A stretch of 64,000 nt of DNA, taken from contig CALUFC010000002.1 of assembly GCA_944319885.1 (NCBI GenBank), positions 1 to 64,000 of the forward strand. Direction: 5' to 3'. The notes under the pieces were generated by a model that had not been told where the DNA came from, made no database searches, and saw only the letters and a program-made list of their open reading frames with translations. Below are positions 1-64,000 of this stretch, one piece after another. Source of the stretch: an uncultured Coriobacteriaceae bacterium (GTDB taxonomy: Bacteria > Actinomycetota > Coriobacteriia > Coriobacteriales > Coriobacteriaceae). Each line of letters begins with the position of its first letter. Position 1 is the stretch's first letter. Made by a program: the position numbers and the translations under genes.

Positions 1-315
1 TCCTCGCCACGTTAAACAGGGGTACTGTCAAAATGAATTGACAAGAATTCTTCTTACGAGCCCCAGCTGGCTCTTGCCGCTTAATTTATAGCAGGCACGC
101 CAATCCCGGGTCTTCCCCGCCCCGGGTGCGGTGTCATTTCAGGGGAATGCTCCTGCGCACGTAATCGGTATGGCGCGGGCTAAGATCGAACCGGTTGGGA
201 CGCTGCGAGCGTGTCGCTGCGCGCAACGCGCCCGAGATCAAATCAGCGACTGAGCCTGGAGATGCCGATCAGGGGGCTTTCGTGGACCGGAGTTCGATTC
301 TCCGCGGCTCCACCA
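1..315 (+). ncRNA. ssrA: tmRNA (3' part; 5' end outside window)
   Basis: Rescues stalled ribosomes by adding a degradation tag. The in-frame stretch ending at the TAA at 82-84 reads DKNSSYEPQLALAA if translation resumes at the GAC at 40-42. The LALAA end matches known tmRNA tags; the resume codon is inferred, limited by an in-frame TGA at 34-36. The 3' end has a T arm (stem 288-292 with 300-304, loop TTCGATT) and a 3' CCA at 313-315. The 5' acceptor half lies before the window. Confidence 0.9.
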
Positions 316-328
316 ACCGCATCATGAG

Positions 329-364
329 GCGAACACCTTTGGCAGCAAGGGTGTTCGCTTTTTT
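329..364 (+). terminator. Rho-independent terminator of tmRNA
   Basis: A 9-bp perfect stem (GCGAACACC at 329-337 with GGTGTTCGC at 350-358) is followed directly by six T residues. It begins 13 nt after the tmRNA CCA end. The convergent minus-strand gene ends at 399. Confidence 0.9.
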
Positions 365-398
365 CGATCATGCTCCATAGCCGTTCGCGCAACGCGTG

Positions 399-1673
399 CT
401 ACGACTTGGCACCGCGCTCGGTGCGCAGCAGCGCATCAACGAGGGCGTTATCCTCCGGCGCAGGCGAACCGAGCGGCAAGCCGCATGCCTCGAAAAAGTG
501 GCTGCCAGCGAATTGGCGCGCCCGGAACGAATCGTGCTCGCCGTCGTCCAGATAACGCACGCGGCTGCGGCAATCGGTGGTACCGCAGAACAGCGGCCCA
601 TGGTCTCGCGCATAGGCCAGATAGAGAGGGTCGTTCGACCAGAGCAGCACGCCCGCCATGTTCTCGAGCTCATATGCGGCTGCATAGTGCTGCCAACTCG
701 ATGAGCGAACGCGGATGTAGCGGTCGAGCAGCGATGCCACGCGCGTCACGCGCCGCAGCGTATCGGAGGCGGACATAACGCGCGCATCGCGGTTACGCAG
801 CGCCGTCACGTCGTCTGCCGGGGCAGCGCCGCATGCCGCGCGCAGCGCTTCAAGTGCGGCGGCACGTTCCTCGGGCGGGCATAGCACGGCAGGCACCGTG
901 AGCTTGATGGACTCATCGGGAAACAGCTCGATTGCCGAATGGGGCACGAACCCGTCAAATGCGATCGAGGTCCGAAAGATCAGCGAATCATGCGCGTGCT
1001 GCACATGGCAGGTGAGCCCCTGCGCCGCGAAGGCGCGGCGCATGGCGTCCGCCCGCTCCTGTATCTCGCCGCGTCCCGGGACATCGCGCCGCGCGGCACC
1101 CAAACGGTACAGGTATAGATCGAACAGCGGTACGGGCCGTGCGTAGTACACGGTCCTGCGGCAGAACTCGGCAATATGGTGCTGATGCCGCATCGCCTTA
1201 TCGTACAGCTCGACGAGCGCCGACCCCACCGCCGGCCCCGATGTCGAGCCCTCGCGGATCTCCACCACGCCGTCGGCTACGTATGGCGGGAACCCACCCT
1301 CCTCGACGGCGACCACGATAACGCCTTGGGCGTCGTTGGCCGGATCGGCGATGAAGCGCACGTCGAAGGGAGGTGCGGGCGAGATGTGCCGCCGGCAGAG
1401 CTCACCGATGATCTGGCTGTAATCGGCAGACGCACGCGGGACCGCGCAGACCGCATGGTCGTCGTCGGCAATGCCGATCACCAGCCAACCACCACGCGAA
1501 TTGGCAAACGAAGCGATAATCTTGGGCACCTTGGCCTTCACGGTCGCGGTGAACGACCGCTTGAACTCGAGCACGTAGCCCTCGTCGAGCTCGGCAAGCT
1601 GGGCAAGATCGCTGTACGCGACATCTTGCAGGCCTTTTGGCCGACCGTTCTCGTCGAGAAACGGGCTGTACAT
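399..1673 (-). CDS. AlbA_2 (Schlafen-type) domain protein, 424 aa
   Basis: The N-terminal domain resembles the AlbA_2 / divergent AAA-4 fold often found in DNA- or RNA-linked regulators: an EFKRS motif at residues 36-40 is followed by FANSRGGWLVIGIADD near residues 56-71. The C-terminal 250 residues are not recognised and no clear helix-turn-helix is visible. The ATG follows a GGGAGG ribosome site by 6 nt. The gene starts 24 nt after the gatB stop, so it is probably the last gene of the gatCAB transcript. Its role is unknown; the family assignment is fairly sure. Confidence 0.75.
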   Translation of the reverse strand: MYSPFLDENGRPKGLQDVAYSDLAQLAELDEGYVLEFKRSFTATVKAKVPKIIASFANSRGGWLVIGIADDDHAVCAVPRASADYSQIIGELCRRHISPAPPFDVRFIADPANDAQGVIVVAVEEGGFPPYVADGVVEIREGSTSGPAVGSALVELYDKAMRHQHHIAEFCRRTVYYARPVPLFDLYLYRLGAARRDVPGRGEIQERADAMRRAFAAQGLTCHVQHAHDSLIFRTSIAFDGFVPHSAIELFPDESIKLTVPAVLCPPEERAAALEALRAACGAAPADDVTALRNRDARVMSASDTLRRVTRVASLLDRYIRVRSSSWQHYAAAYELENMAGVLLWSNDPLYLAYARDHGPLFCGTTDCRSRVRYLDDGEHDSFRARQFAGSHFFEACGLPLGSPAPEDNALVDALLRTERGAKS

Positions 1674-1697
1674 GATCGGCCTCCCTTTGCAGCAATC

Positions 1698-3398
1698 CTA
1701 CGAGAGCGACTCCCGAAGCAGCTCGTTGAAGAGCTTGGGGTTGCCGGTCCCCTTGCTCTCCCGCATGCATTGGCCCACAAGGAAACCAAGCACCTTGGTG
1801 TTGCCGTCACGATACTGCTGCGCCTGGTCCTCGCAGCGCGCGAGCACCGCATCGACCACCGCCTGCAACGCACCCGTGTCGCTCACCTGGCGCATGCCGC
1901 GCTCGTCGACGATCTTGGCGGGATCATCGCCCGTCTCGGCCATGAGCGCGAAGACCTCGTGCCCTTGGTTTGAGCTGATGGCGTCTTCTGCAAGCAAGCG
2001 CGCGAGCGAGGCCACCTGCTCGGGCGCGATGCCGCAGGTGGCAAGCGTCACCTCGGCACCAGCGGCGTTCAGATACCCCGTGAGCTCGTTCACGATGAGA
2101 TTCGCCACCGTTTGAGCGGCTTTACCGGAAAGGCCCGCCGCGGCTCGCTCGAAGAAATCCGCCGTCGCGGGGTCGCCGGCAAGCTGCTCGGCGTCGGCGC
2201 GCTTGATGCCGAAATCGCGCTCGAAGCGATCGCGCTTGGCATCGGGCAGCTCGGGAATCTCGGAGGCGCAGCGCTCGATGAACTCGTCCGTGAGGTCGAA
2301 GGGGGCCAGGTCGGGATCGGGGAAGAAGCGGTAGTCGTCTGCCGTCTCCTTGGTGCGCATCACCACGGTGCGCTTGCGGCTGGGCTCCCAATGGCGGGTC
2401 TCCTGATAGATCTCACCGCCCTCCTCCAGCACCTCGGCCTGGCGGCAGATCTCGTAGGCAAGGCCATCGTGCAGGGCCTTGAAGGAGTTGAGGTTCTTGA
2501 GCTCGGTTTTGGTGCCCAGCTTCGTGGAACCGCGACGGCGCAGGCTCACGTTGCCATCGCAGCGCATGGACCCCTTCTCCATCGAGCAATCGGAGATGCC
2601 CAGCGTCACGAAGATGCGACGAAGCTTCTCCATGAAGAGGCGCGCCTCCTCGGGCGTGCGCAGGTCGGGCTCGGTGACGAGCTCGATGAGCGGGGTGCCG
2701 CAGCGGTTGTAGTCAATAAGGCTCTCCGCCGCGCCGCCGATGCGGCCCTCCTCGCCGCCCACATGCACCATCTTGGCGGCATCTTCCTCCATGTGGATAC
2801 GCAAGATGCGGATGGGCACGGTGTACGAGCCGTCGGCATGGCGCTCGGCCATAGCGAGCGAGGCGGTATCGTACGAGGAGAGGCCCGCGAGCGCTCCCCC
2901 GGTAGCCTCACCGCTCCCCTTCTCACCCGCCATGCGGGAGAGATCGGCGGAGAGACCAACCGCACCGGCGCTGGCGCTTGCCAGGCTCGCAGCCTCGGCC
3001 TCGCCGAACGCGCACGCAGGGCGCTCCTGGGCACCGCGGCCCGTGACCTCAAGATCGAGATGCCCGTGCATGGCAAATGCCACCGGCCCCTGCGTGGTCT
3101 GGAAGTTCTTCGCCATATCCGGATAGAAATAGTGCTTGCGGTAGAACATCGAGTGCTTCTGGATCTCGCAGTTGGTAGCGAGGCCCGCTTTCACGATGTA
3201 CTCGATCGCGCGGCGATTGGGCACGGGCAGCGCGCCCGGAAGGCCCAGGCACACGGGACAGACGTGCGTATTGGGCTCATCATCGTGCGTGAGCTTGCAG
3301 TTGCAGAACATCTTGGTCTCGAGCGTGGTGAGCTCGGTATGGATCTCGAGGCCGATCACGGCCTCCCAGTCCTCAAGCACCTCGTTGAGCTCCCTCAT
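1698..3398 (-). CDS. gatB: Aspartyl/glutamyl-tRNA amidotransferase subunit B, with insertion
   Basis: GatB binds misacylated Glu-tRNA(Gln) or Asp-tRNA(Asn) and carries out the kinase and transamidation step in the cytoplasm. The N-terminal EIHTEL motif, the zinc-type cysteines C32, C34, C47 and C50, the IRILRIHMEEDAAKM core and the C-terminal tRNA-binding domain are all present. At 566 aa it is about 90 residues longer than usual because of an Ala/Gly/Ser-rich stretch at about residues 121-190. The segment before it (KNFQTTQGPVAFAMHG) also departs from the usual KNYQISQY form. Its ATG overlaps the gatA stop (ATGA) and has a GGGAGGTGA site inside gatA. Confidence 0.95.
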   Translation of the reverse strand: MRELNEVLEDWEAVIGLEIHTELTTLETKMFCNCKLTHDDEPNTHVCPVCLGLPGALPVPNRRAIEYIVKAGLATNCEIQKHSMFYRKHYFYPDMAKNFQTTQGPVAFAMHGHLDLEVTGRGAQERPACAFGEAEAASLASASAGAVGLSADLSRMAGEKGSGEATGGALAGLSSYDTASLAMAERHADGSYTVPIRILRIHMEEDAAKMVHVGGEEGRIGGAAESLIDYNRCGTPLIELVTEPDLRTPEEARLFMEKLRRIFVTLGISDCSMEKGSMRCDGNVSLRRRGSTKLGTKTELKNLNSFKALHDGLAYEICRQAEVLEEGGEIYQETRHWEPSRKRTVVMRTKETADDYRFFPDPDLAPFDLTDEFIERCASEIPELPDAKRDRFERDFGIKRADAEQLAGDPATADFFERAAAGLSGKAAQTVANLIVNELTGYLNAAGAEVTLATCGIAPEQVASLARLLAEDAISSNQGHEVFALMAETGDDPAKIVDERGMRQVSDTGALQAVVDAVLARCEDQAQQYRDGNTKVLGFLVGQCMRESKGTGNPKLFNELLRESLS

Positions 3399-4918
3399 GC
3401 GAGCTCACCTCCCTTCCCGGCAAACGCCGGTGCCACGCCGAGAACCGCTTCGCCCGACGCGGCAGCACACCCGCGCTCGATGACGGTAGCGAAGGTGATG
3501 AGCCGCTCGTCGGCAAACGCCGGCGCCACGAGCTGCGCCGCCATGGGCAGGCCGGAATCCTCGCCCAGCCCCACCGGCACCGAGATGCCGCCGTTGCCGG
3601 CGATGTTGAGCGAGATGGTGTACATATCGGAGAGATACATCTGCGTGGGATCGGAAATCTCGCCGTGCCGGAAGGCCGCATGCGGCGTCGCCGGCATGAG
3701 AATGGCATCGACCTGCGCAAATGCCGTCGCGTAATCGGCTGTGATGAGCGTGCGCGCCTTCTGCGCGGCGTAGTAGTACGTATCGTACACACCGCTCGAA
3801 AGCAGATAGGCGCCGAGCATCTGGCGCCGCTTGGCCTCCGCGCCGAAGCCGTGGGCGCGCGAGCGCGCGCTTTGCTGGGCGAGCGTGGTGCACCCCGGCT
3901 CCTGGTAGCCGTAGCGAATGCCGTCGAAGCGAGCGAGGTTGGAGAACGCCTCAGCCGGACCGATCACGTAGTAGGCGGCAATTGCCGCATCGACATGGGG
4001 AAGATCGACCTCGACGAGCTCGGCACCGGCCGCCTCGAGCGCGGCAGCGGCACGCATGACGCCCGCGCGCACCTCGGGCGTGAGCCCCTCGGCATCCATG
4101 AAGGCGGGCACGAGGCCGATGCGCCTGCCGGCAAGTCCCTCGGCCGCGGCGCGCGCCGCCTGCGCAAACGAGGGCGCCACCTCCTGCGAGGTGGAGTCGT
4201 ACGCGTCCCGGCCGCCGGCTACGAGCGCATCCATCGCAAGCGCTACATCCTCGACCGTGCGGCCGAACGGACCCGCCTGGTCGAGCGAGCTGCCAAATGC
4301 CACCACGCCGTAGCGCGACACGGCGCCGTACGTGGGTTTCATACCCACGACGCCGCAGAGCGCCGCCGGCTGGCGAATGGAGCCACCCGTGTCGGAGCCG
4401 AGCGAAAGCGGCACCATGCCCGCGGCAACCGCCGCCGCCGAGCCGCCTGAGGAGCCACCCGGCACGCGCGCGGTATCCCACGGGTTGTTCGTGGGGTGGA
4501 ACGCCGAGCTATCGGTTGAGCTGCCGAACGCGAACTCGTCCATGTTGGCCTTGCCCACCGGCACGCAGCCGGCGTCGAGCATGCGCTGCACGCACGTGGC
4601 GGTATAGGGCGACTCGTAGTTCTCGAGCATGCGGGACGCGCAGGTGGTGCGCGTGCCCGTGAGGTTCATGTTGTCCTTGATGGCCACCGGCACGCCCGCA
4701 AGCGGCGGCAGCGCCTCCCCCGCGGCACGCGCCGCGTCAACACGCTCGGCTGCCGCCAGCGCCAGCTCGGGGTTCACCTGCACAAATGCCTGCACCTCGG
4801 CCTCACGCGCCTGGATGGCGTCGAGCGCGGCGTGCGCCACCTCGACTGCCGACCACGTACCCGAGGCGACACCCGCTGCAAGTTGTGCGGCGGTGAGGGC
4901 ATCGAAACTTGTCGCCAT
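3395..4918 (-). CDS. gatA: Aspartyl/glutamyl-tRNA amidotransferase subunit A
   Basis: GatA is the amidase that hydrolyses glutamine and passes ammonia to GatB. The amidase-signature triad is visible: Lys in VAIKDNMN, the GGSSGGSAAAVAAG loop, and the catalytic Ser region GSDTGGSIRQPA. The ATG at 4918 was chosen because GGGGGAGG lies 9 nt upstream; the earlier ATG at 4927 touches that site. The start lies 1 nt after the gatC stop, so translation is coupled. Length (507 aa) is close to the family norm. Confidence 0.97.
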   Translation of the reverse strand: MATSFDALTAAQLAAGVASGTWSAVEVAHAALDAIQAREAEVQAFVQVNPELALAAAERVDAARAAGEALPPLAGVPVAIKDNMNLTGTRTTCASRMLENYESPYTATCVQRMLDAGCVPVGKANMDEFAFGSSTDSSAFHPTNNPWDTARVPGGSSGGSAAAVAAGMVPLSLGSDTGGSIRQPAALCGVVGMKPTYGAVSRYGVVAFGSSLDQAGPFGRTVEDVALAMDALVAGGRDAYDSTSQEVAPSFAQAARAAAEGLAGRRIGLVPAFMDAEGLTPEVRAGVMRAAAALEAAGAELVEVDLPHVDAAIAAYYVIGPAEAFSNLARFDGIRYGYQEPGCTTLAQQSARSRAHGFGAEAKRRQMLGAYLLSSGVYDTYYYAAQKARTLITADYATAFAQVDAILMPATPHAAFRHGEISDPTQMYLSDMYTISLNIAGNGGISVPVGLGEDSGLPMAAQLVAPAFADERLITFATVIERGCAAASGEAVLGVAPAFAGKGGELA

Positions 4919-4919
4919 G

Positions 4920-5225
4920 CTACTCATCCTCCCCCAGAATCGAGGGCACGCGGAAGCTGCCGTCGCGCGCGGCACCCGCATTGCTCAACGCCGCCTCGCG
5001 CGAGAGATCGCGCGCCGGTGCCTGCGCGTCCTCGCGCATGACGTTCGACAGATCTCCGATGGGATGGAACGTGGGTGTGATATCGGGCAGGTTATAGGCG
5101 AGCACGGGCTCGAGCATCGCCACAGCATCGTTCATATACGCCGTCATCTCGGTAAGCTCGTCGTCCGTGAGCGCGATGCGCGCGTAGTCGGCGATGCCGC
5201 GCACATCGTTCTCGGTGAGTGCCAT
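4920..5225 (-). CDS. gatC: Aspartyl/glutamyl-tRNA amidotransferase subunit C
   Basis: GatC is a small subunit (101 aa here) that wraps around GatA and stabilises the GatCAB complex. The sequence opens MALTENDVRGIADYARIAL and contains the typical LEPVLAYNLPDITPTFHP segment. The ATG at 5225 follows GGAAGGAG. It is the first gene of the gatCAB operon. The presence of the operon implies the indirect route to Gln-tRNA and/or Asn-tRNA. Confidence 0.95.
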   Translation of the reverse strand: MALTENDVRGIADYARIALTDDELTEMTAYMNDAVAMLEPVLAYNLPDITPTFHPIGDLSNVMREDAQAPARDLSREAALSNAGAARDGSFRVPSILGEDE

Positions 5226-5380
5226 GAGCGCTCCTTCCGGTGGCAAATCCGGTTGGTCAATGCGCATCATTATACGCGGCGCCGCGCACGTCACGCGCCG
5301 GCAACGTCCGCCGGTCACGCGATGGCAACGTCTGAGATGCCGCCATCGCCACCGCACGCGCCGGTGCCATCCTCGCCTGC

Positions 5381-6784
5381 CTACGTGCGCACCACGTAAC
5401 ATGCCTTGCGATGATTGAGCAGATAGGGCCGCAGGTAGCCAACGGTCGAGCACATGGGCAGCACCTCGCCCGAGAGCCGGATGCCAAGCGTCCCCTCGAT
5501 GTAGGCGCGTCGGGCTTGGATACGGCTCCACAGCATGGGATACCAGGTCTCGATCTCGCGCTGCAGGGCGGCGTCGGCCACGGCGACCGTGCTCTCGGCG
5601 CTCACGCCGGCATAACCGGGAACTGCGGGGATGATGTCGATCTGGAAGAGCATGCCGCTTGCGATGCGCTCGCTCGAGCCCTCGTACACCGGTGAGCAGA
5701 GCCATTCCTCATCGGCCACGAGGTGCCCCGGGCAGAGCGACCATCCATACTCCGCACGCGGCAGCAGGCGCTCGACCAACTCGAACAGCTCGCCTCCCGT
5801 CATACCCACGTGCACGCATTCGAGCCAGCGCACATAGGCGGTATAGTACGGAGCAACTACGCGCTCAAACCAGTCGCGCTGCCCCGCCGGTAACTCATCG
5901 GCCGTGCTCACCGCATATGCGGCGCGACTCGATAGTCCGCCGGCATAGCCCACGGTGAGCGATACGGGATCGCCCCACTTCACGGTGTTCTCGCTGGGAA
6001 ACATGTTGGCGCCCACGAACCGGGGACCGCTCGCGGCGATGGTCACCACGTTGGTGTGCCTGCCGCGCCGCGCGAGCCTGTCGCCCAGATCCATCTCGGA
6101 CGCGCCGGGCATAACGGCGTCGAGCGCGTCGAGCATGCCATCCGAGGCGAGCGCCGCGCCAAACTCGTAATGCGCGATCTCGTTCGCGTTGTTCGTGGTG
6201 CGCACGCCACCGGCCCCAATGAAGACGTTCGCGGCGTTGACCACCGTGCCGTCTGCGCCCGCCGCATCGCGTAGCGCCTCGACGATGAACGCCGGCACAT
6301 CGAAGCGCTCGGCGGCGCGCCCCGACGCTTCCCCAGACACGGTGAAGAGCTTCCAGCCCGCCAACCCCACGCGCGCACCCGTTCGCACGCCCGCCTCGCG
6401 CAGCAGCTCGGCGAGCGGACGCTGCACAGCATCAGGCTGATTGGGCAGCGAGAACACTGGCGCAAGCACGGCACGCGCATCGAGGCGCGCCTTGCCCGCC
6501 TTGTTGTAGTTCTCGTTCCCCAGCACAAAGCACATGGCCCCGCTGGCATCCACCACGAGCAAGCCCTCCTCGAACCGCGTGAAGAACCCGGCAAGGTAGG
6601 TGAAATTGCCCGCATGCTCTACATCGCAGTAGATGACCAGTTGGTCGAGCCCGAGCTCGCCCATGCGGGCAAGCACCTTCTCGACCCGCTCCGAGATGGT
6701 TTGATCCGAAAGCGCCGTGGGCGCGCCCGCGCAGTCGCGCGCGGGCTCGGGAATCATACCGATCGCAACCTGCATCGACGTCAT
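5381..6784 (-). CDS. M24-fold (Xaa-Pro peptidase-like) protein, metal site incomplete, 467 aa
   Basis: A creatinase-type N-terminal domain (about residues 30-170) is joined to a C-terminal pita-bread domain. In active M24 peptidases two Asp ligands lie in a D-x10-D motif. Here the matching strand reads GDPVSLTVGYAGGLSSRAAY and lacks that pair. Candidate later ligands are partly present: His in PGHLV, and Glu/Asp in LFQIDIIP and SAEST. It may bind peptides without cleaving them, or use another metal arrangement. The ATG follows GAGGAGG by 6 nt. It ends 155 nt before gatC and is probably a separate unit. Confidence 0.75.
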   Translation of the reverse strand: MTSMQVAIGMIPEPARDCAGAPTALSDQTISERVEKVLARMGELGLDQLVIYCDVEHAGNFTYLAGFFTRFEEGLLVVDASGAMCFVLGNENYNKAGKARLDARAVLAPVFSLPNQPDAVQRPLAELLREAGVRTGARVGLAGWKLFTVSGEASGRAAERFDVPAFIVEALRDAAGADGTVVNAANVFIGAGGVRTTNNANEIAHYEFGAALASDGMLDALDAVMPGASEMDLGDRLARRGRHTNVVTIAASGPRFVGANMFPSENTVKWGDPVSLTVGYAGGLSSRAAYAVSTADELPAGQRDWFERVVAPYYTAYVRWLECVHVGMTGGELFELVERLLPRAEYGWSLCPGHLVADEEWLCSPVYEGSSERIASGMLFQIDIIPAVPGYAGVSAESTVAVADAALQREIETWYPMLWSRIQARRAYIEGTLGIRLSGEVLPMCSTVGYLRPYLLNHRKACYVVRT

Positions 6785-6901
6785 GGGCGGCCTCCTCTAT
6801 CACACGCGGGGCACGTTTAGAGCATGTGTACCCGCCCAGACGCCTCGATTCCTGCAGAAATCGGCAAACGCGACAATCCGCCAACCGGGGCACACACGAA
6901 A

Positions 6902-6931
6902 GCACCCGTCCCGCATCGAGCGGAACGGGCG
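6902..6931 (-). terminator. Probable terminator after the Bax-inhibitor-like gene
   Basis: An imperfect inverted repeat of about 13 bp per arm (6902-6914 with 6919-6931, tolerating G-U pairs) lies about 45 nt downstream of the 6975 stop. The run after it on the minus strand is only CTTTCG, so it is weak as an intrinsic terminator. Confidence 0.4.
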
Positions 6932-6974
6932 CCGAACATGGAACGCTATCAAGCCGGCAACGCGGCGGCTGACG

Positions 6975-7664
6975 CTAATCCCTGTTGCCGAAGATGCGCA
7001 GCAGGCGCAGCAACACGTTCACGATATCGAGGTACAGCTCGATGGCATACCACAGAGCGTTCACCAGCGTGGGCGCGTCGGTCTGTGCGCGGTATACGTC
7101 GTAGCCAATGAAGCCGCAGAACAGCAGCACGACCACGATATCGGTGAAGGTCTGCTGTACGCCCAGGAACATGAGCACGAGCTCGACCACGATCATGGCG
7201 AGCAGACCGAAGCAGATGATGCCTTGAATGCGCGCGAAAAACTGCGGAAACATGATGCCTGCCGCACCGAAGACCACCATGATGCCCGCCGTGGCAGAAA
7301 ACGCCATCGAGATGCTTGCAAGCGAGTAATACGACAGCGCAAGCGAGGTGGTGAAGCCGAACGTCAGACTGAACACCGCATAGCCCACAAGCGCGAGCGC
7401 CAGGTTCTCCTTGGAGCGGCCGATGCTCATGCAGATCAGCCCGACGATGCTGCCGCCAATGGTGCCGAACGTGAACGCCAGCGGATTCTGGATCACGAAG
7501 TACGCGAACGCGATGGTGTTCGTGAAGTACGAGCACGCTGCCATGATGGCAAACGAAAGCACCACCAAACCGGTAAGCACCACGTTATACAGCCTGCGCG
7601 AGATGAGTTTGGGCGCCGGACCCTCCTGGTAGATCGGGCTTCCATACTGCTCGAGCTCGTTCAT
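6975..7664 (-). CDS. Bax inhibitor-1 / YccA family membrane protein, 229 aa
   Basis: A polytopic inner-membrane protein with seven hydrophobic segments. Residues 1-35 are cytosolic, and the family pattern appears in GLVVLSFAIMAACSYF, NPLAFTFGTIGGSIVG and the late YDVYRAQTD segment. Characterised relatives act as pH-sensitive calcium leak channels or affect membrane-protease quality control; the substrate here is not known. The ATG follows AAAGGAGG by 5 nt. It appears monocistronic, about 100 nt downstream of the moaC-mobB stop. Confidence 0.88.
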   Translation of the reverse strand: MNELEQYGSPIYQEGPAPKLISRRLYNVVLTGLVVLSFAIMAACSYFTNTIAFAYFVIQNPLAFTFGTIGGSIVGLICMSIGRSKENLALALVGYAVFSLTFGFTTSLALSYYSLASISMAFSATAGIMVVFGAAGIMFPQFFARIQGIICFGLLAMIVVELVLMFLGVQQTFTDIVVVLLFCGFIGYDVYRAQTDAPTLVNALWYAIELYLDIVNVLLRLLRIFGNRD

Positions 7665-7763
7665 ACGAGCCTCCTTTGTCTATGCCGCGCGAGCGCGGCG
7701 GTCGGGGCGACACGGCCTCGCCAACACATCGCCCTGGCAACGGGGCGCGAACCCCTCAAGGCG

Positions 7764-8969
7764 TTACCCTATGGTACCCGATTTGCCTGCCCCCGAAAGC
7801 CATGTCTCGACAACATCGGCGACCGCAGCGGCGTTGTTGATATCAACCACCGGCACGCGCAGGTGAATACGGCTTATCAACGCATCGTTGCAGGCGATGG
7901 CCTGCGTACCGCCGTCGATGAGATCGAGCGAGCTGGCGCCGCGCATGCGGTCCACTCCCGAGCGCGCCACAACCACGTTGGGCAGCCCCGCCGCCTTATA
8001 TCCCTCAACCAGCACCACATCGACATCGGTGAACCGCGCGAGCAGCTCCTCGAGCGGCAGCTCCTGCTCGGTCGAGGCATACTCGGCATAGCGATCGGCG
8101 CAGACGAGCCCCACATGGCGGCTCCCCGCCTGGGCATGGCGCCAAGAGTCTTTGCCCGGCACGTCGATATCAAAGCCGGCGTGGCCGTGGTGCTTCACCG
8201 TGCCCACGCGCAGGCCGCGGCGGCACAACTCGGCGATAACCTTCTCCACGAGCGTGGTCTTCCCCGAATTCTGGTAGCCGATGAAGGCGATGGCCGGCGC
8301 GGCGGCGGGCGCTGCGCTGCAAGCGACGGGCGCATCTGCCCGCGCCGGTGCGTCGTGCCGCTCCCACAAACCGCTGCGACCGCCCTCCTTGCGCATAAGG
8401 CGCACATCGACGATCTCCATACCGCGGTCCACGGCCTTGCACATGTCGTAGATGGTAAGGCACGCCACACTCGCCGCGGTGAGCGCCTCCATCTCGATAC
8501 CGGTCACGCCCGTGACGCCGCACGTGGCCCGCACCCGAAAGCCCACGCGGCCATCGTCGCGCGCCTCCGCCCAGCCATCGGGCGCAGCAAGCTCCCCCGT
8601 CTCCGTAGCCTTCATCTGCGCGGGCGCGGCAATGGGCTCGATATCCACCCTGGCCTTCGTGATCATGAGCGGATGGCACATGGGGATGAGCTCGCTCGTG
8701 CGCTTGGACGCCATGATGCCGGCGACGCGCGCGCAGGCGAGCACGTCGCCTTTCTTCGCGCGGTCTTCAAGCACCATCGCCTGGGTTTCGGGATGCATGA
8801 GAATCGCGCCCTCGGCTATCGCACGGCGCTTGGTCACAGCCTTCTCGGACACGTCGACCATGCGCACGTCACCGCGCTCATCGACGTGCGTCAATTCGTC
8901 ACGATACGCATCGCGCTGAACAGCGCCCTGCGGATTCTCGCCTCTAGCGCAACCAGCATCCATCGTCAT
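7764..8969 (-). CDS. moaC: MoaC-MobB fusion: cyclic pyranopterin monophosphate synthase plus molybdopterin-guanine dinucleotide adapter
   Basis: The first half (about residues 25-200) is MoaC, which converts the MoaA product into cyclic pyranopterin monophosphate. It shows [19 protein letters not shown] and the conserved C-terminal KAVDRGMEI region. After an Ala/Pro-rich linker, the second half (from about residue 225) is a MobB-type P-loop GTPase: [10 protein letters not shown], then GTVKHHGH, then DVVLVEGYK. MobB assists addition of GMP to molybdopterin. The ATG at 8969 is preferred, 9 nt after GGAGG; the ATG at 8978 abuts that site. It follows moaA with a 5-nt gap from this start. Confidence 0.92.
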
Positions 8970-8974
8970 CCGTC

Positions 8975-10078
8975 TCATCCTCCAATTTGCGACATGAAGC
9001 GCTCGGTACCCTCGATCATCTGATGTTCTTGCGGCTTATGCGCCACGGCATCGCGCCAGATGGCAGCGACGGCAGCATCATCGCCGGTGCGCAGCGTCTC
9101 GCGCACCCGGTATTCGGCGTCTGAGAACAAGCACGGCCGAATCGCACCGTCGGCGGTCAGGCGCATGCGATTGCAGGCACTGCAGAAGTGGTTCGACATC
9201 GCCGAGATGAAGCCCACGGTACCCGCCGCGCCCGGAAAGCGCCAATACGCCGCCGGCCCGGCACCAGCGGGACCGTCATCTGCCACAACCGGCTCGAGGG
9301 CGCCAATGCCGACATCCGCGCCGGCGCGCGCAACATGCGCACGGAGCTCCGCGGAGGGCACCGTGTCGCTTGCATCCCACGCTCCGGCATTCGCCCCGCC
9401 GGGACAATGGGGGCCGCTCGCCGCCGCATCGCTTATCGCACCACCCGCGACCTCGGAAACATCCAACGCGCGCGTGGTCCCTGTCTCCTCATCGCCAATG
9501 GGCATGTACTCAATAAAGCGCACGTGCACAGGCCGGTCGAGCGAGAGCCTGGCGAGCCCGAAGATATCCTGGTTAAGACGGCGCACCACCACGCAGTTCA
9601 CCTTCACTGGATCAAAACCGTACGCGAGCGCCGCATCGATGCCCGCGAGCGTCTGCTCAAGGCGGCCGAGCCGTGTGATCTCACGGAATTGCGCGGGATC
9701 GAGCGTATCGAGTGAGATGTTCACCCGATCAAGCCCGGCATCTTTGAGCTCGGGGGCCAACCGCGGCAACAGCGCGCCGTTGGTAGTGAGCGAGACATCT
9801 TCGATCTCGGGAATGGCGCGAATCGCCCGGATAAGCGGCACGATGCGATGCGAAACGAGTGGCTCGCCCCCGGTCAGGCGAATGCGACGCACACCCTCGG
9901 CGGCAACGATGCGCACGAAGCGCGCGATCTCCTCGGCGGTGAGCAGCTCGTCGTGGGCACGCGGCGGCACCCCTTCAGGCGGCATGCAGTACACGCAGCG
10001 GAAATTGCATTTATCGGTCACCGCGATACGCAGATAGCTGATACCGCGACCAAAGCCGTCATGAAGCTCCTCCGCCAT
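8975..10078 (-). CDS. moaA: GTP 3',8-cyclase
   Basis: A radical-SAM enzyme starting molybdenum-cofactor synthesis from GTP. The N-terminal cluster motif is C24-x3-C28-x2-C31. The C-terminal second cluster region reads [22 protein letters not shown]. The protein ends in Gly-Gly, as in other MoaA proteins, where this tail is needed for activity. About 30 extra Ala/Gly-rich residues precede the GPAAYWRF segment. GAGGAG lies 5 nt before the ATG. It is first in a moaA/moaC-mobB operon; no moaB, moaD, moaE or moeA is within the window. Confidence 0.95.
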
Positions 10079-10498
10079 CGCCGCTCCTCACCGTCTCACG
10101 AGGCGCACTGCGCAACCGGCGCCCTTCGTCTTCGCATTATTCTTATTTGAGTATCATACCGCAATGCTGGGCGCACAGGATGCCTCCCGTACGCTCGACA
10201 CGAGAGGAGACGCGCACACTGGTGGTGAAAATGCAGGTATTCAATGATTCCCGATGGCGCTTCTGAGTAGCCAGCCCCCATGCGATGATGGGCGCGCCCT
10301 TTTACCAGCTAACATTTTGCTGGAGGCCTGATGCTACATTGGCACACAACGTCAAACCATTGCGTAGCCGAAAAAACAAATTCAACCGACGGCTTCGTTC
10401 CATGAAAATCGAATACTCCGCCCCGAACATGCGGCACCATACGCCGCCGAGACGGGCGTGCGCCCTGTGCGCGCCCGCCTCGGCGGCTGGACTTCGGC
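10079..10498. other. 420-bp intergenic region between moaA and the ABC exporter operon
   Basis: No convincing ORF was found. At 10443-10487 lies a strong hairpin: GCCGCCGAG pairs with CTCGGCGGC, continued by CGGGCG with CGCCCG. It lies 12 nt beyond the exporter stop and probably ends that transcript, though no T run follows. Near moaA a TATGAT on the minus strand (about 10150-10156) is a possible -10. I looked for a molybdenum-cofactor riboswitch and could not support one. Confidence 0.5.
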
Positions 10499-12445
10499 CT
10501 AATCAAGCTCCTTCAGGCCCTGGCACAGCTGCCAATACTCGCCGTGCATCGCATACAGCTCGTCGTGCGTGCCGCGCTCGATGATGCGGCCGTGGTCGAG
10601 CACCATGATGGCGTCGGCATCGCGCACGGTGGAGAGCCGGTGCGCGATCATGAAGGTCGTGCGACCGTCCATAAGCTGCTTCATGCCGCGGTTGATGAGC
10701 ATCTCGGTGCGCGTATCGATCGAAGAGGTCGCCTCGTCCAAGATGAGCACCGGCGGATCGGCGATAGCGGCCCGAGCGATGGCCAAAAGCTGCCGCTGAC
10801 CTTGGGAGAGATTCGCGCCATCCGAAGTCACCATCGTGTCATATCCGTGCGGCAGGCGCTGGATGAAGCTGTCGGCGTTGGCAACGCGCGCCGCGGCGCG
10901 CACCTCCTCGTCGGTTGCATCGAGCTTACCGAAGCGGATGTTCTCCGCAATGGTGCCGGTAAATAGATGCGTATCTTGCAGCACGATGCCCAGGCTGCGA
11001 CGCAGCGAGTCCTTCTCGATGTTCTTGACGTTGATGCCATCGAAGGTGATCTCGCCATCCTGCACATCATAAAAGCGGTTGATGAGGTTGGTGATCGTCG
11101 TCTTGCCTGCGCCCGTGGAACCCACGAACGCGATGGTCTGCCCGGGCTCGGCGTAGAGGTTGATATCGTGGAGCACCTCATGTGCCGCCTCGTAGCCAAA
11201 GTTCACATCGTGGAAGCGTACGTCGCCGCGCAGTGGGAGCGACCCCACGGCGAGAACCGTTCCATCAACGCCAACGGCTGTGTCACCAACCTGTGCACCC
11301 GCCTCGCAAGCGGCGGGCTCAGACGAGTTGGCGTGCGAGCGAGCCGGGGTCTCGGCGACGCGTACGAGCGCGCCCCACGATCCGATGCCCCAGCCCTGCG
11401 GAATGCGCCAGACCCACGAGCTCTTGCCCGTCTGTTCGAGGCGCACCCGTCCTTCGTCGACCTCGGGCTCCTCGTGCATGGCAGCGAACACGCGCTCGGC
11501 ACCTGCCAGTGCTGAAAGCAGGAAGTTCGACTGCTGCGTGAACTGGTTGATGGGCAACGCGGTCTGGCGCACCAGCACGAGGTAGCTCGCGAGGGCGCCC
11601 ACGTCGATCGCGCCGGTGATGGCCATCCAACCGCCAACCGCCGCCACGATGGCGTAGTTCACATAGCTGATGGAAACAACAGCGGGGATCATCGAGGCAG
11701 CATATGCCTGCGCACCCGTGCCTGCAAGACGCAGCTGCTCGTTCCTCTCGCCAAACGACGCCACGTTGGCAGCCTCATGGTTGAACACCTTCACAACCTT
11801 CTGGCCACACACCATCTCCTCGACATAGCCATCGAGCTCGCCGAGCACCGTCTGCTGCGTCTGGAAGTACCGGCGGCTGCGATGCGTGGAAAAGCCGATG
11901 TAGGCGAACATGGCCACATACCCCAGCACAACGATGAGCGAAAGCTGCCAGTTCAAGATGAAGATCATGGTGAGCGTGCCCACGATCTGGATGAAGCTCT
12001 GGATAACCATGGCGAAGCTGTTGTTCATCGCCTCGGCAACCGTATCGACATCGTTGGTGAAGTAGCTCATGATATCGCCGCGACTCCGCGTATCGAAGTA
12101 ACGGAGGGGCAGCGTTTGGATGTGCTCAAACAAGTCGCGGCGAATATCGACCAGCACCTTCTGGGCAGCATGCACCATCGTCTGGGTGTACCCGAGGGCA
12201 GCAACAACACCCGCAAGGTAGATGCATGCCGTGAGGATGATGTTCTCGACAAACGCTGTGTAATTCCCTGCTGCGAGCGCATCGACCACGGGGCGGATCA
12301 TGTATGTACCCAACAGGTTGGCAACAGCCGATACGGTAACGAGCACCGCCACGGCGGCAAAGAGCAGCTTGTGCCTTCCCAGATACGCCATCAGCTCTCG
12401 TACCGTATGGAGCAGGTTTTTGGGCTTGTTTCCCGGTGCCGGCAT
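10499..12445 (-). CDS. ABC exporter half-transporter, permease plus ATPase (canonical site), 648 aa
   Basis: An N-terminal six-helix exporter domain (about residues 20-320) is followed by an ATPase domain with Walker A GSTGAGKTT, signature LSQGQRQL and Walker B VLILDEAT, including the catalytic Glu. Between them is an unusually long Gly/Ala-rich linker of about 60 extra residues before the FHDVNFGYE strand. The start overlaps the stop of the upstream exporter gene by one base (TGATG), so the two products most likely form a heterodimeric drug or lipid exporter. A MarR gene heads the operon. Confidence 0.93.
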   Translation of the reverse strand: MPAPGNKPKNLLHTVRELMAYLGRHKLLFAAVAVLVTVSAVANLLGTYMIRPVVDALAAGNYTAFVENIILTACIYLAGVVAALGYTQTMVHAAQKVLVDIRRDLFEHIQTLPLRYFDTRSRGDIMSYFTNDVDTVAEAMNNSFAMVIQSFIQIVGTLTMIFILNWQLSLIVVLGYVAMFAYIGFSTHRSRRYFQTQQTVLGELDGYVEEMVCGQKVVKVFNHEAANVASFGERNEQLRLAGTGAQAYAASMIPAVVSISYVNYAIVAAVGGWMAITGAIDVGALASYLVLVRQTALPINQFTQQSNFLLSALAGAERVFAAMHEEPEVDEGRVRLEQTGKSSWVWRIPQGWGIGSWGALVRVAETPARSHANSSEPAACEAGAQVGDTAVGVDGTVLAVGSLPLRGDVRFHDVNFGYEAAHEVLHDINLYAEPGQTIAFVGSTGAGKTTITNLINRFYDVQDGEITFDGINVKNIEKDSLRRSLGIVLQDTHLFTGTIAENIRFGKLDATDEEVRAAARVANADSFIQRLPHGYDTMVTSDGANLSQGQRQLLAIARAAIADPPVLILDEATSSIDTRTEMLINRGMKQLMDGRTTFMIAHRLSTVRDADAIMVLDHGRIIERGTHDELYAMHGEYWQLCQGLKELD

Positions 12446-14187
12446 CAGCGCTCACCTCCCTTATCAGCGCCATATTGCTGCGAGGTGTAGATCTCGCGAT
12501 AGATCTCGCTCGTAGCCAGCAGTTCTTCGTGCGTGCCCGCTGCGCTGATGCGGCCGTCATCGAGCACCACGATCATGTCGGCGCCTTCAACCGAATTCAC
12601 ACGCTGCGCGATGATGATCTTTGTCACGTCCGTAAGCTCGGCAAGCGCGGCGCGAATCTGGGCGTCGGTCGTCATGTCGACCGCACTCGTGGAGTCATCG
12701 AAAATGATGATCTTCGGATGCTTGAGCAGGGCGCGTGCGATGCACAAGCGCTGCTTCTGCCCGCCCGAGACGTTCACACCACCCTGGCCGAGGTCGTAGT
12801 CGAGCCCGCCGGGCAGCCGGTCGAGAAACTCATCCACCCGCGCTTGACGACACGCCGCAAGCAACTCCTCGTCGCTCGCTTTAGCGTCGCCCCAGCGCAG
12901 GTTATCGCGGACCGTTCCCGAGAAGAGCACGTTTTTCTGAAGCACGATGGCAACGGCATCGCGGAGCGCGGCCAAATCGTAGGCGCGCACATCGACACCG
13001 CCCACGCAGACCCGTCCCGCGGTCGCATCGTAGAGGCGCGGTATGAGCTGCACGAGCGTAGTCTTACCCGAACCCGTGCCACCGAGTATCCCTATCGTAG
13101 AGCCGGCGGGAATCGCAAGCGAGATGTGCTCGAGCACGTTTTTCTCGGCATCCGCGCGGTACTTGAACGAGACGTCGTCGAACACGATCGAGCCGTCGGC
13201 GACGTGCATGATCGCATGGTCGGGCGAGGTGAGGTCGATGGGCTCATCCAGCACCTCAAAGATGCGGTGCACGCTTGCGAGCGAGCGCGTAAGCAGCAAA
13301 AACACGTTGGAGATCATGATGAGCGAGTTCAAGATCTGCATCACGTATGACAGGAAGCCCGTGAGCTCGCCCACCTGGAGCGCCCCGCCTAAGATCATCT
13401 GTCCGCCGAACCACATGATAAGGGTCGTAGCGGTATACATCGAGACGTAGAGCACGGGCATGTTGAGCACTGCCAGCCGAAACGTCTGCTCGCTTGTGGC
13501 GGCAAGGCCCTCGTTCACGCGGCGAAACTCCTCGCACTCAAAGTCGCCGCGCACGTACGCCTTCACCGCGCGTACCGCCGTGAGCATCTCCTGCACCACG
13601 TCGTTGAGCTTATCGACCGTCGCCTGCAGCACCCCGTAGAGCGGGCTCACATGCTTCACGATCAGATAGATCGCGACGGCCATCACCGGAACCACGCCGC
13701 AAAAGACCAGCGCGAGCTCGGCATTGAGGTAGAACGCGAACGCAAACCCGATGATGAGCATCACCGGACCGCGCACCATGGGACGGAAGCCTGCATTGAG
13801 CGCATTTTGGATTACGGTGACATCGGTCGTCATACGCGTCACAAGCGACGAGGTTTCAAAATGGTCGAGGTTGGCGAACGAAAATCCCTGCACCTTCTGA
13901 TACTCGGCCGCACGCAGATGCGCACCCAGCCCATAGGCGGCGCGCGCCGCGAACCGCGCGTACAGCAGGCCCGTGATAAGCGCGGCGAGAGCGCAGGCGC
14001 CCATGAGCAGGCCCTGGCCCGCGATATAGTCGAGGTCGCGATTCGTGACGCCGATATCGATGATATCGGCCATGAGGATGGGGATCACCATCTCAAAGGC
14101 GCTCTCGATCACCACCAGCAGCATGCCGAGCACGGCATCGCGCCGGTACTGCCCGAGGTAGGAAACAATGCGGCGAAGCTCATGCAT
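12445..14187 (-). CDS. ABC exporter half-transporter, permease plus ATPase (degenerate Walker B), 580 aa
   Basis: This is the partner of the next gene. Transmembrane helices fill about residues 15-310, then an ATPase domain with Walker A GGTGSGKTT and signature VSGGQKQR. The Walker B end reads IIIFDDST, with Asp in place of the catalytic Glu. That asymmetry is typical of heterodimeric exporters with one consensus and one non-hydrolysing ATP site. The ATG lies inside the MarR gene (8-nt overlap) behind GAGGTGA. Resemblance is to multidrug heterodimers; the true substrate is unknown. Confidence 0.93.
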   Translation of the reverse strand: MHELRRIVSYLGQYRRDAVLGMLLVVIESAFEMVIPILMADIIDIGVTNRDLDYIAGQGLLMGACALAALITGLLYARFAARAAYGLGAHLRAAEYQKVQGFSFANLDHFETSSLVTRMTTDVTVIQNALNAGFRPMVRGPVMLIIGFAFAFYLNAELALVFCGVVPVMAVAIYLIVKHVSPLYGVLQATVDKLNDVVQEMLTAVRAVKAYVRGDFECEEFRRVNEGLAATSEQTFRLAVLNMPVLYVSMYTATTLIMWFGGQMILGGALQVGELTGFLSYVMQILNSLIMISNVFLLLTRSLASVHRIFEVLDEPIDLTSPDHAIMHVADGSIVFDDVSFKYRADAEKNVLEHISLAIPAGSTIGILGGTGSGKTTLVQLIPRLYDATAGRVCVGGVDVRAYDLAALRDAVAIVLQKNVLFSGTVRDNLRWGDAKASDEELLAACRQARVDEFLDRLPGGLDYDLGQGGVNVSGGQKQRLCIARALLKHPKIIIFDDSTSAVDMTTDAQIRAALAELTDVTKIIIAQRVNSVEGADMIVVLDDGRISAAGTHEELLATSEIYREIYTSQQYGADKGGER

Positions 14188-14791
14188 GGGGCGTCACCTC
14201 GCCTGCACCGACCTCTGAGTTGTGAACGGAAGGGGTCTTCGCGCTCCGCCCATCCGCTCCCTCCCCTGCCATCGAGCTCGCAGCACGCCCTTCCGCCGCA
14301 CTCTGCGCGAGCTTCCGCCCGTAGGCACGCAGATTTGCGTGTGCGCGCTGCAAATAGTCGGCGAAGGCATCGCGCTCTTCGGGTGAGAAGCCCCCGAGCA
14401 TGGCAATCGCCTCCTCGTTGCAGGCAGCGCTCCATGCGCGCGACACGCGCTCGCCCTCCTGCGTAAGCGATACCACTTTGCGGCGGCGGTCGTCGGCATG
14501 GGGGGCAACGGCAACGAACCCCTTACGCTCGAGCGCATCGAGCATGCGGGAAACACCTGCCGGATCAAGCTCATAGTAATCGGCGAACTCACGTGCCGTG
14601 CACGGGCCGTTCTTGGCAAGGTAGCTCAGCAGTTTGGGCTGCCCGGTGCCCAGTCCGATTTTCGCCATGAACGGGTGCATCAGCTGCTTCTGGGCATGAC
14701 TCGCACGAAACAGCAGCATACGATAGTCGCTGAGATCGCTCGGCGCGACATCGGCGACCGTTGTTGATTTTTCGCGGCGCTTGTCTTGCAT
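14180..14791 (-). CDS. MarR family transcriptional regulator, 203 aa
   Basis: A winged helix-turn-helix regulator. The DNA-binding part is visible as QPKLLSYLAKNGPCTAREFADYYELDPAGVSRMLDALERKG, followed by a wing with DDRRRK. The C-terminal tail of about 45 residues is low-complexity and longer than usual. The ATG at 14791 follows GAGGGG; an ATG 9 codons upstream lacks such a site. It overlaps the first exporter gene by 8 nt, so it very likely controls the MarR-ABC-ABC operon, perhaps by binding the palindrome just upstream. Confidence 0.9.
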   Translation of the reverse strand: MQDKRREKSTTVADVAPSDLSDYRMLLFRASHAQKQLMHPFMAKIGLGTGQPKLLSYLAKNGPCTAREFADYYELDPAGVSRMLDALERKGFVAVAPHADDRRRKVVSLTQEGERVSRAWSAACNEEAIAMLGGFSPEERDAFADYLQRAHANLRAYGRKLAQSAAEGRAASSMAGEGADGRSAKTPSVHNSEVGAGEVTPHA

Positions 14792-14813
14792 GGCCCCTCG
14801 CAATACTTGACAC

Positions 14814-14826
14814 ATCAACTATTGAT
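14814..14826. promoter_or_regulatory. Candidate MarR operator
   Basis: ATCAA-CTA-TTGAT is a perfect inverted repeat in an AT-rich stretch 23 nt upstream of the marR start, overlapping where a promoter is expected. MarR proteins commonly bind such short palindromes and repress their own operon. Assignment is inferred from position and symmetry. Confidence 0.5.
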
Positions 14827-14958
14827 ATAGCAAGTAGTAACGCGCCGCGAACGTGCTGTCAACAGGGCAGGGTCAATATAACGAACTGTTAGCGAGCGAG
14901 CGCACAACGGACGGCCCCCGAGAGGGCCGTCCGCATGGAAGCTGGGGTCGCGATGAGT

Positions 14959-15954
14959 TTAGTCGTCGTAGCCCGAGTTGCCGTCATCGTAGCCCGAGTT
15001 GCCGTCATCGTAGCCCGAGTTGCCGTCGTCATACCCGGAGTTGCCATCGTCGTAGCCGCTGTCATGGCTGCTCGAGGGAGCTGGGGCGGGCGCGGCAGTA
15101 GACGCTGCAGCGACGGCCGGTGCGGGCGCCGCAGCGGTCACATCGTCGTCGCCATAGTCGCTCACGCCGTCGTCCTCGGCGTCATCGTAGTTGGTTGCAC
15201 CGTCATCGTAGCCCGAGTTGCCGTCGTCCCACGAATCGCGATCATCCCAATCGTCGTTGTGCTCGTAATCCGCCTCGAGCACCTTGCCAGTGCGGGCATC
15301 GACCTCGAAGTCATACTCGATGCCGTTCGCCATAAACTCGAGTTCGTACACGCCATCATCCAGCTCGTAGTCGTGCTCGTGGAACGTCACGCCCGACGGA
15401 TCGAGTCCCAGCTGCCCCAGTACCAGCTGCTTGGCGGCATCGATGCCAATGAGCCCCGCGTCATCGAGATCATCCTCCCCAAGCGCGTAAGCGCTCGACC
15501 CCAACCCGCGATCGCTCGCCGCGTGCTGCACACTCGTCGCCATATCATCCATAAAGTGAGCAGAGGGCACATCGGAGCCGTCTGCGATCTTGAGCACGAT
15601 ATTGCGCTCGCGACCGCCGATGCCGTTTTCGAAATATCCGTCGTCATCGATCTCGCCAACAAGCTCGCCGGCAACTGTGGTTGCCGGACGGCCCACCGCG
15701 TCGTCGTAGTCGGCAAGCACGAGCGCGCCGTCTTCGTTGGCACCGGCAACCGACACCACGTCGCCCTGCGCGTCGTAGGCAATCTCGATCTCGGGATTCA
15801 CGCTCAGAAGCACGCTGCCGATGGGCGTTGCATCGCCGCTGCCTCCAACGGGTGACGCGGAAACCCCTCCCCCACAGCCGCTGAGCCCGGCGATCAGGGC
15901 GACGCACGCGCCCATACCTGCAATGCGTGAGATAGTCCTCATGGTGGCCTTCAT
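14959..15954 (-). CDS. Lipoprotein with RsgI-like and PepSY-like parts and a repeated SGYDD tail, 331 aa
   Basis: Residues 1-27 form a lipoprotein signal with lipobox LSGC, so the protein is probably anchored outside the membrane. Residues about 40-75 (SVLLSVNPEIEIAYDAQGDVV) resemble the extracytoplasmic start of RsgI proteins. A PepSY-like unit follows at about 190-250 (GIDAAKQLVLGQLG, then a strand ending VDARTGKVLEADY). The tail is Asp/Tyr-rich with five SGYDD repeats and an Ala/Pro stretch. The ATG at 15954 follows AAGGAGG. It lies downstream of sigI-rsgI, has its own shared promoter-like element, and probably belongs to that signalling system. Confidence 0.8.
   Translation of the reverse strand: MKATMRTISRIAGMGACVALIAGLSGCGGGVSASPVGGSGDATPIGSVLLSVNPEIEIAYDAQGDVVSVAGANEDGALVLADYDDAVGRPATTVAGELVGEIDDDGYFENGIGGRERNIVLKIADGSDVPSAHFMDDMATSVQHAASDRGLGSSAYALGEDDLDDAGLIGIDAAKQLVLGQLGLDPSGVTFHEHDYELDDGVYELEFMANGIEYDFEVDARTGKVLEADYEHNDDWDDRDSWDDGNSGYDDGATNYDDAEDDGVSDYGDDDVTAAAPAPAVAAASTAAPAPAPSSSHDSGYDDGNSGYDDGNSGYDDGNSGYDDGNSGYDD
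14962..15045. repeat. 21-bp tandem repeat (four full units) encoding GNSGYDD
   Basis: Units at 14962-14982, 14983-15003, 15004-15024 and 15025-15045 are nearly identical, with a degenerate fifth at 15046-15066 and a further partial copy near 15204-15224. The unit length keeps the frame, so copy number can vary without breaking the lipoprotein. Confidence 0.95.
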
Positions 15955-16005
15955 GGTTCCTCCTTCAGTCACCGGATGGTTCCGGTTGTTCCATCTGACA
16001 GTGAT

Positions 16006-16042
16006 AGGTTGCGGAGGGAGCACGGGCAAACCGGGGTCGTGC
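16006..16042 (-). promoter_or_regulatory. Candidate SigI-type promoter of the lipoprotein gene
   Basis: On the minus strand this 37-nt element matches the sigI leader element at 25 of 37 positions, with shared blocks CGACCCCG, then GTGC 8 nt later, then CT-n-CGCA-n-CC. The ACCCC core resembles the -35 type described for SigI factors. It ends 52 nt before the lipoprotein ATG. Confidence 0.5.
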
Positions 16043-16120
16043 GGAACTTTTTTTCGATTGTTTTCAAGCAACGTCATCGAGCACGCTGCGGCAGGTCGCA
16101 ACGATGAACGCAGCGCTCCG

Positions 16121-16879
16121 TTAGTCGTCGTAGTCGCTGTAGCCCGAGTCTCCGTACCCGCTATCATCGCTGGGCGCCGGCGCGGGACTTGGAGCGGGCA
16201 CGGCGGGTGCCGCCGGCTCGGGCTCGGGGGTTGGACCGGGCTCGGGTACCGCGACGATCACGGCGTCGGGCAGCTCATCTGCCGCCGCCTGCACCGCCTC
16301 GATATCCGCCTTCCGTGCAACCATAATGCCCTCGCCGACATGCTCAGAGAGATCCTCGATCAAGCGCTCTTCTATCTCGGCGCGCCACGGCTCGTCATCT
16401 GAGGCGACATCGAGCGCCACCGCGCCGCCCGCTGCGAGGTCACCCGCATCCTCAGCGCGGTCGGTCAGCTCGAAGACCACCGTCTCGGCGTCCTTACCGT
16501 ACGACCAATAGTCCTCAATCAGGGCATCGCCGTCGGCGTTCTCACCGGTAAGGCCCACCACGCGATCGAACCGATTGACCTCGATGGCAACGGACGGATT
16601 AATCTCAAGATGCACGGTGCCGCGCGGCGTCTGCCAGAACCACGCGCCGCCGATGATCGCAACGCAGAGGCACGCGGCGGCAGCCAGCCAGCACGCCTTG
16701 CGTGACGAGCCGCGGCGCCGGACGGCATCGGAGGCATCGTCTACGGGCGTGTCGGCGAGGTAGATGTCCTCGCGCATCTCGCCCACGGTGTACCCCAAGT
16801 TGGGCACGCGCATCACGCGCCCCGCTTCGTCGAGCACGACGGCATGGCTCAGCATGCACTCGAGCACCAGGTATCTCAT
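16121..16879 (-). CDS. RsgI-like membrane anti-sigma factor, 252 aa
   Basis: Residues 1-50 match the RsgI N-terminal anti-sigma domain (MRYLVLECMLSHAVVLDEAGRVMRV). One membrane helix lies at about 62-82, and the outer part opens with VHLEINPSVAIEVNRFDRVVGLTGEN, the RsgI periplasmic core. The end is Pro/Ala-rich and closes with an Asp/Ser/Tyr tail (SGYGDSGYSDYDD) like that of the neighbouring lipoprotein. The ATG overlaps the sigI stop (ATGA). In Firmicutes, RsgI holds SigI inactive until an outside signal arrives; the same is inferred here. Confidence 0.88.
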   Translation of the reverse strand: MRYLVLECMLSHAVVLDEAGRVMRVPNLGYTVGEMREDIYLADTPVDDASDAVRRRGSSRKACWLAAAACLCVAIIGGAWFWQTPRGTVHLEINPSVAIEVNRFDRVVGLTGENADGDALIEDYWSYGKDAETVVFELTDRAEDAGDLAAGGAVALDVASDDEPWRAEIEERLIEDLSEHVGEGIMVARKADIEAVQAAADELPDAVIVAVPEPGPTPEPEPAAPAVPAPSPAPAPSDDSGYGDSGYSDYDD

Positions 16880-17631
16880 GCCGCATCGCCCCCCGCCATC
16901 TTGCGCGGGGCACCGACCACCTTATAGAGGTGGCCGCGGATGATATCGAACCCGTTGGTATAGATAAGCAGCATCGCCACGAGGTAGCGACGATGGCGCT
17001 CGAGCGTTTTGCGTTCGACCCCCGCGCCCTTGGCGAGCGCGGCGAGCGGCAGCTTGCCCGTTTTCTCGAGCTGCTCGATGAGCTCGACATGCTCACGCGC
17101 GTAGCGGATGGCTTGGCGGCACACTTCAAGTGTGCGATCCTGCTTGGGGCAGTTATCGGCTACGTCGCCAAACGAGACGCCGAAGGTCTCGAGCAGAGCT
17201 GCGAGCTCTGCGATCTCCTTGCGCGTCGCCTCCCGCACCATACCCTCGTCCATATCGGGGTGCTCGCCGGCAAGCTGCTCCGCAAGGGGACGGCGCTCAT
17301 CGCCGTCGGCGTCTTCGGTCGCGGCGTCGAGCGATACAACCGTGAGATGACGCGCCTCGCGGCGGCGGTAGTCGATGAGGCGATTCTTGATGAAGCGTGC
17401 AGCGAGCGGCAGGAAGGCGCCACGCCGTGCGTCGTATGCCATTATCGCCTCATGAAACGCGAACATAGCGATTCCCAGCTCGTCATCAGACCCCTCAATG
17501 GGAGACCGCCCCATGAACTTCGCCGTCTCGGCTTTAATGAACGGCAGGTAATCGCGCACCAGGTCATCAGCCCGATGCGTGTCCCTTTGCGCCGCCCGCA
17601 CGCGCGCGGCAATGTCGTTCCGCAAGCCCAT
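16876..17631 (-). CDS. SigI-family RNA polymerase sigma factor, 251 aa
   Basis: The N-terminal region carries sigma-70 region 2 in the SigI form: LVRDYLPFIKAETAKFMGR, then DDELGIAMFAFHEAIMAYDARRGAFLPLAARFIKNRLIDYRRRE. The C-terminal part (about 185-240) is the DNA-binding unit. GGGGAG precedes the ATG. It is first in a sigI-rsgI operon, and its leader holds the element shared with the lipoprotein gene, suggesting autoregulation. SigI factors are best known from Bacillus (heat) and clostridia (polysaccharide sensing); its role here is unknown. Confidence 0.9.
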   Translation of the reverse strand: MGLRNDIAARVRAAQRDTHRADDLVRDYLPFIKAETAKFMGRSPIEGSDDELGIAMFAFHEAIMAYDARRGAFLPLAARFIKNRLIDYRRREARHLTVVSLDAATEDADGDERRPLAEQLAGEHPDMDEGMVREATRKEIAELAALLETFGVSFGDVADNCPKQDRTLEVCRQAIRYAREHVELIEQLEKTGKLPLAALAKGAGVERKTLERHRRYLVAMLLIYTNGFDIIRGHLYKVVGAPRKMAGGDAA

Positions 17632-17650
17632 GGTCTCCCCTTCTGCCTAT

Positions 17651-17687
17651 AGGATGCGCAGCGCGCACCCGCGTTTCGGGGTCGCAC
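17651..17687 (-). promoter_or_regulatory. Candidate autoregulated SigI promoter of sigI-rsgI
   Basis: This is the second copy of the 37-nt element with the CGACCCCG core, ending 20 nt before the sigI ATG. The shared spacing in two leaders within one locus argues for a common activator. No TTGACA-type -35 is evident. Confidence 0.5.
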
Positions 17688-17826
17688 AGGCAAATCGGTC
17701 GATATGCTGGAATGTTGAGCGTACCGGGCCTGCAGCCTACGGTAGGTAAGGAGAGATGACGGATTTGGTAAAGAATCGGCAAGGCATCTGTGGCACATGC
17801 GAGCTTGTCACAACGCCACACGCCTG

Positions 17827-19404
17827 TCAGCTCAGCCGATACTTGAGATGCGGGTCGTTTTTCACCGTAGTGGTGGGGGCTATGAATCCGCGCGCCACCA
17901 GATCCCGCAATGCCTTGAGCACCGTTGGCCTCGAACGACCCGTCTTGCGCACAATGCCGGCCGTTCCCATTTCGCCTGCGCTCCGAATGGCATCGAGGAC
18001 CTCTCGCTCGGTCATCCCCAACGCAGTCGGCACGTCATACGGTCCACTCATGCGAACAACGCTGCGTCCTGAAGGATTCGCAGGATTTGCTAATGAGCGC
18101 TCGGCATCACGAAGCAGCCCGTCGCCAGGACGGATGCCCTCGGGGCCAAACAGCGTGAGCGAAAACCGCGAGATGCTATCGCGGGGAAGCGGCTCGGGTA
18201 GGCCCGCATCCTGAAAGGCACGCTGCATGGCCCGGTAACCGCTACCCCGATTCTCGGCAAGAAAGCCACCCTGCTCGCTTGGCGTACTTTCCAACATCGC
18301 CGCAAGTCGGCTGTTGCGCCGCGAGCTAACCGCCTCAGTTCCCAGAGAATCTATCGTCATGATGCCGAATAGCCCTCCTGGGTTGATAATCTCAAGACGG
18401 TCCGGAAAGAGATCGAGATGAATCGAGCTCCCCAGCGCATCCGGAGAGTAGTCACGATGCATCACAGCGTTCACCAAAGCCTCGCGAAGAGCGTCAAGCG
18501 GGTATTCGTGAACGTCACGACGATAAAGGCCCTCGATGCGCGCACCTGTTCTCGTGTTGCGCAGCACCGCAGCCACTGCTTCCTCGATCATAGCGGGCGC
18601 TGCGCCAACGCACGTATGGGAGTCGAGAAACCGTTTTCCGTCGGGAGTCGTATCATCTCGTCGCGTGGTGTAGTAGCTCGTAAACGAGATGGTGAGTGCT
18701 GGATAGAACTCCTGCGGATATCTCCCGAGCGCCACAAGCCCCGCCAGCGTTGGCCGCATCACGCCATCCTCATCGGGCGAGGCGATACCGAGGGTCCGCA
18801 ATGCCTCATCAAACTCAAGGCGCCCGATATAGCGCGGATGAATCGCGCGTTCCCGCGCGATCAGCTGAGCAACCAACTGCCCATCAAGGTCCTCAACGGT
18901 GGCGTCTACCACGAGGGCACGATCATGACGCGGTTGTTCACGCTCTTCGAGGAGCCGGTCGACCTCGTAAGGCGACAGCCTCCGGTCGCCATCTCCCACC
19001 CGCAGATACGACCCGCCGTAGCGCCCCTGTTTGACAACAAAACAGGGCTTGTCCTTCGGTCGCAGCTCTTCGACCGATGCCACCAGCACCGGAGCTCCCT
19101 CGAACGTGAGCACGTCCATGACGGGATGGATTGACGGCGAAAGCTCTTCAAGACATACGTGTGAAAAGGCATCTTGAATACGAGAAGCATCGAACCCGGC
19201 TGCCGGGTTAAAACCATGTGCCTCGTCGAGTCCCAAGATGATAACGCCGCCAGCACTGTTGGCGAGGCCCGATATCGTCCGCGCGATATCCTTGGTGAGC
19301 CCGCCGACGCACGATTTGACCTCGCAACGGCCAGAGTCCGTCCCTGCCGCGCGCACGCGCGCAACAATGTGCGCGAGCGTCGAATCGTTTATCACCGGCA
19401 GCAT
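17827..19404 (-). CDS. AlbA_2 plus ATPase-like (COG2865 type) transcriptional regulator, 525 aa
   Basis: The N-terminal AlbA_2 domain (about residues 15-150) shows CEVKSCVGGLTKDIARTISGLANSAGG followed by VIILGLDE. The middle (about 280-420) has the HATPase_c_4 pattern, with REALVNAVMHRDYS and INPGGLFG. The last 60 residues form a winged helix (MGTAGIVRKTGRSRPTVLKALRDLVARGFI). Such proteins usually act as transcription regulators. AAGGAGG precedes the ATG, and a doubled palindrome lies just upstream, suggesting self-repression. It appears monocistronic. Confidence 0.85.
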   Translation of the reverse strand: MLPVINDSTLAHIVARVRAAGTDSGRCEVKSCVGGLTKDIARTISGLANSAGGVIILGLDEAHGFNPAAGFDASRIQDAFSHVCLEELSPSIHPVMDVLTFEGAPVLVASVEELRPKDKPCFVVKQGRYGGSYLRVGDGDRRLSPYEVDRLLEEREQPRHDRALVVDATVEDLDGQLVAQLIARERAIHPRYIGRLEFDEALRTLGIASPDEDGVMRPTLAGLVALGRYPQEFYPALTISFTSYYTTRRDDTTPDGKRFLDSHTCVGAAPAMIEEAVAAVLRNTRTGARIEGLYRRDVHEYPLDALREALVNAVMHRDYSPDALGSSIHLDLFPDRLEIINPGGLFGIMTIDSLGTEAVSSRRNSRLAAMLESTPSEQGGFLAENRGSGYRAMQRAFQDAGLPEPLPRDSISRFSLTLFGPEGIRPGDGLLRDAERSLANPANPSGRSVVRMSGPYDVPTALGMTEREVLDAIRSAGEMGTAGIVRKTGRSRPTVLKALRDLVARGFIAPTTTVKNDPHLKYRLS

Positions 19405-19422
19405 CGCAGTCGCCTCCTTGAT

Positions 19423-19450
19423 AGTTACTAGTAACTTTACTAGTAACTAT
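19423..19450. promoter_or_regulatory. Doubled palindrome, candidate operator of the COG2865-type regulator
   Basis: TTACTAGTAAC occurs at 19425-19435 and again at 19437-19447, a 12-bp period. The first copy sits in a perfect 14-bp palindrome (19423-19436). It lies directly upstream of the ribosome site of the gene starting at 19404, so a bound dimer pair would block expression. Confidence 0.65.
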
Positions 19451-19498
19451 CACCAGCAACAAGTAGCTCTCACGGTAATTCCCTTAGGCCTGTGAGCA

Positions 19499-21769
<2,271 letters not shown>

Positions 21770-21840
21770 TCATTGCTGCCGTATAGGGTACCATCCTTGG
21801 AGCCAAGTAAGCATAGGGTGTCATCGAGCGATAGCGTCAC

Positions 21841-21877
21841 AAAAGGCGCGACGCACTCCAAAGAGCGCGCCGCGCCT
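21841..21877 (-). terminator. Terminator closing the rnf operon
   Basis: A 13-bp stem with every position paired (two G-U) is formed by 21865-21877 and 21844-21856, followed on the minus strand by four T residues. It begins 26 nt after the small ORF at 21903, so the rnf transcript ends without an rnfB gene. Confidence 0.85.
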
Positions 21878-21902
21878 CGTCGCAGCTTATGGTACAGATG
21901 CC

Positions 21903-22082
21903 TTACGCCCCAGCGGCGTCCGGACCCTCGGTTGCCTCGCCGGCCTCATCAGCCTCGGCAGCAGCCTGAGCATCGAGCCAGTCGGCGCGACGCGCAGCGC
22001 GCGAGGCGAAACCAATCACCGCAGCAGGAATCAGCGCTACCACCAGCATGAAGACGGGAGGCGCAATCAGATACATTCCCAT
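21903..22082 (-). CDS. Small membrane protein at the end of the rnf operon, 59 aa
   Basis: The product begins MGMYLIAPPVFMLVVALIP, forming one membrane helix (about 5-25), followed by a basic stretch (ASRAARRADW) and an acidic Ala/Glu-rich tail. The ATG at 22082 has a strong TAAGGAGG site that includes the rnfA stop codon, so it is almost certainly translated with rnfA. Its place is where rnfB normally lies. The helix plus the following GFASRAARR loosely recall the RnfB membrane anchor, but no cysteine is present. Function unknown. Confidence 0.75.
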   Translation of the reverse strand: MGMYLIAPPVFMLVVALIPAAVIGFASRAARRADWLDAQAAAEADEAGEATEGPDAAGA

Positions 22083-22095
22083 GATTCAGACCTCC

Positions 22096-22692
22096 TTAGA
22101 CGAACATGCCGCCGGCGATGCCCGCGACGCCCGTGAACGCGAGCGCCATGAGCGAGGCGGTGACGAGCGAGATGGGCAGACCGCGCAGCACACCGGGCAC
22201 GAGCGTATCGTCGATACGGTCGCGAACGGTAGCAAAGAGCACCACGGCAATGAAAGCGCCCAGACCAGCACCGAACGCCGAACCGATCGCGACGTCGTAG
22301 GTTGTCACCTCGGTGGATGCGGCAAGTGCGAGCGGCACGGCGAGCACCGCGGCGTTCACGGCGAGCACAGCGCACATCTGGTAGATATGCGTGCGCGCCA
22401 CCTTGTCCTTACCGGTTGCCATATAGGCGCCCACCGCAAAGATGACGGCACTGCTCACCAAGAGATACAGCGCCGGCGCGAGGTAGGTAAGCCCCCACGG
22501 CACAAGCATCCACGTGTAGAGCGGCCAGCCAACGAGGCCCGCGACAAAACACGCCGCCCACAGCGCGCCGCCGAAGCGAAACGCGTCCTGGGGGCGCTGC
22601 GCGATCAGAATGACCGCGACCATGCCAACAAGCTGACCATAGACGATGTTCTGGTCGAGCGCGGCAGAAAAGAGCGCGTTCAGAAACTCCAT
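22096..22692 (-). CDS. rnfA: Rnf electron transport complex subunit A
   Basis: An integral membrane subunit of the ferredoxin:NAD oxidoreductase ion pump. The 198 residues form six hydrophobic helices (NIVYGQLVGMVAVILIAQRP, then LALPLALAASTEV and others), with NAAVLAVPLAL matching the RnfA/RnfE fold. Its ATG shares a base with the rnfE stop (TAATG). Length fits the family (about 190-200). Confidence 0.9.
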   Translation of the reverse strand: MEFLNALFSAALDQNIVYGQLVGMVAVILIAQRPQDAFRFGGALWAACFVAGLVGWPLYTWMLVPWGLTYLAPALYLLVSSAVIFAVGAYMATGKDKVARTHIYQMCAVLAVNAAVLAVPLALAASTEVTTYDVAIGSAFGAGLGAFIAVVLFATVRDRIDDTLVPGVLRGLPISLVTASLMALAFTGVAGIAGGMFV

Positions 22693-23351
22693 TAGCGCTC
22701 ACCTCCCTGAGTAGCCCCGTCATCGGCGGCATTGGCATTCGCAGCCGCGATGATCGAATTCACGAACACCGCCACGAGCGCGAGCACGAGCAGCGAACCG
22801 GCGGGCGTTCCGAAGATCGCAATCGGCGACGCAGCGAGCTCTTTGTTTACCAGGCCGAAAACCTCGCCCGTGGAGAACATGCCATTGATGAAGCCGATGA
22901 ACGCGAGCGTGCAGAATGTGCACACCGCTCCGAAGAGCGCCGTACCCGCCACGGAACCGCGTGCAGGCGCGCTCGTGAACCCATCATCGTAGATAAAGGC
23001 GACCACAAGGCCGTTCACCGCCGCAAGCGGCAGGTAGATGCCAAGCTCCTGATGCGCCACGGGGTCGATCACGCGGACCGCGAACGAGATGAGCGTCACC
23101 ACCGTTGCGCTCACCAGCAGCAGCACCGGAATGCGGGCAAAGATGCCGGTGATGGAGCGCAGCGGGCGCGCAAGGATCGCCATGACCACGATGGCGATGG
23201 CGCTCACCGCACCCATGGCAACGCCGTTCTCAAGCGACGTGGCGGCAGCGAGGCCGGTCAGCGAGCCGGCGACCACCAAGAAGGTGGGCGTGTGCACGAG
23301 CGCGCTCAGTCGCTCGTTCTGCTCACGCACCACAGATTCATGCAGTGCCAT
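22692..23351 (-). CDS. rnfE: Rnf electron transport complex subunit E
   Basis: A membrane subunit related to RnfA with inverted topology. The 219 residues include six helices, with LGIYLPLAAVNGLVV as a recognisable segment. The ATG at 23351 (MALHESVVREQ) was chosen because GGGAGGT lies 8 nt upstream. It starts 1 nt after the rnfG stop. Confidence 0.9.
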   Translation of the reverse strand: MALHESVVREQNERLSALVHTPTFLVVAGSLTGLAAATSLENGVAMGAVSAIAIVVMAILARPLRSITGIFARIPVLLLVSATVVTLISFAVRVIDPVAHQELGIYLPLAAVNGLVVAFIYDDGFTSAPARGSVAGTALFGAVCTFCTLAFIGFINGMFSTGEVFGLVNKELAASPIAIFGTPAGSLLVLALVAVFVNSIIAAANANAADDGATQGGER

Positions 23352-23352
23352 C

Positions 23353-23967
23353 TTAGTTACCTCCCAGCTGAGCGTACGCCTCGAAGGCGATGTTGAGGTT
23401 CTCGACCACGGCTGTCGAGGTGAACGTAGCACCGGAGACGCCGTCGACATGGGTCTCATCGGAACCCGGTTCCTCGATGGTGAGGGTGCCGGTTGCCTCA
23501 AGCCCGGCAAACGTTGCGAAGAAGTCGTCGGTCAAGGCATTGGAGCCGATGCCATCGGTCTCGTTTTCGGCAACCACCTGGATGCCGGCCACGGTACCAT
23601 CGCTGGCGATGCCCACCATGAGCTCGACGTCGCCCGCATAGCCGGTCGACGTCACGTCGAACACGTATCCACCGGTATCGGCCTGATACACCGAGTTCAA
23701 ACCCTCGATGGAGGGAGCAGCGACCTCGGTGAACGAGCTGGCATCAGGGAACAGCAGCGCGCGCTGCGCGCCGCCCTGTGCCTCGTCGAGACGGGCGTCA
23801 GCATCTGCGAACGCGGTTGAGCCCCACTGGCCATAGTAATAGGTACCGGACATCACGATGCCGCACACCAGCGCCGCAGCCAGCACGACCACGAACGTGT
23901 AGAGCGAGCCGTTGCGATGACGAGCAATCCAGCTGAGCTTGGGCGTAGATTCGTTAGACGAGGGCAT
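23353..23967 (-). CDS. rnfG: Rnf electron transport complex subunit G (covalent FMN)
   Basis: A membrane-anchored, outward-facing flavoprotein. One helix lies at about 22-44 (YTFVVVLAAALVCGIVM). The FMN attachment motif is near the C-terminus: DGVSGATFTSTAV, where Thr receives FMN. The start at 23967 (MPSSNES) follows GGGAGG by 8 nt; the ATG 9 nt upstream is too close. It overlaps rnfD by 14 nt. Confidence 0.9.
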   Translation of the reverse strand: MPSSNESTPKLSWIARHRNGSLYTFVVVLAAALVCGIVMSGTYYYGQWGSTAFADADARLDEAQGGAQRALLFPDASSFTEVAAPSIEGLNSVYQADTGGYVFDVTSTGYAGDVELMVGIASDGTVAGIQVVAENETDGIGSNALTDDFFATFAGLEATGTLTIEEPGSDETHVDGVSGATFTSTAVVENLNIAFEAYAQLGGN

Positions 23968-24886
23968 TCTTGACACCTCCCACCGGCTGCGTCCGCGTAT
24001 AGCGGTCGATCAGCGGAACGAACATGTTCATGAAGAGAATGGAGAACGCCACGCCCTCGGGAGCGGAGGCGAACAGGCGGACGAGCGCGGTGATGAGGCC
24101 GCACCCGATACCGAAGATGATCTTGCCCTTCGACGTCATGGGCGTCGTGGTGTAGTCGGTTGCCATGAAGAAGGCGCCGAGCGCGAGACCGCCGGAAAGC
24201 ACCTGATACACGGGATCCTGGCCGCCGAGCGCGGTGACGATGGCGACGGTGCCAATGAAGGGCACGGTTGCCCAACCATCGACAACCTTGACCGCCAACA
24301 GGAAGATGTAGCCGATGAGCAGCGTGATGATGCAGGTCTCACCGAGCGCGCCGGCGTGGTTGCCCAGCAGCATGTCCATATAGCTGTAGGGCTCGGCACC
24401 GGAGGCGACCATGGCAAGCGGGGTCGCGCCGGTGATGGCGTCGAGCGGCTTGCCCATGACGTCCGGATAGCTCGAGAGCGCCGAGGGCAGCGCGACCATG
24501 ATGAAGATACGGCCCGCGACCGCCGGATTGAAGACGTTGGTGCCGATGCCGCCGAAGAGCATCTTCACCACGATGATGGCGAACGCCGTACCCAGCGCCG
24601 CGATGCCAAACGGGCAGCTCGCAGGCAGGGTGAAGGCGAGCAGCATGGCGGTGACCACACAGGAGAGGTCACCCGCGGTGCTCTCGCGATGCATGATGAT
24701 GCAGCACAGGTGCTCGCACACGAGCGCGGTGGCGATGCACACCAGCACCAGCAGCGGCGCGCCCAGGCCGTAGAGCACGGTGGCCGCGATAAGCGTGGGC
24801 ACGAGTGCCAGGCACACGCAGCCCATGATCTTGAATGTCATCGAGTCCCCGTGGAAATGAGGGGACGCCTCGTTGATCAGGTTCAT
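23954..24886 (-). CDS. rnfD: Rnf electron transport complex subunit D (covalent FMN)
   Basis: A multi-helix membrane subunit. It begins MNLINEASPHFHGDSMTFKIMG and carries the second flavinylation motif, DAITGATPLAMV, at about residues 150-161. The 310-aa length is typical. It starts 3 nt after the rnfC stop. The sequence suggests a full-length subunit, not a remnant. Confidence 0.92.
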   Translation of the reverse strand: MNLINEASPHFHGDSMTFKIMGCVCLALVPTLIAATVLYGLGAPLLVLVCIATALVCEHLCCIIMHRESTAGDLSCVVTAMLLAFTLPASCPFGIAALGTAFAIIVVKMLFGGIGTNVFNPAVAGRIFIMVALPSALSSYPDVMGKPLDAITGATPLAMVASGAEPYSYMDMLLGNHAGALGETCIITLLIGYIFLLAVKVVDGWATVPFIGTVAIVTALGGQDPVYQVLSGGLALGAFFMATDYTTTPMTSKGKIIFGIGCGLITALVRLFASAPEGVAFSILFMNMFVPLIDRYTRTQPVGGVKNALV

Positions 24887-24889
24887 CGC

Positions 24890-26227
24890 TTAAGCCCCCT
24901 TCACAGGTTGCGTGAGGCGCGCGACCTCGGAGCGGTAAATGCCCTTGCCCTCGTGAATCGAGGCGGTGATGCGGCGGTGTGCCGGGCAGGCGAACGCGCA
25001 GGAACCGCACTCCATGCAGTTCATGACCGCGAACTCATCGAGCTTGACGGCATCGTGAGCGCGGGCGGCAGCGTCGATCGCGAAGGGCATGAGGCCCAAG
25101 GGGCACGCGCGCACGCAACGGCCGCAACGAATGCAGGGCGTCTCGTCGGGCAGGATCGCCTTATCCTCAATGCAGAGGATGGCGTTGTTGGCCTTCAGAA
25201 TCGGGCAGTCGATATCGGAGATGGTGCGACCCATCATAGGGCCGCCCATGATGATCTTGCGCGGATCCTTGGAAAGGCCACCCGTGGCCTCAACTGCATC
25301 ATGCACGCTGATGCCGATGGGCACCTCGTAGTTGCCCGGATTGGCCACGCAGTCGCCGGCGATGGTGAGCACCTTGCTCACGAGCGGCATGCCGCTACGG
25401 AAGAACTCTTCCACCATCGACACCGTGGTGACGTTCATCACAAGGCAGCCCACGTCGGCCGGCAGGCCACCGGCGGGCACCTGACGTCCCGTAGCAGCCT
25501 CGATGACGACCTTCTCGCCGCCGGCGGGGTACTTGGTGGGCACGCGCAAGACCTCGATGAAGTCCTCGTAGCCCTTCTCCTTGATCATGGCCTCGAGGGC
25601 ATCCTGCGCTTCGGGCTTATTGTTCTCGACGCCAATGCAGGCCGCCGGAATCTCGAGCGCGCGGGCGCAGCGCGCCACGCCCTCCACCACGCGCTCGGTG
25701 TGCTCGAGCATCTGGCGGAAGTCGCTCGTGATGAACGGCTCGCACTCCATGGCGTTGATGAGGAGGTACTCGAACTCCTTGCCTTTGGGAGCGCGCATCT
25801 TGAACCACGTGGGGAACGACGCGCCGCCCAAACCGACCATGCCGGACGCGCGCACGCAGTCGATGAACTCCTCTTTCGTGGTGTAGCTCGGCACCGCGAT
25901 GGCGGGGTCGTGCTCCATCTTGCCATCCGAGGCAATCTCGACCACCGGGGCCGTCTGGCCCGTGGGCAGCGTCTCGGTTCCCACGAAGGTCACCGTGCCC
26001 GACACGGACGCGTGAATAGGCGCGTAGAGCCCCTCGCCATCGCCGATCAACGTGCCCACATACACGTGGTCGCCCTCTGCGACCACGGGCTTGCAGGGCG
26101 CGCCGATATGCATGTTCAGCGGGATGCGCACCTGCTTGGGCGGATCGATCGGCGCGACGGGGCAGTCGCGCGTGTCCTTACACTGGGGCGGATGCACGCC
26201 GCCCAGCGTCTTGTGCAGAGAGAACAT
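24890..26227 (-). CDS. rnfC: Rnf electron transport complex subunit C
   Basis: The NADH-side peripheral subunit. It opens MFSLHKTLGGVHPPQCKD, has the FMN/NAD-binding part at about 100-330 (VGLGGASFPTWFKM and LLINAMECEPFITSD), then two 4Fe-4S motifs: CIRCGRCVRACP and CMECGSCAFACP. The start at 26227 follows GAAGGGGAG. As first gene of the operon it has its own promoter. Conserved cluster cysteines suggest it works as in other Rnf complexes. Confidence 0.93.
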   Translation of the reverse strand: MFSLHKTLGGVHPPQCKDTRDCPVAPIDPPKQVRIPLNMHIGAPCKPVVAEGDHVYVGTLIGDGEGLYAPIHASVSGTVTFVGTETLPTGQTAPVVEIASDGKMEHDPAIAVPSYTTKEEFIDCVRASGMVGLGGASFPTWFKMRAPKGKEFEYLLINAMECEPFITSDFRQMLEHTERVVEGVARCARALEIPAACIGVENNKPEAQDALEAMIKEKGYEDFIEVLRVPTKYPAGGEKVVIEAATGRQVPAGGLPADVGCLVMNVTTVSMVEEFFRSGMPLVSKVLTIAGDCVANPGNYEVPIGISVHDAVEATGGLSKDPRKIIMGGPMMGRTISDIDCPILKANNAILCIEDKAILPDETPCIRCGRCVRACPLGLMPFAIDAAARAHDAVKLDEFAVMNCMECGSCAFACPAHRRITASIHEGKGIYRSEVARLTQPVKGA

Positions 26228-26248
26228 CAACTCCCCTTCCCCTCTCAA

Positions 26249-26270
26249 AACGAGATCAGGCAATCTCGTT
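26249..26270. promoter_or_regulatory. Inverted repeat in the rnfC leader
   Basis: AACGAGAT at 26249-26256 pairs with ATCTCGTT at 26263-26270 across a 6-nt loop, just upstream of the rnfC ribosome site. It could be an operator or a small leader hairpin; which one is not decidable from sequence. Confidence 0.4.
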
Positions 26271-26303
26271 AGTTAGCACGATGTGGAAGCATGCCTGCTC
26301 TCT

Positions 26304-26332
26304 ATTGTAACGATGTGTCTCCACATTTTGAA
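26304..26332 (-). promoter_or_regulatory. Predicted promoter of the rnf operon
   Basis: On the minus strand, -35 TTCAAA (26327-26332) and -10 TACAAT (26304-26309) are 17 nt apart. ATGTGGA and TCCACAT arms at 26281-26287 and 26320-26326 flank the -10 region. The leader to the rnfC ATG is about 70 nt. Confidence 0.55.
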
Positions 26333-26452
26333 CACGAGATTAGGGCACAGCACCGTATGGCGGCGTTCGAATTATTCTATTTTGAGAATAGTTTCAGGAC
26401 AGGGGCGGCCGCGGTCTAGCAGCAACGAACCCTCCTCGCGCCGGCGGTGCTC

Positions 26453-26926
26453 CTACCCCTCCGAAAGCTCGACCTGGCGGTAACGAATCCCGCAGCGTTC
26501 GAAGATGTTCTGCGAGATAAGGTTGTCCTCGGTGCCGGCGTATTTGTTATCGAGGTACACCACCTCGCCAACGCCCGCTTGAACGAGCGTTTTAGCGCAC
26601 TCGTGACACGGGAAGAGCGTGACGTACACGGTGGCACCTGTCATGTCTTTGAGCGAGCCGCGGTAATTCAAGATCGCATTCGCCTCGGCATGGATCACAT
26701 AGTTGTGCTTGTCGTAGAGCGGGTCGGGCGCGGTGCCCCAGGGAAACTCATCGTCGTTGAGGCCGGAGGGCGTGCCGTTATACCCCACCGAGAGAATGCG
26801 ATGGTTGGTGTCGGCGATGCACGCACCCACCTGCGTGTTGGGATCCTTGCTGCGCAGACTCGCCGCGATGGCGACCCGCATAAAGAACTCATCCCAGCTA
26901 ATGACGTCCTGGCGCTTGCCCGGCAT
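26453..26926 (-). CDS. Deoxycytidylate (dCMP) deaminase family protein, 157 aa
   Basis: Converts dCMP to dUMP for thymidylate synthesis. The zinc site is complete: HAEAN with the catalytic Glu, and PCHECAK. The GACIADTNHRILSVGYNGTPSG segment is typical of dCMP deaminases. The ATG follows GGGAGG. Relatives include ComEB of Bacillus. It is 95 nt downstream of the htrA stop, with a terminator between, so it is probably expressed separately. Confidence 0.92.
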   Translation of the reverse strand: MPGKRQDVISWDEFFMRVAIAASLRSKDPNTQVGACIADTNHRILSVGYNGTPSGLNDDEFPWGTAPDPLYDKHNYVIHAEANAILNYRGSLKDMTGATVYVTLFPCHECAKTLVQAGVGEVVYLDNKYAGTEDNLISQNIFERCGIRYRQVELSEG

Positions 26927-26957
26927 GGCAACCTCCCGAATCCAGCTCTCTACGAAA

Positions 26958-26986
26958 CCGCCCCCGGCGCGACCTGCCGGGGGCGG
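26958..26986 (-). terminator. Terminator after htrA
   Basis: An 11-bp perfect GC stem (CCGCCCCCGGC at 26958-26968 with GCCGGGGGCGG at 26976-26986), followed on the minus strand by TTTCG. It starts 36 nt after the htrA stop. Confidence 0.75.
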
Positions 26987-27021
26987 AGCGTTAGTGCTAT
27001 CTTACCCAACGAAACGGGCTG

Positions 27022-28482
27022 CTAGAAGCCCTGGCCGTAACCATAGCCATCGCCATAGCCGCCGCCACCGCCGAAGAGCCGGTTGAAGTACTCCAGCAGC
27101 TCCTCCTCGGTCATGCCGGAGCTGTTGCCGGCCGAGTTGTCCTGCTGGTCGCTCTGTAGCTCGGCGTCGGAGCCAAGCGTGACCTCGACCTCGACGTCGT
27201 CGGTGCCGCGCACCACCTTGAGCTTCACCTTATCGCCCACCGCGAACTCGCGCAGCGCGATGATGAGGCCGTCGGCCGAAGAAACCTCCTCACCGTTCAC
27301 CGCGACCACGATGTCGCCCTGCTGAAGCCCGGCCTCCTCGGCAGGCGTCCCGGGGTTCACCGTCTCGATATAGGCGCCCTCGGTTACCGCGAGGTTCCGC
27401 TGGCGTGCGGTATAGGCGTTCACCGAGCTCACGCTCACGCCCAGATAGGGGTGCGCCGGCGTCTCGCCCGCAATGATCTGGTCTGCGATGTTCTTGGCGT
27501 AGTTCACCGGGATCGCGAAGCCCACGCCCGAGCTCGAGCCGGAGTAGGACTCGATGATGGAGTTGATGCCGATGAGCTTGCCCTCGCTGTTCACGAGCGC
27601 GCCACCGGAGTTGCCGGGGTTGATGGCGGCATCGGTCTGGATCATGTTGGCGTAGATGCTCGTGCCGGTGGAGGACTGCATGGCCGTGGAGCGATACAGC
27701 GCGCTCACAATGCCCGTCGAGACCGACTGCTCGTTGCCAAAGGGACTGCCGATCGCCATGACCCATTCGCCTACGGTGATGTCGTCGGAGTCGCCAATCT
27801 CGATCGGCGTCAGCGAGAGATCGGCAGCGTCCGTGAGGCGAACCACGGCCAGGTCGCTCGACTCATCGGAGCCAACGATCTCCGCCTCATGGCTCGACTC
27901 GTCGCTCAACGTGACCATGACCGACGTCGCGCCCTGGATCACGTGGTAGTTGGTCAGAATGTTGCCGTCGGTATCGAGGATCACGCCCGATCCGATGCCG
28001 CCGCCCGAGGCGCTCTCCGTGGTAAGGGAGACAACGGAAGGCAGAGCCTTCGCGGCAACCGCCTCGGCAAGCGTCGTGTCCTCGGGGTCGATGTCGATCG
28101 TCTGCGTGGTGCCGCCCGTCGTTGCCTCGACGTTGGTATCGGTGATACGGAAGGCGCCGGACATCACGAGCGCGATCACGAGCACCGCGCCCACCGCGAG
28201 CCCCGCCAGCGACGCAAGGAATACGGGAATCTTCTTGGTCTTGGTCTTCACCACGGTGTGCGCCATGGTCTCGGTGGATACAAACGGCATGTTCGGCGCG
28301 CCCGCCGCCGCGGATCCCGCCGCATGTCCGTCGGGTGACTGCTGCCACGCAGGCGCTGTCTGCTCTGCGCGCGGCTGAGGCTCAGACGGCGTGGGCTCGA
28401 CCTCCACGCGGGGCGCAGGCGAACCCGCCCCGGTATTCATCCCCATGCCCCCGGGGCGCTGGGGCGTGTGCTCATCGTTCAT
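27022..28482 (-). CDS. htrA: HtrA/DegP-family membrane-anchored serine protease, 486 aa
   Basis: An envelope quality-control protease. The first 85 residues are a Pro/Gln-rich cytosolic stretch, then one membrane helix (PVFLASLAGLAVGAVLVIALVM). The trypsin-like domain has His in NYHVIQG, Asp in SDLAVVRL and Ser in NPGNSGGAL. A single PDZ domain follows (PYLGVSVSSVNA, then EEAGLQQGDIVVAVNG). The C-terminus ends in a Gly/Tyr tail. The ATG at 28482 follows AAAGGAAG. A 16-bp palindrome lies upstream. Confidence 0.92.
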   Translation of the reverse strand: MNDEHTPQRPGGMGMNTGAGSPAPRVEVEPTPSEPQPRAEQTAPAWQQSPDGHAAGSAAAGAPNMPFVSTETMAHTVVKTKTKKIPVFLASLAGLAVGAVLVIALVMSGAFRITDTNVEATTGGTTQTIDIDPEDTTLAEAVAAKALPSVVSLTTESASGGGIGSGVILDTDGNILTNYHVIQGATSVMVTLSDESSHEAEIVGSDESSDLAVVRLTDAADLSLTPIEIGDSDDITVGEWVMAIGSPFGNEQSVSTGIVSALYRSTAMQSSTGTSIYANMIQTDAAINPGNSGGALVNSEGKLIGINSIIESYSGSSSGVGFAIPVNYAKNIADQIIAGETPAHPYLGVSVSSVNAYTARQRNLAVTEGAYIETVNPGTPAEEAGLQQGDIVVAVNGEEVSSADGLIIALREFAVGDKVKLKVVRGTDDVEVEVTLGSDAELQSDQQDNSAGNSSGMTEEELLEYFNRLFGGGGGYGDGYGYGQGF

Positions 28483-28631
28483 GCGAGTACTTCCTTTCCT
28501 CATCGTATGCATTCGGCGAGGTTTTACCCCATTGTATCCACGAGCGAATCAGCGCGCGGCAGGGTTTCAGCAATACTTAAGAGACTGCATTGAGTGCGCA
28601 TGCATCACCACATTGACAGCCTTGGACGCGA

Positions 28632-28647
28632 CATGGTTGCAACCATG
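28632..28647. promoter_or_regulatory. Perfect 16-bp palindrome between htrA and the OmpR-type regulator gene
   Basis: CATGGTTGCAACCATG is symmetric over its whole length, and lies 150 nt upstream of the htrA ATG and 38 nt beyond the stop of the regulator gene. It may be an operator; I cannot name the factor. Confidence 0.45.
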
Positions 28648-28684
28648 CCGCATGCACCTACCAGCAGCTTCGACGGTCGAAGCG

Positions 28685-29347
28685 CTAATCTTTGAACAGG
28701 TAGCCCACGCCGCGCACCGTCGTGATGTGCGCCGCGATCTGCGGGCCAACTTTCGAGCGAATACGACGGATATGCACATCGACGGTACGGGTGCCGCCGC
28801 AATACTCGAACCCCCACACGCGGTGCAGGAGCACTTCGCGCGAGTACGCGCGGTTGGGATGCGTCGCCAAGAACGAAAGCAACGAGTACTCCATGAGCGT
28901 CAAATCGACCGGCTCATCATCCAGGTACACCTGATAGGTTGCAAGATTGATCACCATGTTGTCGACATGCAGCACGTCGTCGACGGCAAACGCCTCGTCG
29001 TTGCCCATAAGGCGGCGTGCGCGCACCTCAAGCTCGGCAGGGCACGCCGAGGAACAGACGAAATCCGCCCGCGCGTGGGCGGGCATGCTGAACGACGCCA
29101 GCTGATCCTCGTCGATGATGAGCAACATCGGGATGCTGCCGCGATCTTCGAGCCACTTGGCAATCTGCTCGACGCGATCGTTGCGAATGCCGTCGGCATC
29201 GAGCAACAACAGGTCGAAGTCGTGGATGGCGGCGGGAGAATCGGGGGTGGCAATGCTCACCTCGACGCCCATCGTCGTGGCCAGCGTACGGGCGAATTCG
29301 TGAAAGCGCGTCGTACGAGCCATGAGCAAGACATTCTTGTCCGACAT
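28685..29347 (-). CDS. OmpR-type response regulator with atypical receiver, 220 aa
   Basis: The C-terminal 100 residues are a typical OmpR/PhoB winged helix: LTLMEYSLLSFLATHPNRAYSREVLLHRVWGF, then TRTVDVHIRRIRSKVG and TTVRGVGYLF. The receiver half lacks the usual pair of acidic residues at the start and the conserved Lys near the end. Its middle reads DLLLLDADGIRND. No sensor kinase is adjacent. The gene follows glnA by about 110 nt, as for orphan GlnR-type nitrogen regulators of actinomycetes; that function is inferred. The ATG follows GAGGAGG. Confidence 0.82.
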   Translation of the reverse strand: MSDKNVLLMARTTRFHEFARTLATTMGVEVSIATPDSPAAIHDFDLLLLDADGIRNDRVEQIAKWLEDRGSIPMLLIIDEDQLASFSMPAHARADFVCSSACPAELEVRARRLMGNDEAFAVDDVLHVDNMVINLATYQVYLDDEPVDLTLMEYSLLSFLATHPNRAYSREVLLHRVWGFEYCGGTRTVDVHIRRIRSKVGPQIAAHITTVRGVGYLFKD

Positions 29348-29458
29348 GCCACACCTCCTCACATGCATGTACTGTTCAATAGTGTATCGCATAGACGGCC
29401 AGCTCAGGCGCTCAAGATCAGCACGATCACATCGAGCGCCCGGAACGCGGCCCCAGCG

Positions 29459-30799
29459 TTAAGAGTTTGCGAGATAGTGCTTGATCTCCCATTCGGTGAT
29501 GGTCGACGAGTACTTCGCCCACTCGGCGCGCTTCTTCTTGAGGAAGAACGCGTGAATATGCTCACCAAGCGCGTCCTTCATGAATGCCGAGCCCTCGAAG
29601 ATGTCGAGCGCCTCATCGAGGCTGCGCGGCAACACCTTGTAGCCGGCGGCAGCGAGCTCGCGCGGCGGCCGCGCCAGCGTCTCGGCCGTGCACTCGGGCG
29701 GCAACTCGAGCCCGCGCTCGATGCCGTCGAGGCCTGCGGCGAGCGTGACGGCGTTTACCAGGTACGGATTCGCCATGGGGTCGGGGCTCCGGAGCTCGAT
29801 GCGCGACGCCAGCTGCTTGCCCGGCTTGTAGATGGGCACGCGAATCATGGCAGCGCGGTTGCGCAGGCCCCAGGTTGCCGCCTTGGGCGTGGGGCCCTCG
29901 TCGCCGAGGATGCGCTTATACGAGTTGACCGTGGGGTTGGTGATCGCCGAGATCTCGGGGGCATGGTCAAGGATGCCGGCCATGTAGCTCTTCGCAATGG
30001 GCGACAGATGGTAGACCGGATCGTCCGCCCCGTAGAACACGTTGTTGCCCTGGTGATCGAACAGCGACTGATGCAGCATCATCGCGCTCGCCGCATCCTT
30101 GGCGATGGGCTTGGGCATGAACGACGCATGGATGCCCGACTCATACGCCTCAAGGCGAATGACGTGCTTGGCAGTGATGATGGCATCGGAGGCGGTGAGC
30201 GCCTCGGCGTGCCGGAGCGACACGCCGTGCTGCGAGTGGCCCGACGAATGGAAGGTGTACTCCACCGGAATGCTCATCTTCTCGAGCATGAGCACCGTCT
30301 CGCGGCGCAGGTCGCGCGCGGAATCATCCGGCGTGAGATCAAAGTAGCCCACCTCGTCCATGGGCTCGGGGGTGTGATCGTCGGGGAAATAATAGTACTC
30401 GAGCTCGGCACCCACGTTCATGAGGAAACCGCGCTCCTCGGCGCGATAGAACATGCGGCGCAGGCACTCGCGCGAATCGCCCGCGAACGGCTTGCGATCA
30501 GGCGTGCACACGTCGCAGAACAGGCGTGCCGCACCGTTTTGCTTAGGCCGCCATGGGAGCACCTGGAACGTTGACGGATCGGGGAAGGCGAGCATATCGG
30601 CTTCCTCGAGCGGCGTGAAGCCCTCGATTGCCGAGCCGTCGAACCCGATACCCTCCTCGAAGGCGACCTCGAGGTCCTCTGGGCTGATCGCAAAGCTCTT
30701 CAGCCGTCCGAGCACGTCGCAGAACCACAGACGAATGAAGCGAATGCCGCGCTTCTCGACAGTGCGCATGACGAAATCGATGTTCTGCTGCTGGTCCAT
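29459..30799 (-). CDS. glnA: Glutamine synthetase, type I
   Basis: Makes glutamine from glutamate, ammonia and ATP. Family motifs: FDGSAIEGF near residue 53, VGAELEYYYF, the SGHSQHG ammonia-site region, NPTVNSYKR and RVPIYKPG. At 446 aa, without an obvious adenylylation-site tyrosine loop (NLYDLPPE type), it fits the GSI-alpha subgroup, which is feedback-inhibited and not adenylylated. GGAGG precedes the ATG, and the leader has a GACATCC/GGATGTC hairpin (30847-30864) and a GlnR-like box. Confidence 0.96.
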   Translation of the reverse strand: MDQQQNIDFVMRTVEKRGIRFIRLWFCDVLGRLKSFAISPEDLEVAFEEGIGFDGSAIEGFTPLEEADMLAFPDPSTFQVLPWRPKQNGAARLFCDVCTPDRKPFAGDSRECLRRMFYRAEERGFLMNVGAELEYYYFPDDHTPEPMDEVGYFDLTPDDSARDLRRETVLMLEKMSIPVEYTFHSSGHSQHGVSLRHAEALTASDAIITAKHVIRLEAYESGIHASFMPKPIAKDAASAMMLHQSLFDHQGNNVFYGADDPVYHLSPIAKSYMAGILDHAPEISAITNPTVNSYKRILGDEGPTPKAATWGLRNRAAMIRVPIYKPGKQLASRIELRSPDPMANPYLVNAVTLAAGLDGIERGLELPPECTAETLARPPRELAAAGYKVLPRSLDEALDIFEGSAFMKDALGEHIHAFFLKKKRAEWAKYSSTITEWEIKHYLANS

Positions 30800-30893
30800 G
30801 GGGGTTACCTCCTGCTGAGACCGCGGATGCCGGGCCGCGCCCGGACGACATCCACGCGGATGTCCATATGGTAGATAACTTTCGCATACGATT

Positions 30894-30909
30894 GTTACAC
30901 AGCGATTAC
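30894..30909. promoter_or_regulatory. GlnR-like direct-repeat box upstream of glnA
   Basis: On the minus strand GTAAT-n6-GTAAC (plus-strand GTTAC at 30894-30898, ATTAC at 30905-30909) has the 11-bp period of actinomycete GlnR half-sites (GTNAC and GAAAC types). It lies about 95 nt upstream of the glnA ATG. Only one pair of half-sites is convincing. Confidence 0.4.
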
Positions 30910-30948
30910 CTATGCGCGCGGTTCATCTCATCAGGAGAAAATCATCGT

Positions 30949-32046
30949 TTAACGACCGAAGTACGCCTCGATTTCCGACATGCGCATCGATTGAGCCACC
31001 CCGAAAGGACAACGTCGGTCGCAGTGACCGCATCGTATGCACTCGCTCGCATGGTGCTTCAAATTCAGATAGTGCTCGCACGCCAGATCATCGCCAACCA
31101 TAGCCAAGTCATAGTACTTGTTGACGAGCCCAATCTGTATGCCCTGCGGACACGGCTGACAGTGGTTGCAGTAGACGCAACGCGCCTCGCGCGACTGGGG
31201 CGCCATCTCGGCGAGCATCGAGTAGTCGCGCTCCTCAGAACTTGCGTCGAGGTACCCCAACAAATCGCGCAAATCCGCCTCGCCATGCACGCCGGGCAAC
31301 ACCGTGAGTACGCCGGGTCGATCGAGCGCGTACTGGATGCACTGTATGCGCGTGAGCGCGCGCCCGAACGGCGATGCTGCGGCATCGAGCAGCTGACCAC
31401 CCGCGAACGGCTTCATGACGCTCACGCCCACACCCGCGCGCTCGAACTCATGCATGAGCGCCATGCGATCCGACGTCTCGCCCTGCCCGTACTCGGATTC
31501 GTCTGTATAGTCGTACATGGGGTTTAGGCTGAACATGGCCAGATCGAAGGCGCCGGTATCCAGCATGCGTCGAGCGATATGCGGGCTGTGGGTAGAAAAC
31601 GCCAGATGTCGAATCGAGCCATCGGCCTTGCGCGCCTGTGCGTAATCCCATATGCCGCCGTTCATGACGCGATCGAAGTCGGCATCCTCGTCTATGCAAT
31701 GAATGAACCCGAAATCTGCATAGTCGGTGCCGAGCGCACGAAGGCGACTCTCAAACTCGGCGATTGCCGGTTCCGCTTCCGTCGTCCAACCGTACGCGCC
31801 ACTCTCGTAGAGCGCGCCGATATGCACCTGAACGTGGACTTGGTCACGATGGCGACCAAGCACGCGACCCATAGTCTCAAGCGGCGCCGCCTCACTCGGG
31901 ATGAAGTCGAAGTGGTTGATGCCGGCATCGATGGCCAGCTCGTACGTCCGCTCGATTTCCGCAGCATCGGCGTTGTGAATCCCCGCCGATCCAAGCCCGA
32001 TTACACTGATCTGTTCAGCGCCATGCGGCAGCACGCGATACTCCAT
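30949..32046 (-). CDS. Aldo/keto reductase with C-terminal 4Fe-4S domain, 365 aa
   Basis: The N-terminal TIM barrel (residues 1-270) is of aldo/keto reductase type (GLGSAGIHNADAAEIERTYELAIDAGINHFD). The C-terminal 90 residues carry cysteine clusters (CVYCNHCQPCP and CIRCGHCDRRCPFGV), as in the Fe-S oxidoreductases of strict anaerobes. Substrate unknown. GAGGAGTG precedes the ATG. It starts 3 nt after the stop of the cyclophilin-fold gene, so the two are co-transcribed. Confidence 0.9.
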   Translation of the reverse strand: MEYRVLPHGAEQISVIGLGSAGIHNADAAEIERTYELAIDAGINHFDFIPSEAAPLETMGRVLGRHRDQVHVQVHIGALYESGAYGWTTEAEPAIAEFESRLRALGTDYADFGFIHCIDEDADFDRVMNGGIWDYAQARKADGSIRHLAFSTHSPHIARRMLDTGAFDLAMFSLNPMYDYTDESEYGQGETSDRMALMHEFERAGVGVSVMKPFAGGQLLDAAASPFGRALTRIQCIQYALDRPGVLTVLPGVHGEADLRDLLGYLDASSEERDYSMLAEMAPQSREARCVYCNHCQPCPQGIQIGLVNKYYDLAMVGDDLACEHYLNLKHHASECIRCGHCDRRCPFGVAQSMRMSEIEAYFGR

Positions 32047-32049
32047 ACG

Positions 32050-32538
32050 TCACTCCTCAATCGAGAACACGGCATCCACATCGCCGTCACCGAGCGCGTC
32101 TTCCCAGCCAGCAAGGTTGTCCACCTGCGCAAGTGGAGTATAGCTCCAGGTGTTGGAACCGTAAAACATGACAATCTGATCACCTTGGTAGAGCATGATG
32201 TCGCCGGGCGCAGTGGTAATCCGCTCGTCATCGGCAGGCAGGCTCGTCCCCAACGATCCAACCTTCTCGAACCCTGCATAATCGTCGAGCTCGATGACAA
32301 GCGGACGTTGACGCACCAGCTCTGCAAACACGGCAGACGCCGCGTTATCCGCTAAGGTCGCGCTGAAATCGACACCGTTCACGCTCACGATTATCCGCAT
32401 CGAAGACGCCCCCTCTTCTGTAATCCGGTTGGACTCGCTGCCGGTGGAACGCTCCGCAGGCACCGTGCTCGAAACGCATCCTGTCAGGACAAGTCCAGCG
32501 AGCAGCACCGCGACGGCACTACGCACATGCGCAAACAT
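32050..32538 (-). CDS. Lipoprotein with cyclophilin-like fold domain, 162 aa
   Basis: Residues 1-21 form a lipoprotein signal with C21 in the LTGC lipobox. From about residue 47 the sequence (MRIIVSVNGVDFSATLADNAAS, then ELDDYAGFEKVGSLG and PGDIMLYQGDQIVMFYGSNTWSYTPL) matches the cyclophilin-like fold family, often secreted or fused to flavodoxin genes. GGGGAGG precedes the ATG at 32538. It overlaps the DUF3737 gene end by 20 nt. Function unknown. Confidence 0.85.
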   Translation of the reverse strand: MFAHVRSAVAVLLAGLVLTGCVSSTVPAERSTGSESNRITEEGASSMRIIVSVNGVDFSATLADNAASAVFAELVRQRPLVIELDDYAGFEKVGSLGTSLPADDERITTAPGDIMLYQGDQIVMFYGSNTWSYTPLAQVDNLAGWEDALGDGDVDAVFSIEE

Positions 32539-33406
32539 GCGGCCGAACCTCCCCGACGGGCGCAGCGGCGATCTCAACCGCACCCGTAGCGCCCTCGATG
32601 TCGCGGATGACCTCACCTACCGCGGGCGCTGCGATGCGGCTGCCCGCAAGCGGATTTTTAATGCTCACAACGGGCGTGGTGATCGTGGCATCCACATGGC
32701 TGCGCTCAAACGCAAGGTCGCAGTCGATCATCTTGCACCTCACGAGCCGCAGGCCCTCGCAATAGCACAGTGGCTGCGTTCCCTCGATCGTGCAGTTTTC
32801 AAACGTCACATTCTGGCAATACCACGCCAGGTACTCGCCTTTCACATAGCTGTCACGCACGACGACGTTCTTCGCATGCCAAAACGCATCTTTCGTGTCG
32901 AACGTGCACTGCTCGAACACCGCATCCTCGATGTATTGGAACGAGTACTTGCCGGTGAGACGTACGTCGCGGAAGCGCAGGCGCTCCGAGCGCATCATGA
33001 AGTACTCGCTTGACGCCGTGCAGTCTGCCATTTCGATGCCGCGCGTCGACCACCCAAACTCCGGAGACACGATATCGCAGCCGCGCAGCACCACGTTCGA
33101 GCACTCGCGCAGGGCCTTGATACCATGCAGCTGGCTGTCCTCGATCGTCACATCGCTGCTGTACCAGAGCGCCGCGCGGCAGCGTTCCGTCATCTCCACG
33201 TGGCTCAAGCTGAGGCCGCAGTCGTGCCAAAACGGGTACCGCAGGTTCATGAAGGCACCGTCGACGGTAATGTCCGCGCACTCCTTGAAGGCGCTCTCGC
33301 CGTCGGCGGGTCCGTCGAAACGGCACGCGCGCACCGTCACATCATGCACGCCGTACAGCGCGCGCTCCTCATCGAAGGTCTGGTTCTCGATCGTCTTCTC
33401 GTTCAT
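32519..33406 (-). CDS. DUF3737 family protein, 295 aa
   Basis: Built of repeated short strands (DVTVRACRFDGPADGESAF, ADITVDGAFMNLRYPFWHD and more), the pattern of a right-handed beta-helix. Members of DUF3737 are widespread in gut anaerobes with no assigned activity. GAAGGGG precedes the ATG. It lies between the hydrolase and the cyclophilin-fold lipoprotein in one apparent operon running 34647 to 30949. Confidence 0.85.
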   Translation of the reverse strand: MNEKTIENQTFDEERALYGVHDVTVRACRFDGPADGESAFKECADITVDGAFMNLRYPFWHDCGLSLSHVEMTERCRAALWYSSDVTIEDSQLHGIKALRECSNVVLRGCDIVSPEFGWSTRGIEMADCTASSEYFMMRSERLRFRDVRLTGKYSFQYIEDAVFEQCTFDTKDAFWHAKNVVVRDSYVKGEYLAWYCQNVTFENCTIEGTQPLCYCEGLRLVRCKMIDCDLAFERSHVDATITTPVVSIKNPLAGSRIAAPAVGEVIRDIEGATGAVEIAAAPVGEVRPHVCACA

Positions 33407-33418
33407 AGGCCCCTTCTT

Positions 33419-34405
33419 CTAGCCCAGGTACTTCTCGAAGAACGCCTGGATCTTGTCCCACGGGATGGCGTTCTTGCCGCCGCCATCGTACAGATCGGTA
33501 TGCACCGCGCCCGGCACGAGCACGAGTTCCTTGTTGTCGCCCCTAAGCTGGGCAAACGCATCCTTTCCCATGTAGCAGGAGTGCGCCGCGTCGCCGTGCA
33601 GCACCATGACGGCGTTCTCGATCTCGCCCGCGTAGGCAAGGATCGGCTGGTTCAAGAAGCTCATCGTGCCCGTGACGTTCCAGCCCTCGTTGGAGTTGAG
33701 CGAACGCGGATGGTAGCCGCGCGGCGTCTTGTAGTAGTCGTAGTAGTCCTTCACAAAGAACGGCGCGTCCTCGGGCAGCGGGTCCACCACGCCGCCGGCG
33801 CGCTCGTAGGTGCCCGTTGCGAAATCGCGGGTGCGCTGCGCAGCATAGGCGCGGCGCTGAGCCTGACGCGCCTGAGGGCTATCGGCCTCGTCGAAGTAGC
33901 CCTTGGCGGCAACACGGCTCATGTCGTACATCGTGGAGGCAACCGTCGCCTTGATGCGCGGGTCGAGCGCGGCAGCGTTGAGCGCCAGACCGCCCCAACC
34001 GCAGATGCCGATGACACCGATGCGCTCGGGATCCACGTCGTCGCGGCAGGAGAGGTAGTCAACGGCGGCAAGGAAGTCCTCGGTGTTGATATCGGGTGAG
34101 GCCATGTAACGCGGCTCGCCGCCCGACTCGCCCGTAAACGAGGGATCGAAGGCAATCGTAAGCAGGCCGCGCTCCGCCATGGTCTGTGCATAGAGGCCGG
34201 CACACTGCTCCTTCACCGCGCCGAACGGTCCGCACACGGCGACGGCGGTAAGTCCCGAGCTTGCAGCGCCCTTCGGCCGGTAGAGGTCGGCTGCCAAGGT
34301 GATGCCGTAGCGGTTGCAAAACGTTACCTTCTCATGATCAACCACATCTGATTGCGGGAACGTCTTGTCCCACGCTGTGGTCAGGTTGAGGCGCTTCTCG
34401 TTCAT
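33419..34405 (-). CDS. Alpha/beta hydrolase with Cys at the nucleophile position, 328 aa
   Basis: An alpha/beta hydrolase whose nucleophile elbow reads GICGWGG, so Cys replaces the usual Ser. The acid/base end is GAVHTDLYDG with His near the C-terminus. Cys occurs in dienelactone hydrolases and in one uncharacterised bacterial family. The ATG overlaps the small upstream gene stop (ATGA), with AAGGGAG upstream. Substrate unknown. The divergent LysR gene probably controls it. Confidence 0.85.
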   Translation of the reverse strand: MNEKRLNLTTAWDKTFPQSDVVDHEKVTFCNRYGITLAADLYRPKGAASSGLTAVAVCGPFGAVKEQCAGLYAQTMAERGLLTIAFDPSFTGESGGEPRYMASPDINTEDFLAAVDYLSCRDDVDPERIGVIGICGWGGLALNAAALDPRIKATVASTMYDMSRVAAKGYFDEADSPQARQAQRRAYAAQRTRDFATGTYERAGGVVDPLPEDAPFFVKDYYDYYKTPRGYHPRSLNSNEGWNVTGTMSFLNQPILAYAGEIENAVMVLHGDAAHSCYMGKDAFAQLRGDNKELVLVPGAVHTDLYDGGGKNAIPWDKIQAFFEKYLG

Positions 34406-34647
34406 GGCTGCTCCCTTCGCCGTGGCTTCATCTCGTTTGCGATGCGATCGAGCAGGTGGTCGATGGCGTCGATGCCGCGCTGGCTCGCATGCAGCTCATC
34501 AAGCAGGCGTGCCCGCTCGCCCAGCAGCATGCGCTTGGCCTCGCGCACGCGGCCCTCCTCGCAACAGCACCGCGCGTGATCTGCCGTGCGCCCGTCGCAG
34601 GCGCAGTCGCATAGGCACTGTTCGATGTCGTGCGGCAAGCTTCCCAT
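34402..34647 (-). CDS. Cysteine-rich small protein, 81 aa
   Basis: The first 30 residues hold seven cysteines (CLCDCACDG at about 11-19, then a CCC cluster), followed by a helical stretch (RVREAKRMLLGERARLLDELHASQRG). The C-terminal helix resembles those of small MerR-like effector parts, but no HTH is seen. The ATG at 34647 follows GAGAGGAGG by 6 nt; a TTG at 34653 sits too close to that site. It is the first gene of the operon divergent from LysR. Function unrecognised; metal binding is plausible. Confidence 0.65.
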   Translation of the reverse strand: MGSLPHDIEQCLCDCACDGRTADHARCCCEEGRVREAKRMLLGERARLLDELHASQRGIDAIDHLLDRIANEMKPRRREQP

Positions 34648-34749
34648 CGCCAACCTCCTCTCACGATTCAGTGTAGTGGCGTCGTGCTACCATGTATAAT
34701 TCCTATATTGCATATGTTTTCATGCTGATTCTGCATACTAAGAGCCGCT

Positions 34750-35625
34750 ATGGATCTCCGACATCTTCGCTACTTCTTGATGATCGCCCGCGAGGGCACC
34801 ATCTCGGGAGCCGCAGCGGCGTTGCATGTATCCCAACCGTCCCTCTCGCGGCAGATGCAAGAGCTCGAGCACGATCTCGGGGCTAAGCTCTTCGACCGCG
34901 GCAGCCGGCGTATCACGCTCACCGAGCCCGGCATGCGCCTGAGAAAGCGCGCGGAGGAGATCGTCGACCTTGTGGAGCGCACCGAAGACGAATTTCGCCT
35001 CTCGGCGCATGCGCTTGCCGGCGAGGTGCGCATCGGCGGCGGCGAAACGCCCGCCATGGGCCTGCTCGCCGATGTTATGGCCGACTTCGTAGATTCCTAT
35101 CCGCTCGTGCGCTTCTCGCTCTTCAGCGGAAACGCCGAGAACGTGAGCGAGCGCTTGGATACCGGGCGCATCGATTTCGGCGTGTTCATCGGGCATGCCG
35201 ATCTTTCGCGCTACGAGTTTCTCCAGCTTCCCGCGCACGATCGCTGGGGCGCCTTCATGCGCGACGATGATCCGCTCGCCGCGCACGATGTCGTGACGCC
35301 CTCAGATCTTGCCGAGCGCTCGCTCATCCTCTCCGAGCAAGCACGCCGGGAGATGGGCGCCTGGTTTCATCGCGACCTCGACGACCTCGACGTGGTGGCA
35401 ACCTACAACCTGCTCTACAACGCGGCGCTGCTCGCCCGGCGCGACATGGGCATCGTGGTGAGCCTCGAGGGCATCGTCGATACACATGAGGGGTCGGGAC
35501 TTGCGTTCCGACCCCTCGAACCGGCCCTCTCGGCCGATATATTCATTGCATGGAAGCGCTATCAGACGTTCTCCCCTGCCGCGGAGGCATTTCTCGCCTC
35601 CATACGCGCGCATTGGAAAGCGTGA
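34750..35625 (+). CDS. LysR family transcriptional regulator, 291 aa
   Basis: An N-terminal helix-turn-helix (MDLRHLRYFLMIAREGTISGAAAALHVSQPSLSRQMQELEHDLGAKLFDR) and an effector domain from residue 90. It is divergent from the hydrolase operon, with an AT-rich 100-nt gap containing TATAAT (34695-34700), typical of LysR control of a neighbour. The ribosome site is weak (AAGAG about 7 nt upstream). Confidence 0.93.
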   Translation: MDLRHLRYFLMIAREGTISGAAAALHVSQPSLSRQMQELEHDLGAKLFDRGSRRITLTEPGMRLRKRAEEIVDLVERTEDEFRLSAHALAGEVRIGGGETPAMGLLADVMADFVDSYPLVRFSLFSGNAENVSERLDTGRIDFGVFIGHADLSRYEFLQLPAHDRWGAFMRDDDPLAAHDVVTPSDLAERSLILSEQARREMGAWFHRDLDDLDVVATYNLLYNAALLARRDMGIVVSLEGIVDTHEGSGLAFRPLEPALSADIFIAWKRYQTFSPAAEAFLASIRAHWKA

Positions 35626-35640
35626 ACCAGCGCCCGAGCG

Positions 35641-35841
35641 TCAGCGGACCCCGCAGCCGAGCTCATCGGCCACCCGGTCGACGCCCTTCAGCGCGGGGCA
35701 CGCCCCTGCGCCGTGTTTGGCATGGTCGCATGAGCAGCCTTGGGCGCAATCGGCGCATGCGCCCTTCTTGCGCGCGCGCAGGATAACGGCAATCACGCCG
35801 GCGGCGACCAGCGCCAAGATGATGATGTCGGCGATTCCCAT
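35641..35841 (-). CDS. FeoB-associated Cys-rich membrane protein, 66 aa
   Basis: One membrane helix (residues 2-22, GIADIIILALVAAGVIAVIL) is followed by a basic stretch (RARKKG) and a Cys-rich tail (CADCAQGCSCDH). This matches the small FeoB-associated family found after feoB in anaerobes. The ATG follows AAGGAGG by 6 nt. It is 87 nt after feoB, at the end of the feo operon. Confidence 0.88.
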   Translation of the reverse strand: MGIADIIILALVAAGVIAVILRARKKGACADCAQGCSCDHAKHGAGACPALKGVDRVADELGCGVR

Positions 35842-35928
35842 TCGTTCCTCCTTGCAAGCATTATACCGCGCGAGCCGCCGCTTCGGCACCCCGATGCGGC
35901 GGCTCCTTTGAATGCGCACGATGCGTGA

Positions 35929-38166
35929 TTACGCGGCGGCTCCAGCAGGAGCCTTCACCTCGGCGCGATCATCGTCCCACGCCCAGTGGGGCATGGGCCG
36001 GAAGATCTGGAAGAGCATGAGCGCCGCGATCACGATGGCAACGACGGTCCACACGCTGAACACGCCCTGTGCAAGCAGATAGAACTGGTTGATCATAAGG
36101 CCAACGATCCACGCGAAGCCGCACTCGTACCCGATGGCGATCGCCGTCCACTTCGCCGAATTCATCTGAGCGCGAATGGTACCCATGGCGGCAAAGCACG
36201 GGGCGCACAGCAGGTTGAACGCGCCGAACGCCGCGATGGCACCTGCCGTGGGGAAAAGCCCGCCAAATGCCTGCCACAGCTCGGGCGAAAGACCGGTATC
36301 GTCGCCCACCGCCAGGATGGTCGAGGCGATACCCACAAGGTTCTCCTTGGCCACCAGGCCGCTGATCGACATGGCCGTGGTCTCCCACGAGCTGAAGCCC
36401 AGCGGAATAAAGACCCAGCCAATCGCCGTGCCAATCATGGCGAGGATCGAGTAGCTCGTGAACTCCTCGAGACCGCCGGTGATCTCGGGCAGGAACCCGA
36501 AGGCGCCCTCGTACACACCGAAGTTCATGAGGAACCACACCACGACGGTCGAGGCGAAGATGATCGTGAACGCCTTCTTGATGTAGGCCGACACGCGCTC
36601 CCAGATGTGCAGCCACCACGAGCGCAGCGACGGGAAGTGATACGCAGGGAGCTCCATGACGAACGGCGTGGGACGCCCGGCGAAGAGCTTCGTCTTCTTC
36701 AGCATCACACCCGAGACGATGACGGCGATAACACCCAGGAAGTAGAACAGCGGGCTGATCCAGCCGGCCTCGCCGTCGCCCACAAGCGCACCCATGAGCA
36801 GCGCGATGACGGGCAGCTTGGCACCGCAGGGAATGAACGTGGTGGTCATGACCGTCATGCGACGATCTTTCTCGTTCTCGATGGTCTTGGTGGCAAGCAC
36901 GCCAGGCACGCCGCAGCCCGTGGCTACGAGCATGGGGATGAAGCTCTTGCCCGAAAGGCCGAACCGACGAAACACGCGGTCCATGACAAAGGCGACGCGC
37001 GCCAGATACCCGCAGTCCTCGAGGAAGGAGAGCAGCACGAACAGCACGAACATCTGCGGAATGAAGCCGAGCACCGCGCCCACGCCGGCCACGATGCCGT
37101 CGAGCACGAGGCTCGTGACGAGCTCGCTTGCGCCTGCGGCGGCGAGCATGCCCTCGATGGCACCGGGGATGGAGGGGAACGCCATGCCGAACAACTCGAA
37201 ACCGTCGCCGAAGAGGCAATCGTTCACCCAGTCGGTGCCGGCGGTGCCGAACGCGTCCGCGCTGGTTGCAATGGAGTACACCGCCCACATGATGAGCACG
37301 AAGATCGGCAGACCCAGGATGCGGTTCGTGACCACGCGGTCGATCTTCTCCGAAACCGACATCTTGGACGGCGCCTTCTTCACGCACGCATCCATGATGT
37401 GCGCGATCACGGCATAGCGCTCGCCCGCGATGATGGACTCGGCATCGTCGTCGCAATCCGCCTCGCACTGCGCGATGATCTGCTCGATTGCCGCCGCAGC
37501 TTCCTTGGTGGGGTTGATGAGCTTTGTGGCCGCCTCGTCGCGCTCGAACAGCTTCACGGCGTAGTAGCGGCGCTTGGACGCTGGCACCGAGGCAGGCAGG
37601 AGCTTCTCGATCTTGTCGAGCACGTCTTCGATCGCCGAGTCGAACTTGTGCTCGGGCACCGCGTGTTTCGCAGCCGCCGCTCGCTTCGCCGCGGCGATCA
37701 GCTCGTCGATGCCGGTGTTCCTGAGCGCCGAGATCATCACGACCGGCGCGCCCAGGCGCTTCGAGAGCGCATCGGTGTCGATCTTGTCGCCGTTCTTCTC
37801 GACAAGATCCGCCATGTTAAGCGCGACGACAACGGGCAGGCCGCACTCTACAACCTGCAATGCCAGATAGAGGTTGCGCTCGAGATTCGTCGCGTCAAGC
37901 AGCTGGATAACCACATCGGGCTCGCCGCTCATCAGGTAATCGCGCGAGACGACCTCCTCGGGGCTGTAGGGGGAAAGCGAATAGATTCCGGGAAGGTCGG
38001 TCACGATAACGGACGCATCGCTCGAAAGCCGCGCCTCCTTTTTCTCAACCGTGACACCGGGCCAGTTGCCCACATAACCGTTTTGGCCGGTGAGCAAGTT
38101 GAATAATGTCGTCTTGCCGCAATTGGGGTTACCCGCAAGCGCGACATGTAGCTGCGAAGCTGCCAT
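35929..38166 (-). CDS. feoB: Ferrous iron transport protein B
   Basis: A GTP-driven Fe(II) importer of the cytoplasmic membrane. The N-terminal G domain has G1 GNPNCGKTT, G3 DLPG and G4 NMAD. The C-terminal part holds many helices including the gate-like GCGVPGVLAT and PCGAKLPV. The 745-aa length is typical. The ATG at 38166 follows AAGAAGGAA. The gene is preceded by palindromes resembling DtxR-type sites and by two feoA genes. Confidence 0.96.
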   Translation of the reverse strand: MAASQLHVALAGNPNCGKTTLFNLLTGQNGYVGNWPGVTVEKKEARLSSDASVIVTDLPGIYSLSPYSPEEVVSRDYLMSGEPDVVIQLLDATNLERNLYLALQVVECGLPVVVALNMADLVEKNGDKIDTDALSKRLGAPVVMISALRNTGIDELIAAAKRAAAAKHAVPEHKFDSAIEDVLDKIEKLLPASVPASKRRYYAVKLFERDEAATKLINPTKEAAAAIEQIIAQCEADCDDDAESIIAGERYAVIAHIMDACVKKAPSKMSVSEKIDRVVTNRILGLPIFVLIMWAVYSIATSADAFGTAGTDWVNDCLFGDGFELFGMAFPSIPGAIEGMLAAAGASELVTSLVLDGIVAGVGAVLGFIPQMFVLFVLLSFLEDCGYLARVAFVMDRVFRRFGLSGKSFIPMLVATGCGVPGVLATKTIENEKDRRMTVMTTTFIPCGAKLPVIALLMGALVGDGEAGWISPLFYFLGVIAVIVSGVMLKKTKLFAGRPTPFVMELPAYHFPSLRSWWLHIWERVSAYIKKAFTIIFASTVVVWFLMNFGVYEGAFGFLPEITGGLEEFTSYSILAMIGTAIGWVFIPLGFSSWETTAMSISGLVAKENLVGIASTILAVGDDTGLSPELWQAFGGLFPTAGAIAAFGAFNLLCAPCFAAMGTIRAQMNSAKWTAIAIGYECGFAWIVGLMINQFYLLAQGVFSVWTVVAIVIAALMLFQIFRPMPHWAWDDDRAEVKAPAGAAA

Positions 38167-38227
38167 GATTCCTTCTTCCTTGGCTTTGAAACGTTTCTGT
38201 TCTGAGCGGGCGTCCAAGGTTACCTTG

Positions 38228-38274
38228 TCTAACAAATGCTGGCTGTTCGCTCTCATTTGTTAGAGAAACCTAAC
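38228..38274. promoter_or_regulatory. Overlapping palindromes before feoB, DtxR/IdeR-like
   Basis: TCTAACAAATG (38228-38238) and CATTTGTTAGA (38254-38264) are perfectly inverted across 15 nt. GTTAG-n6-CTAAC (38259-38274) overlaps the second arm. The TTAG/CTAA halves resemble the DtxR-type consensus (TTAGGTTAGCCTAACCTAA). They could be iron boxes or a hairpin separating feoA from feoB expression. Confidence 0.55.
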
Positions 38275-38292
38275 TCTACCGGTAAAAAGAGG

Positions 38293-38514
38293 CTACTCCA
38301 CCTCGACGATCGCCGCCTCCTCCTTGCGGATGGAGAGCTCGTACCCGCGCACGGTAATCTCGACCGGATCGCCCAGCGGTGCAACCTTGACCACCTTGAA
38401 CGAGGTTCCCTTGATAAGGCCCAGATCCATAAGGTGACGGCGCAGCGCACCGGTTCCGTGCAGCTTCACGATGGTGGACGAGTCGCCCACCTTCACATCT
38501 CCCAGCGTCTTCAT
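38293..38514 (-). CDS. feoA: FeoA-domain protein, 73 aa (copy next to feoB)
   Basis: A small SH3-like protein thought to regulate FeoB. The text starts MKTLGDVKVGDSSTIVKLHG, then LRRHLMDLGLIKGTSFKVVK and VRGYELSIRKEEAAIVEV, the FeoA pattern. The ATG at 38514 has GGAAGGGGG upstream. A second FeoA gene is 80 nt upstream. Confidence 0.93.
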   Translation of the reverse strand: MKTLGDVKVGDSSTIVKLHGTGALRRHLMDLGLIKGTSFKVVKVAPLGDPVEITVRGYELSIRKEEAAIVEVE

Positions 38515-38594
38515 TGCTTCCCCCTTCCTTGCGTTTCGCATCGGACAATCCGCACGCACGGTCCTCGCGCATCGCGCATCGGCACAAAGCCGCG

Positions 38595-38852
38595 CTAGAT
38601 TGCCATGACGTGCTGGGCAACCTTGGCATCCAGGCCCAGACGAGCGCCCTTCACCATGACGATGATGTTGCTGCCCGCATTTGCCACGACATGCACCTGA
38701 GAACCCTCGACAAACCCGAGGTTCGCAAGATGGTGCTTGAGACTTTCGGCACCGCAAACGCGCTGCACCGTGACGGTCTCCCCCGCCCGCGCAAACGCGA
38801 GCGGCATCGCCGGCATACCAGGCATGTCATTCACATCGATCACCCTTCGCAT
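38595..38852 (-). CDS. feoA: FeoA-domain protein, 85 aa (first copy)
   Basis: Shorter FeoA signals: CGAESLKHHLANLGFVEGSQVHVV and MVKGARLGLDAKVAQHVM. The start at 38852 has no clear ribosome site; an ATG 10 codons in (MPGMPAMPLAF) is the alternative. It heads the feo operon. Two consecutive feoA genes before feoB occur in other anaerobes. Confidence 0.88.
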   Translation of the reverse strand: MRRVIDVNDMPGMPAMPLAFARAGETVTVQRVCGAESLKHHLANLGFVEGSQVHVVANAGSNIIVMVKGARLGLDAKVAQHVMAI

Positions 38853-38903
38853 CAGGCACCGTACGTGCGGAACGCGCGAAGCGACGTGCCCCGCGCGTGT
38901 TCA

Positions 38904-38939
38904 CCTAAGTAAACTAACACGTACGAAGCACATTGTGAA
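38904..38939 (-). promoter_or_regulatory. Predicted feo promoter with iron-box-like sequence
   Basis: On the minus strand -35 TTCACA (38934-38939) and -10 TAGTTT (38911-38916) are 17 nt apart. GTTAGTTTACTTAGG (38904-38918) overlaps the -10 and resembles the site before feoB. Binding there would block transcription when iron is plentiful. Confidence 0.45.
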
Positions 38940-39029
38940 GAGAAAATTAGCCATTGGAAACATTTTGTGATGCGCAGGGCATTTTGCCTGCCCTACGGCA
39001 CCGTCGTTCTCGTTCCTCCCTCACAACTT

Positions 39030-39377
39030 GGTCGCGACGAGGGACCTATGGGCAGCAGCGGCGCAGCACACACCACCTGATGGTCACGAGGCGGGAGGTA
39101 TGGGCGATTTGCGCGTGGGAACCCCGGCTACCCGGTCACGACGGGGGACCTATGGGTAGCGTCGGCGTTGCGAACCCTACGACAAGCGCTTTCTGGAGCT
39201 GTTTTCAGCAAAAAATGGGGCGATCTGCCTGTCACGCTACCGGCTGCGAACCCATAGGTGTCGATTCGTGACCAGCAGGAGCATGATGCTACGCGCTTTT
39301 CACCCATATCCCTCGCCTCATGACCACGAGCGGCACCATGCGACGCGCCGTACGCCCATATCCCTCGCTTCGTGACC
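39030..39377. repeat. Non-coding array of six 24-bp cores with 52-bp period, two opposed arms
   Basis: Cores like GGTCACGAnGnGGGAnnTATGGGC occur at 39030, 39082 and 39134 (direct) and at 39250, 39302 and 39354 (inverted). Spacing within each arm is exactly 52 bp, and the central gap between cores is 92 bp. A weaker GCGCGTnGC follows several cores. Because 52 is not a multiple of three, frames change from unit to unit, so the short ORFs here are unlikely to be genes. The whole 688-bp gap between feoA and manA holds nothing else but the feo promoter and the manA terminator. Confidence 0.9.
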
Positions 39378-39440
39378 ACCTAGGGCATGTGCGATGTGAA
39401 AACGGAGCAGAGCGAACGAGGAGAGGAACCCGCCACAGCA

Positions 39441-39473
39441 ATCGCCCCGGATGCTTCAAGCATCCGGGGCGAT
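39441..39473 (-). terminator. Hairpin terminator after manA
   Basis: A 16-bp perfect inverted repeat (39441-39456 with 39458-39473), GC-rich at its base, 68 nt after the manA stop. The T run after it on the minus strand is short (ATTG), so termination may be partial. Confidence 0.65.
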
Positions 39474-39540
39474 AGGCATCATGGGGTTATGCTCTGAAAA
39501 CATAAGGAAGCGCACGGGAGAGGCGTCCTGGCGCTATGCG

Positions 39541-40470
39541 CTACAGGTACGAGAGCACCAGCTCCATCGTGCCGATGAGCTCGAGCGTGTCGCACGCGGC
39601 AAGCGCCAGAAGATGCGAGCCCTTGGCAACCGGCTCGCCGCAGATGGTGCCCTCGCCGGAGATGACGCTCACGCACGTGAAGGGATGCGGCGTGGCAACC
39701 GTGAGCTCGCCGGAGACGCGCACCAGATCGACGGTGTAGCACTCGTTGGACTCGAGGCGCTGCACCGGTCCCTCGGCAGCGGGCAGCTCGCCGGTGGTGA
39801 GCGGCTTGGCATCGTAATCGATCACGTCGAGCGCCTGCGCCATGTGCAGCGGACGGAGCGTGCCGTCATCTTGCTTGCGATCGTAATCGTAGACGCGGTA
39901 GGTCACGTCGGAGGACTGCTGGGTCTCGAGTACCACGGTGCCGCCCTTGATGGCATGCACGCAGCCGGGATCGATCTGGAAGAAGTCGCCCACCTTGATG
40001 GGAACCTCGTTGAGCAGCTCGCTCCAGCGGCCCTCCTCGACCATCTGGGCAAACTCCTCGCGAGAATGGGCGCGCTGACCCACCACGATGGTCTGGTTGG
40101 GCTCGGCGGAGAGCACGTACCAGCACTCCTTCTTGCCCAGCGATCCGTTCTCATGCTCGGCGGCATAGGCGTTATCCGGATGCACCTGAATCGAGAGGTC
40201 GTCGGCCGCATCAATGATCTTGATGAGCAGCGGGAAGCGGTCGCCCTCGACGCCGCCGAAGAGCTCGCGGTGCTCATCCCACAGCCACGAGAGCGTGTTG
40301 CCGGCATAGGCACCGGTAGCGATGGTGCAATCGCCGGCAGGATGCGCCGAAATCGCCCAGCACTCCCCTACCGGGCCGGCGGGAATATCGTAACCAAACT
40401 CGGTATCGAGCTTGCGCCCGCCCCAGATCTTCTCCTTGAATACCGGAACGAGCTTGATGATGGAGTCCAT
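39541..40470 (-). CDS. manA: Mannose-6-phosphate isomerase, class I
   Basis: Interconverts mannose-6-P and fructose-6-P. Zinc-site motifs: SIQVHPDNAYA, KKECWYVL (Glu/His region) and GCVHAIKGG. The protein begins KEKIWGGRKLDTEFG. At 309 aa it is the short bacterial type. The ATG follows GGAAGGGACC. It follows the HPr gene by 24 nt, in an aspS-HPr-manA row. Confidence 0.93.
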   Translation of the reverse strand: MDSIIKLVPVFKEKIWGGRKLDTEFGYDIPAGPVGECWAISAHPAGDCTIATGAYAGNTLSWLWDEHRELFGGVEGDRFPLLIKIIDAADDLSIQVHPDNAYAAEHENGSLGKKECWYVLSAEPNQTIVVGQRAHSREEFAQMVEEGRWSELLNEVPIKVGDFFQIDPGCVHAIKGGTVVLETQQSSDVTYRVYDYDRKQDDGTLRPLHMAQALDVIDYDAKPLTTGELPAAEGPVQRLESNECYTVDLVRVSGELTVATPHPFTCVSVISGEGTICGEPVAKGSHLLALAACDTLELIGTMELVLSYL

Positions 40471-40494
40471 GGCGGTCCCTTCCAGACGTTGCCC

Positions 40495-40761
40495 CTATAG
40501 ATCTGTATCAAAGATACCACGCAGCGCGGCGGCGACGCGCGCCTCATCGGGCCCCTCGATCGAGACCTCGAGCGCATCGCCGCAGCGCGCGTCGAGCGCC
40601 ATGAGGCCCACCAGGTTGTCACCGCTCGCCAGCCGCCCGTTGCACGCAATGTCCACCCTGCTCGAGCCGTCGAGCACGCAACGGCAGATCGCCGATACCG
40701 GGCGAGCATGCAGGCCCTGGCTGGACGTGATGATGTGATGAAGCGTGACCATGATGCGCAT
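40495..40761 (-). CDS. HPr-family phosphocarrier protein, Ser46 site not conserved, 88 aa
   Basis: PTS phosphocarrier. The active-site His is in SSQGLHARPVSAI. The region normally holding Ser46 of the KSL motif reads ASGDNLVGLMALD, with Asn where Ser would be phosphorylated by HPr kinase. The ATG at 40761 or 40752 is uncertain since neither has a close ribosome site; translation may be coupled to aspS, whose stop is 4 nt upstream. No EI gene is nearby. Confidence 0.85.
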   Translation of the reverse strand: MRIMVTLHHIITSSQGLHARPVSAICRCVLDGSSRVDIACNGRLASGDNLVGLMALDARCGDALEVSIEGPDEARVAAALRGIFDTDL

Positions 40762-40764
40762 GCG

Positions 40765-42540
40765 CTACATAAGGCGCAGGCCAACCTCCTTGAGCTGGGC
40801 CATCGAAACCTCGCTGGGCGCGGCGCTCATAAGATCGGAGCCGGAGCTCGTCTTGGGGAACGCCATGACGTCGCGGATGGAATCGCAGCCCGCGAGCAGC
40901 ATGCACACGCGATCGAGGCCGAGCGCGAAGCCGCCCATGGGGGGCGCACCGAACTCGAGGGCATCCATGAGGAAGCCGAACTGGCTGCGAGCGCGCTCCT
41001 CGGTAAAGCCCATGAACTCGAGCATCTTGAGCTGCAGCGCCGAGTCGTGGATACGCATACCGCCGCCACCGGCCTCGAAGCCGTCCATCACGAAGTCGTA
41101 GGTGCAGCTGCCCATGGCGAGCGGGTTCGTCTCGAGGAGATCGAGCTCGTCCACATGCGGCAGCGTGAAGGGCTGGTGCTCGGCCTCATAGCGCTTCGCA
41201 TCGTCATCCCAGTGGAAGAGCGGGAAATCCACGACCCAGAGGAAGTCGTGGCCCTCGCGCGGGACGTCGAGCGCATCGGCCATGTGGCTGCGCATGCCGC
41301 CCAAGATCTCGTCGGAGGCAAGGCGCGGGCCCGCGGCGAACATGACGAGGTCGCCGGGCTCTACCTCGCAGCGGCGACGGAGCTCGGCCATCTCCTCGTC
41401 GGAGAAGAACTTGACGATGGGGCTGTTCATCGAACCGTCCTCGCGGAAGGCGATCCATGCGAGGCCCTTGGCACCGAAGGTCTCGGCAACCTTGGCGAGC
41501 TTGTCGATCTTGGCGCGCGCCCACGTGCCGGCACCCTTGGCATTGAGCGCCTTGACCACGTGACCCTCAGTGTTGGCGGCGCCGGAGAAGACCTTGAACG
41601 CGGAGTTCTTGAAGACGTCGGTGAGGTCGATGAGATGCATGCCGAAGCGCGTGTCGGGCTTATCGGTGCCGTAGGTGTCCATGGCATCCCAGTACGAGAT
41701 GCGGCGCAGCGGCGTGGGCATCTCGACGCCCACCTTGGCAAAGGCCGCGGCGAGCACGTCCTCGAGCTCGCTCATGACGTCGTCTTGGTCGACGAAGCTC
41801 ATCTCGATGTCGACCTGCGTGAACTCGGGCTGGCGATCGGCGCGCAGGTCCTCGTCGCGGAAGCACTTGGCAACCTGGTAGTAGCGCTCAACGCCACCAA
41901 CCATGAGGAGCTGCTTCAAGAGCTGCGGCGACTGCGGCAGCGCGTAGAAGCTGCCCGGCTGCAGGCGGGAGGGCACGATGAAGTCGCGCGCACCCTCGGG
42001 CGTGGACTTGAAGAGCGCCGGAGTCTCGACCTCCATGAAGGAGCGGTCGTGCAGAGCGCTGCGGATGGCAAAGGTGAAATCGGAACGGAGCTGCATGCGC
42101 GCCATCATCTCGGGACGGCGAAGGTCCAGATAGCGATAGCGCAGGCGGGTGTCCTCGGCGGTCTCGATGCCGTCCTCAATCTGGAAGGGCGGGGTCTTGG
42201 AGCGGCCGAGCACCTCGACGCGGTCGACCAGAACCTCGATCTCGCCGGTAGGAAGCTTGGGGTTCACGGTCTCGGCATCGCGCGCGATCACCGTGCCGTG
42301 CACGAGGATGGGCCATTCGGGACGCATGGTCTCGGCCGTATGGAAGGCATCGCCCGCGGCATGCTCGGGGTCGAACGTGCACTGCGTCATGCCGGTGCGA
42401 TCGCGCAGGTCGCAGAAGATGAGACCGCCATGGTCGCGGCGACGCCACACCCAACCGGTGAGCGTGACCTCCTCGCCAATGTTGGCAGCACGCAGCTCTC
42501 CTGCGGTATGGGTGTGCATGGAATGGGTGGTCTGAGCCAC
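40765..42540 (-). CDS. aspS: Aspartate-tRNA ligase
   Basis: Bacterial-type AspRS (591 aa). An N-terminal OB fold (TGWVWRRRDHGGLIF), class II motif 1-3 regions (ETPALFKSTPEGARDF, FRDEDLRADRQPEFTQVDIEMSF, GLDRVCML) and the GAD insertion at about 290-410 are visible. The GTG start at 42540 follows GGAGGATTCCC. Since gatCAB is present, it may also charge tRNA(Asn), but this is not visible in the sequence. Confidence 0.97.
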   Translation of the reverse strand: MAQTTHSMHTHTAGELRAANIGEEVTLTGWVWRRRDHGGLIFCDLRDRTGMTQCTFDPEHAAGDAFHTAETMRPEWPILVHGTVIARDAETVNPKLPTGEIEVLVDRVEVLGRSKTPPFQIEDGIETAEDTRLRYRYLDLRRPEMMARMQLRSDFTFAIRSALHDRSFMEVETPALFKSTPEGARDFIVPSRLQPGSFYALPQSPQLLKQLLMVGGVERYYQVAKCFRDEDLRADRQPEFTQVDIEMSFVDQDDVMSELEDVLAAAFAKVGVEMPTPLRRISYWDAMDTYGTDKPDTRFGMHLIDLTDVFKNSAFKVFSGAANTEGHVVKALNAKGAGTWARAKIDKLAKVAETFGAKGLAWIAFREDGSMNSPIVKFFSDEEMAELRRRCEVEPGDLVMFAAGPRLASDEILGGMRSHMADALDVPREGHDFLWVVDFPLFHWDDDAKRYEAEHQPFTLPHVDELDLLETNPLAMGSCTYDFVMDGFEAGGGGMRIHDSALQLKMLEFMGFTEERARSQFGFLMDALEFGAPPMGGFALGLDRVCMLLAGCDSIRDVMAFPKTSSGSDLMSAAPSEVSMAQLKEVGLRLM

Positions 42541-42751
42541 GGGAATCCTCCTTTAATCTGTGCCGCCCCGTGCCGGTACGGGCGGCGTGCGTACAGACCG
42601 TCGGCCCGTGTAGACGGCGCGGGCCGGCTTGCCGCGTTACGCGCAGCGGTTACTTAGGATAGCGGAAACGGCTGCATGACACGGCGACAGCGCGCTCGCG
42701 CAGGCAGTCTTTACAAAGCGGAAGCAAACAGGCGCGCCCGCACGCGGCGCA

Positions 42752-43570
42752 TCAAGCTTCGGGCTCCCAGGTTCCCGCAACAATGCACTCGATCACCTGT
42801 GCCACGGCGTCTTCGTCGCACCGCCCGATGTGCCAGCGTGCGGCGGCAGCAGCCTCCGGCGTGGCATTAGCCACCGCAACGGCGTTTTCCACCACGTTGA
42901 ACATCGCGAGGTCGTTGCCTGCGTCGCCAAAGACCACCACCTCGTCGAGGCCGATGCCCAAGTAATCGCACAGGTAACGCACGGCCGACCCCTTGTTCCA
43001 GCCCGTGGGCATGATGTTGAGGTAACCGGGCAACGGAATATCGAAGTCGAGGGCACCGGCGGCATCGCTCAGGCGCGCGCAGAACTCCTCCGTGGTGAGA
43101 GCGTCTCCCGCCATGAAGGCGTTCGCCTTGATAATCGGCTGGTCGGGCAGCTGAGAAGCCGTGCTGCACGCCGCCGCATAGCCCGGCATCCTCTGCGCTA
43201 GATCAGCGCGATCTCCCGCAACGAGCACCGGATGTGCGCCATCGAAATAGATGAGACCGGAACGGGGGATCTCGCGCAGCGCCTCAAGCGTCTGCTCAAG
43301 CGCTTCGTGCGGGAGCGTCTGCACGCAAATGCGCTCGCCCGCATGGTAGACCTCGAGCCCGTTGGTGGTGATGGCCGTGGAGAAGCAGGCGGCGTCATCT
43401 GCGAAGAACGGCGCAAGCTGCGCGAATCCGCGCCCACTTGCAGGACCGATGGCAAGCCCCGCGTCGAGCGCGGCATGGAACGCTGCCCGCGTACGCTCAG
43501 ACACGCACGGCGCGCCCTTGGGCATGATGGTGTCGTCGATATCGGAGAGAATAAGCTTGATGCGCCGCAT
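42752..43570 (-). CDS. HAD-superfamily phosphatase, Cof-type, 272 aa
   Basis: The first DxD motif is LILSDIDDTIM, with the nucleophile Asp, then a cap domain (about 80-190) and the closing motif VVVFGDAGNDLAMF. Such enzymes act on sugar phosphates, FMN or PLP. The ATG at 43570 follows GGAGG. No clear partner genes; upstream is a long inverted repeat. Confidence 0.88.
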   Translation of the reverse strand: MRRIKLILSDIDDTIMPKGAPCVSERTRAAFHAALDAGLAIGPASGRGFAQLAPFFADDAACFSTAITTNGLEVYHAGERICVQTLPHEALEQTLEALREIPRSGLIYFDGAHPVLVAGDRADLAQRMPGYAAACSTASQLPDQPIIKANAFMAGDALTTEEFCARLSDAAGALDFDIPLPGYLNIMPTGWNKGSAVRYLCDYLGIGLDEVVVFGDAGNDLAMFNVVENAVAVANATPEAAAAARWHIGRCDEDAVAQVIECIVAGTWEPEA

Positions 43571-43717
43571 GAAAACCTCCAAGGAAATCGCAGCTACCTC
43601 GTATCGTGAACTCCCCGAACCATCCTAATACAAAAAGCTGCCGGGAGCGAAACGCTATGCCAGCAGCCCGCCATCACGCAGCCTTGTATTGTTCTGCCAC
43701 GCGCAGCCGTAAACGCA

Positions 43718-43797
43718 GGGCGGGCGGTTCCCCGAATCCTTGTCGAACGATTTCACGAAGTGCTGAGTGAGACAAGGAATCGGGGAGCCGCCCGCCC
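43718..43797. repeat. 27-bp inverted repeat between ppc and the HAD gene
   Basis: Left arm 43718-43744 and right arm 43771-43797 pair at 25 of 27 positions (one G-U, one mismatch) around a 26-nt loop. It starts 27 nt downstream of the ppc stop on the minus strand and could end that transcript, though no T run follows. Confidence 0.8.
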
Positions 43798-43823
43798 GAT
43801 GGGAACTTACGGCATGCGCCGCC

Positions 43824-46670
43824 TTACCCCGTGTTTTGAAGACCCGCAGAAACGCCGGTTACCGTAGAGAGGATGAGTGAGAGCATCTTCGCCTTGTCCT
43901 CGGCCGCGAGCTCGTCTTGCTGGTCGCGCAGGATGCGCAGGGCGCGAACCTGCGCGATGGAGAGCGCATCAACGTAGGGGTTGCGCACGCGGACAGCGCG
44001 ACCGAGCACGTGACGGCGCTCCAGCGGCCACGACTCGCCCACGATGGCGAGCATCCAGCTGCGCGTGAGCTGCATCTCGTCGTAGACCTTGCGCGCCAGG
44101 TCATCGCGATCACCCAGCGAAAGGTACATCTTGGCAATGCGGCCGTCGGTCTTGGCAATCGACATCTCGATGTTGTCGACGAACGTGGAGAACAGCGGCC
44201 ACTCCTGGTAGGCACGGCGCAGCAACGCCAGATCGCCCAAGCTCTGGCAGGCAGTGCCGAAGCCGTACCACGCGGCGAGGTTGATGCGCGCCTGCGACCA
44301 CGAGAACACCCATGGAATGGTGCGCAGGTCGTCGAGCGATTGCGCACCCAGACCGCGCTTGGCCGGACGGCTGCCAATGGGCAGCAGGCCCACCTCGGTG
44401 AGCGGCGTCACCGTGGAGAACCACGGCGCGAAATCCTCCGTATGCAAAAGATCCAGGTACGCCGCACGGGACGCGTCGCTCAAGCGACCCGCCATCTCGG
44501 CATACTGCTCGGTCATGATCGTGTTGACGCGCTCGACCGAGGGCGCCGAATTGAGCAGCGTCGCCGCGGCAACCGTCTCGATGTGGCGCTGCGCGAGCTC
44601 GGGATTGCCGTAGCGCGCGAAGATGACCTCGCCCTGCTCGGTCACCTTGAAATGCTCCCGCACCGAGCCCGCCGGCTGCGCGAGCACCGCGCGATTCGCC
44701 GGACCGCCGCCGCGACCCACCGCGCCGCCGCGACCATGCATGAGCACGAGCTTGATCTCGTGCTCCTTTGCCCAGCGAGCGATCTTTGCCTGCGCCTCAT
44801 GCAGCACGAAGGTCGCGGTCACCGGGCCGGCATCCTTCGACGAATCCGAGTAGCCGAGCATGATCTCCATGGTGCGACCGGTTGCCTCGAGACGGCGCTG
44901 GACATCGGGGAGCTCGAGCATCTCATTGAGCACCGAGATGCATCCCTCGAGGTCCTCGATCTGCTCGAACAGCGGAATCACGTCGAGCGCAGGGACATCC
45001 TCAGGATGCGCGAAGGCAAGACGCGCCAGCTCGTACACGTCGGCCACATGCTGGGCGCTCTTGGTAAACGAGATGATGTAGCGGCTCGCCATCTTCTGAC
45101 CATAGCGCTTCTGGATGGACCCGATAGCGCGGAACGTGTCGAGCACTTCGCGCGTCATGGGGTCGAGCTCGCCGTGCAGCCCGTGCTCGCGGATGTCGTT
45201 GAGCGCGCGGGTGTGCACGAGCGAATGCTGACGGAACTCCATCTCGACCATGTGGAAGCCGAAGGTCTCGACCTGCCAGATAAGCGTCTGCACCGGGCCG
45301 TAGGCGGCGCGCACGGCACCGGCCTGCGCGAGCGAGCGCTGCACCACGCGCAGGTCGGCAAGGAAGTCCTCAGCCGAACGGTACATGGTGTCGGCGTTGC
45401 GGCGGCGCGTGGCATCGAGGCGGTCGGCCATAACGAGCATCACCGCGCGGTGCGGCTCGGAGTTCGAGATGGCCTCGGCGCGGCTCGTCAAGATCTCGCT
45501 CATCTCAACCTGATGGTTCCACAGGTTGAGCAGCTCGGCCGAGGGCTTGGTATAGCGGCTCTCGAGCGTGAGGTTGCGCGCCACGCGGCGGCACTTCTCC
45601 TCGAGCTTCTCGATCATGTGCGTGGCGTACTTCGCCGCAACCTGGCGCGACACCTTGGCGGTGACGTTGGGGTTGCCGTCGCGGTCCGAGCCGATCCAGC
45701 TGCCCGGATGGAAAAACGCCGGGCACACAGGCGGCACGGAGCCGGCATACTCGCCCAGCGCCCAGTCGTCGAAACGGCGGTAGACCTGCGGGACGGTATC
45801 GAACAGCGTGTTGTCGAAGATGCCGATGACGGTATCGGCCTCCTCGACGGGTGTAGGCTTCTTGATGGCCGTGGGGCTCGTGCGCACGAGTGCGTCGATC
45901 TCCTGCAGCAAGTGGCGTTCGTTCTCGATGAGAGCCGAGCCGCCCAGGCTGCCGTGCTCGTCGAGCAGGCGCGAGATGCGACGGATCTTGCCCTCGACGG
46001 CGCGGCGGCGCGCCTCGGTGGGATGCGCGGTGAAAACGGGATGGAACTCGAGATTCGAAAGCAGCTGCGTTGCGGGGCCGCCGCCGATCTCCTCGACCAG
46101 CTGGCTATATGCCACGGTGAGCTCGTTGGAATCGTCCACCGGTGAATCGATGGTCACCTGGCGCTCGCGCTCGCGCAGCTTCGTAACGCGGTAATGCTCC
46201 TCCGAGAGGTTAGCGAGATGGAAAAACGAGGTGAACGCGCGCACGATCACCTGCGCGCGATCGAGCGAGAGCGAGTCGATGAGCTGGACGGCACGGCGGA
46301 ACGCCCCGGCGCCGTTCTCATCACCCGTGGGAACACCCTCGGCATCCACCGGCTCGCCCGCGGCGGTAGAACCCGGATCGCCCACGTTCGCCTCGATCAC
46401 GCTGTTCAGAATCTGGTCGAACAGCGCGCAGATCTCGGCATCGTACTCCTGGAGCACCTTGCGCTCGAGGCGCAAAAACAGCGCGAGGCTGTCGCGCAGC
46501 GCAGGTGGGATATCGATCTCGGCGTAGGCTTTGATCGCGTCGTCGGTATCCGACGCGCCCAGCCGACGGTTGAGCGCCGATCCAACGCGTTTGGCAAATG
46601 CGAGCGTGCGGTCGAGGACGCCATCGGTGAGTGCGTCCTGGGAGCGGGAGATGTTCTGGTCTGCCACCAT
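43824..46670 (-). CDS. ppc: Phosphoenolpyruvate carboxylase
   Basis: Makes oxaloacetate from PEP and bicarbonate. Catalytic motifs: FTAHPTEARRR (His), MLGYSDSSKDAG and LMHGRGGAVGRGGGP. The C-terminus ends LSTVTGVSAGLQNTG, like other PEPCs. At 948 aa it is full length. The ATG at 46670 follows AAGGGTGG; one six codons upstream lacks such a site. It appears monocistronic. It feeds the C4 acids needed for fermentation and biosynthesis. Confidence 0.97.
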   Translation of the reverse strand: MVADQNISRSQDALTDGVLDRTLAFAKRVGSALNRRLGASDTDDAIKAYAEIDIPPALRDSLALFLRLERKVLQEYDAEICALFDQILNSVIEANVGDPGSTAAGEPVDAEGVPTGDENGAGAFRRAVQLIDSLSLDRAQVIVRAFTSFFHLANLSEEHYRVTKLRERERQVTIDSPVDDSNELTVAYSQLVEEIGGGPATQLLSNLEFHPVFTAHPTEARRRAVEGKIRRISRLLDEHGSLGGSALIENERHLLQEIDALVRTSPTAIKKPTPVEEADTVIGIFDNTLFDTVPQVYRRFDDWALGEYAGSVPPVCPAFFHPGSWIGSDRDGNPNVTAKVSRQVAAKYATHMIEKLEEKCRRVARNLTLESRYTKPSAELLNLWNHQVEMSEILTSRAEAISNSEPHRAVMLVMADRLDATRRRNADTMYRSAEDFLADLRVVQRSLAQAGAVRAAYGPVQTLIWQVETFGFHMVEMEFRQHSLVHTRALNDIREHGLHGELDPMTREVLDTFRAIGSIQKRYGQKMASRYIISFTKSAQHVADVYELARLAFAHPEDVPALDVIPLFEQIEDLEGCISVLNEMLELPDVQRRLEATGRTMEIMLGYSDSSKDAGPVTATFVLHEAQAKIARWAKEHEIKLVLMHGRGGAVGRGGGPANRAVLAQPAGSVREHFKVTEQGEVIFARYGNPELAQRHIETVAAATLLNSAPSVERVNTIMTEQYAEMAGRLSDASRAAYLDLLHTEDFAPWFSTVTPLTEVGLLPIGSRPAKRGLGAQSLDDLRTIPWVFSWSQARINLAAWYGFGTACQSLGDLALLRRAYQEWPLFSTFVDNIEMSIAKTDGRIAKMYLSLGDRDDLARKVYDEMQLTRSWMLAIVGESWPLERRHVLGRAVRVRNPYVDALSIAQVRALRILRDQQDELAAEDKAKMLSLILSTVTGVSAGLQNTG

Positions 46671-46846
46671 GCCACCCTTTCGTTGCATCCGTACACGAGC
46701 GACGCGCGATGCGCCGCTCGTGGGACCATTATAAAAGGGCAGCTGAGCAAGATAGGGCTATTAGCAAAGTTTACAGACATCCACAACGCGATATCGGCAG
46801 GCGGTGCCCACAACTCGGCAAACCAAAACCGTGCGAGAGCAGGCGG

Positions 46847-48166
46847 TTATCCGCGCACGCAGCCCAGAACCGTCTCGACGATGTCCTCGAGCAGCACGAG
46901 GCGTTCCTCATGCGTCTGCATGTCGCGCAAGCGCACCGCGCCCTGTGCGAGCTCGTCACCGCCCACCACGATGATATGGCTGGCACCGAGCTTATCCGCC
47001 TGCTTGAACTGGCTCTTGAGCGAGCGGTGCTGGTAATCTGCCTCGGTGCGCACGCCCGCCCGGCGCAGCTGCTGCGTGATGGTGAACACCTTGTCACGCA
47101 ACTCGGCACCGGCGTTCGCCACGTATACGCACGGCTCCTGCGCGCCGGCAAGCTCGCCGCCGAACGCCTCGAGCGCCAGCATGGCGCGCTCGAAGCCCAC
47201 GGCAAACCCCACGCCGGGCGTGGGCTTGCCGCCCTCGAGCTCCACAAGGCCGTCGTAGCGCCCGCCGCCGCCAATGGAGCCCACGCCGGCGCCGGGTGCC
47301 TCCACCTCGAAGACGGTACGCGTGTAGTAGTCGAGGCCGCGCACCAGGGTGGGGTCCTCCACGTAGACGATACCCGCCTCGTCGAGATAGCGCTTCACCT
47401 GCTCGTAGTGGTCGCGGCAGTCGTCGCACAGGTGGTCGCGCATGAGCGGGGCGGCGGCCATGACCTCACGGCAGTGGTCATTCTTGCAATCGAAGGCGCG
47501 CAGGGGGTTCACCTCGGCGCGCTCGCGGCACTCGTCGCACATCTCATCGGCGTGCTCCAGGATAAACGCACGTACCTGGTCGCGATAGGCCGGGCGGCAG
47601 GCCGGGTCGCCCATCGAGTTGATGAGCAAGCGCAGCTTTGAGAGGTCGAAACCCAGACGCTTATAGAACTCCATGAGCATGATGATGCACTCGGCATCGG
47701 CCGCCGGATCGGGCGCGCCAAGCCATTCGATGCCCACCTGGTGGAACTGGCGCAGACGGCCCTTCTGCGGGCGCTCGCCGCGAAACATCGCCTCGGCGTA
47801 ATAGAGCTTTACCGGCGTGGCCCCCTGCGGCACGAGGTTGTTCTCCACTACCGCGCGCACCACGCCCGCCGTGCCCTCGGGACGAAGCGCCAGGCGCTGG
47901 CCGGCCTTCAGGCCGTCTTCCGAGCCGCGGGAAAGGATGGTCTCCATGTTCGCACCGGCGAAGACGCGGAACATCTCCTTGCGCACGACATCGGTTGATT
48001 GGCCGATACCGTGCACGAAGACATCGACCTGCTCGATCGCGGGCGTCTCGACCGGCTCGAACCCATAGGGGCCGAACACCTCGGCAGCAACCTGCTGCAT
48101 CCGCTGCCACGCGCGCATATCGCGACCCAGCAGATCCTGTGTTCCCTTGACCTTTTGCGCTCGCAT
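46847..48166 (-). CDS. hisS: Histidine-tRNA ligase
   Basis: Class II synthetase (439 aa). Motif 1 region: FGPYGFEPVETPAIEQ; motif 2: RALRPEGTAGVVRA-like (RLALRPEGTAGV), then QKGRLRQFHQVGIEWLG; His-specific LVRGLDYYTRTVFE; motif 3: TPGVGFAVGFERAML. The anticodon domain is C-terminal. GGGAGG precedes the ATG. It is divergent from the threonine aldolase. Confidence 0.97.
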   Translation of the reverse strand: MRAQKVKGTQDLLGRDMRAWQRMQQVAAEVFGPYGFEPVETPAIEQVDVFVHGIGQSTDVVRKEMFRVFAGANMETILSRGSEDGLKAGQRLALRPEGTAGVVRAVVENNLVPQGATPVKLYYAEAMFRGERPQKGRLRQFHQVGIEWLGAPDPAADAECIIMLMEFYKRLGFDLSKLRLLINSMGDPACRPAYRDQVRAFILEHADEMCDECRERAEVNPLRAFDCKNDHCREVMAAAPLMRDHLCDDCRDHYEQVKRYLDEAGIVYVEDPTLVRGLDYYTRTVFEVEAPGAGVGSIGGGGRYDGLVELEGGKPTPGVGFAVGFERAMLALEAFGGELAGAQEPCVYVANAGAELRDKVFTITQQLRRAGVRTEADYQHRSLKSQFKQADKLGASHIIVVGGDELAQGAVRLRDMQTHEERLVLLEDIVETVLGCVRG

Positions 48167-48303
48167 GGAGCCTCCCTGCCATTCATGATCTGCGTCTCAT
48201 ACGGCAACCCATTATATGGGTAACGCCGCGCAGCAGCCACTCGCGGTATCATTTCTCCGAGATAACAACGTTCGCCAAGGCATGCGCCGGAATGGAGCGA
48301 GGC

Positions 48304-49404
48304 ATGTATCAGCAATATCGCAACGACTATAGCGAGGGCGCGGCAGACGCGGTGCTCGAGGCGCTCGCGCGCACCAACCGCGAGCAGTGCGTGGGCTACG
48401 GAGCAGACGAGCATTGCGCCCGCGCCGCCGAGCTCATCCGCGCCGAGGTTGCGCAGGCCGATGCATATGTGACGTTCGTACCGGGCGGCACGCCGGCCAA
48501 CATCCTCGCCATCACGAGCCTGACCGAGGAGTTCGAGGGCCCCATCTGCGCCGCCGACGCGCACCCCACCATCCACGAAACCGGTGCGATCGAGGCCCAC
48601 GGACGGCGGCTGCTCGCCACGCGTGACGCCTTGGGCAGGCTGACGCCGCAGGGCGCACAGCCGCTTTGGGACGCCGCGCGTGCAAACGGTGCCGCGACCA
48701 CGCGCCCCGGCATGCTGTACCTCTCCCATACCAGCGAGCTCGGCCACGTGTACACGCGGGCCGAGTTCGATGCGCTCTGCGACTGGGCGCACGAACGCGA
48801 TCTTGCCGCGTACGTGGACGGCGCGCGCATGGCAAGCGGCATCATGGCGCACGATGCCGACCTCACCATCCAGCACATCGCGCAGCGCGCCGACGCCTTC
48901 ACGCTCGGCGGCACGAAAAACGGCATGCTCTTTGGCGAGGCGCTCGTGGTGAGCCCGCGCTCCGCGCGCGGGCGGCGCGCCATTGAGCGCTTGCCCTACC
49001 TCACCAAGCGTGCCGGGCAGCTCACTGCCAAAGGGCGCGTGATGGGCGTGCAGTTTGAAGCCGCCTTCGATCCTGCGCACTGCGATGAGCGCAGCCATGC
49101 GCTCTATTGGCAGCTCGCCGCCCACGCCAACGCCTGCGCGGTCGAACTTGCCCGCCAGATGGAAGCGGCCGGCTTCGCGCGCCTCGAAAAGACCGGTGGC
49201 AACCAGCAGTTCTTCTGGGTGACGCCCGCCGAGGCCACGCGGTTTTCACGCGATTTCGGTGCAGAGGTGCAACCGGCACCCGAAACACTTGCCGAGCGCG
49301 CCTCGCACGGCGAGCTCGTGCTCGCCCGCTTCGTCACCAGCTGGGCAACCGATATGTCACGCATCGATGAGTTGGGGGCTATCGCCCGAGAACTGCGCGG
49401 ATAG
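48304..49404 (+). CDS. Low-specificity L-threonine aldolase
   Basis: A PLP enzyme splitting L-threonine (and allo-threonine) to glycine and acetaldehyde. Landmarks: NDYSEGAADAVLEAL, the AADAHPTIHETGAIE loop, AYVDGARMASG and the PLP lysine in TLGGTKNGMLFGE. The ATG at 48304 lies 6 nt after GGAG; the ATG at 48292 has no site. It is convergent with the EamA gene, with only 33 nt between stops. Confidence 0.9.
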   Translation: MYQQYRNDYSEGAADAVLEALARTNREQCVGYGADEHCARAAELIRAEVAQADAYVTFVPGGTPANILAITSLTEEFEGPICAADAHPTIHETGAIEAHGRRLLATRDALGRLTPQGAQPLWDAARANGAATTRPGMLYLSHTSELGHVYTRAEFDALCDWAHERDLAAYVDGARMASGIMAHDADLTIQHIAQRADAFTLGGTKNGMLFGEALVVSPRSARGRRAIERLPYLTKRAGQLTAKGRVMGVQFEAAFDPAHCDERSHALYWQLAAHANACAVELARQMEAAGFARLEKTGGNQQFFWVTPAEATRFSRDFGAEVQPAPETLAERASHGELVLARFVTSWATDMSRIDELGAIARELRG

Positions 49405-49437
49405 CCGCTCGCCTGCAGGCATCCTCAAACGGCGGAG

Positions 49438-50430
49438 CTACTCGCTCGCCGTCTTCTTATGGCGCATACCCTCGATGCGCTCAACGATGCTCAGAAGAAA
49501 CGCGCCATGGGTCTCGGAGAACACGATCGAGATGAAGATGAGCGCGAATCCCGCAACGAGGCGACCGGAAAGCATCTCGCCGGCAAGCACCACGGAGAAG
49601 AACACGCCCGAGGGCGACTCGAGCGAGAGCAACAGCGACCCGATCGACGAGGGAACGTGCGCCAGCGCGAGATTCTGCATGAGCAGGCCCACGCAGGTGC
49701 AGAACACCGCCAAAAACGCCAGGACGCCTACCAGCGATAGCGACCAGGGCACCGTGGCGGGCGACGGCTCGGTGATGGCAGACGTGCAGGCGCTCAAGAC
49801 GCCCACCGCAAAAAACATCCAGAACGTGAGCACGTTGACATCCATATCGCGCCCGAACTTCGACGCCACCGCAATCTGGAAGGCAAAGAACAGCGCGCCG
49901 CCCAAGGTGAGGATATCGCCCACGTTCACGCTCACGCTGTCGAGCGCCACGAGCGCGATGCCCGCCAGGCAGATGATCGCCGCGCCCACGTTGAACCGCG
50001 TGAGCGGCTCGCGCGCCAGCACGTAGCTAATGAACGGCACGAGAATGCAGTAGGTACCGGTGAGAAACGCGTTCTTGCCCGCCGTGGTCTCAACGAGCCC
50101 CAACGTCTGCATGCTGTATGCCGCCCACATGAGTACGCCCATGATCAGGCCGATTGCCAGATAGCGCGGCGTGAGGTGACGCCGGATGCGCTGGAAGAAC
50201 AGCGCGAACATGATGAGAGCCGCCGTGAGAAAGCGACATGCTAATAGCAGCGATGGCGGCACGAGATCGAGCGTGTCTTTCATGACGTAAAACGAGAAAC
50301 CCCACATGACCGCCATGGCCACGAGGATGAGCTTCCAAAAGAGCGGCGATCGGGCACCGGCCCCGCGCAACGCGCCGGGAGCACGGTCTTCGGGAGCAAC
50401 GTAGTCTGCCTGTTCGGTGGTAACGGCCAC
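49438..50430 (-). CDS. EamA/DMT-family transporter, 330 aa
   Basis: Ten hydrophobic helices in two EamA repeats: the first from AVMWGFSFYVMKDTLDLVPPSLLLACRFL, the second from ILTLGGALFFAFQIAVASKF to SGRLVAGFALIFISIVFSE. Members export metabolites or drugs; the substrate is unknown. The GTG at 50430 is preferred as start because GAGGAGG lies just upstream, and an N-terminal extension from any earlier codon would be basic and unlike the family. Confidence 0.88.
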   Translation of the reverse strand: MAVTTEQADYVAPEDRAPGALRGAGARSPLFWKLILVAMAVMWGFSFYVMKDTLDLVPPSLLLACRFLTAALIMFALFFQRIRRHLTPRYLAIGLIMGVLMWAAYSMQTLGLVETTAGKNAFLTGTYCILVPFISYVLAREPLTRFNVGAAIICLAGIALVALDSVSVNVGDILTLGGALFFAFQIAVASKFGRDMDVNVLTFWMFFAVGVLSACTSAITEPSPATVPWSLSLVGVLAFLAVFCTCVGLLMQNLALAHVPSSIGSLLLSLESPSGVFFSVVLAGEMLSGRLVAGFALIFISIVFSETHGAFLLSIVERIEGMRHKKTASE

Positions 50431-50544
50431 AAGTCCTCCTCTGCAACATCTTGCCCTACCCGTACGCACGCGGGCACAAGAAGAAAATGTAGCACGCCGA
50501 GATAGTCGTGCTCAAGACCGCTTCGACTCGCAACGCTTCATTAT

Positions 50545-50577
50545 AAAAAGCGGGTGCGACCAGCCGGCCGCACCCGC
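50545..50577 (-). terminator. Terminator after pyk
   Basis: A 9-bp perfect stem (GCGGGTGCG at 50550-50558 with CGCACCCGC at 50569-50577) is followed on the minus strand by TTTTT. It lies 33 nt after the pyk stop. Confidence 0.92.
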
Positions 50578-50609
50578 CCATAGCGATCAGCAACTACGCT
50601 GAGACGCCC

Positions 50610-52070
50610 TTATTTCACCTGCGCCACATAGACCACGTTCGTGGACACCTGGCTGTCGGGCAGCACCACGGAGGTCTCGGGGTCGCCGCCGGTCACCACG
50701 ACGACATCGCCGCTGTCCACGACGCCGGAGGCCTTCGCCTCGGCCATCGCGTTGTGCACGATGTAGGTGATGTTCTTGATGTCGAGACCGCCCAGCTTGG
50801 GCTCAACGCCCCAGTACACCGTCATCTTGCGCACGGCCCAGTCGTTGGGCGTCACGGCATGAATGGGCAGCACGGGACGGAAGTTCGAGACCAGGCGCGC
50901 GGAGCGGCCAGTTGCCGTGGGCGTGAGAATGGCCTTGGCGCCTACGTTGAAGGCGGTGGTCACAGCTGCAAGGCCGGTGGCCGCATTGATGATGTTGCGA
51001 CCGGGATCGAGCTGGTCGAAACCGAACGGCTTGTGCTCGGGAATCGTGGCCTCGGCGATGAGCGCGATGTTTGCCATCATCTTCACGGCCTCGAGCGGGT
51101 ACTTGCCCGACGCGGTCTCGCCGGAGAGCATCGTGGCGTCCGTGCCGTCGTTGATGGCGTTTGCAACGTCGGTAACCTCGGCGCGCGTGGGGCGCGGGTT
51201 GCGAATCATGGAATCGAGCATCTGCGTAGCGGTGATGACCGGACGGCACGCCGCATTGCACTTCTGGATGATCTCCTTCTGGATGACGGGGCAGACCTCG
51301 GGGGCAACTTCGACGCCCAGGTCGCCGCGGGCAACCATGATGCCGTCGGAAACCTTGAGGATCTCGTCGAAGTGGTACACCGCAACAGCGCACTCGATCT
51401 TGGGGAACACGCCGATGTGCTCGCCGCCGTTCTCGTCGAGCAGCTTGCGGATCTCGCGCACGCCCTCGGGATCGCGGATGAAGGACGCGGCAACGAAGTC
51501 GATGCCCTCTTTGATGCCGAAGAGGATGTCCTTGCGGTCCTGCTCGGTGATCGCGGGCAGTGACAGGTGCGCGTTGGGCACGTTCACGCCCTTGCGCTCA
51601 CCCAGCTCGCCGCCGTTCTGCACGGTGCAGATGATATCCTGGCCGTTCACCTCGGTCACGGTGAGGCCGATGAGGCCGTCGTCGATGAGGATCGTGCCGC
51701 CGATGTTCACCTCGCGCGGAAGCTCGATGTGGTCGAGATAGAAGTGCTCGGAGGTGCCCAGCAGCTCCTCGGAGGTGGCGGCAGCGGTGATGGTGACCGT
51801 GGCGCCCTCCTCGAGCGTGACCTTACCATGGCCCTCGAGCAGACCCGTGCGGATCTCGGGGCCCTTGGTGTCGAGCAGGATGCCAACCGGGATGCCCAGT
51901 TCGCGGGAAATGCGCTTCACGCGCTCCATGCGCGTATGCATCTCCTCATGGCTGCCGTGGCTGAAGTTGAAGCGGGCAACGTTCATGCCCGACTTGATCA
52001 TCTCGCGAAGTAGATCTTCATCGTCGCAGGCAGGTCCCATTGTGCATACGATCTTGGTGCGCTTGTTCAT
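50610..52070 (-). CDS. pyk: Pyruvate kinase
   Basis: Last step of glycolysis, yielding ATP and pyruvate. Motifs: NKRTKIVCTMGPACDDE at the start, ARFNFSHGSHEEM, LDTKGPEIRTG, and the Lys/Glu site VFPKIECA with MVARGDLGVEVAPE. The 486-aa length lacks the extra C-terminal PEP-utiliser domain found in some Bacilli. The ATG at 52070 follows AGGAGG. Confidence 0.97.
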   Translation of the reverse strand: MNKRTKIVCTMGPACDDEDLLREMIKSGMNVARFNFSHGSHEEMHTRMERVKRISRELGIPVGILLDTKGPEIRTGLLEGHGKVTLEEGATVTITAAATSEELLGTSEHFYLDHIELPREVNIGGTILIDDGLIGLTVTEVNGQDIICTVQNGGELGERKGVNVPNAHLSLPAITEQDRKDILFGIKEGIDFVAASFIRDPEGVREIRKLLDENGGEHIGVFPKIECAVAVYHFDEILKVSDGIMVARGDLGVEVAPEVCPVIQKEIIQKCNAACRPVITATQMLDSMIRNPRPTRAEVTDVANAINDGTDATMLSGETASGKYPLEAVKMMANIALIAEATIPEHKPFGFDQLDPGRNIINAATGLAAVTTAFNVGAKAILTPTATGRSARLVSNFRPVLPIHAVTPNDWAVRKMTVYWGVEPKLGGLDIKNITYIVHNAMAEAKASGVVDSGDVVVVTGGDPETSVVLPDSQVSTNVVYVAQVK

Positions 52071-52215
52071 GCATTCCTCCTGATTATCTGGCAGGGCTTT
52101 TGGACATCGAGGCCAACAGAGCATGGTGCGTCGCGCCCGCGGCATGCGGCCGAAACGGCGTTGTCTTTATGTTACGGCACAACAGTGCAAAAACGATATG
52201 GAAAAGCGCGTCATG

Positions 52216-52395
52216 CTAAAACAGTTCAATGCGATATGCACGAACGGCCACGTCGCCCGGCTTGACCACACTGCAACCACGTTTGTGCTCGAAGACGTCA
52301 TCTTCGTCCGAGCAGGTGGGCAGTCCCGTCCACGGCTCGATGCATACGTAGTTGCCGTTGTTCATGCTCCAGATTACAAGGTAGTCCATGTCGGG
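52216..52395 (-). pseudogene. Remnant of an aldose epimerase gene (C-terminal ~60 codons only)
   Basis: From the hydrolase stop onward the same frame reads on as DMDYLVIWSMNNGNYVCIEP, then TCSDEDDVFEHKRGC, ending at TAG (52216-52218). This closely matches the C-terminus of the full epimerase gene at 62904-63779 (DLPYLIIWSKPAGDFVAIEP, TCSDEDDVFERKRGC). The first 230 or so codons are absent, and no start or ribosome site precedes it. It lies directly against the frameshifted hydrolase, with no gap, as expected from a deletion that joined two genes. Confidence 0.85.
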
Positions 52396-53188
52396 TTATC
52401 CCAGTTGCTCGAGGAAATGAATCGCGCGCACCGGCCAGCCCTCGGCATCGGTATCGCGCCCGTCGCCAAAACCGTGCCCTGCGGTCTCCGCCACCTCGAC
52501 ACGATGCTCGACCCCATGCTCCTCGAGCGCCCGAGCGAGCTCGATGGAGTTCTCCACCGGAACCGAGGCATCGCGGGCACCGTACAGCAGATAGGTGGGC
52601 GGATAGCTGGCATCAATGTGCGCAGGCACGTCGTAGGGGGCAATATCGTCTTCGGTCGCATCCGGCCCAAACATGATGTCGGCAATATACGCCGGACCGC
52701 AGCGCCACGGCGAAAGCGACGGATAGAGCGTGAAGATGGCCCGGGGCGCGGGGACACCGTAGCGCCCGTATCCAACCGACGCCACGCCCCACTCGCCCAC
52801 CAAGCTTCCGCCTGCCGAAAAGCCACACACCACGTAGGCATCGCTCTCGAGAGCATGCTCCTCTTTGCGCGCCAAGGCGGCGCGATACGTCGCCGCCACG
52901 TCCTCGAGCGGCTTGGGCATGACACGCTCCATCCCGATACGGTAGTTGGGGATCACCACGTCGTAACCCAGCTCGTTCAGGCGCACGGCAACGGGAATCG
53001 ACTCGATCATCGAGCACACGCATTTATACGCACCGCCGGCGCAGGCAATGATAAACGGCGAGCTCGCCAAACGTCCAATCCTCCGCCGGACGGTCCGCAA
53101 TGATCGAGCGATACATGAGGTAGCCCGCGTAGGGCTTCAGGCCCTCGACGGTGGTTGTCTTATCGTCTCTCGTCACCCGATATGCCAT
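52396..53188 (-). pseudogene. Alpha/beta hydrolase (esterase-like), frameshifted
   Basis: A good start at 53188 (after GGAGGATCACC) gives MAYRVTRDDKTTTVEGLKPY and continues to about 53060. The main frame then shifts: the body (SSPFIIACAGGAYKCVCS, nucleophile GFSAGGS, His in AGHGFGDG) is in another frame up to 52398. One inserted or deleted base near 53060-53075 would join them into a gene of about 264 codons. Whether this is a real mutation or a read error cannot be told from sequence. Confidence 0.8.
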
Positions 53189-53310
53189 GGTGATCCTCCG
53201 TTTCGCGCGGCAGCCTCCGCAATAACAAAAACGCCCGGCGCCCCGACGTCCCCGCTGCGGGAGAAGCCGAGTGCGCCGGGCGCATCCATAATGTGAGCCT
53301 TCGCTCGCCG

Positions 53311-54162
53311 CTACGCGCGACCCACGGAACCGAGGTTCTCCATGCGGATCTTCACGATCTTGGTGATCTCGGCCATGCCCTGCTTCGCCGGCTTCTTGGG
53401 ATCGAAACAGTTGGGGTTCTCGGCCATGTAAGCCATGAAGCCCTTGGTGTATGCCTGACGCAGCTCGGTAGCGTAGTTCACCTTGCAGATGCCGTTCTTC
53501 ACAGCCTCGGCAACCTGCTCATCGGGCACGCCCGAGGTGCCGTGCAGCACGAGCGGCACACCGGCGGAAGCGGCGCACGCCTTCACGACATCCTGCTCGA
53601 TATGGGGCTCGGCGGTGTAGACACCGTGCGAGGTGCCCACGCCGATGGCAAGCGAGGTGCAGCCGGTGCGCTCAACGAACTCGCGCGCCTCCTCGGGATC
53701 GGTGTAGGGGCTCTCGCCCTCAACGGCAGGACCATCGTCCTCCTTGCCGCCCACCTTGCCAAGCTCGGCCTCCACGGGCACGCCCATGGCGGCACCCACC
53801 GCGGCCACAGACTTGGTGAGGGCGATGTTGTCTTCGAAGGTCTCGTGGCTGCCGTCGATCATGACGGAAGTGTAGCCCACGCGCAGGGCCTGCATGCAGC
53901 GATCGAAGCCATCACCATGGTCGAGGTGCAGCGCCACCGCCACGCTTGCGCGCTCAGCAGCGGCCTTAACCATGCCATAGAAGTAATCAAGACCGGCAGT
54001 CTTCACGGTGCCGGGGGTGGTCTGCATGATCACCGGGGACTTGGTCTCCTCGGCGGCGGCGAGCACCGCCATGACGAACTCGAGGTTCTCGATGTTGAAG
54101 GCGCCCACAGCGTAGTGGTTCTTCTGTGCGTCCAGCAGCATCTCTTTCGTGGTAACGAGCAT
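53311..54162 (-). CDS. Class II (zinc) fructose/tagatose-bisphosphate aldolase, 283 aa
   Basis: Cleaves fructose- or tagatose-1,6-bisphosphate to triose phosphates. Zinc ligands: HLDHGDGFD, GVGTSHGVY and LHGTSGVPD. Length and sequence (LVTTKEMLLDAQKNHYAVGAFNIEN) fit GatY/KbaY-like enzymes as well as short Fba; the substrate is not decidable. The ATG at 54162 follows AAAGGAG. A divergent DeoR-family gene is 348 nt away. With the PfkB kinase of the neighbouring sugar block it could complete a tagatose pathway. Confidence 0.9.
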   Translation of the reverse strand: MLVTTKEMLLDAQKNHYAVGAFNIENLEFVMAVLAAAEETKSPVIMQTTPGTVKTAGLDYFYGMVKAAAERASVAVALHLDHGDGFDRCMQALRVGYTSVMIDGSHETFEDNIALTKSVAAVGAAMGVPVEAELGKVGGKEDDGPAVEGESPYTDPEEAREFVERTGCTSLAIGVGTSHGVYTAEPHIEQDVVKACAASAGVPLVLHGTSGVPDEQVAEAVKNGICKVNYATELRQAYTKGFMAYMAENPNCFDPKKPAKQGMAEITKIVKIRMENLGSVGRA

Positions 54163-54510
54163 GGCCACTCCTTTCTAGCCCCGGCGTCCTCCACCGGAAA
54201 CATGTCGCTTCTGCTATTGTACGTTGCGCACTCCCCTGCTTCTTGCACGCAGATGGCGAGCGGCACCGGCGATTGGCAAGCAAACGCAGGCAATCCGCAT
54301 TGCCGTGAAGGTGCCTCGGCATCCCGCCAAAGCAGAAGCGAGCATTATGCCAGAACAACGCCCCATGCCCAAACGTTGCCGTAGCAACTTGCGCAAAAAG
54401 AAAAGCAAACGCAATACGCTGTCTTGCTTTTAAGAAAAGTAATGGCAACATAATAACTGCACATTCTTATCACGTGCGGCGGTATCCACCTGTGCAGAAA
54501 CGGAGAATCC
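54163..54510. other. Divergent intergenic region between the aldolase and deoR-type genes
   Basis: No ORF is supported. A TACAAT (minus strand, 54216-54221) may be the aldolase -10, and a CATAAT (54449-54454) the deoR-type -10. The A-rich stretch at about 54390-54460 is unlike the surrounding G+C. I could not define a DeoR operator. Confidence 0.4.
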
Positions 54511-55278
54511 ATGACCCCGGAAGAGCGTCGCTCAACCATCCTTGCCATGCTTGCCCAAAACACCTCGGTGCAGGTAGCACAGCTTGCCGAGGTATTTGGC
54601 ACGTCACGCGTGACGGTGCGCGGCGACCTCGACGCCCTCGCCGCCCTCGGCAAGCTCCGCCGCACCCATGGCGGCGCTATCTCGCTTTCTAAAACGCTCA
54701 CCGTCTCGGTGCAGGATCGGCGCATCAACGTGAACGTCGAGGCCAAGCGCGCCATCGCGCGCGCTGCGGCGCAGCTGGTGCACAACGGCGAGTCCGTCCT
54801 AATCGACTCGGGCACCACGGCGCTCGAGCTCGTGCGCGCCCTTGAGGACCACCGTGACGTCACCGTTGTCACCAACGATTTCACCATCGCCGATTACATC
54901 GATCGATCGGTGCCCGCACTCGATGTGCTCCTGTTGGGCGGAAGCCTTCGCAAGGGCCACCGTTACATCACCGGGCCGCTCACCCTGCGCATGCTCGAGA
55001 TGCTTCATCCCGATAAGGCCTTCGTCACGCCCACATCCTACGTGCCAGGGCGCGGCCTCATGACCAACAACGCCGAGATGGCCGAACTCAAGCGGCACTA
55101 TCTCGACTGCGCAAACGAAACTATCGTGCTCATGGATGCGTCGAAGATCCAGGCGCCGGGCCTGCTCTGGTTTGGCACGCTCACGCAGGTTGACACGCTG
55201 TTCATCGACCGCGATCCCGACGGCATCATCGCGGCCGATGCGCACGAGCTGGAATGCCAGCTGGTGGTGGCATCGTAA
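54511..55278 (+). CDS. DeoR-family sugar-phosphate-responsive regulator, 255 aa
   Basis: N-terminal HTH (RRSTILAMLAQNTSVQVAQLAEVFGTSRVTVRGDLDALAALGKLRRTHGGAI) and a C-terminal sugar-phosphate-isomerase-like domain with IDSGTTALELVRAL and VTVVTNDFTIADYI. GGAGA precedes the ATG. Divergent from the aldolase gene, so probably its regulator. It ends 33 nt before a mobile-looking repeat. Confidence 0.92.
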   Translation: MTPEERRSTILAMLAQNTSVQVAQLAEVFGTSRVTVRGDLDALAALGKLRRTHGGAISLSKTLTVSVQDRRINVNVEAKRAIARAAAQLVHNGESVLIDSGTTALELVRALEDHRDVTVVTNDFTIADYIDRSVPALDVLLLGGSLRKGHRYITGPLTLRMLEMLHPDKAFVTPTSYVPGRGLMTNNAEMAELKRHYLDCANETIVLMDASKIQAPGLLWFGTLTQVDTLFIDRDPDGIIAADAHELECQLVVAS

Positions 55279-55310
55279 CCCACACGCGCCTCGCAGCCCC
55301 CGCAAGCCTC

Positions 55311-55421
55311 GCGACCCTCGTGATGCGCCACGCTTTGTAAGCAAATAGTGTCTCGCGAACCATTAAGAGGGCAAAATTCGGCCCCTTAATGGTTCGCGAG
55401 ACACTTTCACCTTACAAAAGC
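55311..55421. repeat. Palindromic repeat element, left copy (with 50-bp direct repeat 55311-55360)
   Basis: Bases 55311-55360 recur at 63951-64000 with one mismatch. From 55332 to 55421 the element folds into a large hairpin: AGTGTCTCGCGAACCATTAA (start 55347) pairs perfectly over 21 bp with 55385-55405, and an outer GCTTTGTAAG / CTTACAAAAGC extends it. It sits between the DeoR-family gene and the sugar block. Confidence 0.9.
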
Positions 55422-55425
55422 GCAA

Positions 55426-57525
55426 TTAGTTCGTGTTTGAATAGTCGGAAAGAAGCTCGACGAGCACCTGATATGCCTCGTCCGCCGAAGAAACTTTGAT
55501 CATCCGATCAAGACCTGCCCCATCATTTCCCAAGGCGATTATCTCGCGGAACAGCTCGAGATAATCATCGTCACTAATCTGCGAGAAAAAGAAGAGCAGA
55601 TGCACCCGGTCTCCCCCATCAAACTCGATTCCCCGGGGAGAAACCAGGAGCCCAAGCCCGTCCCTGCGAACATCATTGCTTTTCGCAGCATGCGCCAAGG
55701 CTATGCCACGATTAACGATGATGTAGTTGCCGTACTCTTCGACGTTGTTTATGGCTCGTTCCACATACGCGTGGGAAAAATAGCCCTCCTCCATGAGGGG
55801 CTGCGCTACAAGCTCGATTGCCTCGCGCCACGTATAACATCCTGTTGCAACCATCACAAAGCGCCGCTCAAGCATCCTCAGCAAAGGGGAGGTCGAGAGC
55901 GTTTGCTCTTCAATCTGATCAAGCTCACTTAAAATACGATCGAGCTGGCAATTGAGATATGCAGCCTTGCGCTCATTCCCCTGCGCATAAAGATCACGTA
56001 GACGAGACATTATGCTTGAACCCGTTTTTAAAATAGCGTGGTTTATCTTGCTCCTTCGAAACGCAAGCGCTTGGATGTGGTTGATGTCTTCCACAGAAAG
56101 AACGGGGCTCACCACAACCATAGGAATTGGGGAATTATCGATGGGCACGGTCGAGATGATAAAGTCGATCTCGCGGCCGTTCAGGGCACCCTGCTCTATT
56201 TCCCGCGTGGACAGTGCGGCAACGACATTGAGATTGAAATAGTTTTTCACCTGCGCCTCAAGATACACGCTTGTGGCAATAGAGCCCGGACAAGAAACGA
56301 CAACGTTGCATGTTCTTGCAGAACTTTCCCGACGATACAGCGCGGCGCAGATGTGAATCACGATGGACGAACGCATGCTCTGGTCTAGATCGCGATGCAG
56401 ATAGTCCTCGAGCACCTGAAAATGCTGCTCGGCAGCAGCCTGTACCATCCCCACCATCATCCCCGATGGCCCATCGATACTCACGTCAAATGCGTCCGCA
56501 TTCCAATCGGTCACACTTTTGATATGCGAAAGCAGTGATTCGATGAGAAGGTTGTCGTTTTGAATGTCGATGGCGAGATCTCGACCAACAAGCAACAGGA
56601 AATGGGAAATGGCGCAGTAGAGATCGAAATCATCAAACCTTTTAATCTGGGGCCGAAGATTCCGCCCCAAAATCGCCCGTTCGATCGCTGCGACCTCACT
56701 GTCAGAAAGCCTGGGAAGCGCAAGGCCTTGTGACACAGAAACAACGAGGCCGCCGATTGCATCAAACGGAGTTGCAGCACCGTCTTCCGATATACCAAGC
56801 TGGCCGCTATCGATGCTTGGCATACCGCATCCCAAGGCCGTCACAAGACATGCGGCAATCTCGCTCTCCGTGTCTTTCGTAATCAGTATGTTGTTGGCAC
56901 GAAGATATGCACGTATGTTTACAAGCACGTCATAGGGAGCAAAAGGCAATGCGAGCATCTGCCCGAGCATCCCCATGAAAAAGTCATTCTTGCAGCGCCG
57001 CTGCATAAAGAGCGAAGCAAACTCATCTGTAATAAGCGACCATCGCTGTTCGGCAGTGAACCGCGCCCTCATCCCATGCTTGCTCTTGCTCAAAAGCTCA
57101 ATGCCATACGGCTCAAGCCACGCGGCAACAAGCTTGCAGTCAGCAATAACCGTATTGCGGGTCACATACATCTCTTCCGCAAGCGCCTGTGCAGACAGCC
57201 ATGTCCCTTGCGGAAGCTCGAGAAGCTTGAAGGCAATGAAGGTACGCCGCTCATCCAACGACAACCGGTACTCATACAAATCCATGGAATCAAGAAGCTC
57301 GATAACCTCTGCCGGTTTCGTGCCATATCCCAGCTGAACATACCGGTCATCCGCCTCGATAAGCGATCCGCCCGTTGGCGACTGGGCAAACGCAATGATG
57401 GAGGCAATGTCTCCGCGCAGCGTCTTCTCCGAAATGGAATAATCATCCAAAAGGGCCGCAAGGCGCAACCGATGGCTTGGCGCCTCGGCAAGCCTATACA
57501 GTATTTCGGCACTACGCTTTTTCAT
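55426..57525 (-). CDS. PRD-domain transcriptional regulator with PTS EIIB-like and EIIA-like domains, 699 aa
   Basis: An activator of the BglG/MtlR class. Two N-terminal helix-turn-helix regions (about 10-60 and 110-160), PRD-type domains at about 175-395 (H391 in SIVIHICAALYRR), an EIIB-like domain with Cys412 (VVVSCPGSIATS), and a C-terminal EIIA-like domain with His612 (GIALAHAAKSND). Activity would be set by PTS phosphorylation. GGAGG precedes the ATG. It is the last gene of the sugar block. Base use is less G+C-rich than the flanks. Confidence 0.9.
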   Translation of the reverse strand: MKKRSAEILYRLAEAPSHRLRLAALLDDYSISEKTLRGDIASIIAFAQSPTGGSLIEADDRYVQLGYGTKPAEVIELLDSMDLYEYRLSLDERRTFIAFKLLELPQGTWLSAQALAEEMYVTRNTVIADCKLVAAWLEPYGIELLSKSKHGMRARFTAEQRWSLITDEFASLFMQRRCKNDFFMGMLGQMLALPFAPYDVLVNIRAYLRANNILITKDTESEIAACLVTALGCGMPSIDSGQLGISEDGAATPFDAIGGLVVSVSQGLALPRLSDSEVAAIERAILGRNLRPQIKRFDDFDLYCAISHFLLLVGRDLAIDIQNDNLLIESLLSHIKSVTDWNADAFDVSIDGPSGMMVGMVQAAAEQHFQVLEDYLHRDLDQSMRSSIVIHICAALYRRESSARTCNVVVSCPGSIATSVYLEAQVKNYFNLNVVAALSTREIEQGALNGREIDFIISTVPIDNSPIPMVVVSPVLSVEDINHIQALAFRRSKINHAILKTGSSIMSRLRDLYAQGNERKAAYLNCQLDRILSELDQIEEQTLSTSPLLRMLERRFVMVATGCYTWREAIELVAQPLMEEGYFSHAYVERAINNVEEYGNYIIVNRGIALAHAAKSNDVRRDGLGLLVSPRGIEFDGGDRVHLLFFFSQISDDDYLELFREIIALGNDGAGLDRMIKVSSADEAYQVLVELLSDYSNTN

Positions 57526-57548
57526 GACATCGCCTCCATCCAGCTTAT

Positions 57549-58022
57549 CTATTCGATGTGCGATTCCAGATAATCGGCAACCTGCTGGATATCCATGCTT
57601 TCGAATGAGCGCACAACATTTGAATCTTGAAGAAGCTGCATCGTTTTCGCAAGAAACTCGAGATGGTCACCCGGCGCGATGGCGAGGTTAAAGATATGAC
57701 GAGTCGCGACCGTCTCCTCATCGTCATCCATGCGACGGAACTCAACCGGCTCCTTCAAACGTAGATAGCACAGGGCGCTTTTGAGAATCGCATCCGACTT
57801 GCAATGAGGAAGAGCTACGGGTATCTCGGTGCAAATGCCCGTTGGGAAGACACCCTCTCGATCAATGCAGCTCTGAGCGAATGCATCTGTCACGCAGCCG
57901 CGTTCCTGGAGCGCTTTACCACAAAGCCTTATTGCGCTCTCGGCATCATGTGCCATGCCTTCGATAGCGATATAGCTCTTTTTCTCTGCAGAACGAGGAA
58001 CCTCGGAGCATACGGTATCCAT
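57549..58022 (-). CDS. PTS EIIA (fructose/galactitol superfamily), 157 aa
   Basis: Receives the phosphate from HPr on the His in EIPVALPHCKSD; FPTGICTEIPV is a typical preceding stretch. AGGAGA precedes the ATG. It lies between EIIC and the PRD regulator. Together with EIIB and EIIC, it makes a complete PTS. Confidence 0.9.
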   Translation of the reverse strand: MDTVCSEVPRSAEKKSYIAIEGMAHDAESAIRLCGKALQERGCVTDAFAQSCIDREGVFPTGICTEIPVALPHCKSDAILKSALCYLRLKEPVEFRRMDDDEETVATRHIFNLAIAPGDHLEFLAKTMQLLQDSNVVRSFESMDIQQVADYLESHIE

Positions 58023-58051
58023 GCAGGTCTCCTAACTATCGACAAGCCTTG

Positions 58052-59317
58052 TTAGATTCCAAGAAGCGTGGCAATGAATTCAACGATGAGGCAGCCGGGG
58101 TTGTAACCAAAGTGAGAAGCGGTAACCATGCTGCCGCCAACGTCGATACCGCAAGCATTGAGCATCGCCGTTGCGTACGGAGCAAACATACTCGCGAAGA
58201 AGAGCATGAGATACATGAACACCGTCATGCAGATCAGTGTGCGGAACACGTTGCCCTTACTCGTGAGAACGGCCATCGGTGCAACATAGCAGACCTCAGC
58301 CAAAATCGCCGCAGGGAAGAAGCTCATGTCGGGCACGAGGAACGAAAGGCCAACGGTCACGGGAATCATGATCGCGGTGCAGGTGATGCAGGTGGGATCG
58401 CCCAAGGCAAGCGCGATGTCCATACCAACCCAGATATTGGCGTCGGGATCGATATGAGCTTTCACGAACTCGTTGGCGCCAGTTCCGATAGGAGTGAGGC
58501 CCTCCATCATGATGGAGACCATGCGGGGCAGCAGGACCATAACCGCCGCCATGCCCATGCACATCGTGATGATCTGCGCGGGGGCCTGCTGGGTCATGAT
58601 GCCGAGGAAGGCGCCGACGATGATGCCGATAATGGCCGGGTCACCAAGGATGCCGATCTTCTGCGAAAGGCTATCAAGATCAAAATCGATCTTGTTCAGA
58701 CCAGGGATGCGGTCAATAACCCAGTTGATTGCCGTAGAGAGCGGGTACTCGTACACGATGTAGCCCAAGCAGGTGCACGTCGTACCATCAAGGCCGAAAA
58801 ACTCAGCCCACTTGGGGGCAACCTTCTGAGCAGCGAACAGCGTCACGACCGAGAGGCCAAGCGTCACCAAAAAGCCGACGATAGCGTTGCCGAAAAGCAC
58901 GTAGGCAAGAGCGCCAGGAACCAAAAAATGCATGAAGTTCCAGATATCGACGTTCAGGACCTTTGTGACCTTGAGCTTCAACAGGATAACATTCAAGATG
59001 ACGATAGCCGGGATAACGAACACAGCGAACGGAGTGGTCCAGCTTGCACCGCCCAAGGCGGCAAAACCAATCTCAACGGTGTTGTAGCCCGTTCCCAATG
59101 CCGAGTAATAGTCGAGGGCAGGCTGAATTGTCGAGATGAGCAAGTTGACCGTCATCACAACGCCCTGGAAGCCGATGCCTACGAGCAGTCCAGAACGAAT
59201 CGCCTGGGAAGGCTTCATACGGAAGAACAAGCCAAGGATCGCAATGACCACGGGCAGCATGACCGCAGCACCGAGATCAATAAAACCTTGAAACAGTGAT
59301 ACAGCAGTTTCGAGCAT
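58052..59317 (-). CDS. PTS EIIC, galactitol type, 421 aa
   Basis: Membrane permease of the PTS. Multiple helices (IDLGAAVMLPVVIAILGLFF, GLLVGIGFQGVVMTVNLL, FFPAAILAEVCYVAPMAVL and others), and the family features GTGANEFVK and IWVGMDIALALGDPT. The substrate class (galactitol, SgcC-like) is by family likeness only. AAGGAG precedes the ATG. Confidence 0.9.
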   Translation of the reverse strand: MLETAVSLFQGFIDLGAAVMLPVVIAILGLFFRMKPSQAIRSGLLVGIGFQGVVMTVNLLISTIQPALDYYSALGTGYNTVEIGFAALGGASWTTPFAVFVIPAIVILNVILLKLKVTKVLNVDIWNFMHFLVPGALAYVLFGNAIVGFLVTLGLSVVTLFAAQKVAPKWAEFFGLDGTTCTCLGYIVYEYPLSTAINWVIDRIPGLNKIDFDLDSLSQKIGILGDPAIIGIIVGAFLGIMTQQAPAQIITMCMGMAAVMVLLPRMVSIMMEGLTPIGTGANEFVKAHIDPDANIWVGMDIALALGDPTCITCTAIMIPVTVGLSFLVPDMSFFPAAILAEVCYVAPMAVLTSKGNVFRTLICMTVFMYLMLFFASMFAPYATAMLNACGIDVGGSMVTASHFGYNPGCLIVEFIATLLGI

Positions 59318-59375
59318 GTCTACTCCTTATTGAAATGAATAAGTCGACGAGACGCGATTCTCACGTGAGTACTGA

Positions 59376-59678
59376 TTACTCCGCCTGAACACGCTTGAGC
59401 AGCGCAATTAAATCTGCTGTGCATTTATCTTTGTTGATTCCCGAAATAAGCGGGAACACGCTCATGTACGGCTTTTCCAGCGGCTTACGATAATTCGCCG
59501 TTGTAAGGACGATATCTACATCTGCCTGCTTGTTCGGAACCTCTGAGATCGTGCCCTTGAACAGCTGAATAGGCACGCCGGCGCTCTCAGCTATCTCCTT
59601 CACTGCCGCCTGGGCGACCGTTGACGTAGCAACACCGCTCCCGCACGCCACAAGCACTTTCACAGTACTTTTACTCAT
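59376..59678 (-). CDS. PTS EIIB, galactitol type, 100 aa
   Basis: Carries the phosphate on Cys12 in VKVLVACGSGVATSTVAQ. The rest has the EIIB fold (VDIVLTTANY, FPLISGINKDKC). The start at 59678 is 9 nt after GAGAGG; the alternative at 59687 abuts it. It lies about 60 nt upstream of EIIC. Confidence 0.9.
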   Translation of the reverse strand: MSKSTVKVLVACGSGVATSTVAQAAVKEIAESAGVPIQLFKGTISEVPNKQADVDIVLTTANYRKPLEKPYMSVFPLISGINKDKCTADLIALLKRVQAE

Positions 59679-59815
59679 ACTTCCCATCCTCTCTCGCGAC
59701 AATCTCCAGCGTCGCGTCTCGATGGTTCGACTATGCATGCTCGAACCTCAACCATACAGCACAAACCATGCGACCGGGGCGGGCGGCTTTTTCTCGCCCG
59801 TCCCAAGCGGCATCT

Positions 59816-60490
59816 TTACAACGCGCGTAGATCTTGAACGATCTCTTTGAAGCTCTTGTCCTTACCGAACAGCCCAGCGTTGCCCAGGCAAAAGCCGTCG
59901 ACACCCTTCGCCCAAAGATTGCGGACGCTTTCCGCTGACACGGCACCATCCACCAGAATCTTGTAGCCGTAGTAGTCCTTCGCCTCAACAAGTTTTTCGA
60001 TCTTCTTGTCAACAAACGGCAGCTCGCTTTGCCCGGCAAAACCGGGATTCACGCGCATAACAAGCACGTAGTCGGCAACGTTGAGCGACTCCTTAATCGT
60101 CTCAAATGACGTGCACGGGCTAACGGCAAGACCGGCCTTCGCACCGAGGTCGCGAATGTGCTGGAGCGTGCGCGTGATTTGAGAATCATTCTCAGAGTGA
60201 ACATGAACAATCTGGGCGCCAAGGTTAATGAACATCTCCAGATACTTGCTTGCATCCTGCACCATCAGGTGCACGTCGCATACCTTGGAGGTGAGGCTAG
60301 TGATAGCTTGCACATCCTGTGGACCCAGCGCGATATTGGGAACGAACGTGCCGTCCATGATGTCCAGGTGATACAAATCAATGCCCGCATCATCCAGATC
60401 GCCAACCGTGTGCTCAAGATTGCGGAAATCAGCGCAATTCATGCATGCACCGATAATCTTCTCTCCGTCTTTCCAATCGTTTACCGTCAT
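59816..60490 (-). CDS. Ribulose-phosphate/allulose-phosphate 3-epimerase family protein, 224 aa
   Basis: TIM-barrel sugar-phosphate epimerase with metal ligands in LYHLDIMDGTFVPN and VHLMVQD, and a closing VDGAVSAESVRNLWAKG. Rpe itself acts on ribulose-5-P, while AlsE in sugar operons acts on allulose-6-P. Presence in a hexitol PTS operon favours a dedicated role over the housekeeping one. Weak ribosome site (AAAGG). Not distinguishable by sequence alone. Confidence 0.85.
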   Translation of the reverse strand: MTVNDWKDGEKIIGACMNCADFRNLEHTVGDLDDAGIDLYHLDIMDGTFVPNIALGPQDVQAITSLTSKVCDVHLMVQDASKYLEMFINLGAQIVHVHSENDSQITRTLQHIRDLGAKAGLAVSPCTSFETIKESLNVADYVLVMRVNPGFAGQSELPFVDKKIEKLVEAKDYYGYKILVDGAVSAESVRNLWAKGVDGFCLGNAGLFGKDKSFKEIVQDLRAL

Positions 60491-60650
60491 GATTCGTACC
60501 TTTCCTTTCAGTATCAATCTCCGACTGCCTCGCAGCCGTCATCTGCCCTTCGTGCCAATGACTCTCCGAGGGGGATGCAAGCGCCACCAATCCGCCGATT
60601 GTGGTAAATCGAACAGGCGTCGATACCATCTGATGAACCCCCTCAATCGC

Positions 60651-61712
60651 TTACAGCTCGCAATCGATGAGAATCTTGCCTTTGACCAGCCCAGGGGTAC
60701 GGAACTGATCAAATGCTTCAGCTATTTTTGAGAGCGGGTAGGTGTCGAAAATGAAGCCATCGTCATATGGCACCATGCCGTTGCGATACGCTTCGGCGGT
60801 TAGCGTCCACTCATGTCCCGGGAAAGGAGCGGTATAGCCCAACCAGGAACCTGTGAGCGTGAACTCCTTGCGGTTCAGGCACTCCCACTCCGCGACCGTG
60901 AAGGTAAGCTCACGTGTCGGCTTGCCAATGAGACATGCCTGGCCTTTGTTGCCAACGATGTCGAACACCATATGCATTGTCGCGTTTGCACCAGCGGTCT
61001 CATATACGTAGTCGTAACCGCGCCCGTTGGTAATCCGATCGACCTGGTCGCGCCAATCTTCGTCCATGGAATTGACCACGCTGGTAGCACCCATCTTCTT
61101 GGCGAACTCCAAACGATCTGGCAAAACATCGAAAACGGTAACCTCACGGGCACCAAACGCACGTGCCCACTGGGCAGTCATGATGCCGATGGTGCCACCG
61201 CCCAAAATGGCAACAGTTTTGCCGCCCTTGTAGTCCAAACGCTCAAGACCGTGCAGCGCAATCGTTGTTGGCTCAATGAGAGCCGCCTGCTCGAACGAAA
61301 CCGACTCATCGAATTTCACCGCACAGCAAGCAGGAATACACACGTACTCGGCAAAGCTTCCGAACTGGCGCGTTCCGATGAAGCTATAGTGCTTGCACAG
61401 CGAATAGTCTCCGCGCAAACAGTCTTCGCACTCCATGCACGGAACGAGCGGAGCGCCGGCAACGCGGTCTCCTGCAACCAGGTCATCAACGCCCTCGCCA
61501 ACACACTCGATCGTGCCTGAAAATTCATGGCCGAGCACGTTGGGATAGAAGTGGCTCGCGTTTCCCAGAACACGCGGAACATCTGACCCGCATATTCCGG
61601 AATACTTGACCTTAACGAGCACCTCTCCCGCACCCGGAACAGGTTTCTCGATTTCCTCGAAGCGAATGTCGCCCTCGCCATGGACAACACCTGCCCACAT
61701 TGTTTCGCTCAC
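60651..61712 (-). CDS. Zinc-dependent alcohol dehydrogenase, galactitol-1-phosphate 5-dehydrogenase-like, 353 aa
   Basis: Oxidises a hexitol phosphate to a ketose phosphate. Catalytic zinc region GICGSDVPRVLG and GHEFSG; structural zinc cysteines in CMECEDCLRGDYSLC; NAD site in VAILGGGTIGIMTAQ. The GTG start at 61712 follows AAGGAGG by 6 nt. The family includes GatD; substrate inferred from the neighbouring PTS. Confidence 0.88.
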   Translation of the reverse strand: MSETMWAGVVHGEGDIRFEEIEKPVPGAGEVLVKVKYSGICGSDVPRVLGNASHFYPNVLGHEFSGTIECVGEGVDDLVAGDRVAGAPLVPCMECEDCLRGDYSLCKHYSFIGTRQFGSFAEYVCIPACCAVKFDESVSFEQAALIEPTTIALHGLERLDYKGGKTVAILGGGTIGIMTAQWARAFGAREVTVFDVLPDRLEFAKKMGATSVVNSMDEDWRDQVDRITNGRGYDYVYETAGANATMHMVFDIVGNKGQACLIGKPTRELTFTVAEWECLNRKEFTLTGSWLGYTAPFPGHEWTLTAEAYRNGMVPYDDGFIFDTYPLSKIAEAFDQFRTPGLVKGKILIDCEL

Positions 61713-61840
61713 GAGCGGCCTCCTTCCGTCGTTGCCCGATTCATTTGTTCGAGCAATCCTTCAAGACAAAGCCGATGGTACGGAGGCGCATTGCTGGCTA
61801 ACAGTCCAATACCCGAGCATGCCTTTGGCGGGTTTTTTAC

Positions 61841-61876
61841 AAACAAAGACGGCGGAGGAACATAGCTCCTCCGCCG
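61841..61876 (-). terminator. Terminator between the PfkB and dehydrogenase genes
   Basis: A 10-bp perfect stem (CGGCGGAGGA at 61850-61859 with TCCTCCGCCG at 61867-61876) is followed on the minus strand by TCTTTGTTT. It may lower transcription into the dehydrogenase and PTS genes, or a second promoter may follow it. Confidence 0.75.
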
Positions 61877-61911
61877 CAGAAATCTCGCTATTCGATAGAA
61901 GTTAGGAAGTC

Positions 61912-62847
61912 CTAAATCCGATCGACAGACACCGACGAGTAGACCTTGTACCAGTTTGCCAATTCGATATTGCCGGTCCTGGGGTCCATCGCGTTCAGCT
62001 TGCCGCAGGTATTACCGGTGCGCAGCAGTTCCCCATCATCTGCCCCGGCAACAAGGGCATGCGCGAAGCCTGCGATGGTCGCATCTCCCGACCCCGTCGC
62101 GTTGACCGCTTCGATAGGCGTGGCCACAACGCGGTAGCACACCCCCTCATGCAGCGCAATCGCTCCGGCAGATCCCATAGTCACAACTATCCAGGGGATG
62201 CCCGATAGGCGCGCATCAGCTGCTATCGCCCCTCTCAGCCGTTCGATATCATCGGCAGAGAATTCGTCACCAAGCAGCGCTCCAACCTCAGAAATGTTCG
62301 GCTTGATGAGCGTTGGTTTGATATCGGAAGCAAGCGCTTGGGCAAGCGGCGCTCCAGACGTATCCAAAAGCACGGGGACACCCGCGCCGACCGCAATGGA
62401 GACGAGCCTGGCATAACACGAAGCATCAATGCCTCTCGGCAAACTGCCCGACATCGTGATGCAATCAACGCGCTTGATGAGCGTTGTGAAGAGGCGCACA
62501 AAGCGCTCGAGCTCAGCAGGCTTAACCTCAGGGCCACTCTCCAGCAATTCCGTTTGGTTGCCTTCATGCAAGATGTTGAGACAGATGCGCGTCTCGCCTT
62601 CTATGGTTACGAACTCATGGTTGATACCATCCTCATCCATGAGTTCAGCAAAATAAGCACCCATGTTGCCGCCGATGAGCCCCGTTGCCAGCACATCGTC
62701 GCCAAGCTGCGAAAGGACACGTGCCACATTCAAGCCCTTTCCACCAGCGGTTTTCACAGGGGTCACGCGATTGACGTCGTCTATCGCGAGCCTGTCCAAT
62801 TGGTACCTTGTGTCGACAGAGGGATTCATGGTCACTGTCAGAATCAT
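61912..62847 (-). CDS. PfkB-family 1-phosphofructokinase/tagatose-6-phosphate kinase, 311 aa
   Basis: Phosphorylates a ketose phosphate at C1. Motifs: LTVTMNPSVDTRYQL at the start, GGKGLNVARVLSQLG, and the C-terminal NATGSGDATIAGFAHAL with catalytic Asp. In this context, tagatose-6-P is the probable substrate. GGGAG precedes the ATG at 62847. It lies between the epimerase homologue and the dehydrogenase. Confidence 0.9.
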   Translation of the reverse strand: MILTVTMNPSVDTRYQLDRLAIDDVNRVTPVKTAGGKGLNVARVLSQLGDDVLATGLIGGNMGAYFAELMDEDGINHEFVTIEGETRICLNILHEGNQTELLESGPEVKPAELERFVRLFTTLIKRVDCITMSGSLPRGIDASCYARLVSIAVGAGVPVLLDTSGAPLAQALASDIKPTLIKPNISEVGALLGDEFSADDIERLRGAIAADARLSGIPWIVVTMGSAGAIALHEGVCYRVVATPIEAVNATGSGDATIAGFAHALVAGADDGELLRTGNTCGKLNAMDPRTGNIELANWYKVYSSVSVDRI

Positions 62848-62903
62848 CGTATACTCCCAAGTTCCGGCACCTTCGCTCGAGAAGGCGCACCCACCCAAAG
62901 CTG

Positions 62904-63779
62904 CTACATAACCTCGATCGTGAAACCGCGCTCCACCGTCTCGCCAGGTTGCGCGATCAAGCAGCCGCGCTTGCGCTCGAATACGTCGTCCTCATCCGAA
63001 CAGGTGGACAAACCACCCCATGGCTCGATGGCAACAAAATCGCCCGCCGGTTTACTCCAGATGATGAGGTATGGGAGGTCGGGAAACGTGATGCGAACGC
63101 CTTTGTCTTCCCCTCGCTTAACGAGCCTGACCGAGCGGCTCTGCAACCTGTCGTAGATAGTCTCTGAGTATTCAAATAGATCATGGGAGAGCTCGAGCTC
63201 AGATCCGCACTGCGGGCCTTCGGAGCGATGCTCGACATCAATCAAGCCAGTATCTACCACCGCAAACGGCACGGTCTCTGTTTCTGGCACCTCAAACTGA
63301 ACGATATAGTCCTCAAATCGCTCGCCTTCATCGAGCGGACAACGAAAACCCGGATGCCCACCGATGAAAAACGGCATGCCCTGCTTGCCTGCATTCGTAA
63401 CGGCGTACGTTACAGAAAGCACGTTCCCTTTGACCAAATAGCTTGCCGTAAGCTTAAAGGGAAACGGATAGCCCGCAAGTGTTTCCGAAGAATCCACGAG
63501 CTCTAATGTGGCGTGATCTACGCCGCACTCAACGAAACGAAAATCCTGCTTGCGAGCAAAACCGTGACGAGGCAGCTCGATATCGACACCCGCCTCAGTT
63601 ACGGCGCGGCCGTCGCGCAGTCCGCCGCAAATGGGAAAACAAATCGGCGCCTGGCCGCTCCATACGGACGGATCTCCCTGCCAAAGATATTCCCTGCCAA
63701 AAGCCTTAATAGAAGTGAACGATCCTCCCTGGGAGTCAAGAGCGACGCTCAGCGTGTCGCTACTGATGACATGTTTCAT
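62904..63779 (-). CDS. Aldose 1-epimerase family protein (LacX-like), 291 aa
   Basis: Beta-sandwich mutarotase-like fold. Segments GYPFPFKLTASYLVKGNVLSVTY, FFIGGHPGFRCPL (His) and the C-terminal AIEPWGGLSTCSDEDDV match the family. It is the first gene of the sugar block. A remnant of a homologue lies at 52216-52395. GAAGGG is the only ribosome-like site before the ATG. LacX homologues occur in lactose/tagatose operons. Confidence 0.9.
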   Translation of the reverse strand: MKHVISSDTLSVALDSQGGSFTSIKAFGREYLWQGDPSVWSGQAPICFPICGGLRDGRAVTEAGVDIELPRHGFARKQDFRFVECGVDHATLELVDSSETLAGYPFPFKLTASYLVKGNVLSVTYAVTNAGKQGMPFFIGGHPGFRCPLDEGERFEDYIVQFEVPETETVPFAVVDTGLIDVEHRSEGPQCGSELELSHDLFEYSETIYDRLQSRSVRLVKRGEDKGVRITFPDLPYLIIWSKPAGDFVAIEPWGGLSTCSDEDDVFERKRGCLIAQPGETVERGFTIEVM

Positions 63780-63950
63780 ATCTCAACCGCCCTTCCTGCG
63801 CCGCAATAGCGCATGCATCACCTGCGGACATGACATCGGGAGAAGCGTCGTCATGCCCGTCCATGTGGCAAGAAGGTAACTCTCACATTGCAGCGAGCAA
63901 CAGACCAATCGCCGCGCAGCGGCGGGCGGTAGTTGACAAGTTTTATGATT

Positions 63951-64000
63951 GCGACCCTCGTGATGCGCCACGCTTTGTAAGCAAATAGTGCCTCGCGAAC
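63951..64000. repeat. Right copy of the 50-bp direct repeat (cut by the window end)
   Basis: Identical to 55311-55360 except one base (55351 T, here 63991 C). It contains the left arm start of the hairpin seen there; the rest lies beyond the window. The preceding 170 bases (63780-63950) hold no gene or clear promoter. Confidence 0.95.

Follow-up and report, generated by a model that had tools for sequence, protein, structure and literature searches.

A SigI/RsgI-type cassette with a SEAL-PepSY lipoprotein as its putative output in Coriobacteriia and Bacillota

For only a handful of bacterial systems, the SigI/RsgI pairs among them, has it been argued that they detect force on the cell wall. 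The SEAL domain of RsgI cuts itself, its halves are held together by the sheet they share and are pulled apart at the wall, and intramembrane and cytosolic proteases then free SigI. Most RsgI proteins of C. thermocellum carry carbohydrate-binding or enzyme domains, and the regulons consist of cellulosome genes. PepSY domains are known to occur in propeptides and in PepSY lipoproteins. We know of no SEAL-PepSY lipoprotein in the SigI regulon of B. subtilis, and for the PepSY proteins CD1622/4exr and 9vy3 neither an RsgI_M domain nor a SigI promoter has been reported to our knowledge.

SigI is reported to occur widely among Bacilli and Clostridia (PMC10575876). In B. subtilis it has a role in wall stress and drives mreBH and lytE (PMC7478892), and in C. 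thermocellum the periplasmic domain of RsgI is self-cleaved (PMC12203970). Published SigI promoters read ACCCCC--AA-15N-CGAA in Bacillales and AAA-13/14N-CGWA in C. thermocellum (PMC4711584). The -10 CG is read by Arg98, Asp101 and Arg104 of SigI6 and by Arg108 of SigI1, and activity is lost when SigI6 His171 is replaced by Tyr, Phe, Asn, Ser or Ala; Gln is not among the substitutions named in the available part of that source (PMC10575876).

The locus studied here consists of sigI, rsgI and a lipoprotein gene on the minus strand of the window, that is, the whole 64-kb stretch of DNA that was analysed (Table 1). The first two genes overlap by 4 bp. A module of these three genes at 14959–17631 had been proposed in a sequence-only reading; the coordinates proved correct and the domains were matched by Pfam and NCBIfam models. 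The locus resembles the B. subtilis system in its sigI-rsgI order, in the ACCCC..AA-15N-CGNA promoter layout and in having an RsgI with a transmembrane (TM) helix and a SEAL domain. The B. subtilis targets are mreBH and lytE, however, whereas the sole conserved target found for the cassette is the lipoprotein gene. The C. thermocellum paralogues are alike in sigma sequence (SigI6, 8i24) and in the layout of their AAA-13/14N-CGWA promoters (PMC4711584), but the cassette differs from them in the disordered tail of its RsgI, the Gln at the position of His171, a CGCA -10 element and a T-tract in the target promoter.

Table 1. Features of the sigI-rsgI-lipoprotein locus, with positions in the window.
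Feature	Position	Strand	Basis or remark
Predicted SigI-type promoter of sigI-rsgI, CGACCCCGAAACGCGGGTGCGCGCTGCGCA	17655..17684	-	Pattern scans, comparison of loci
sigI, SigI-type sigma factor, 251 aa	16876..17631	-	Profile matches; CPKQDRT instead of SigI6 TPKHRDS
rsgI, membrane anti-sigma factor, 252 aa	16121..16879	-	Profile match, orthologue alignment
RsgI predicted TM helix, residues 63-82, CWLAAAACLCVAIIGGAWFW	16634..16693	-	Read from sequence (Ala-rich), alignment
RsgI_M/SEAL domain of RsgI	16286..16618	-	E 2.6e-17
RsgI Asn94-Pro95	16595..16600	-	Aligned to first residue of cleaved solved RsgI chains
RsgI disordered tail, Pro/Ala then SGY	16121..16273	-	Tail analysis
Predicted SigI-type promoter of lipoprotein gene, CGACCCCGGTTTGCCCGTGCTCCCTCCGCA	16010..16039	-	Pattern scans, comparison of loci
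Lipoprotein gene, 331 aa	14959..15954	-	Pfam, orthologues, AlphaFold model
Lipobox LSGC, residues 24-27, Cys27	15874..15885	-	Read from sequence; L24, G26 and C27 invariant in orthologues
RsgI_M/SEAL domain of lipoprotein	15496..15813	-	Profile E 1.6e-12; AlphaFold model, Foldseek
Lipoprotein Asn53-Pro54, RsgI self-cleavage position	15793..15798	-	Alignments
PepSY domain of lipoprotein	15274..15369	-	Pfam E 2.6e-7; 9vy3 match
Disordered Asp/Gly/Ser/Tyr tail of lipoprotein	14959..15270	-	Tail and repeat analysis
21-bp tandem repeat encoding (DDGNSGY)n	14962..15057	-	4.6 copies, 89% matches

The sigma factor has Sigma70 region 2 (Pfam Sigma70_r2, E 3.5e-7) together with a SigI-type C-terminal domain, and matched SigI6 (8i24) over residues 11–233 with an E value of 2.3e-20. 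NCBIfam SigI models gave E values from 6e-48 to 5e-26, all with scores below the curated cut-offs (163 vs 306 bits; 143 vs 185). In the aligned columns, the equivalent of SigI6 Arg98 is present in 73 of 74 cassette SigI and those of Asp101 and Arg104 in 74 of 74, and the SigI6 residues for C-14 and G-13 are retained, going by the published contacts (PMC10575876). The essential His is absent, as Gln takes the minor-groove position of SigI6 His171 in 74 of 74 sequences. By these features the cassette SigI is best described as a distinct SigI subgroup. The Gln, together with the T-tract in the lipoprotein promoter, suggests that the -35 region is read in a changed way. In the SigI tree the sequences group by phylum, with the 32 Actinomycetota rows forming one group (support 100/97). 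Recent gene transfer between the phyla was considered, and this tree shows none. In ten Bacillota carriers the cassette SigI was the sole SigI found.

The product of rsgI, which directly follows and overlaps sigI, has a short cytosolic N-terminal domain, one TM helix, an RsgI_M/SEAL domain (PF23750, E 6e-17) with Asn-Pro, a Pro/Ala stretch and an SGY tail. Its N-terminus is alignable throughout the orthologues, of which 15 of 17 aligned matched the RsgI_N profile (PF12791) at E values up to 0.05 (best 3e-6); the RsgI of the window did not match it, and a search of its own genome with this profile gave no match. An INP motif was present in 75 of 75 RsgI. In the solved structures 8hep, 8her and 8u9o, chain B begins at the Pro that aligns with the RsgI Asn-Pro, and for 8hep the same is true of the lipoprotein. 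Because these cleaved chains begin at the aligned Pro, the known RsgI self-cleavage site would correspond by position to Asn94-Pro95 of RsgI and Asn53-Pro54 of the lipoprotein. By analogy with the described systems, RsgI is expected to cleave itself and to release SigI by proteolysis.

The mechanical ORF call starts the lipoprotein at 16167. The true start is likely the ATG at 15954 (MKATMRTISRIAGMGACVALIAGLSGC), which gives a lipobox Cys at residue 27 and has a ribosome site, GAAGGAGG, just 5′ of it. The protein then consists of a signal peptide with a lipobox Cys, an RsgI_M/SEAL domain, a PepSY domain and a disordered repeat tail. The RsgI_M domain was matched by Pfam with an E value of 1.1e-11, and profile searches found B. 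subtilis RsgI 8t9n (E 8e-9) and the PepSY structure 9vy3 (E 6e-9). An AlphaFold model of the core, built with 46 orthologues, had a pLDDT of 86 and a pTM of 0.80. Its best PDB match by Foldseek was again 8t9n (E 5e-6, probability 1.00), and the periplasmic domains of C. thermocellum RsgI2 and RsgI6 ranked lower among its PDB matches. The RsgI-like fold and the scissile position are present by Pfam, profile and Foldseek matching. The outer start of the lipoprotein had earlier been likened to the RsgI core, and indeed SVLLSVNPEIEIAYDAQG forms the first RsgI_M hairpin and aligns to RsgI 8t9n. PepSY lipoproteins (CD1622, 4exr) and the PepSY domain of an M4 propeptide (9vy3) match the C-terminal half of the core only. 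VNPE was found in 81 of 81 lipoproteins, partly by selection, since of the two peptides used as queries one included VNPEIE; it is also kept in the orthologues and relatives from a plain protein search. The SGY-type tails claimed for RsgI and the lipoprotein were both confirmed. Across the wider set, tails end in Asp-Asp in 68 of 75 RsgI and 57 of 63 lipoproteins, and in the majority of members the tails contain little Ser or Tyr.

When the stretches upstream of sigI and of the lipoprotein gene were compared by eye, 26 of 36 bases were identical in one register. The two genes have a predicted promoter in common, ACCCC-G-(A/T)3-N15-CGCA, with SigI geometry. We scanned 75 loci with the pattern CCCC[AG][AGT][AT][AT]-N15/16-CG[CT]A, using dinucleotide shuffles as control. 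The pattern was found before sigI in 68 loci (0.2 expected from the shuffles), before the lipoprotein gene in 67 (0.42 expected) and before both in 60; elsewhere, 1.7 Mb of strand bases gave 9 matches. Several of the loci missed by the strict pattern are one base off. In G003 the sigI gene is one C short (CGACACCG). ACCCC-G-AAA-N15-CG(C/T)A agrees with published SigI promoters in layout, and in Bacillota also in its CGTA, but the -10 is CGCA in Coriobacteriia and the lipoprotein copy departs in its T-tract. An A-tract, as in known SigI promoters, predominates in the sigI copy and a T-tract in the lipoprotein copy. At -12, Bacillota have T and nearly all Coriobacteriia have C; a coupling of this base to SigI residues was considered and set aside, as the base change is confounded with phylum.

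A stricter pattern, CGACCCCRDWW-N15-CGCA, which may overlook weaker targets, found sigI and the lipoprotein gene as the only two genes in nine relative genomes. In the genome of the window itself its further matches were all inside genes, and looser forms of the promoter added a few scattered matches at about the level of a reversed-pattern control. Since the other genome-wide matches were intragenic or at control level, the conserved regulon found by these scans appears limited to sigI-rsgI and the lipoprotein gene. As the -10 element is CGCA and not CGWA in Coriobacteriia and the His171 position holds Gln, recognition of both predicted promoters by SigI is inferred from their position and conservation. 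The shared SigI-type promoter likewise points, at the level of sequence, to SigI control of the lipoprotein gene, and so runs counter to the second objection named with the earlier proposal, a sigma factor without effect on lipoprotein expression.

To assess conservation we searched with the lipoprotein only and took the best 80 of 112 loci, which came from Coriobacteriaceae, Atopobiaceae, Oscillospiraceae, Lachnospiraceae and some others. The three-gene order, whose conservation the sequence-only reading had put forward for testing, is kept far beyond chance: in about 74–75 of the best 80 of 112 loci, sigI-rsgI lies directly upstream in the same order. The cassette thus occurs in gut bacteria belonging to two phyla, Actinomycetota and Bacillota (Oscillospiraceae and Lachnospiraceae). 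Three of the six loci without an upstream sigI-rsgI among these best 80 of 112 are at contig ends. L079 has a lipoprotein gene with the promoter and no adjacent sigI, and a search of its genome with one diverged SigI query found another sigma factor only, with no sigI recognized. The lipoprotein genes of L069 and L132 lack this promoter; the genome of L069 has no SigI match and that of L132 has sigI-rsgI elsewhere. We also examined co-occurrence in 198 Coriobacteriia genomes with a completeness of 90% or more, counting two adjacent RsgI_M genes as a pair. SigI was found in 20 genomes, the same 20 had the pair, and the other 178 had neither. The earlier proposal had staked the module on the lipoprotein occurring together with sigI-rsgI, as it does here in 20 of 20 SigI-bearing genomes.

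We consider it probable that the cassette is a self-contained SigI/RsgI envelope-stress switch with the lipoprotein as its dedicated output. RsgI would keep SigI at the membrane, and its SEAL domain would cut itself at Asn94-Pro95, the halves staying together. A wall signal, probably acting via the tail, would pull the cut domain apart, and intramembrane proteolysis would then free SigI, which would transcribe sigI-rsgI again and also, from a promoter of like type, the lipoprotein gene that stands apart. The lipoprotein, with its SEAL domain (Asn53-Pro54), PepSY domain and similar tail, would sit on the outer face of the membrane and there protect or tune the envelope. That RsgI senses the wall is suggested by analogy. 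We know of no role for a self-cut SEAL domain other than triggering the transmembrane signalling of RsgI. More tentatively, the SEAL domain may here have been uncoupled from any TM helix and put to use in a lipoprotein open to shedding or strain at the cell surface, and a SigI subgroup with altered DNA-binding residues may serve essentially for this one-gene output, a copy of the sensor.

The main rival to an envelope-protecting effector is a feedback decoy, in which the SigI-induced lipoprotein damps the signal, either by competing with RsgI for a ligand, a force or a place at the wall or by binding to the ectodomain of RsgI. The SEAL domain and Asn-Pro are common to RsgI and lipoprotein in all pairs, and the lipoprotein gene has the SigI-type promoter that a feedback loop needs. 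The tails of the same genome are also alike, above all in the SGY genus (cosine 0.72–0.79 vs 0.37 with the lipoproteins of other genomes), but such likeness would also be expected from shared ancestry and base composition, and a decoy leaves the PepSY domain superfluous. We favour the effector and regard the decoy as rather unlikely, while some feedback of the lipoprotein on RsgI is possible. As a further alternative, the lipoprotein could be a co-sensor that meets the signal first and then triggers release via RsgI; the sequence-only reading had raised the idea that it senses or modulates the RsgI protein. The strict co-occurrence and the outer domain common to the two proteins are consistent with this. 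However, the signalling described for C. thermocellum RsgI involves no partner of this kind (PMC12203970), and a SigI-type promoter separate from that of sigI-rsgI fits an output and not an input. Because its gene has this promoter of its own, the lipoprotein is most likely a SigI-regulated output; an upstream, constitutive sensor for RsgI is unlikely, and we give the co-sensor little credence.

A surface kinase pathway, in which the lipoprotein tail is substrate or platform for adjacent CotH, VTC and DUF4956 proteins in Clostridia and Coriobacteriia keep the lipoprotein only, seems to us still less probable. Among 29 Bacillota loci with enough sequence, a CotH kinase gene was found in 18 and DUF4956 in 19, at most 4.5 kb downstream and on the same strand, but CotH or DUF4956 neighbours were found in 0 of 29 Coriobacteriia loci, hence this pathway is not the whole function, and most tails are poor in Ser or Tyr. 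The neighbours hint that the output operon includes more genes in Bacillota (CotH, DUF4956) and that the lipoprotein is all that is left of it in Coriobacteriia. The carrier genomes encode related RsgI_M proteins elsewhere, with no sigI, which would suit an ordinary secreted lipoprotein that merely adjoins sigI-rsgI; against this, the order is kept in two phyla, the promoter stands before both genes and co-occurrence is 20 of 20, making chance adjacency the least credible reading.

A literature search, covering papers open without subscription, found none on RsgI with PepSY and none on SigI with Collinsella. The sequence-only reading had not recognized the three-part version as a described one, and the combination is likewise absent from this literature. 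As far as the literature searched shows, each part has been described before, their combination is new, and so is this SigI/RsgI variant for Actinomycetota. The cassette extends the range of SigI to gut-dwelling Actinomycetota of animals. Its conserved output is nearly a single gene, whose product itself bears the sensing domain, and it thus offers a minimal system for asking what the SEAL domain and a disordered tail do, and its SigI is a natural variant (invariant His to Gln, CGCA/CGTA at -12) for studies of promoter recognition.

Two further signals were sought at the locus. Rfam models, run on the 64-kb window and on third-locus leaders, recovered tmRNA and aspS only and none at the sigI locus. 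A candidate response-regulator box, CTTAC-N6-CTTAC, seen by eye before sigI and a third RsgI_M gene, was discarded, as it occurred genome-wide 4 times vs 1 in the control and in unrelated places.

RsgI_M is also found in ECF-type anti-sigma-like proteins of Eggerthellaceae and relatives. Single Eggerthellaceae RsgI_M genes were considered as SigI systems lacking the lipoprotein and rejected, as their genomes have no SigI match and the upstream frames, in those read, are ECF-like. These proteins differ from the cassette in having no SigI and no PepSY lipoprotein, with an ECF-sigma-like frame upstream, and resemble it in an RsgI_M domain that carries a VNPS motif.

Besides the RsgI and the lipoprotein of the cassette, the source genome of the window encodes a third protein with an RsgI_M domain, with relatives at loci L044–L051, L053, L216, L217 and L220. 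Proteins of this group begin with a signal anchor or a lipobox and contain a VNPE motif, and most have a tail that ends in SGYDD or a similar sequence; a PepSY match is absent from the group. Some members carry DTDYGPxxDGVTDY repeats, which they share with cassette lipoproteins of Oscillospiraceae. At L034, the locus of the third gene, and in the relatives, sigI does not adjoin the gene and no SigI promoter was seen. A conserved inverted repeat, GGGCGACCGACTCC...GGGGAGCCGATC, lies in the leader upstream of L034:6456 and also at L044 and L046–L048, and was without a match in Rfam.

Location of the third RsgI_M gene and of RNA elements in the window
Feature	Position	Strand	Source
Third RsgI_M protein gene	L034:6456-7376, contig C17		Own genome
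aspS cis-regulatory RNA	window 42549-42628	-	Rfam match
tmRNA, cut by window edge	window 1-315	+	Rfam match

Across all loci, Asp-Asp forms the last two residues in 68 of 75 RsgI proteins and in 57 of 63 complete lipoproteins. This C-terminus is also found on SGY-type tails in which Asp does not dominate.

The rsgI–lipoprotein interval of L096 holds four tandem SigI-type promoters spaced ∼105–115 bp, three of them nearly identical, and a pair of such promoters occurs in several other Oscillospiraceae. In Bacillota, the lipoprotein gene is followed by DUF4956 and CotH kinase genes at L081, L091, L094, L096, L100, L103 and other loci, at some of which a VTC polyphosphate polymerase gene also lies downstream. 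At L076, where sigI was not found, the lipoprotein gene is followed in turn by genes for a response regulator, a histidine kinase, VTC, DUF4956 and Cthe_2159.

Anti-sigma-like proteins with RsgI_M domains were also seen behind ECF-like sigma reading frames (L209–L215, L218, L221) in Eggerthellaceae and relatives, where the self-cleaving domain seems to be joined to another sigma class.
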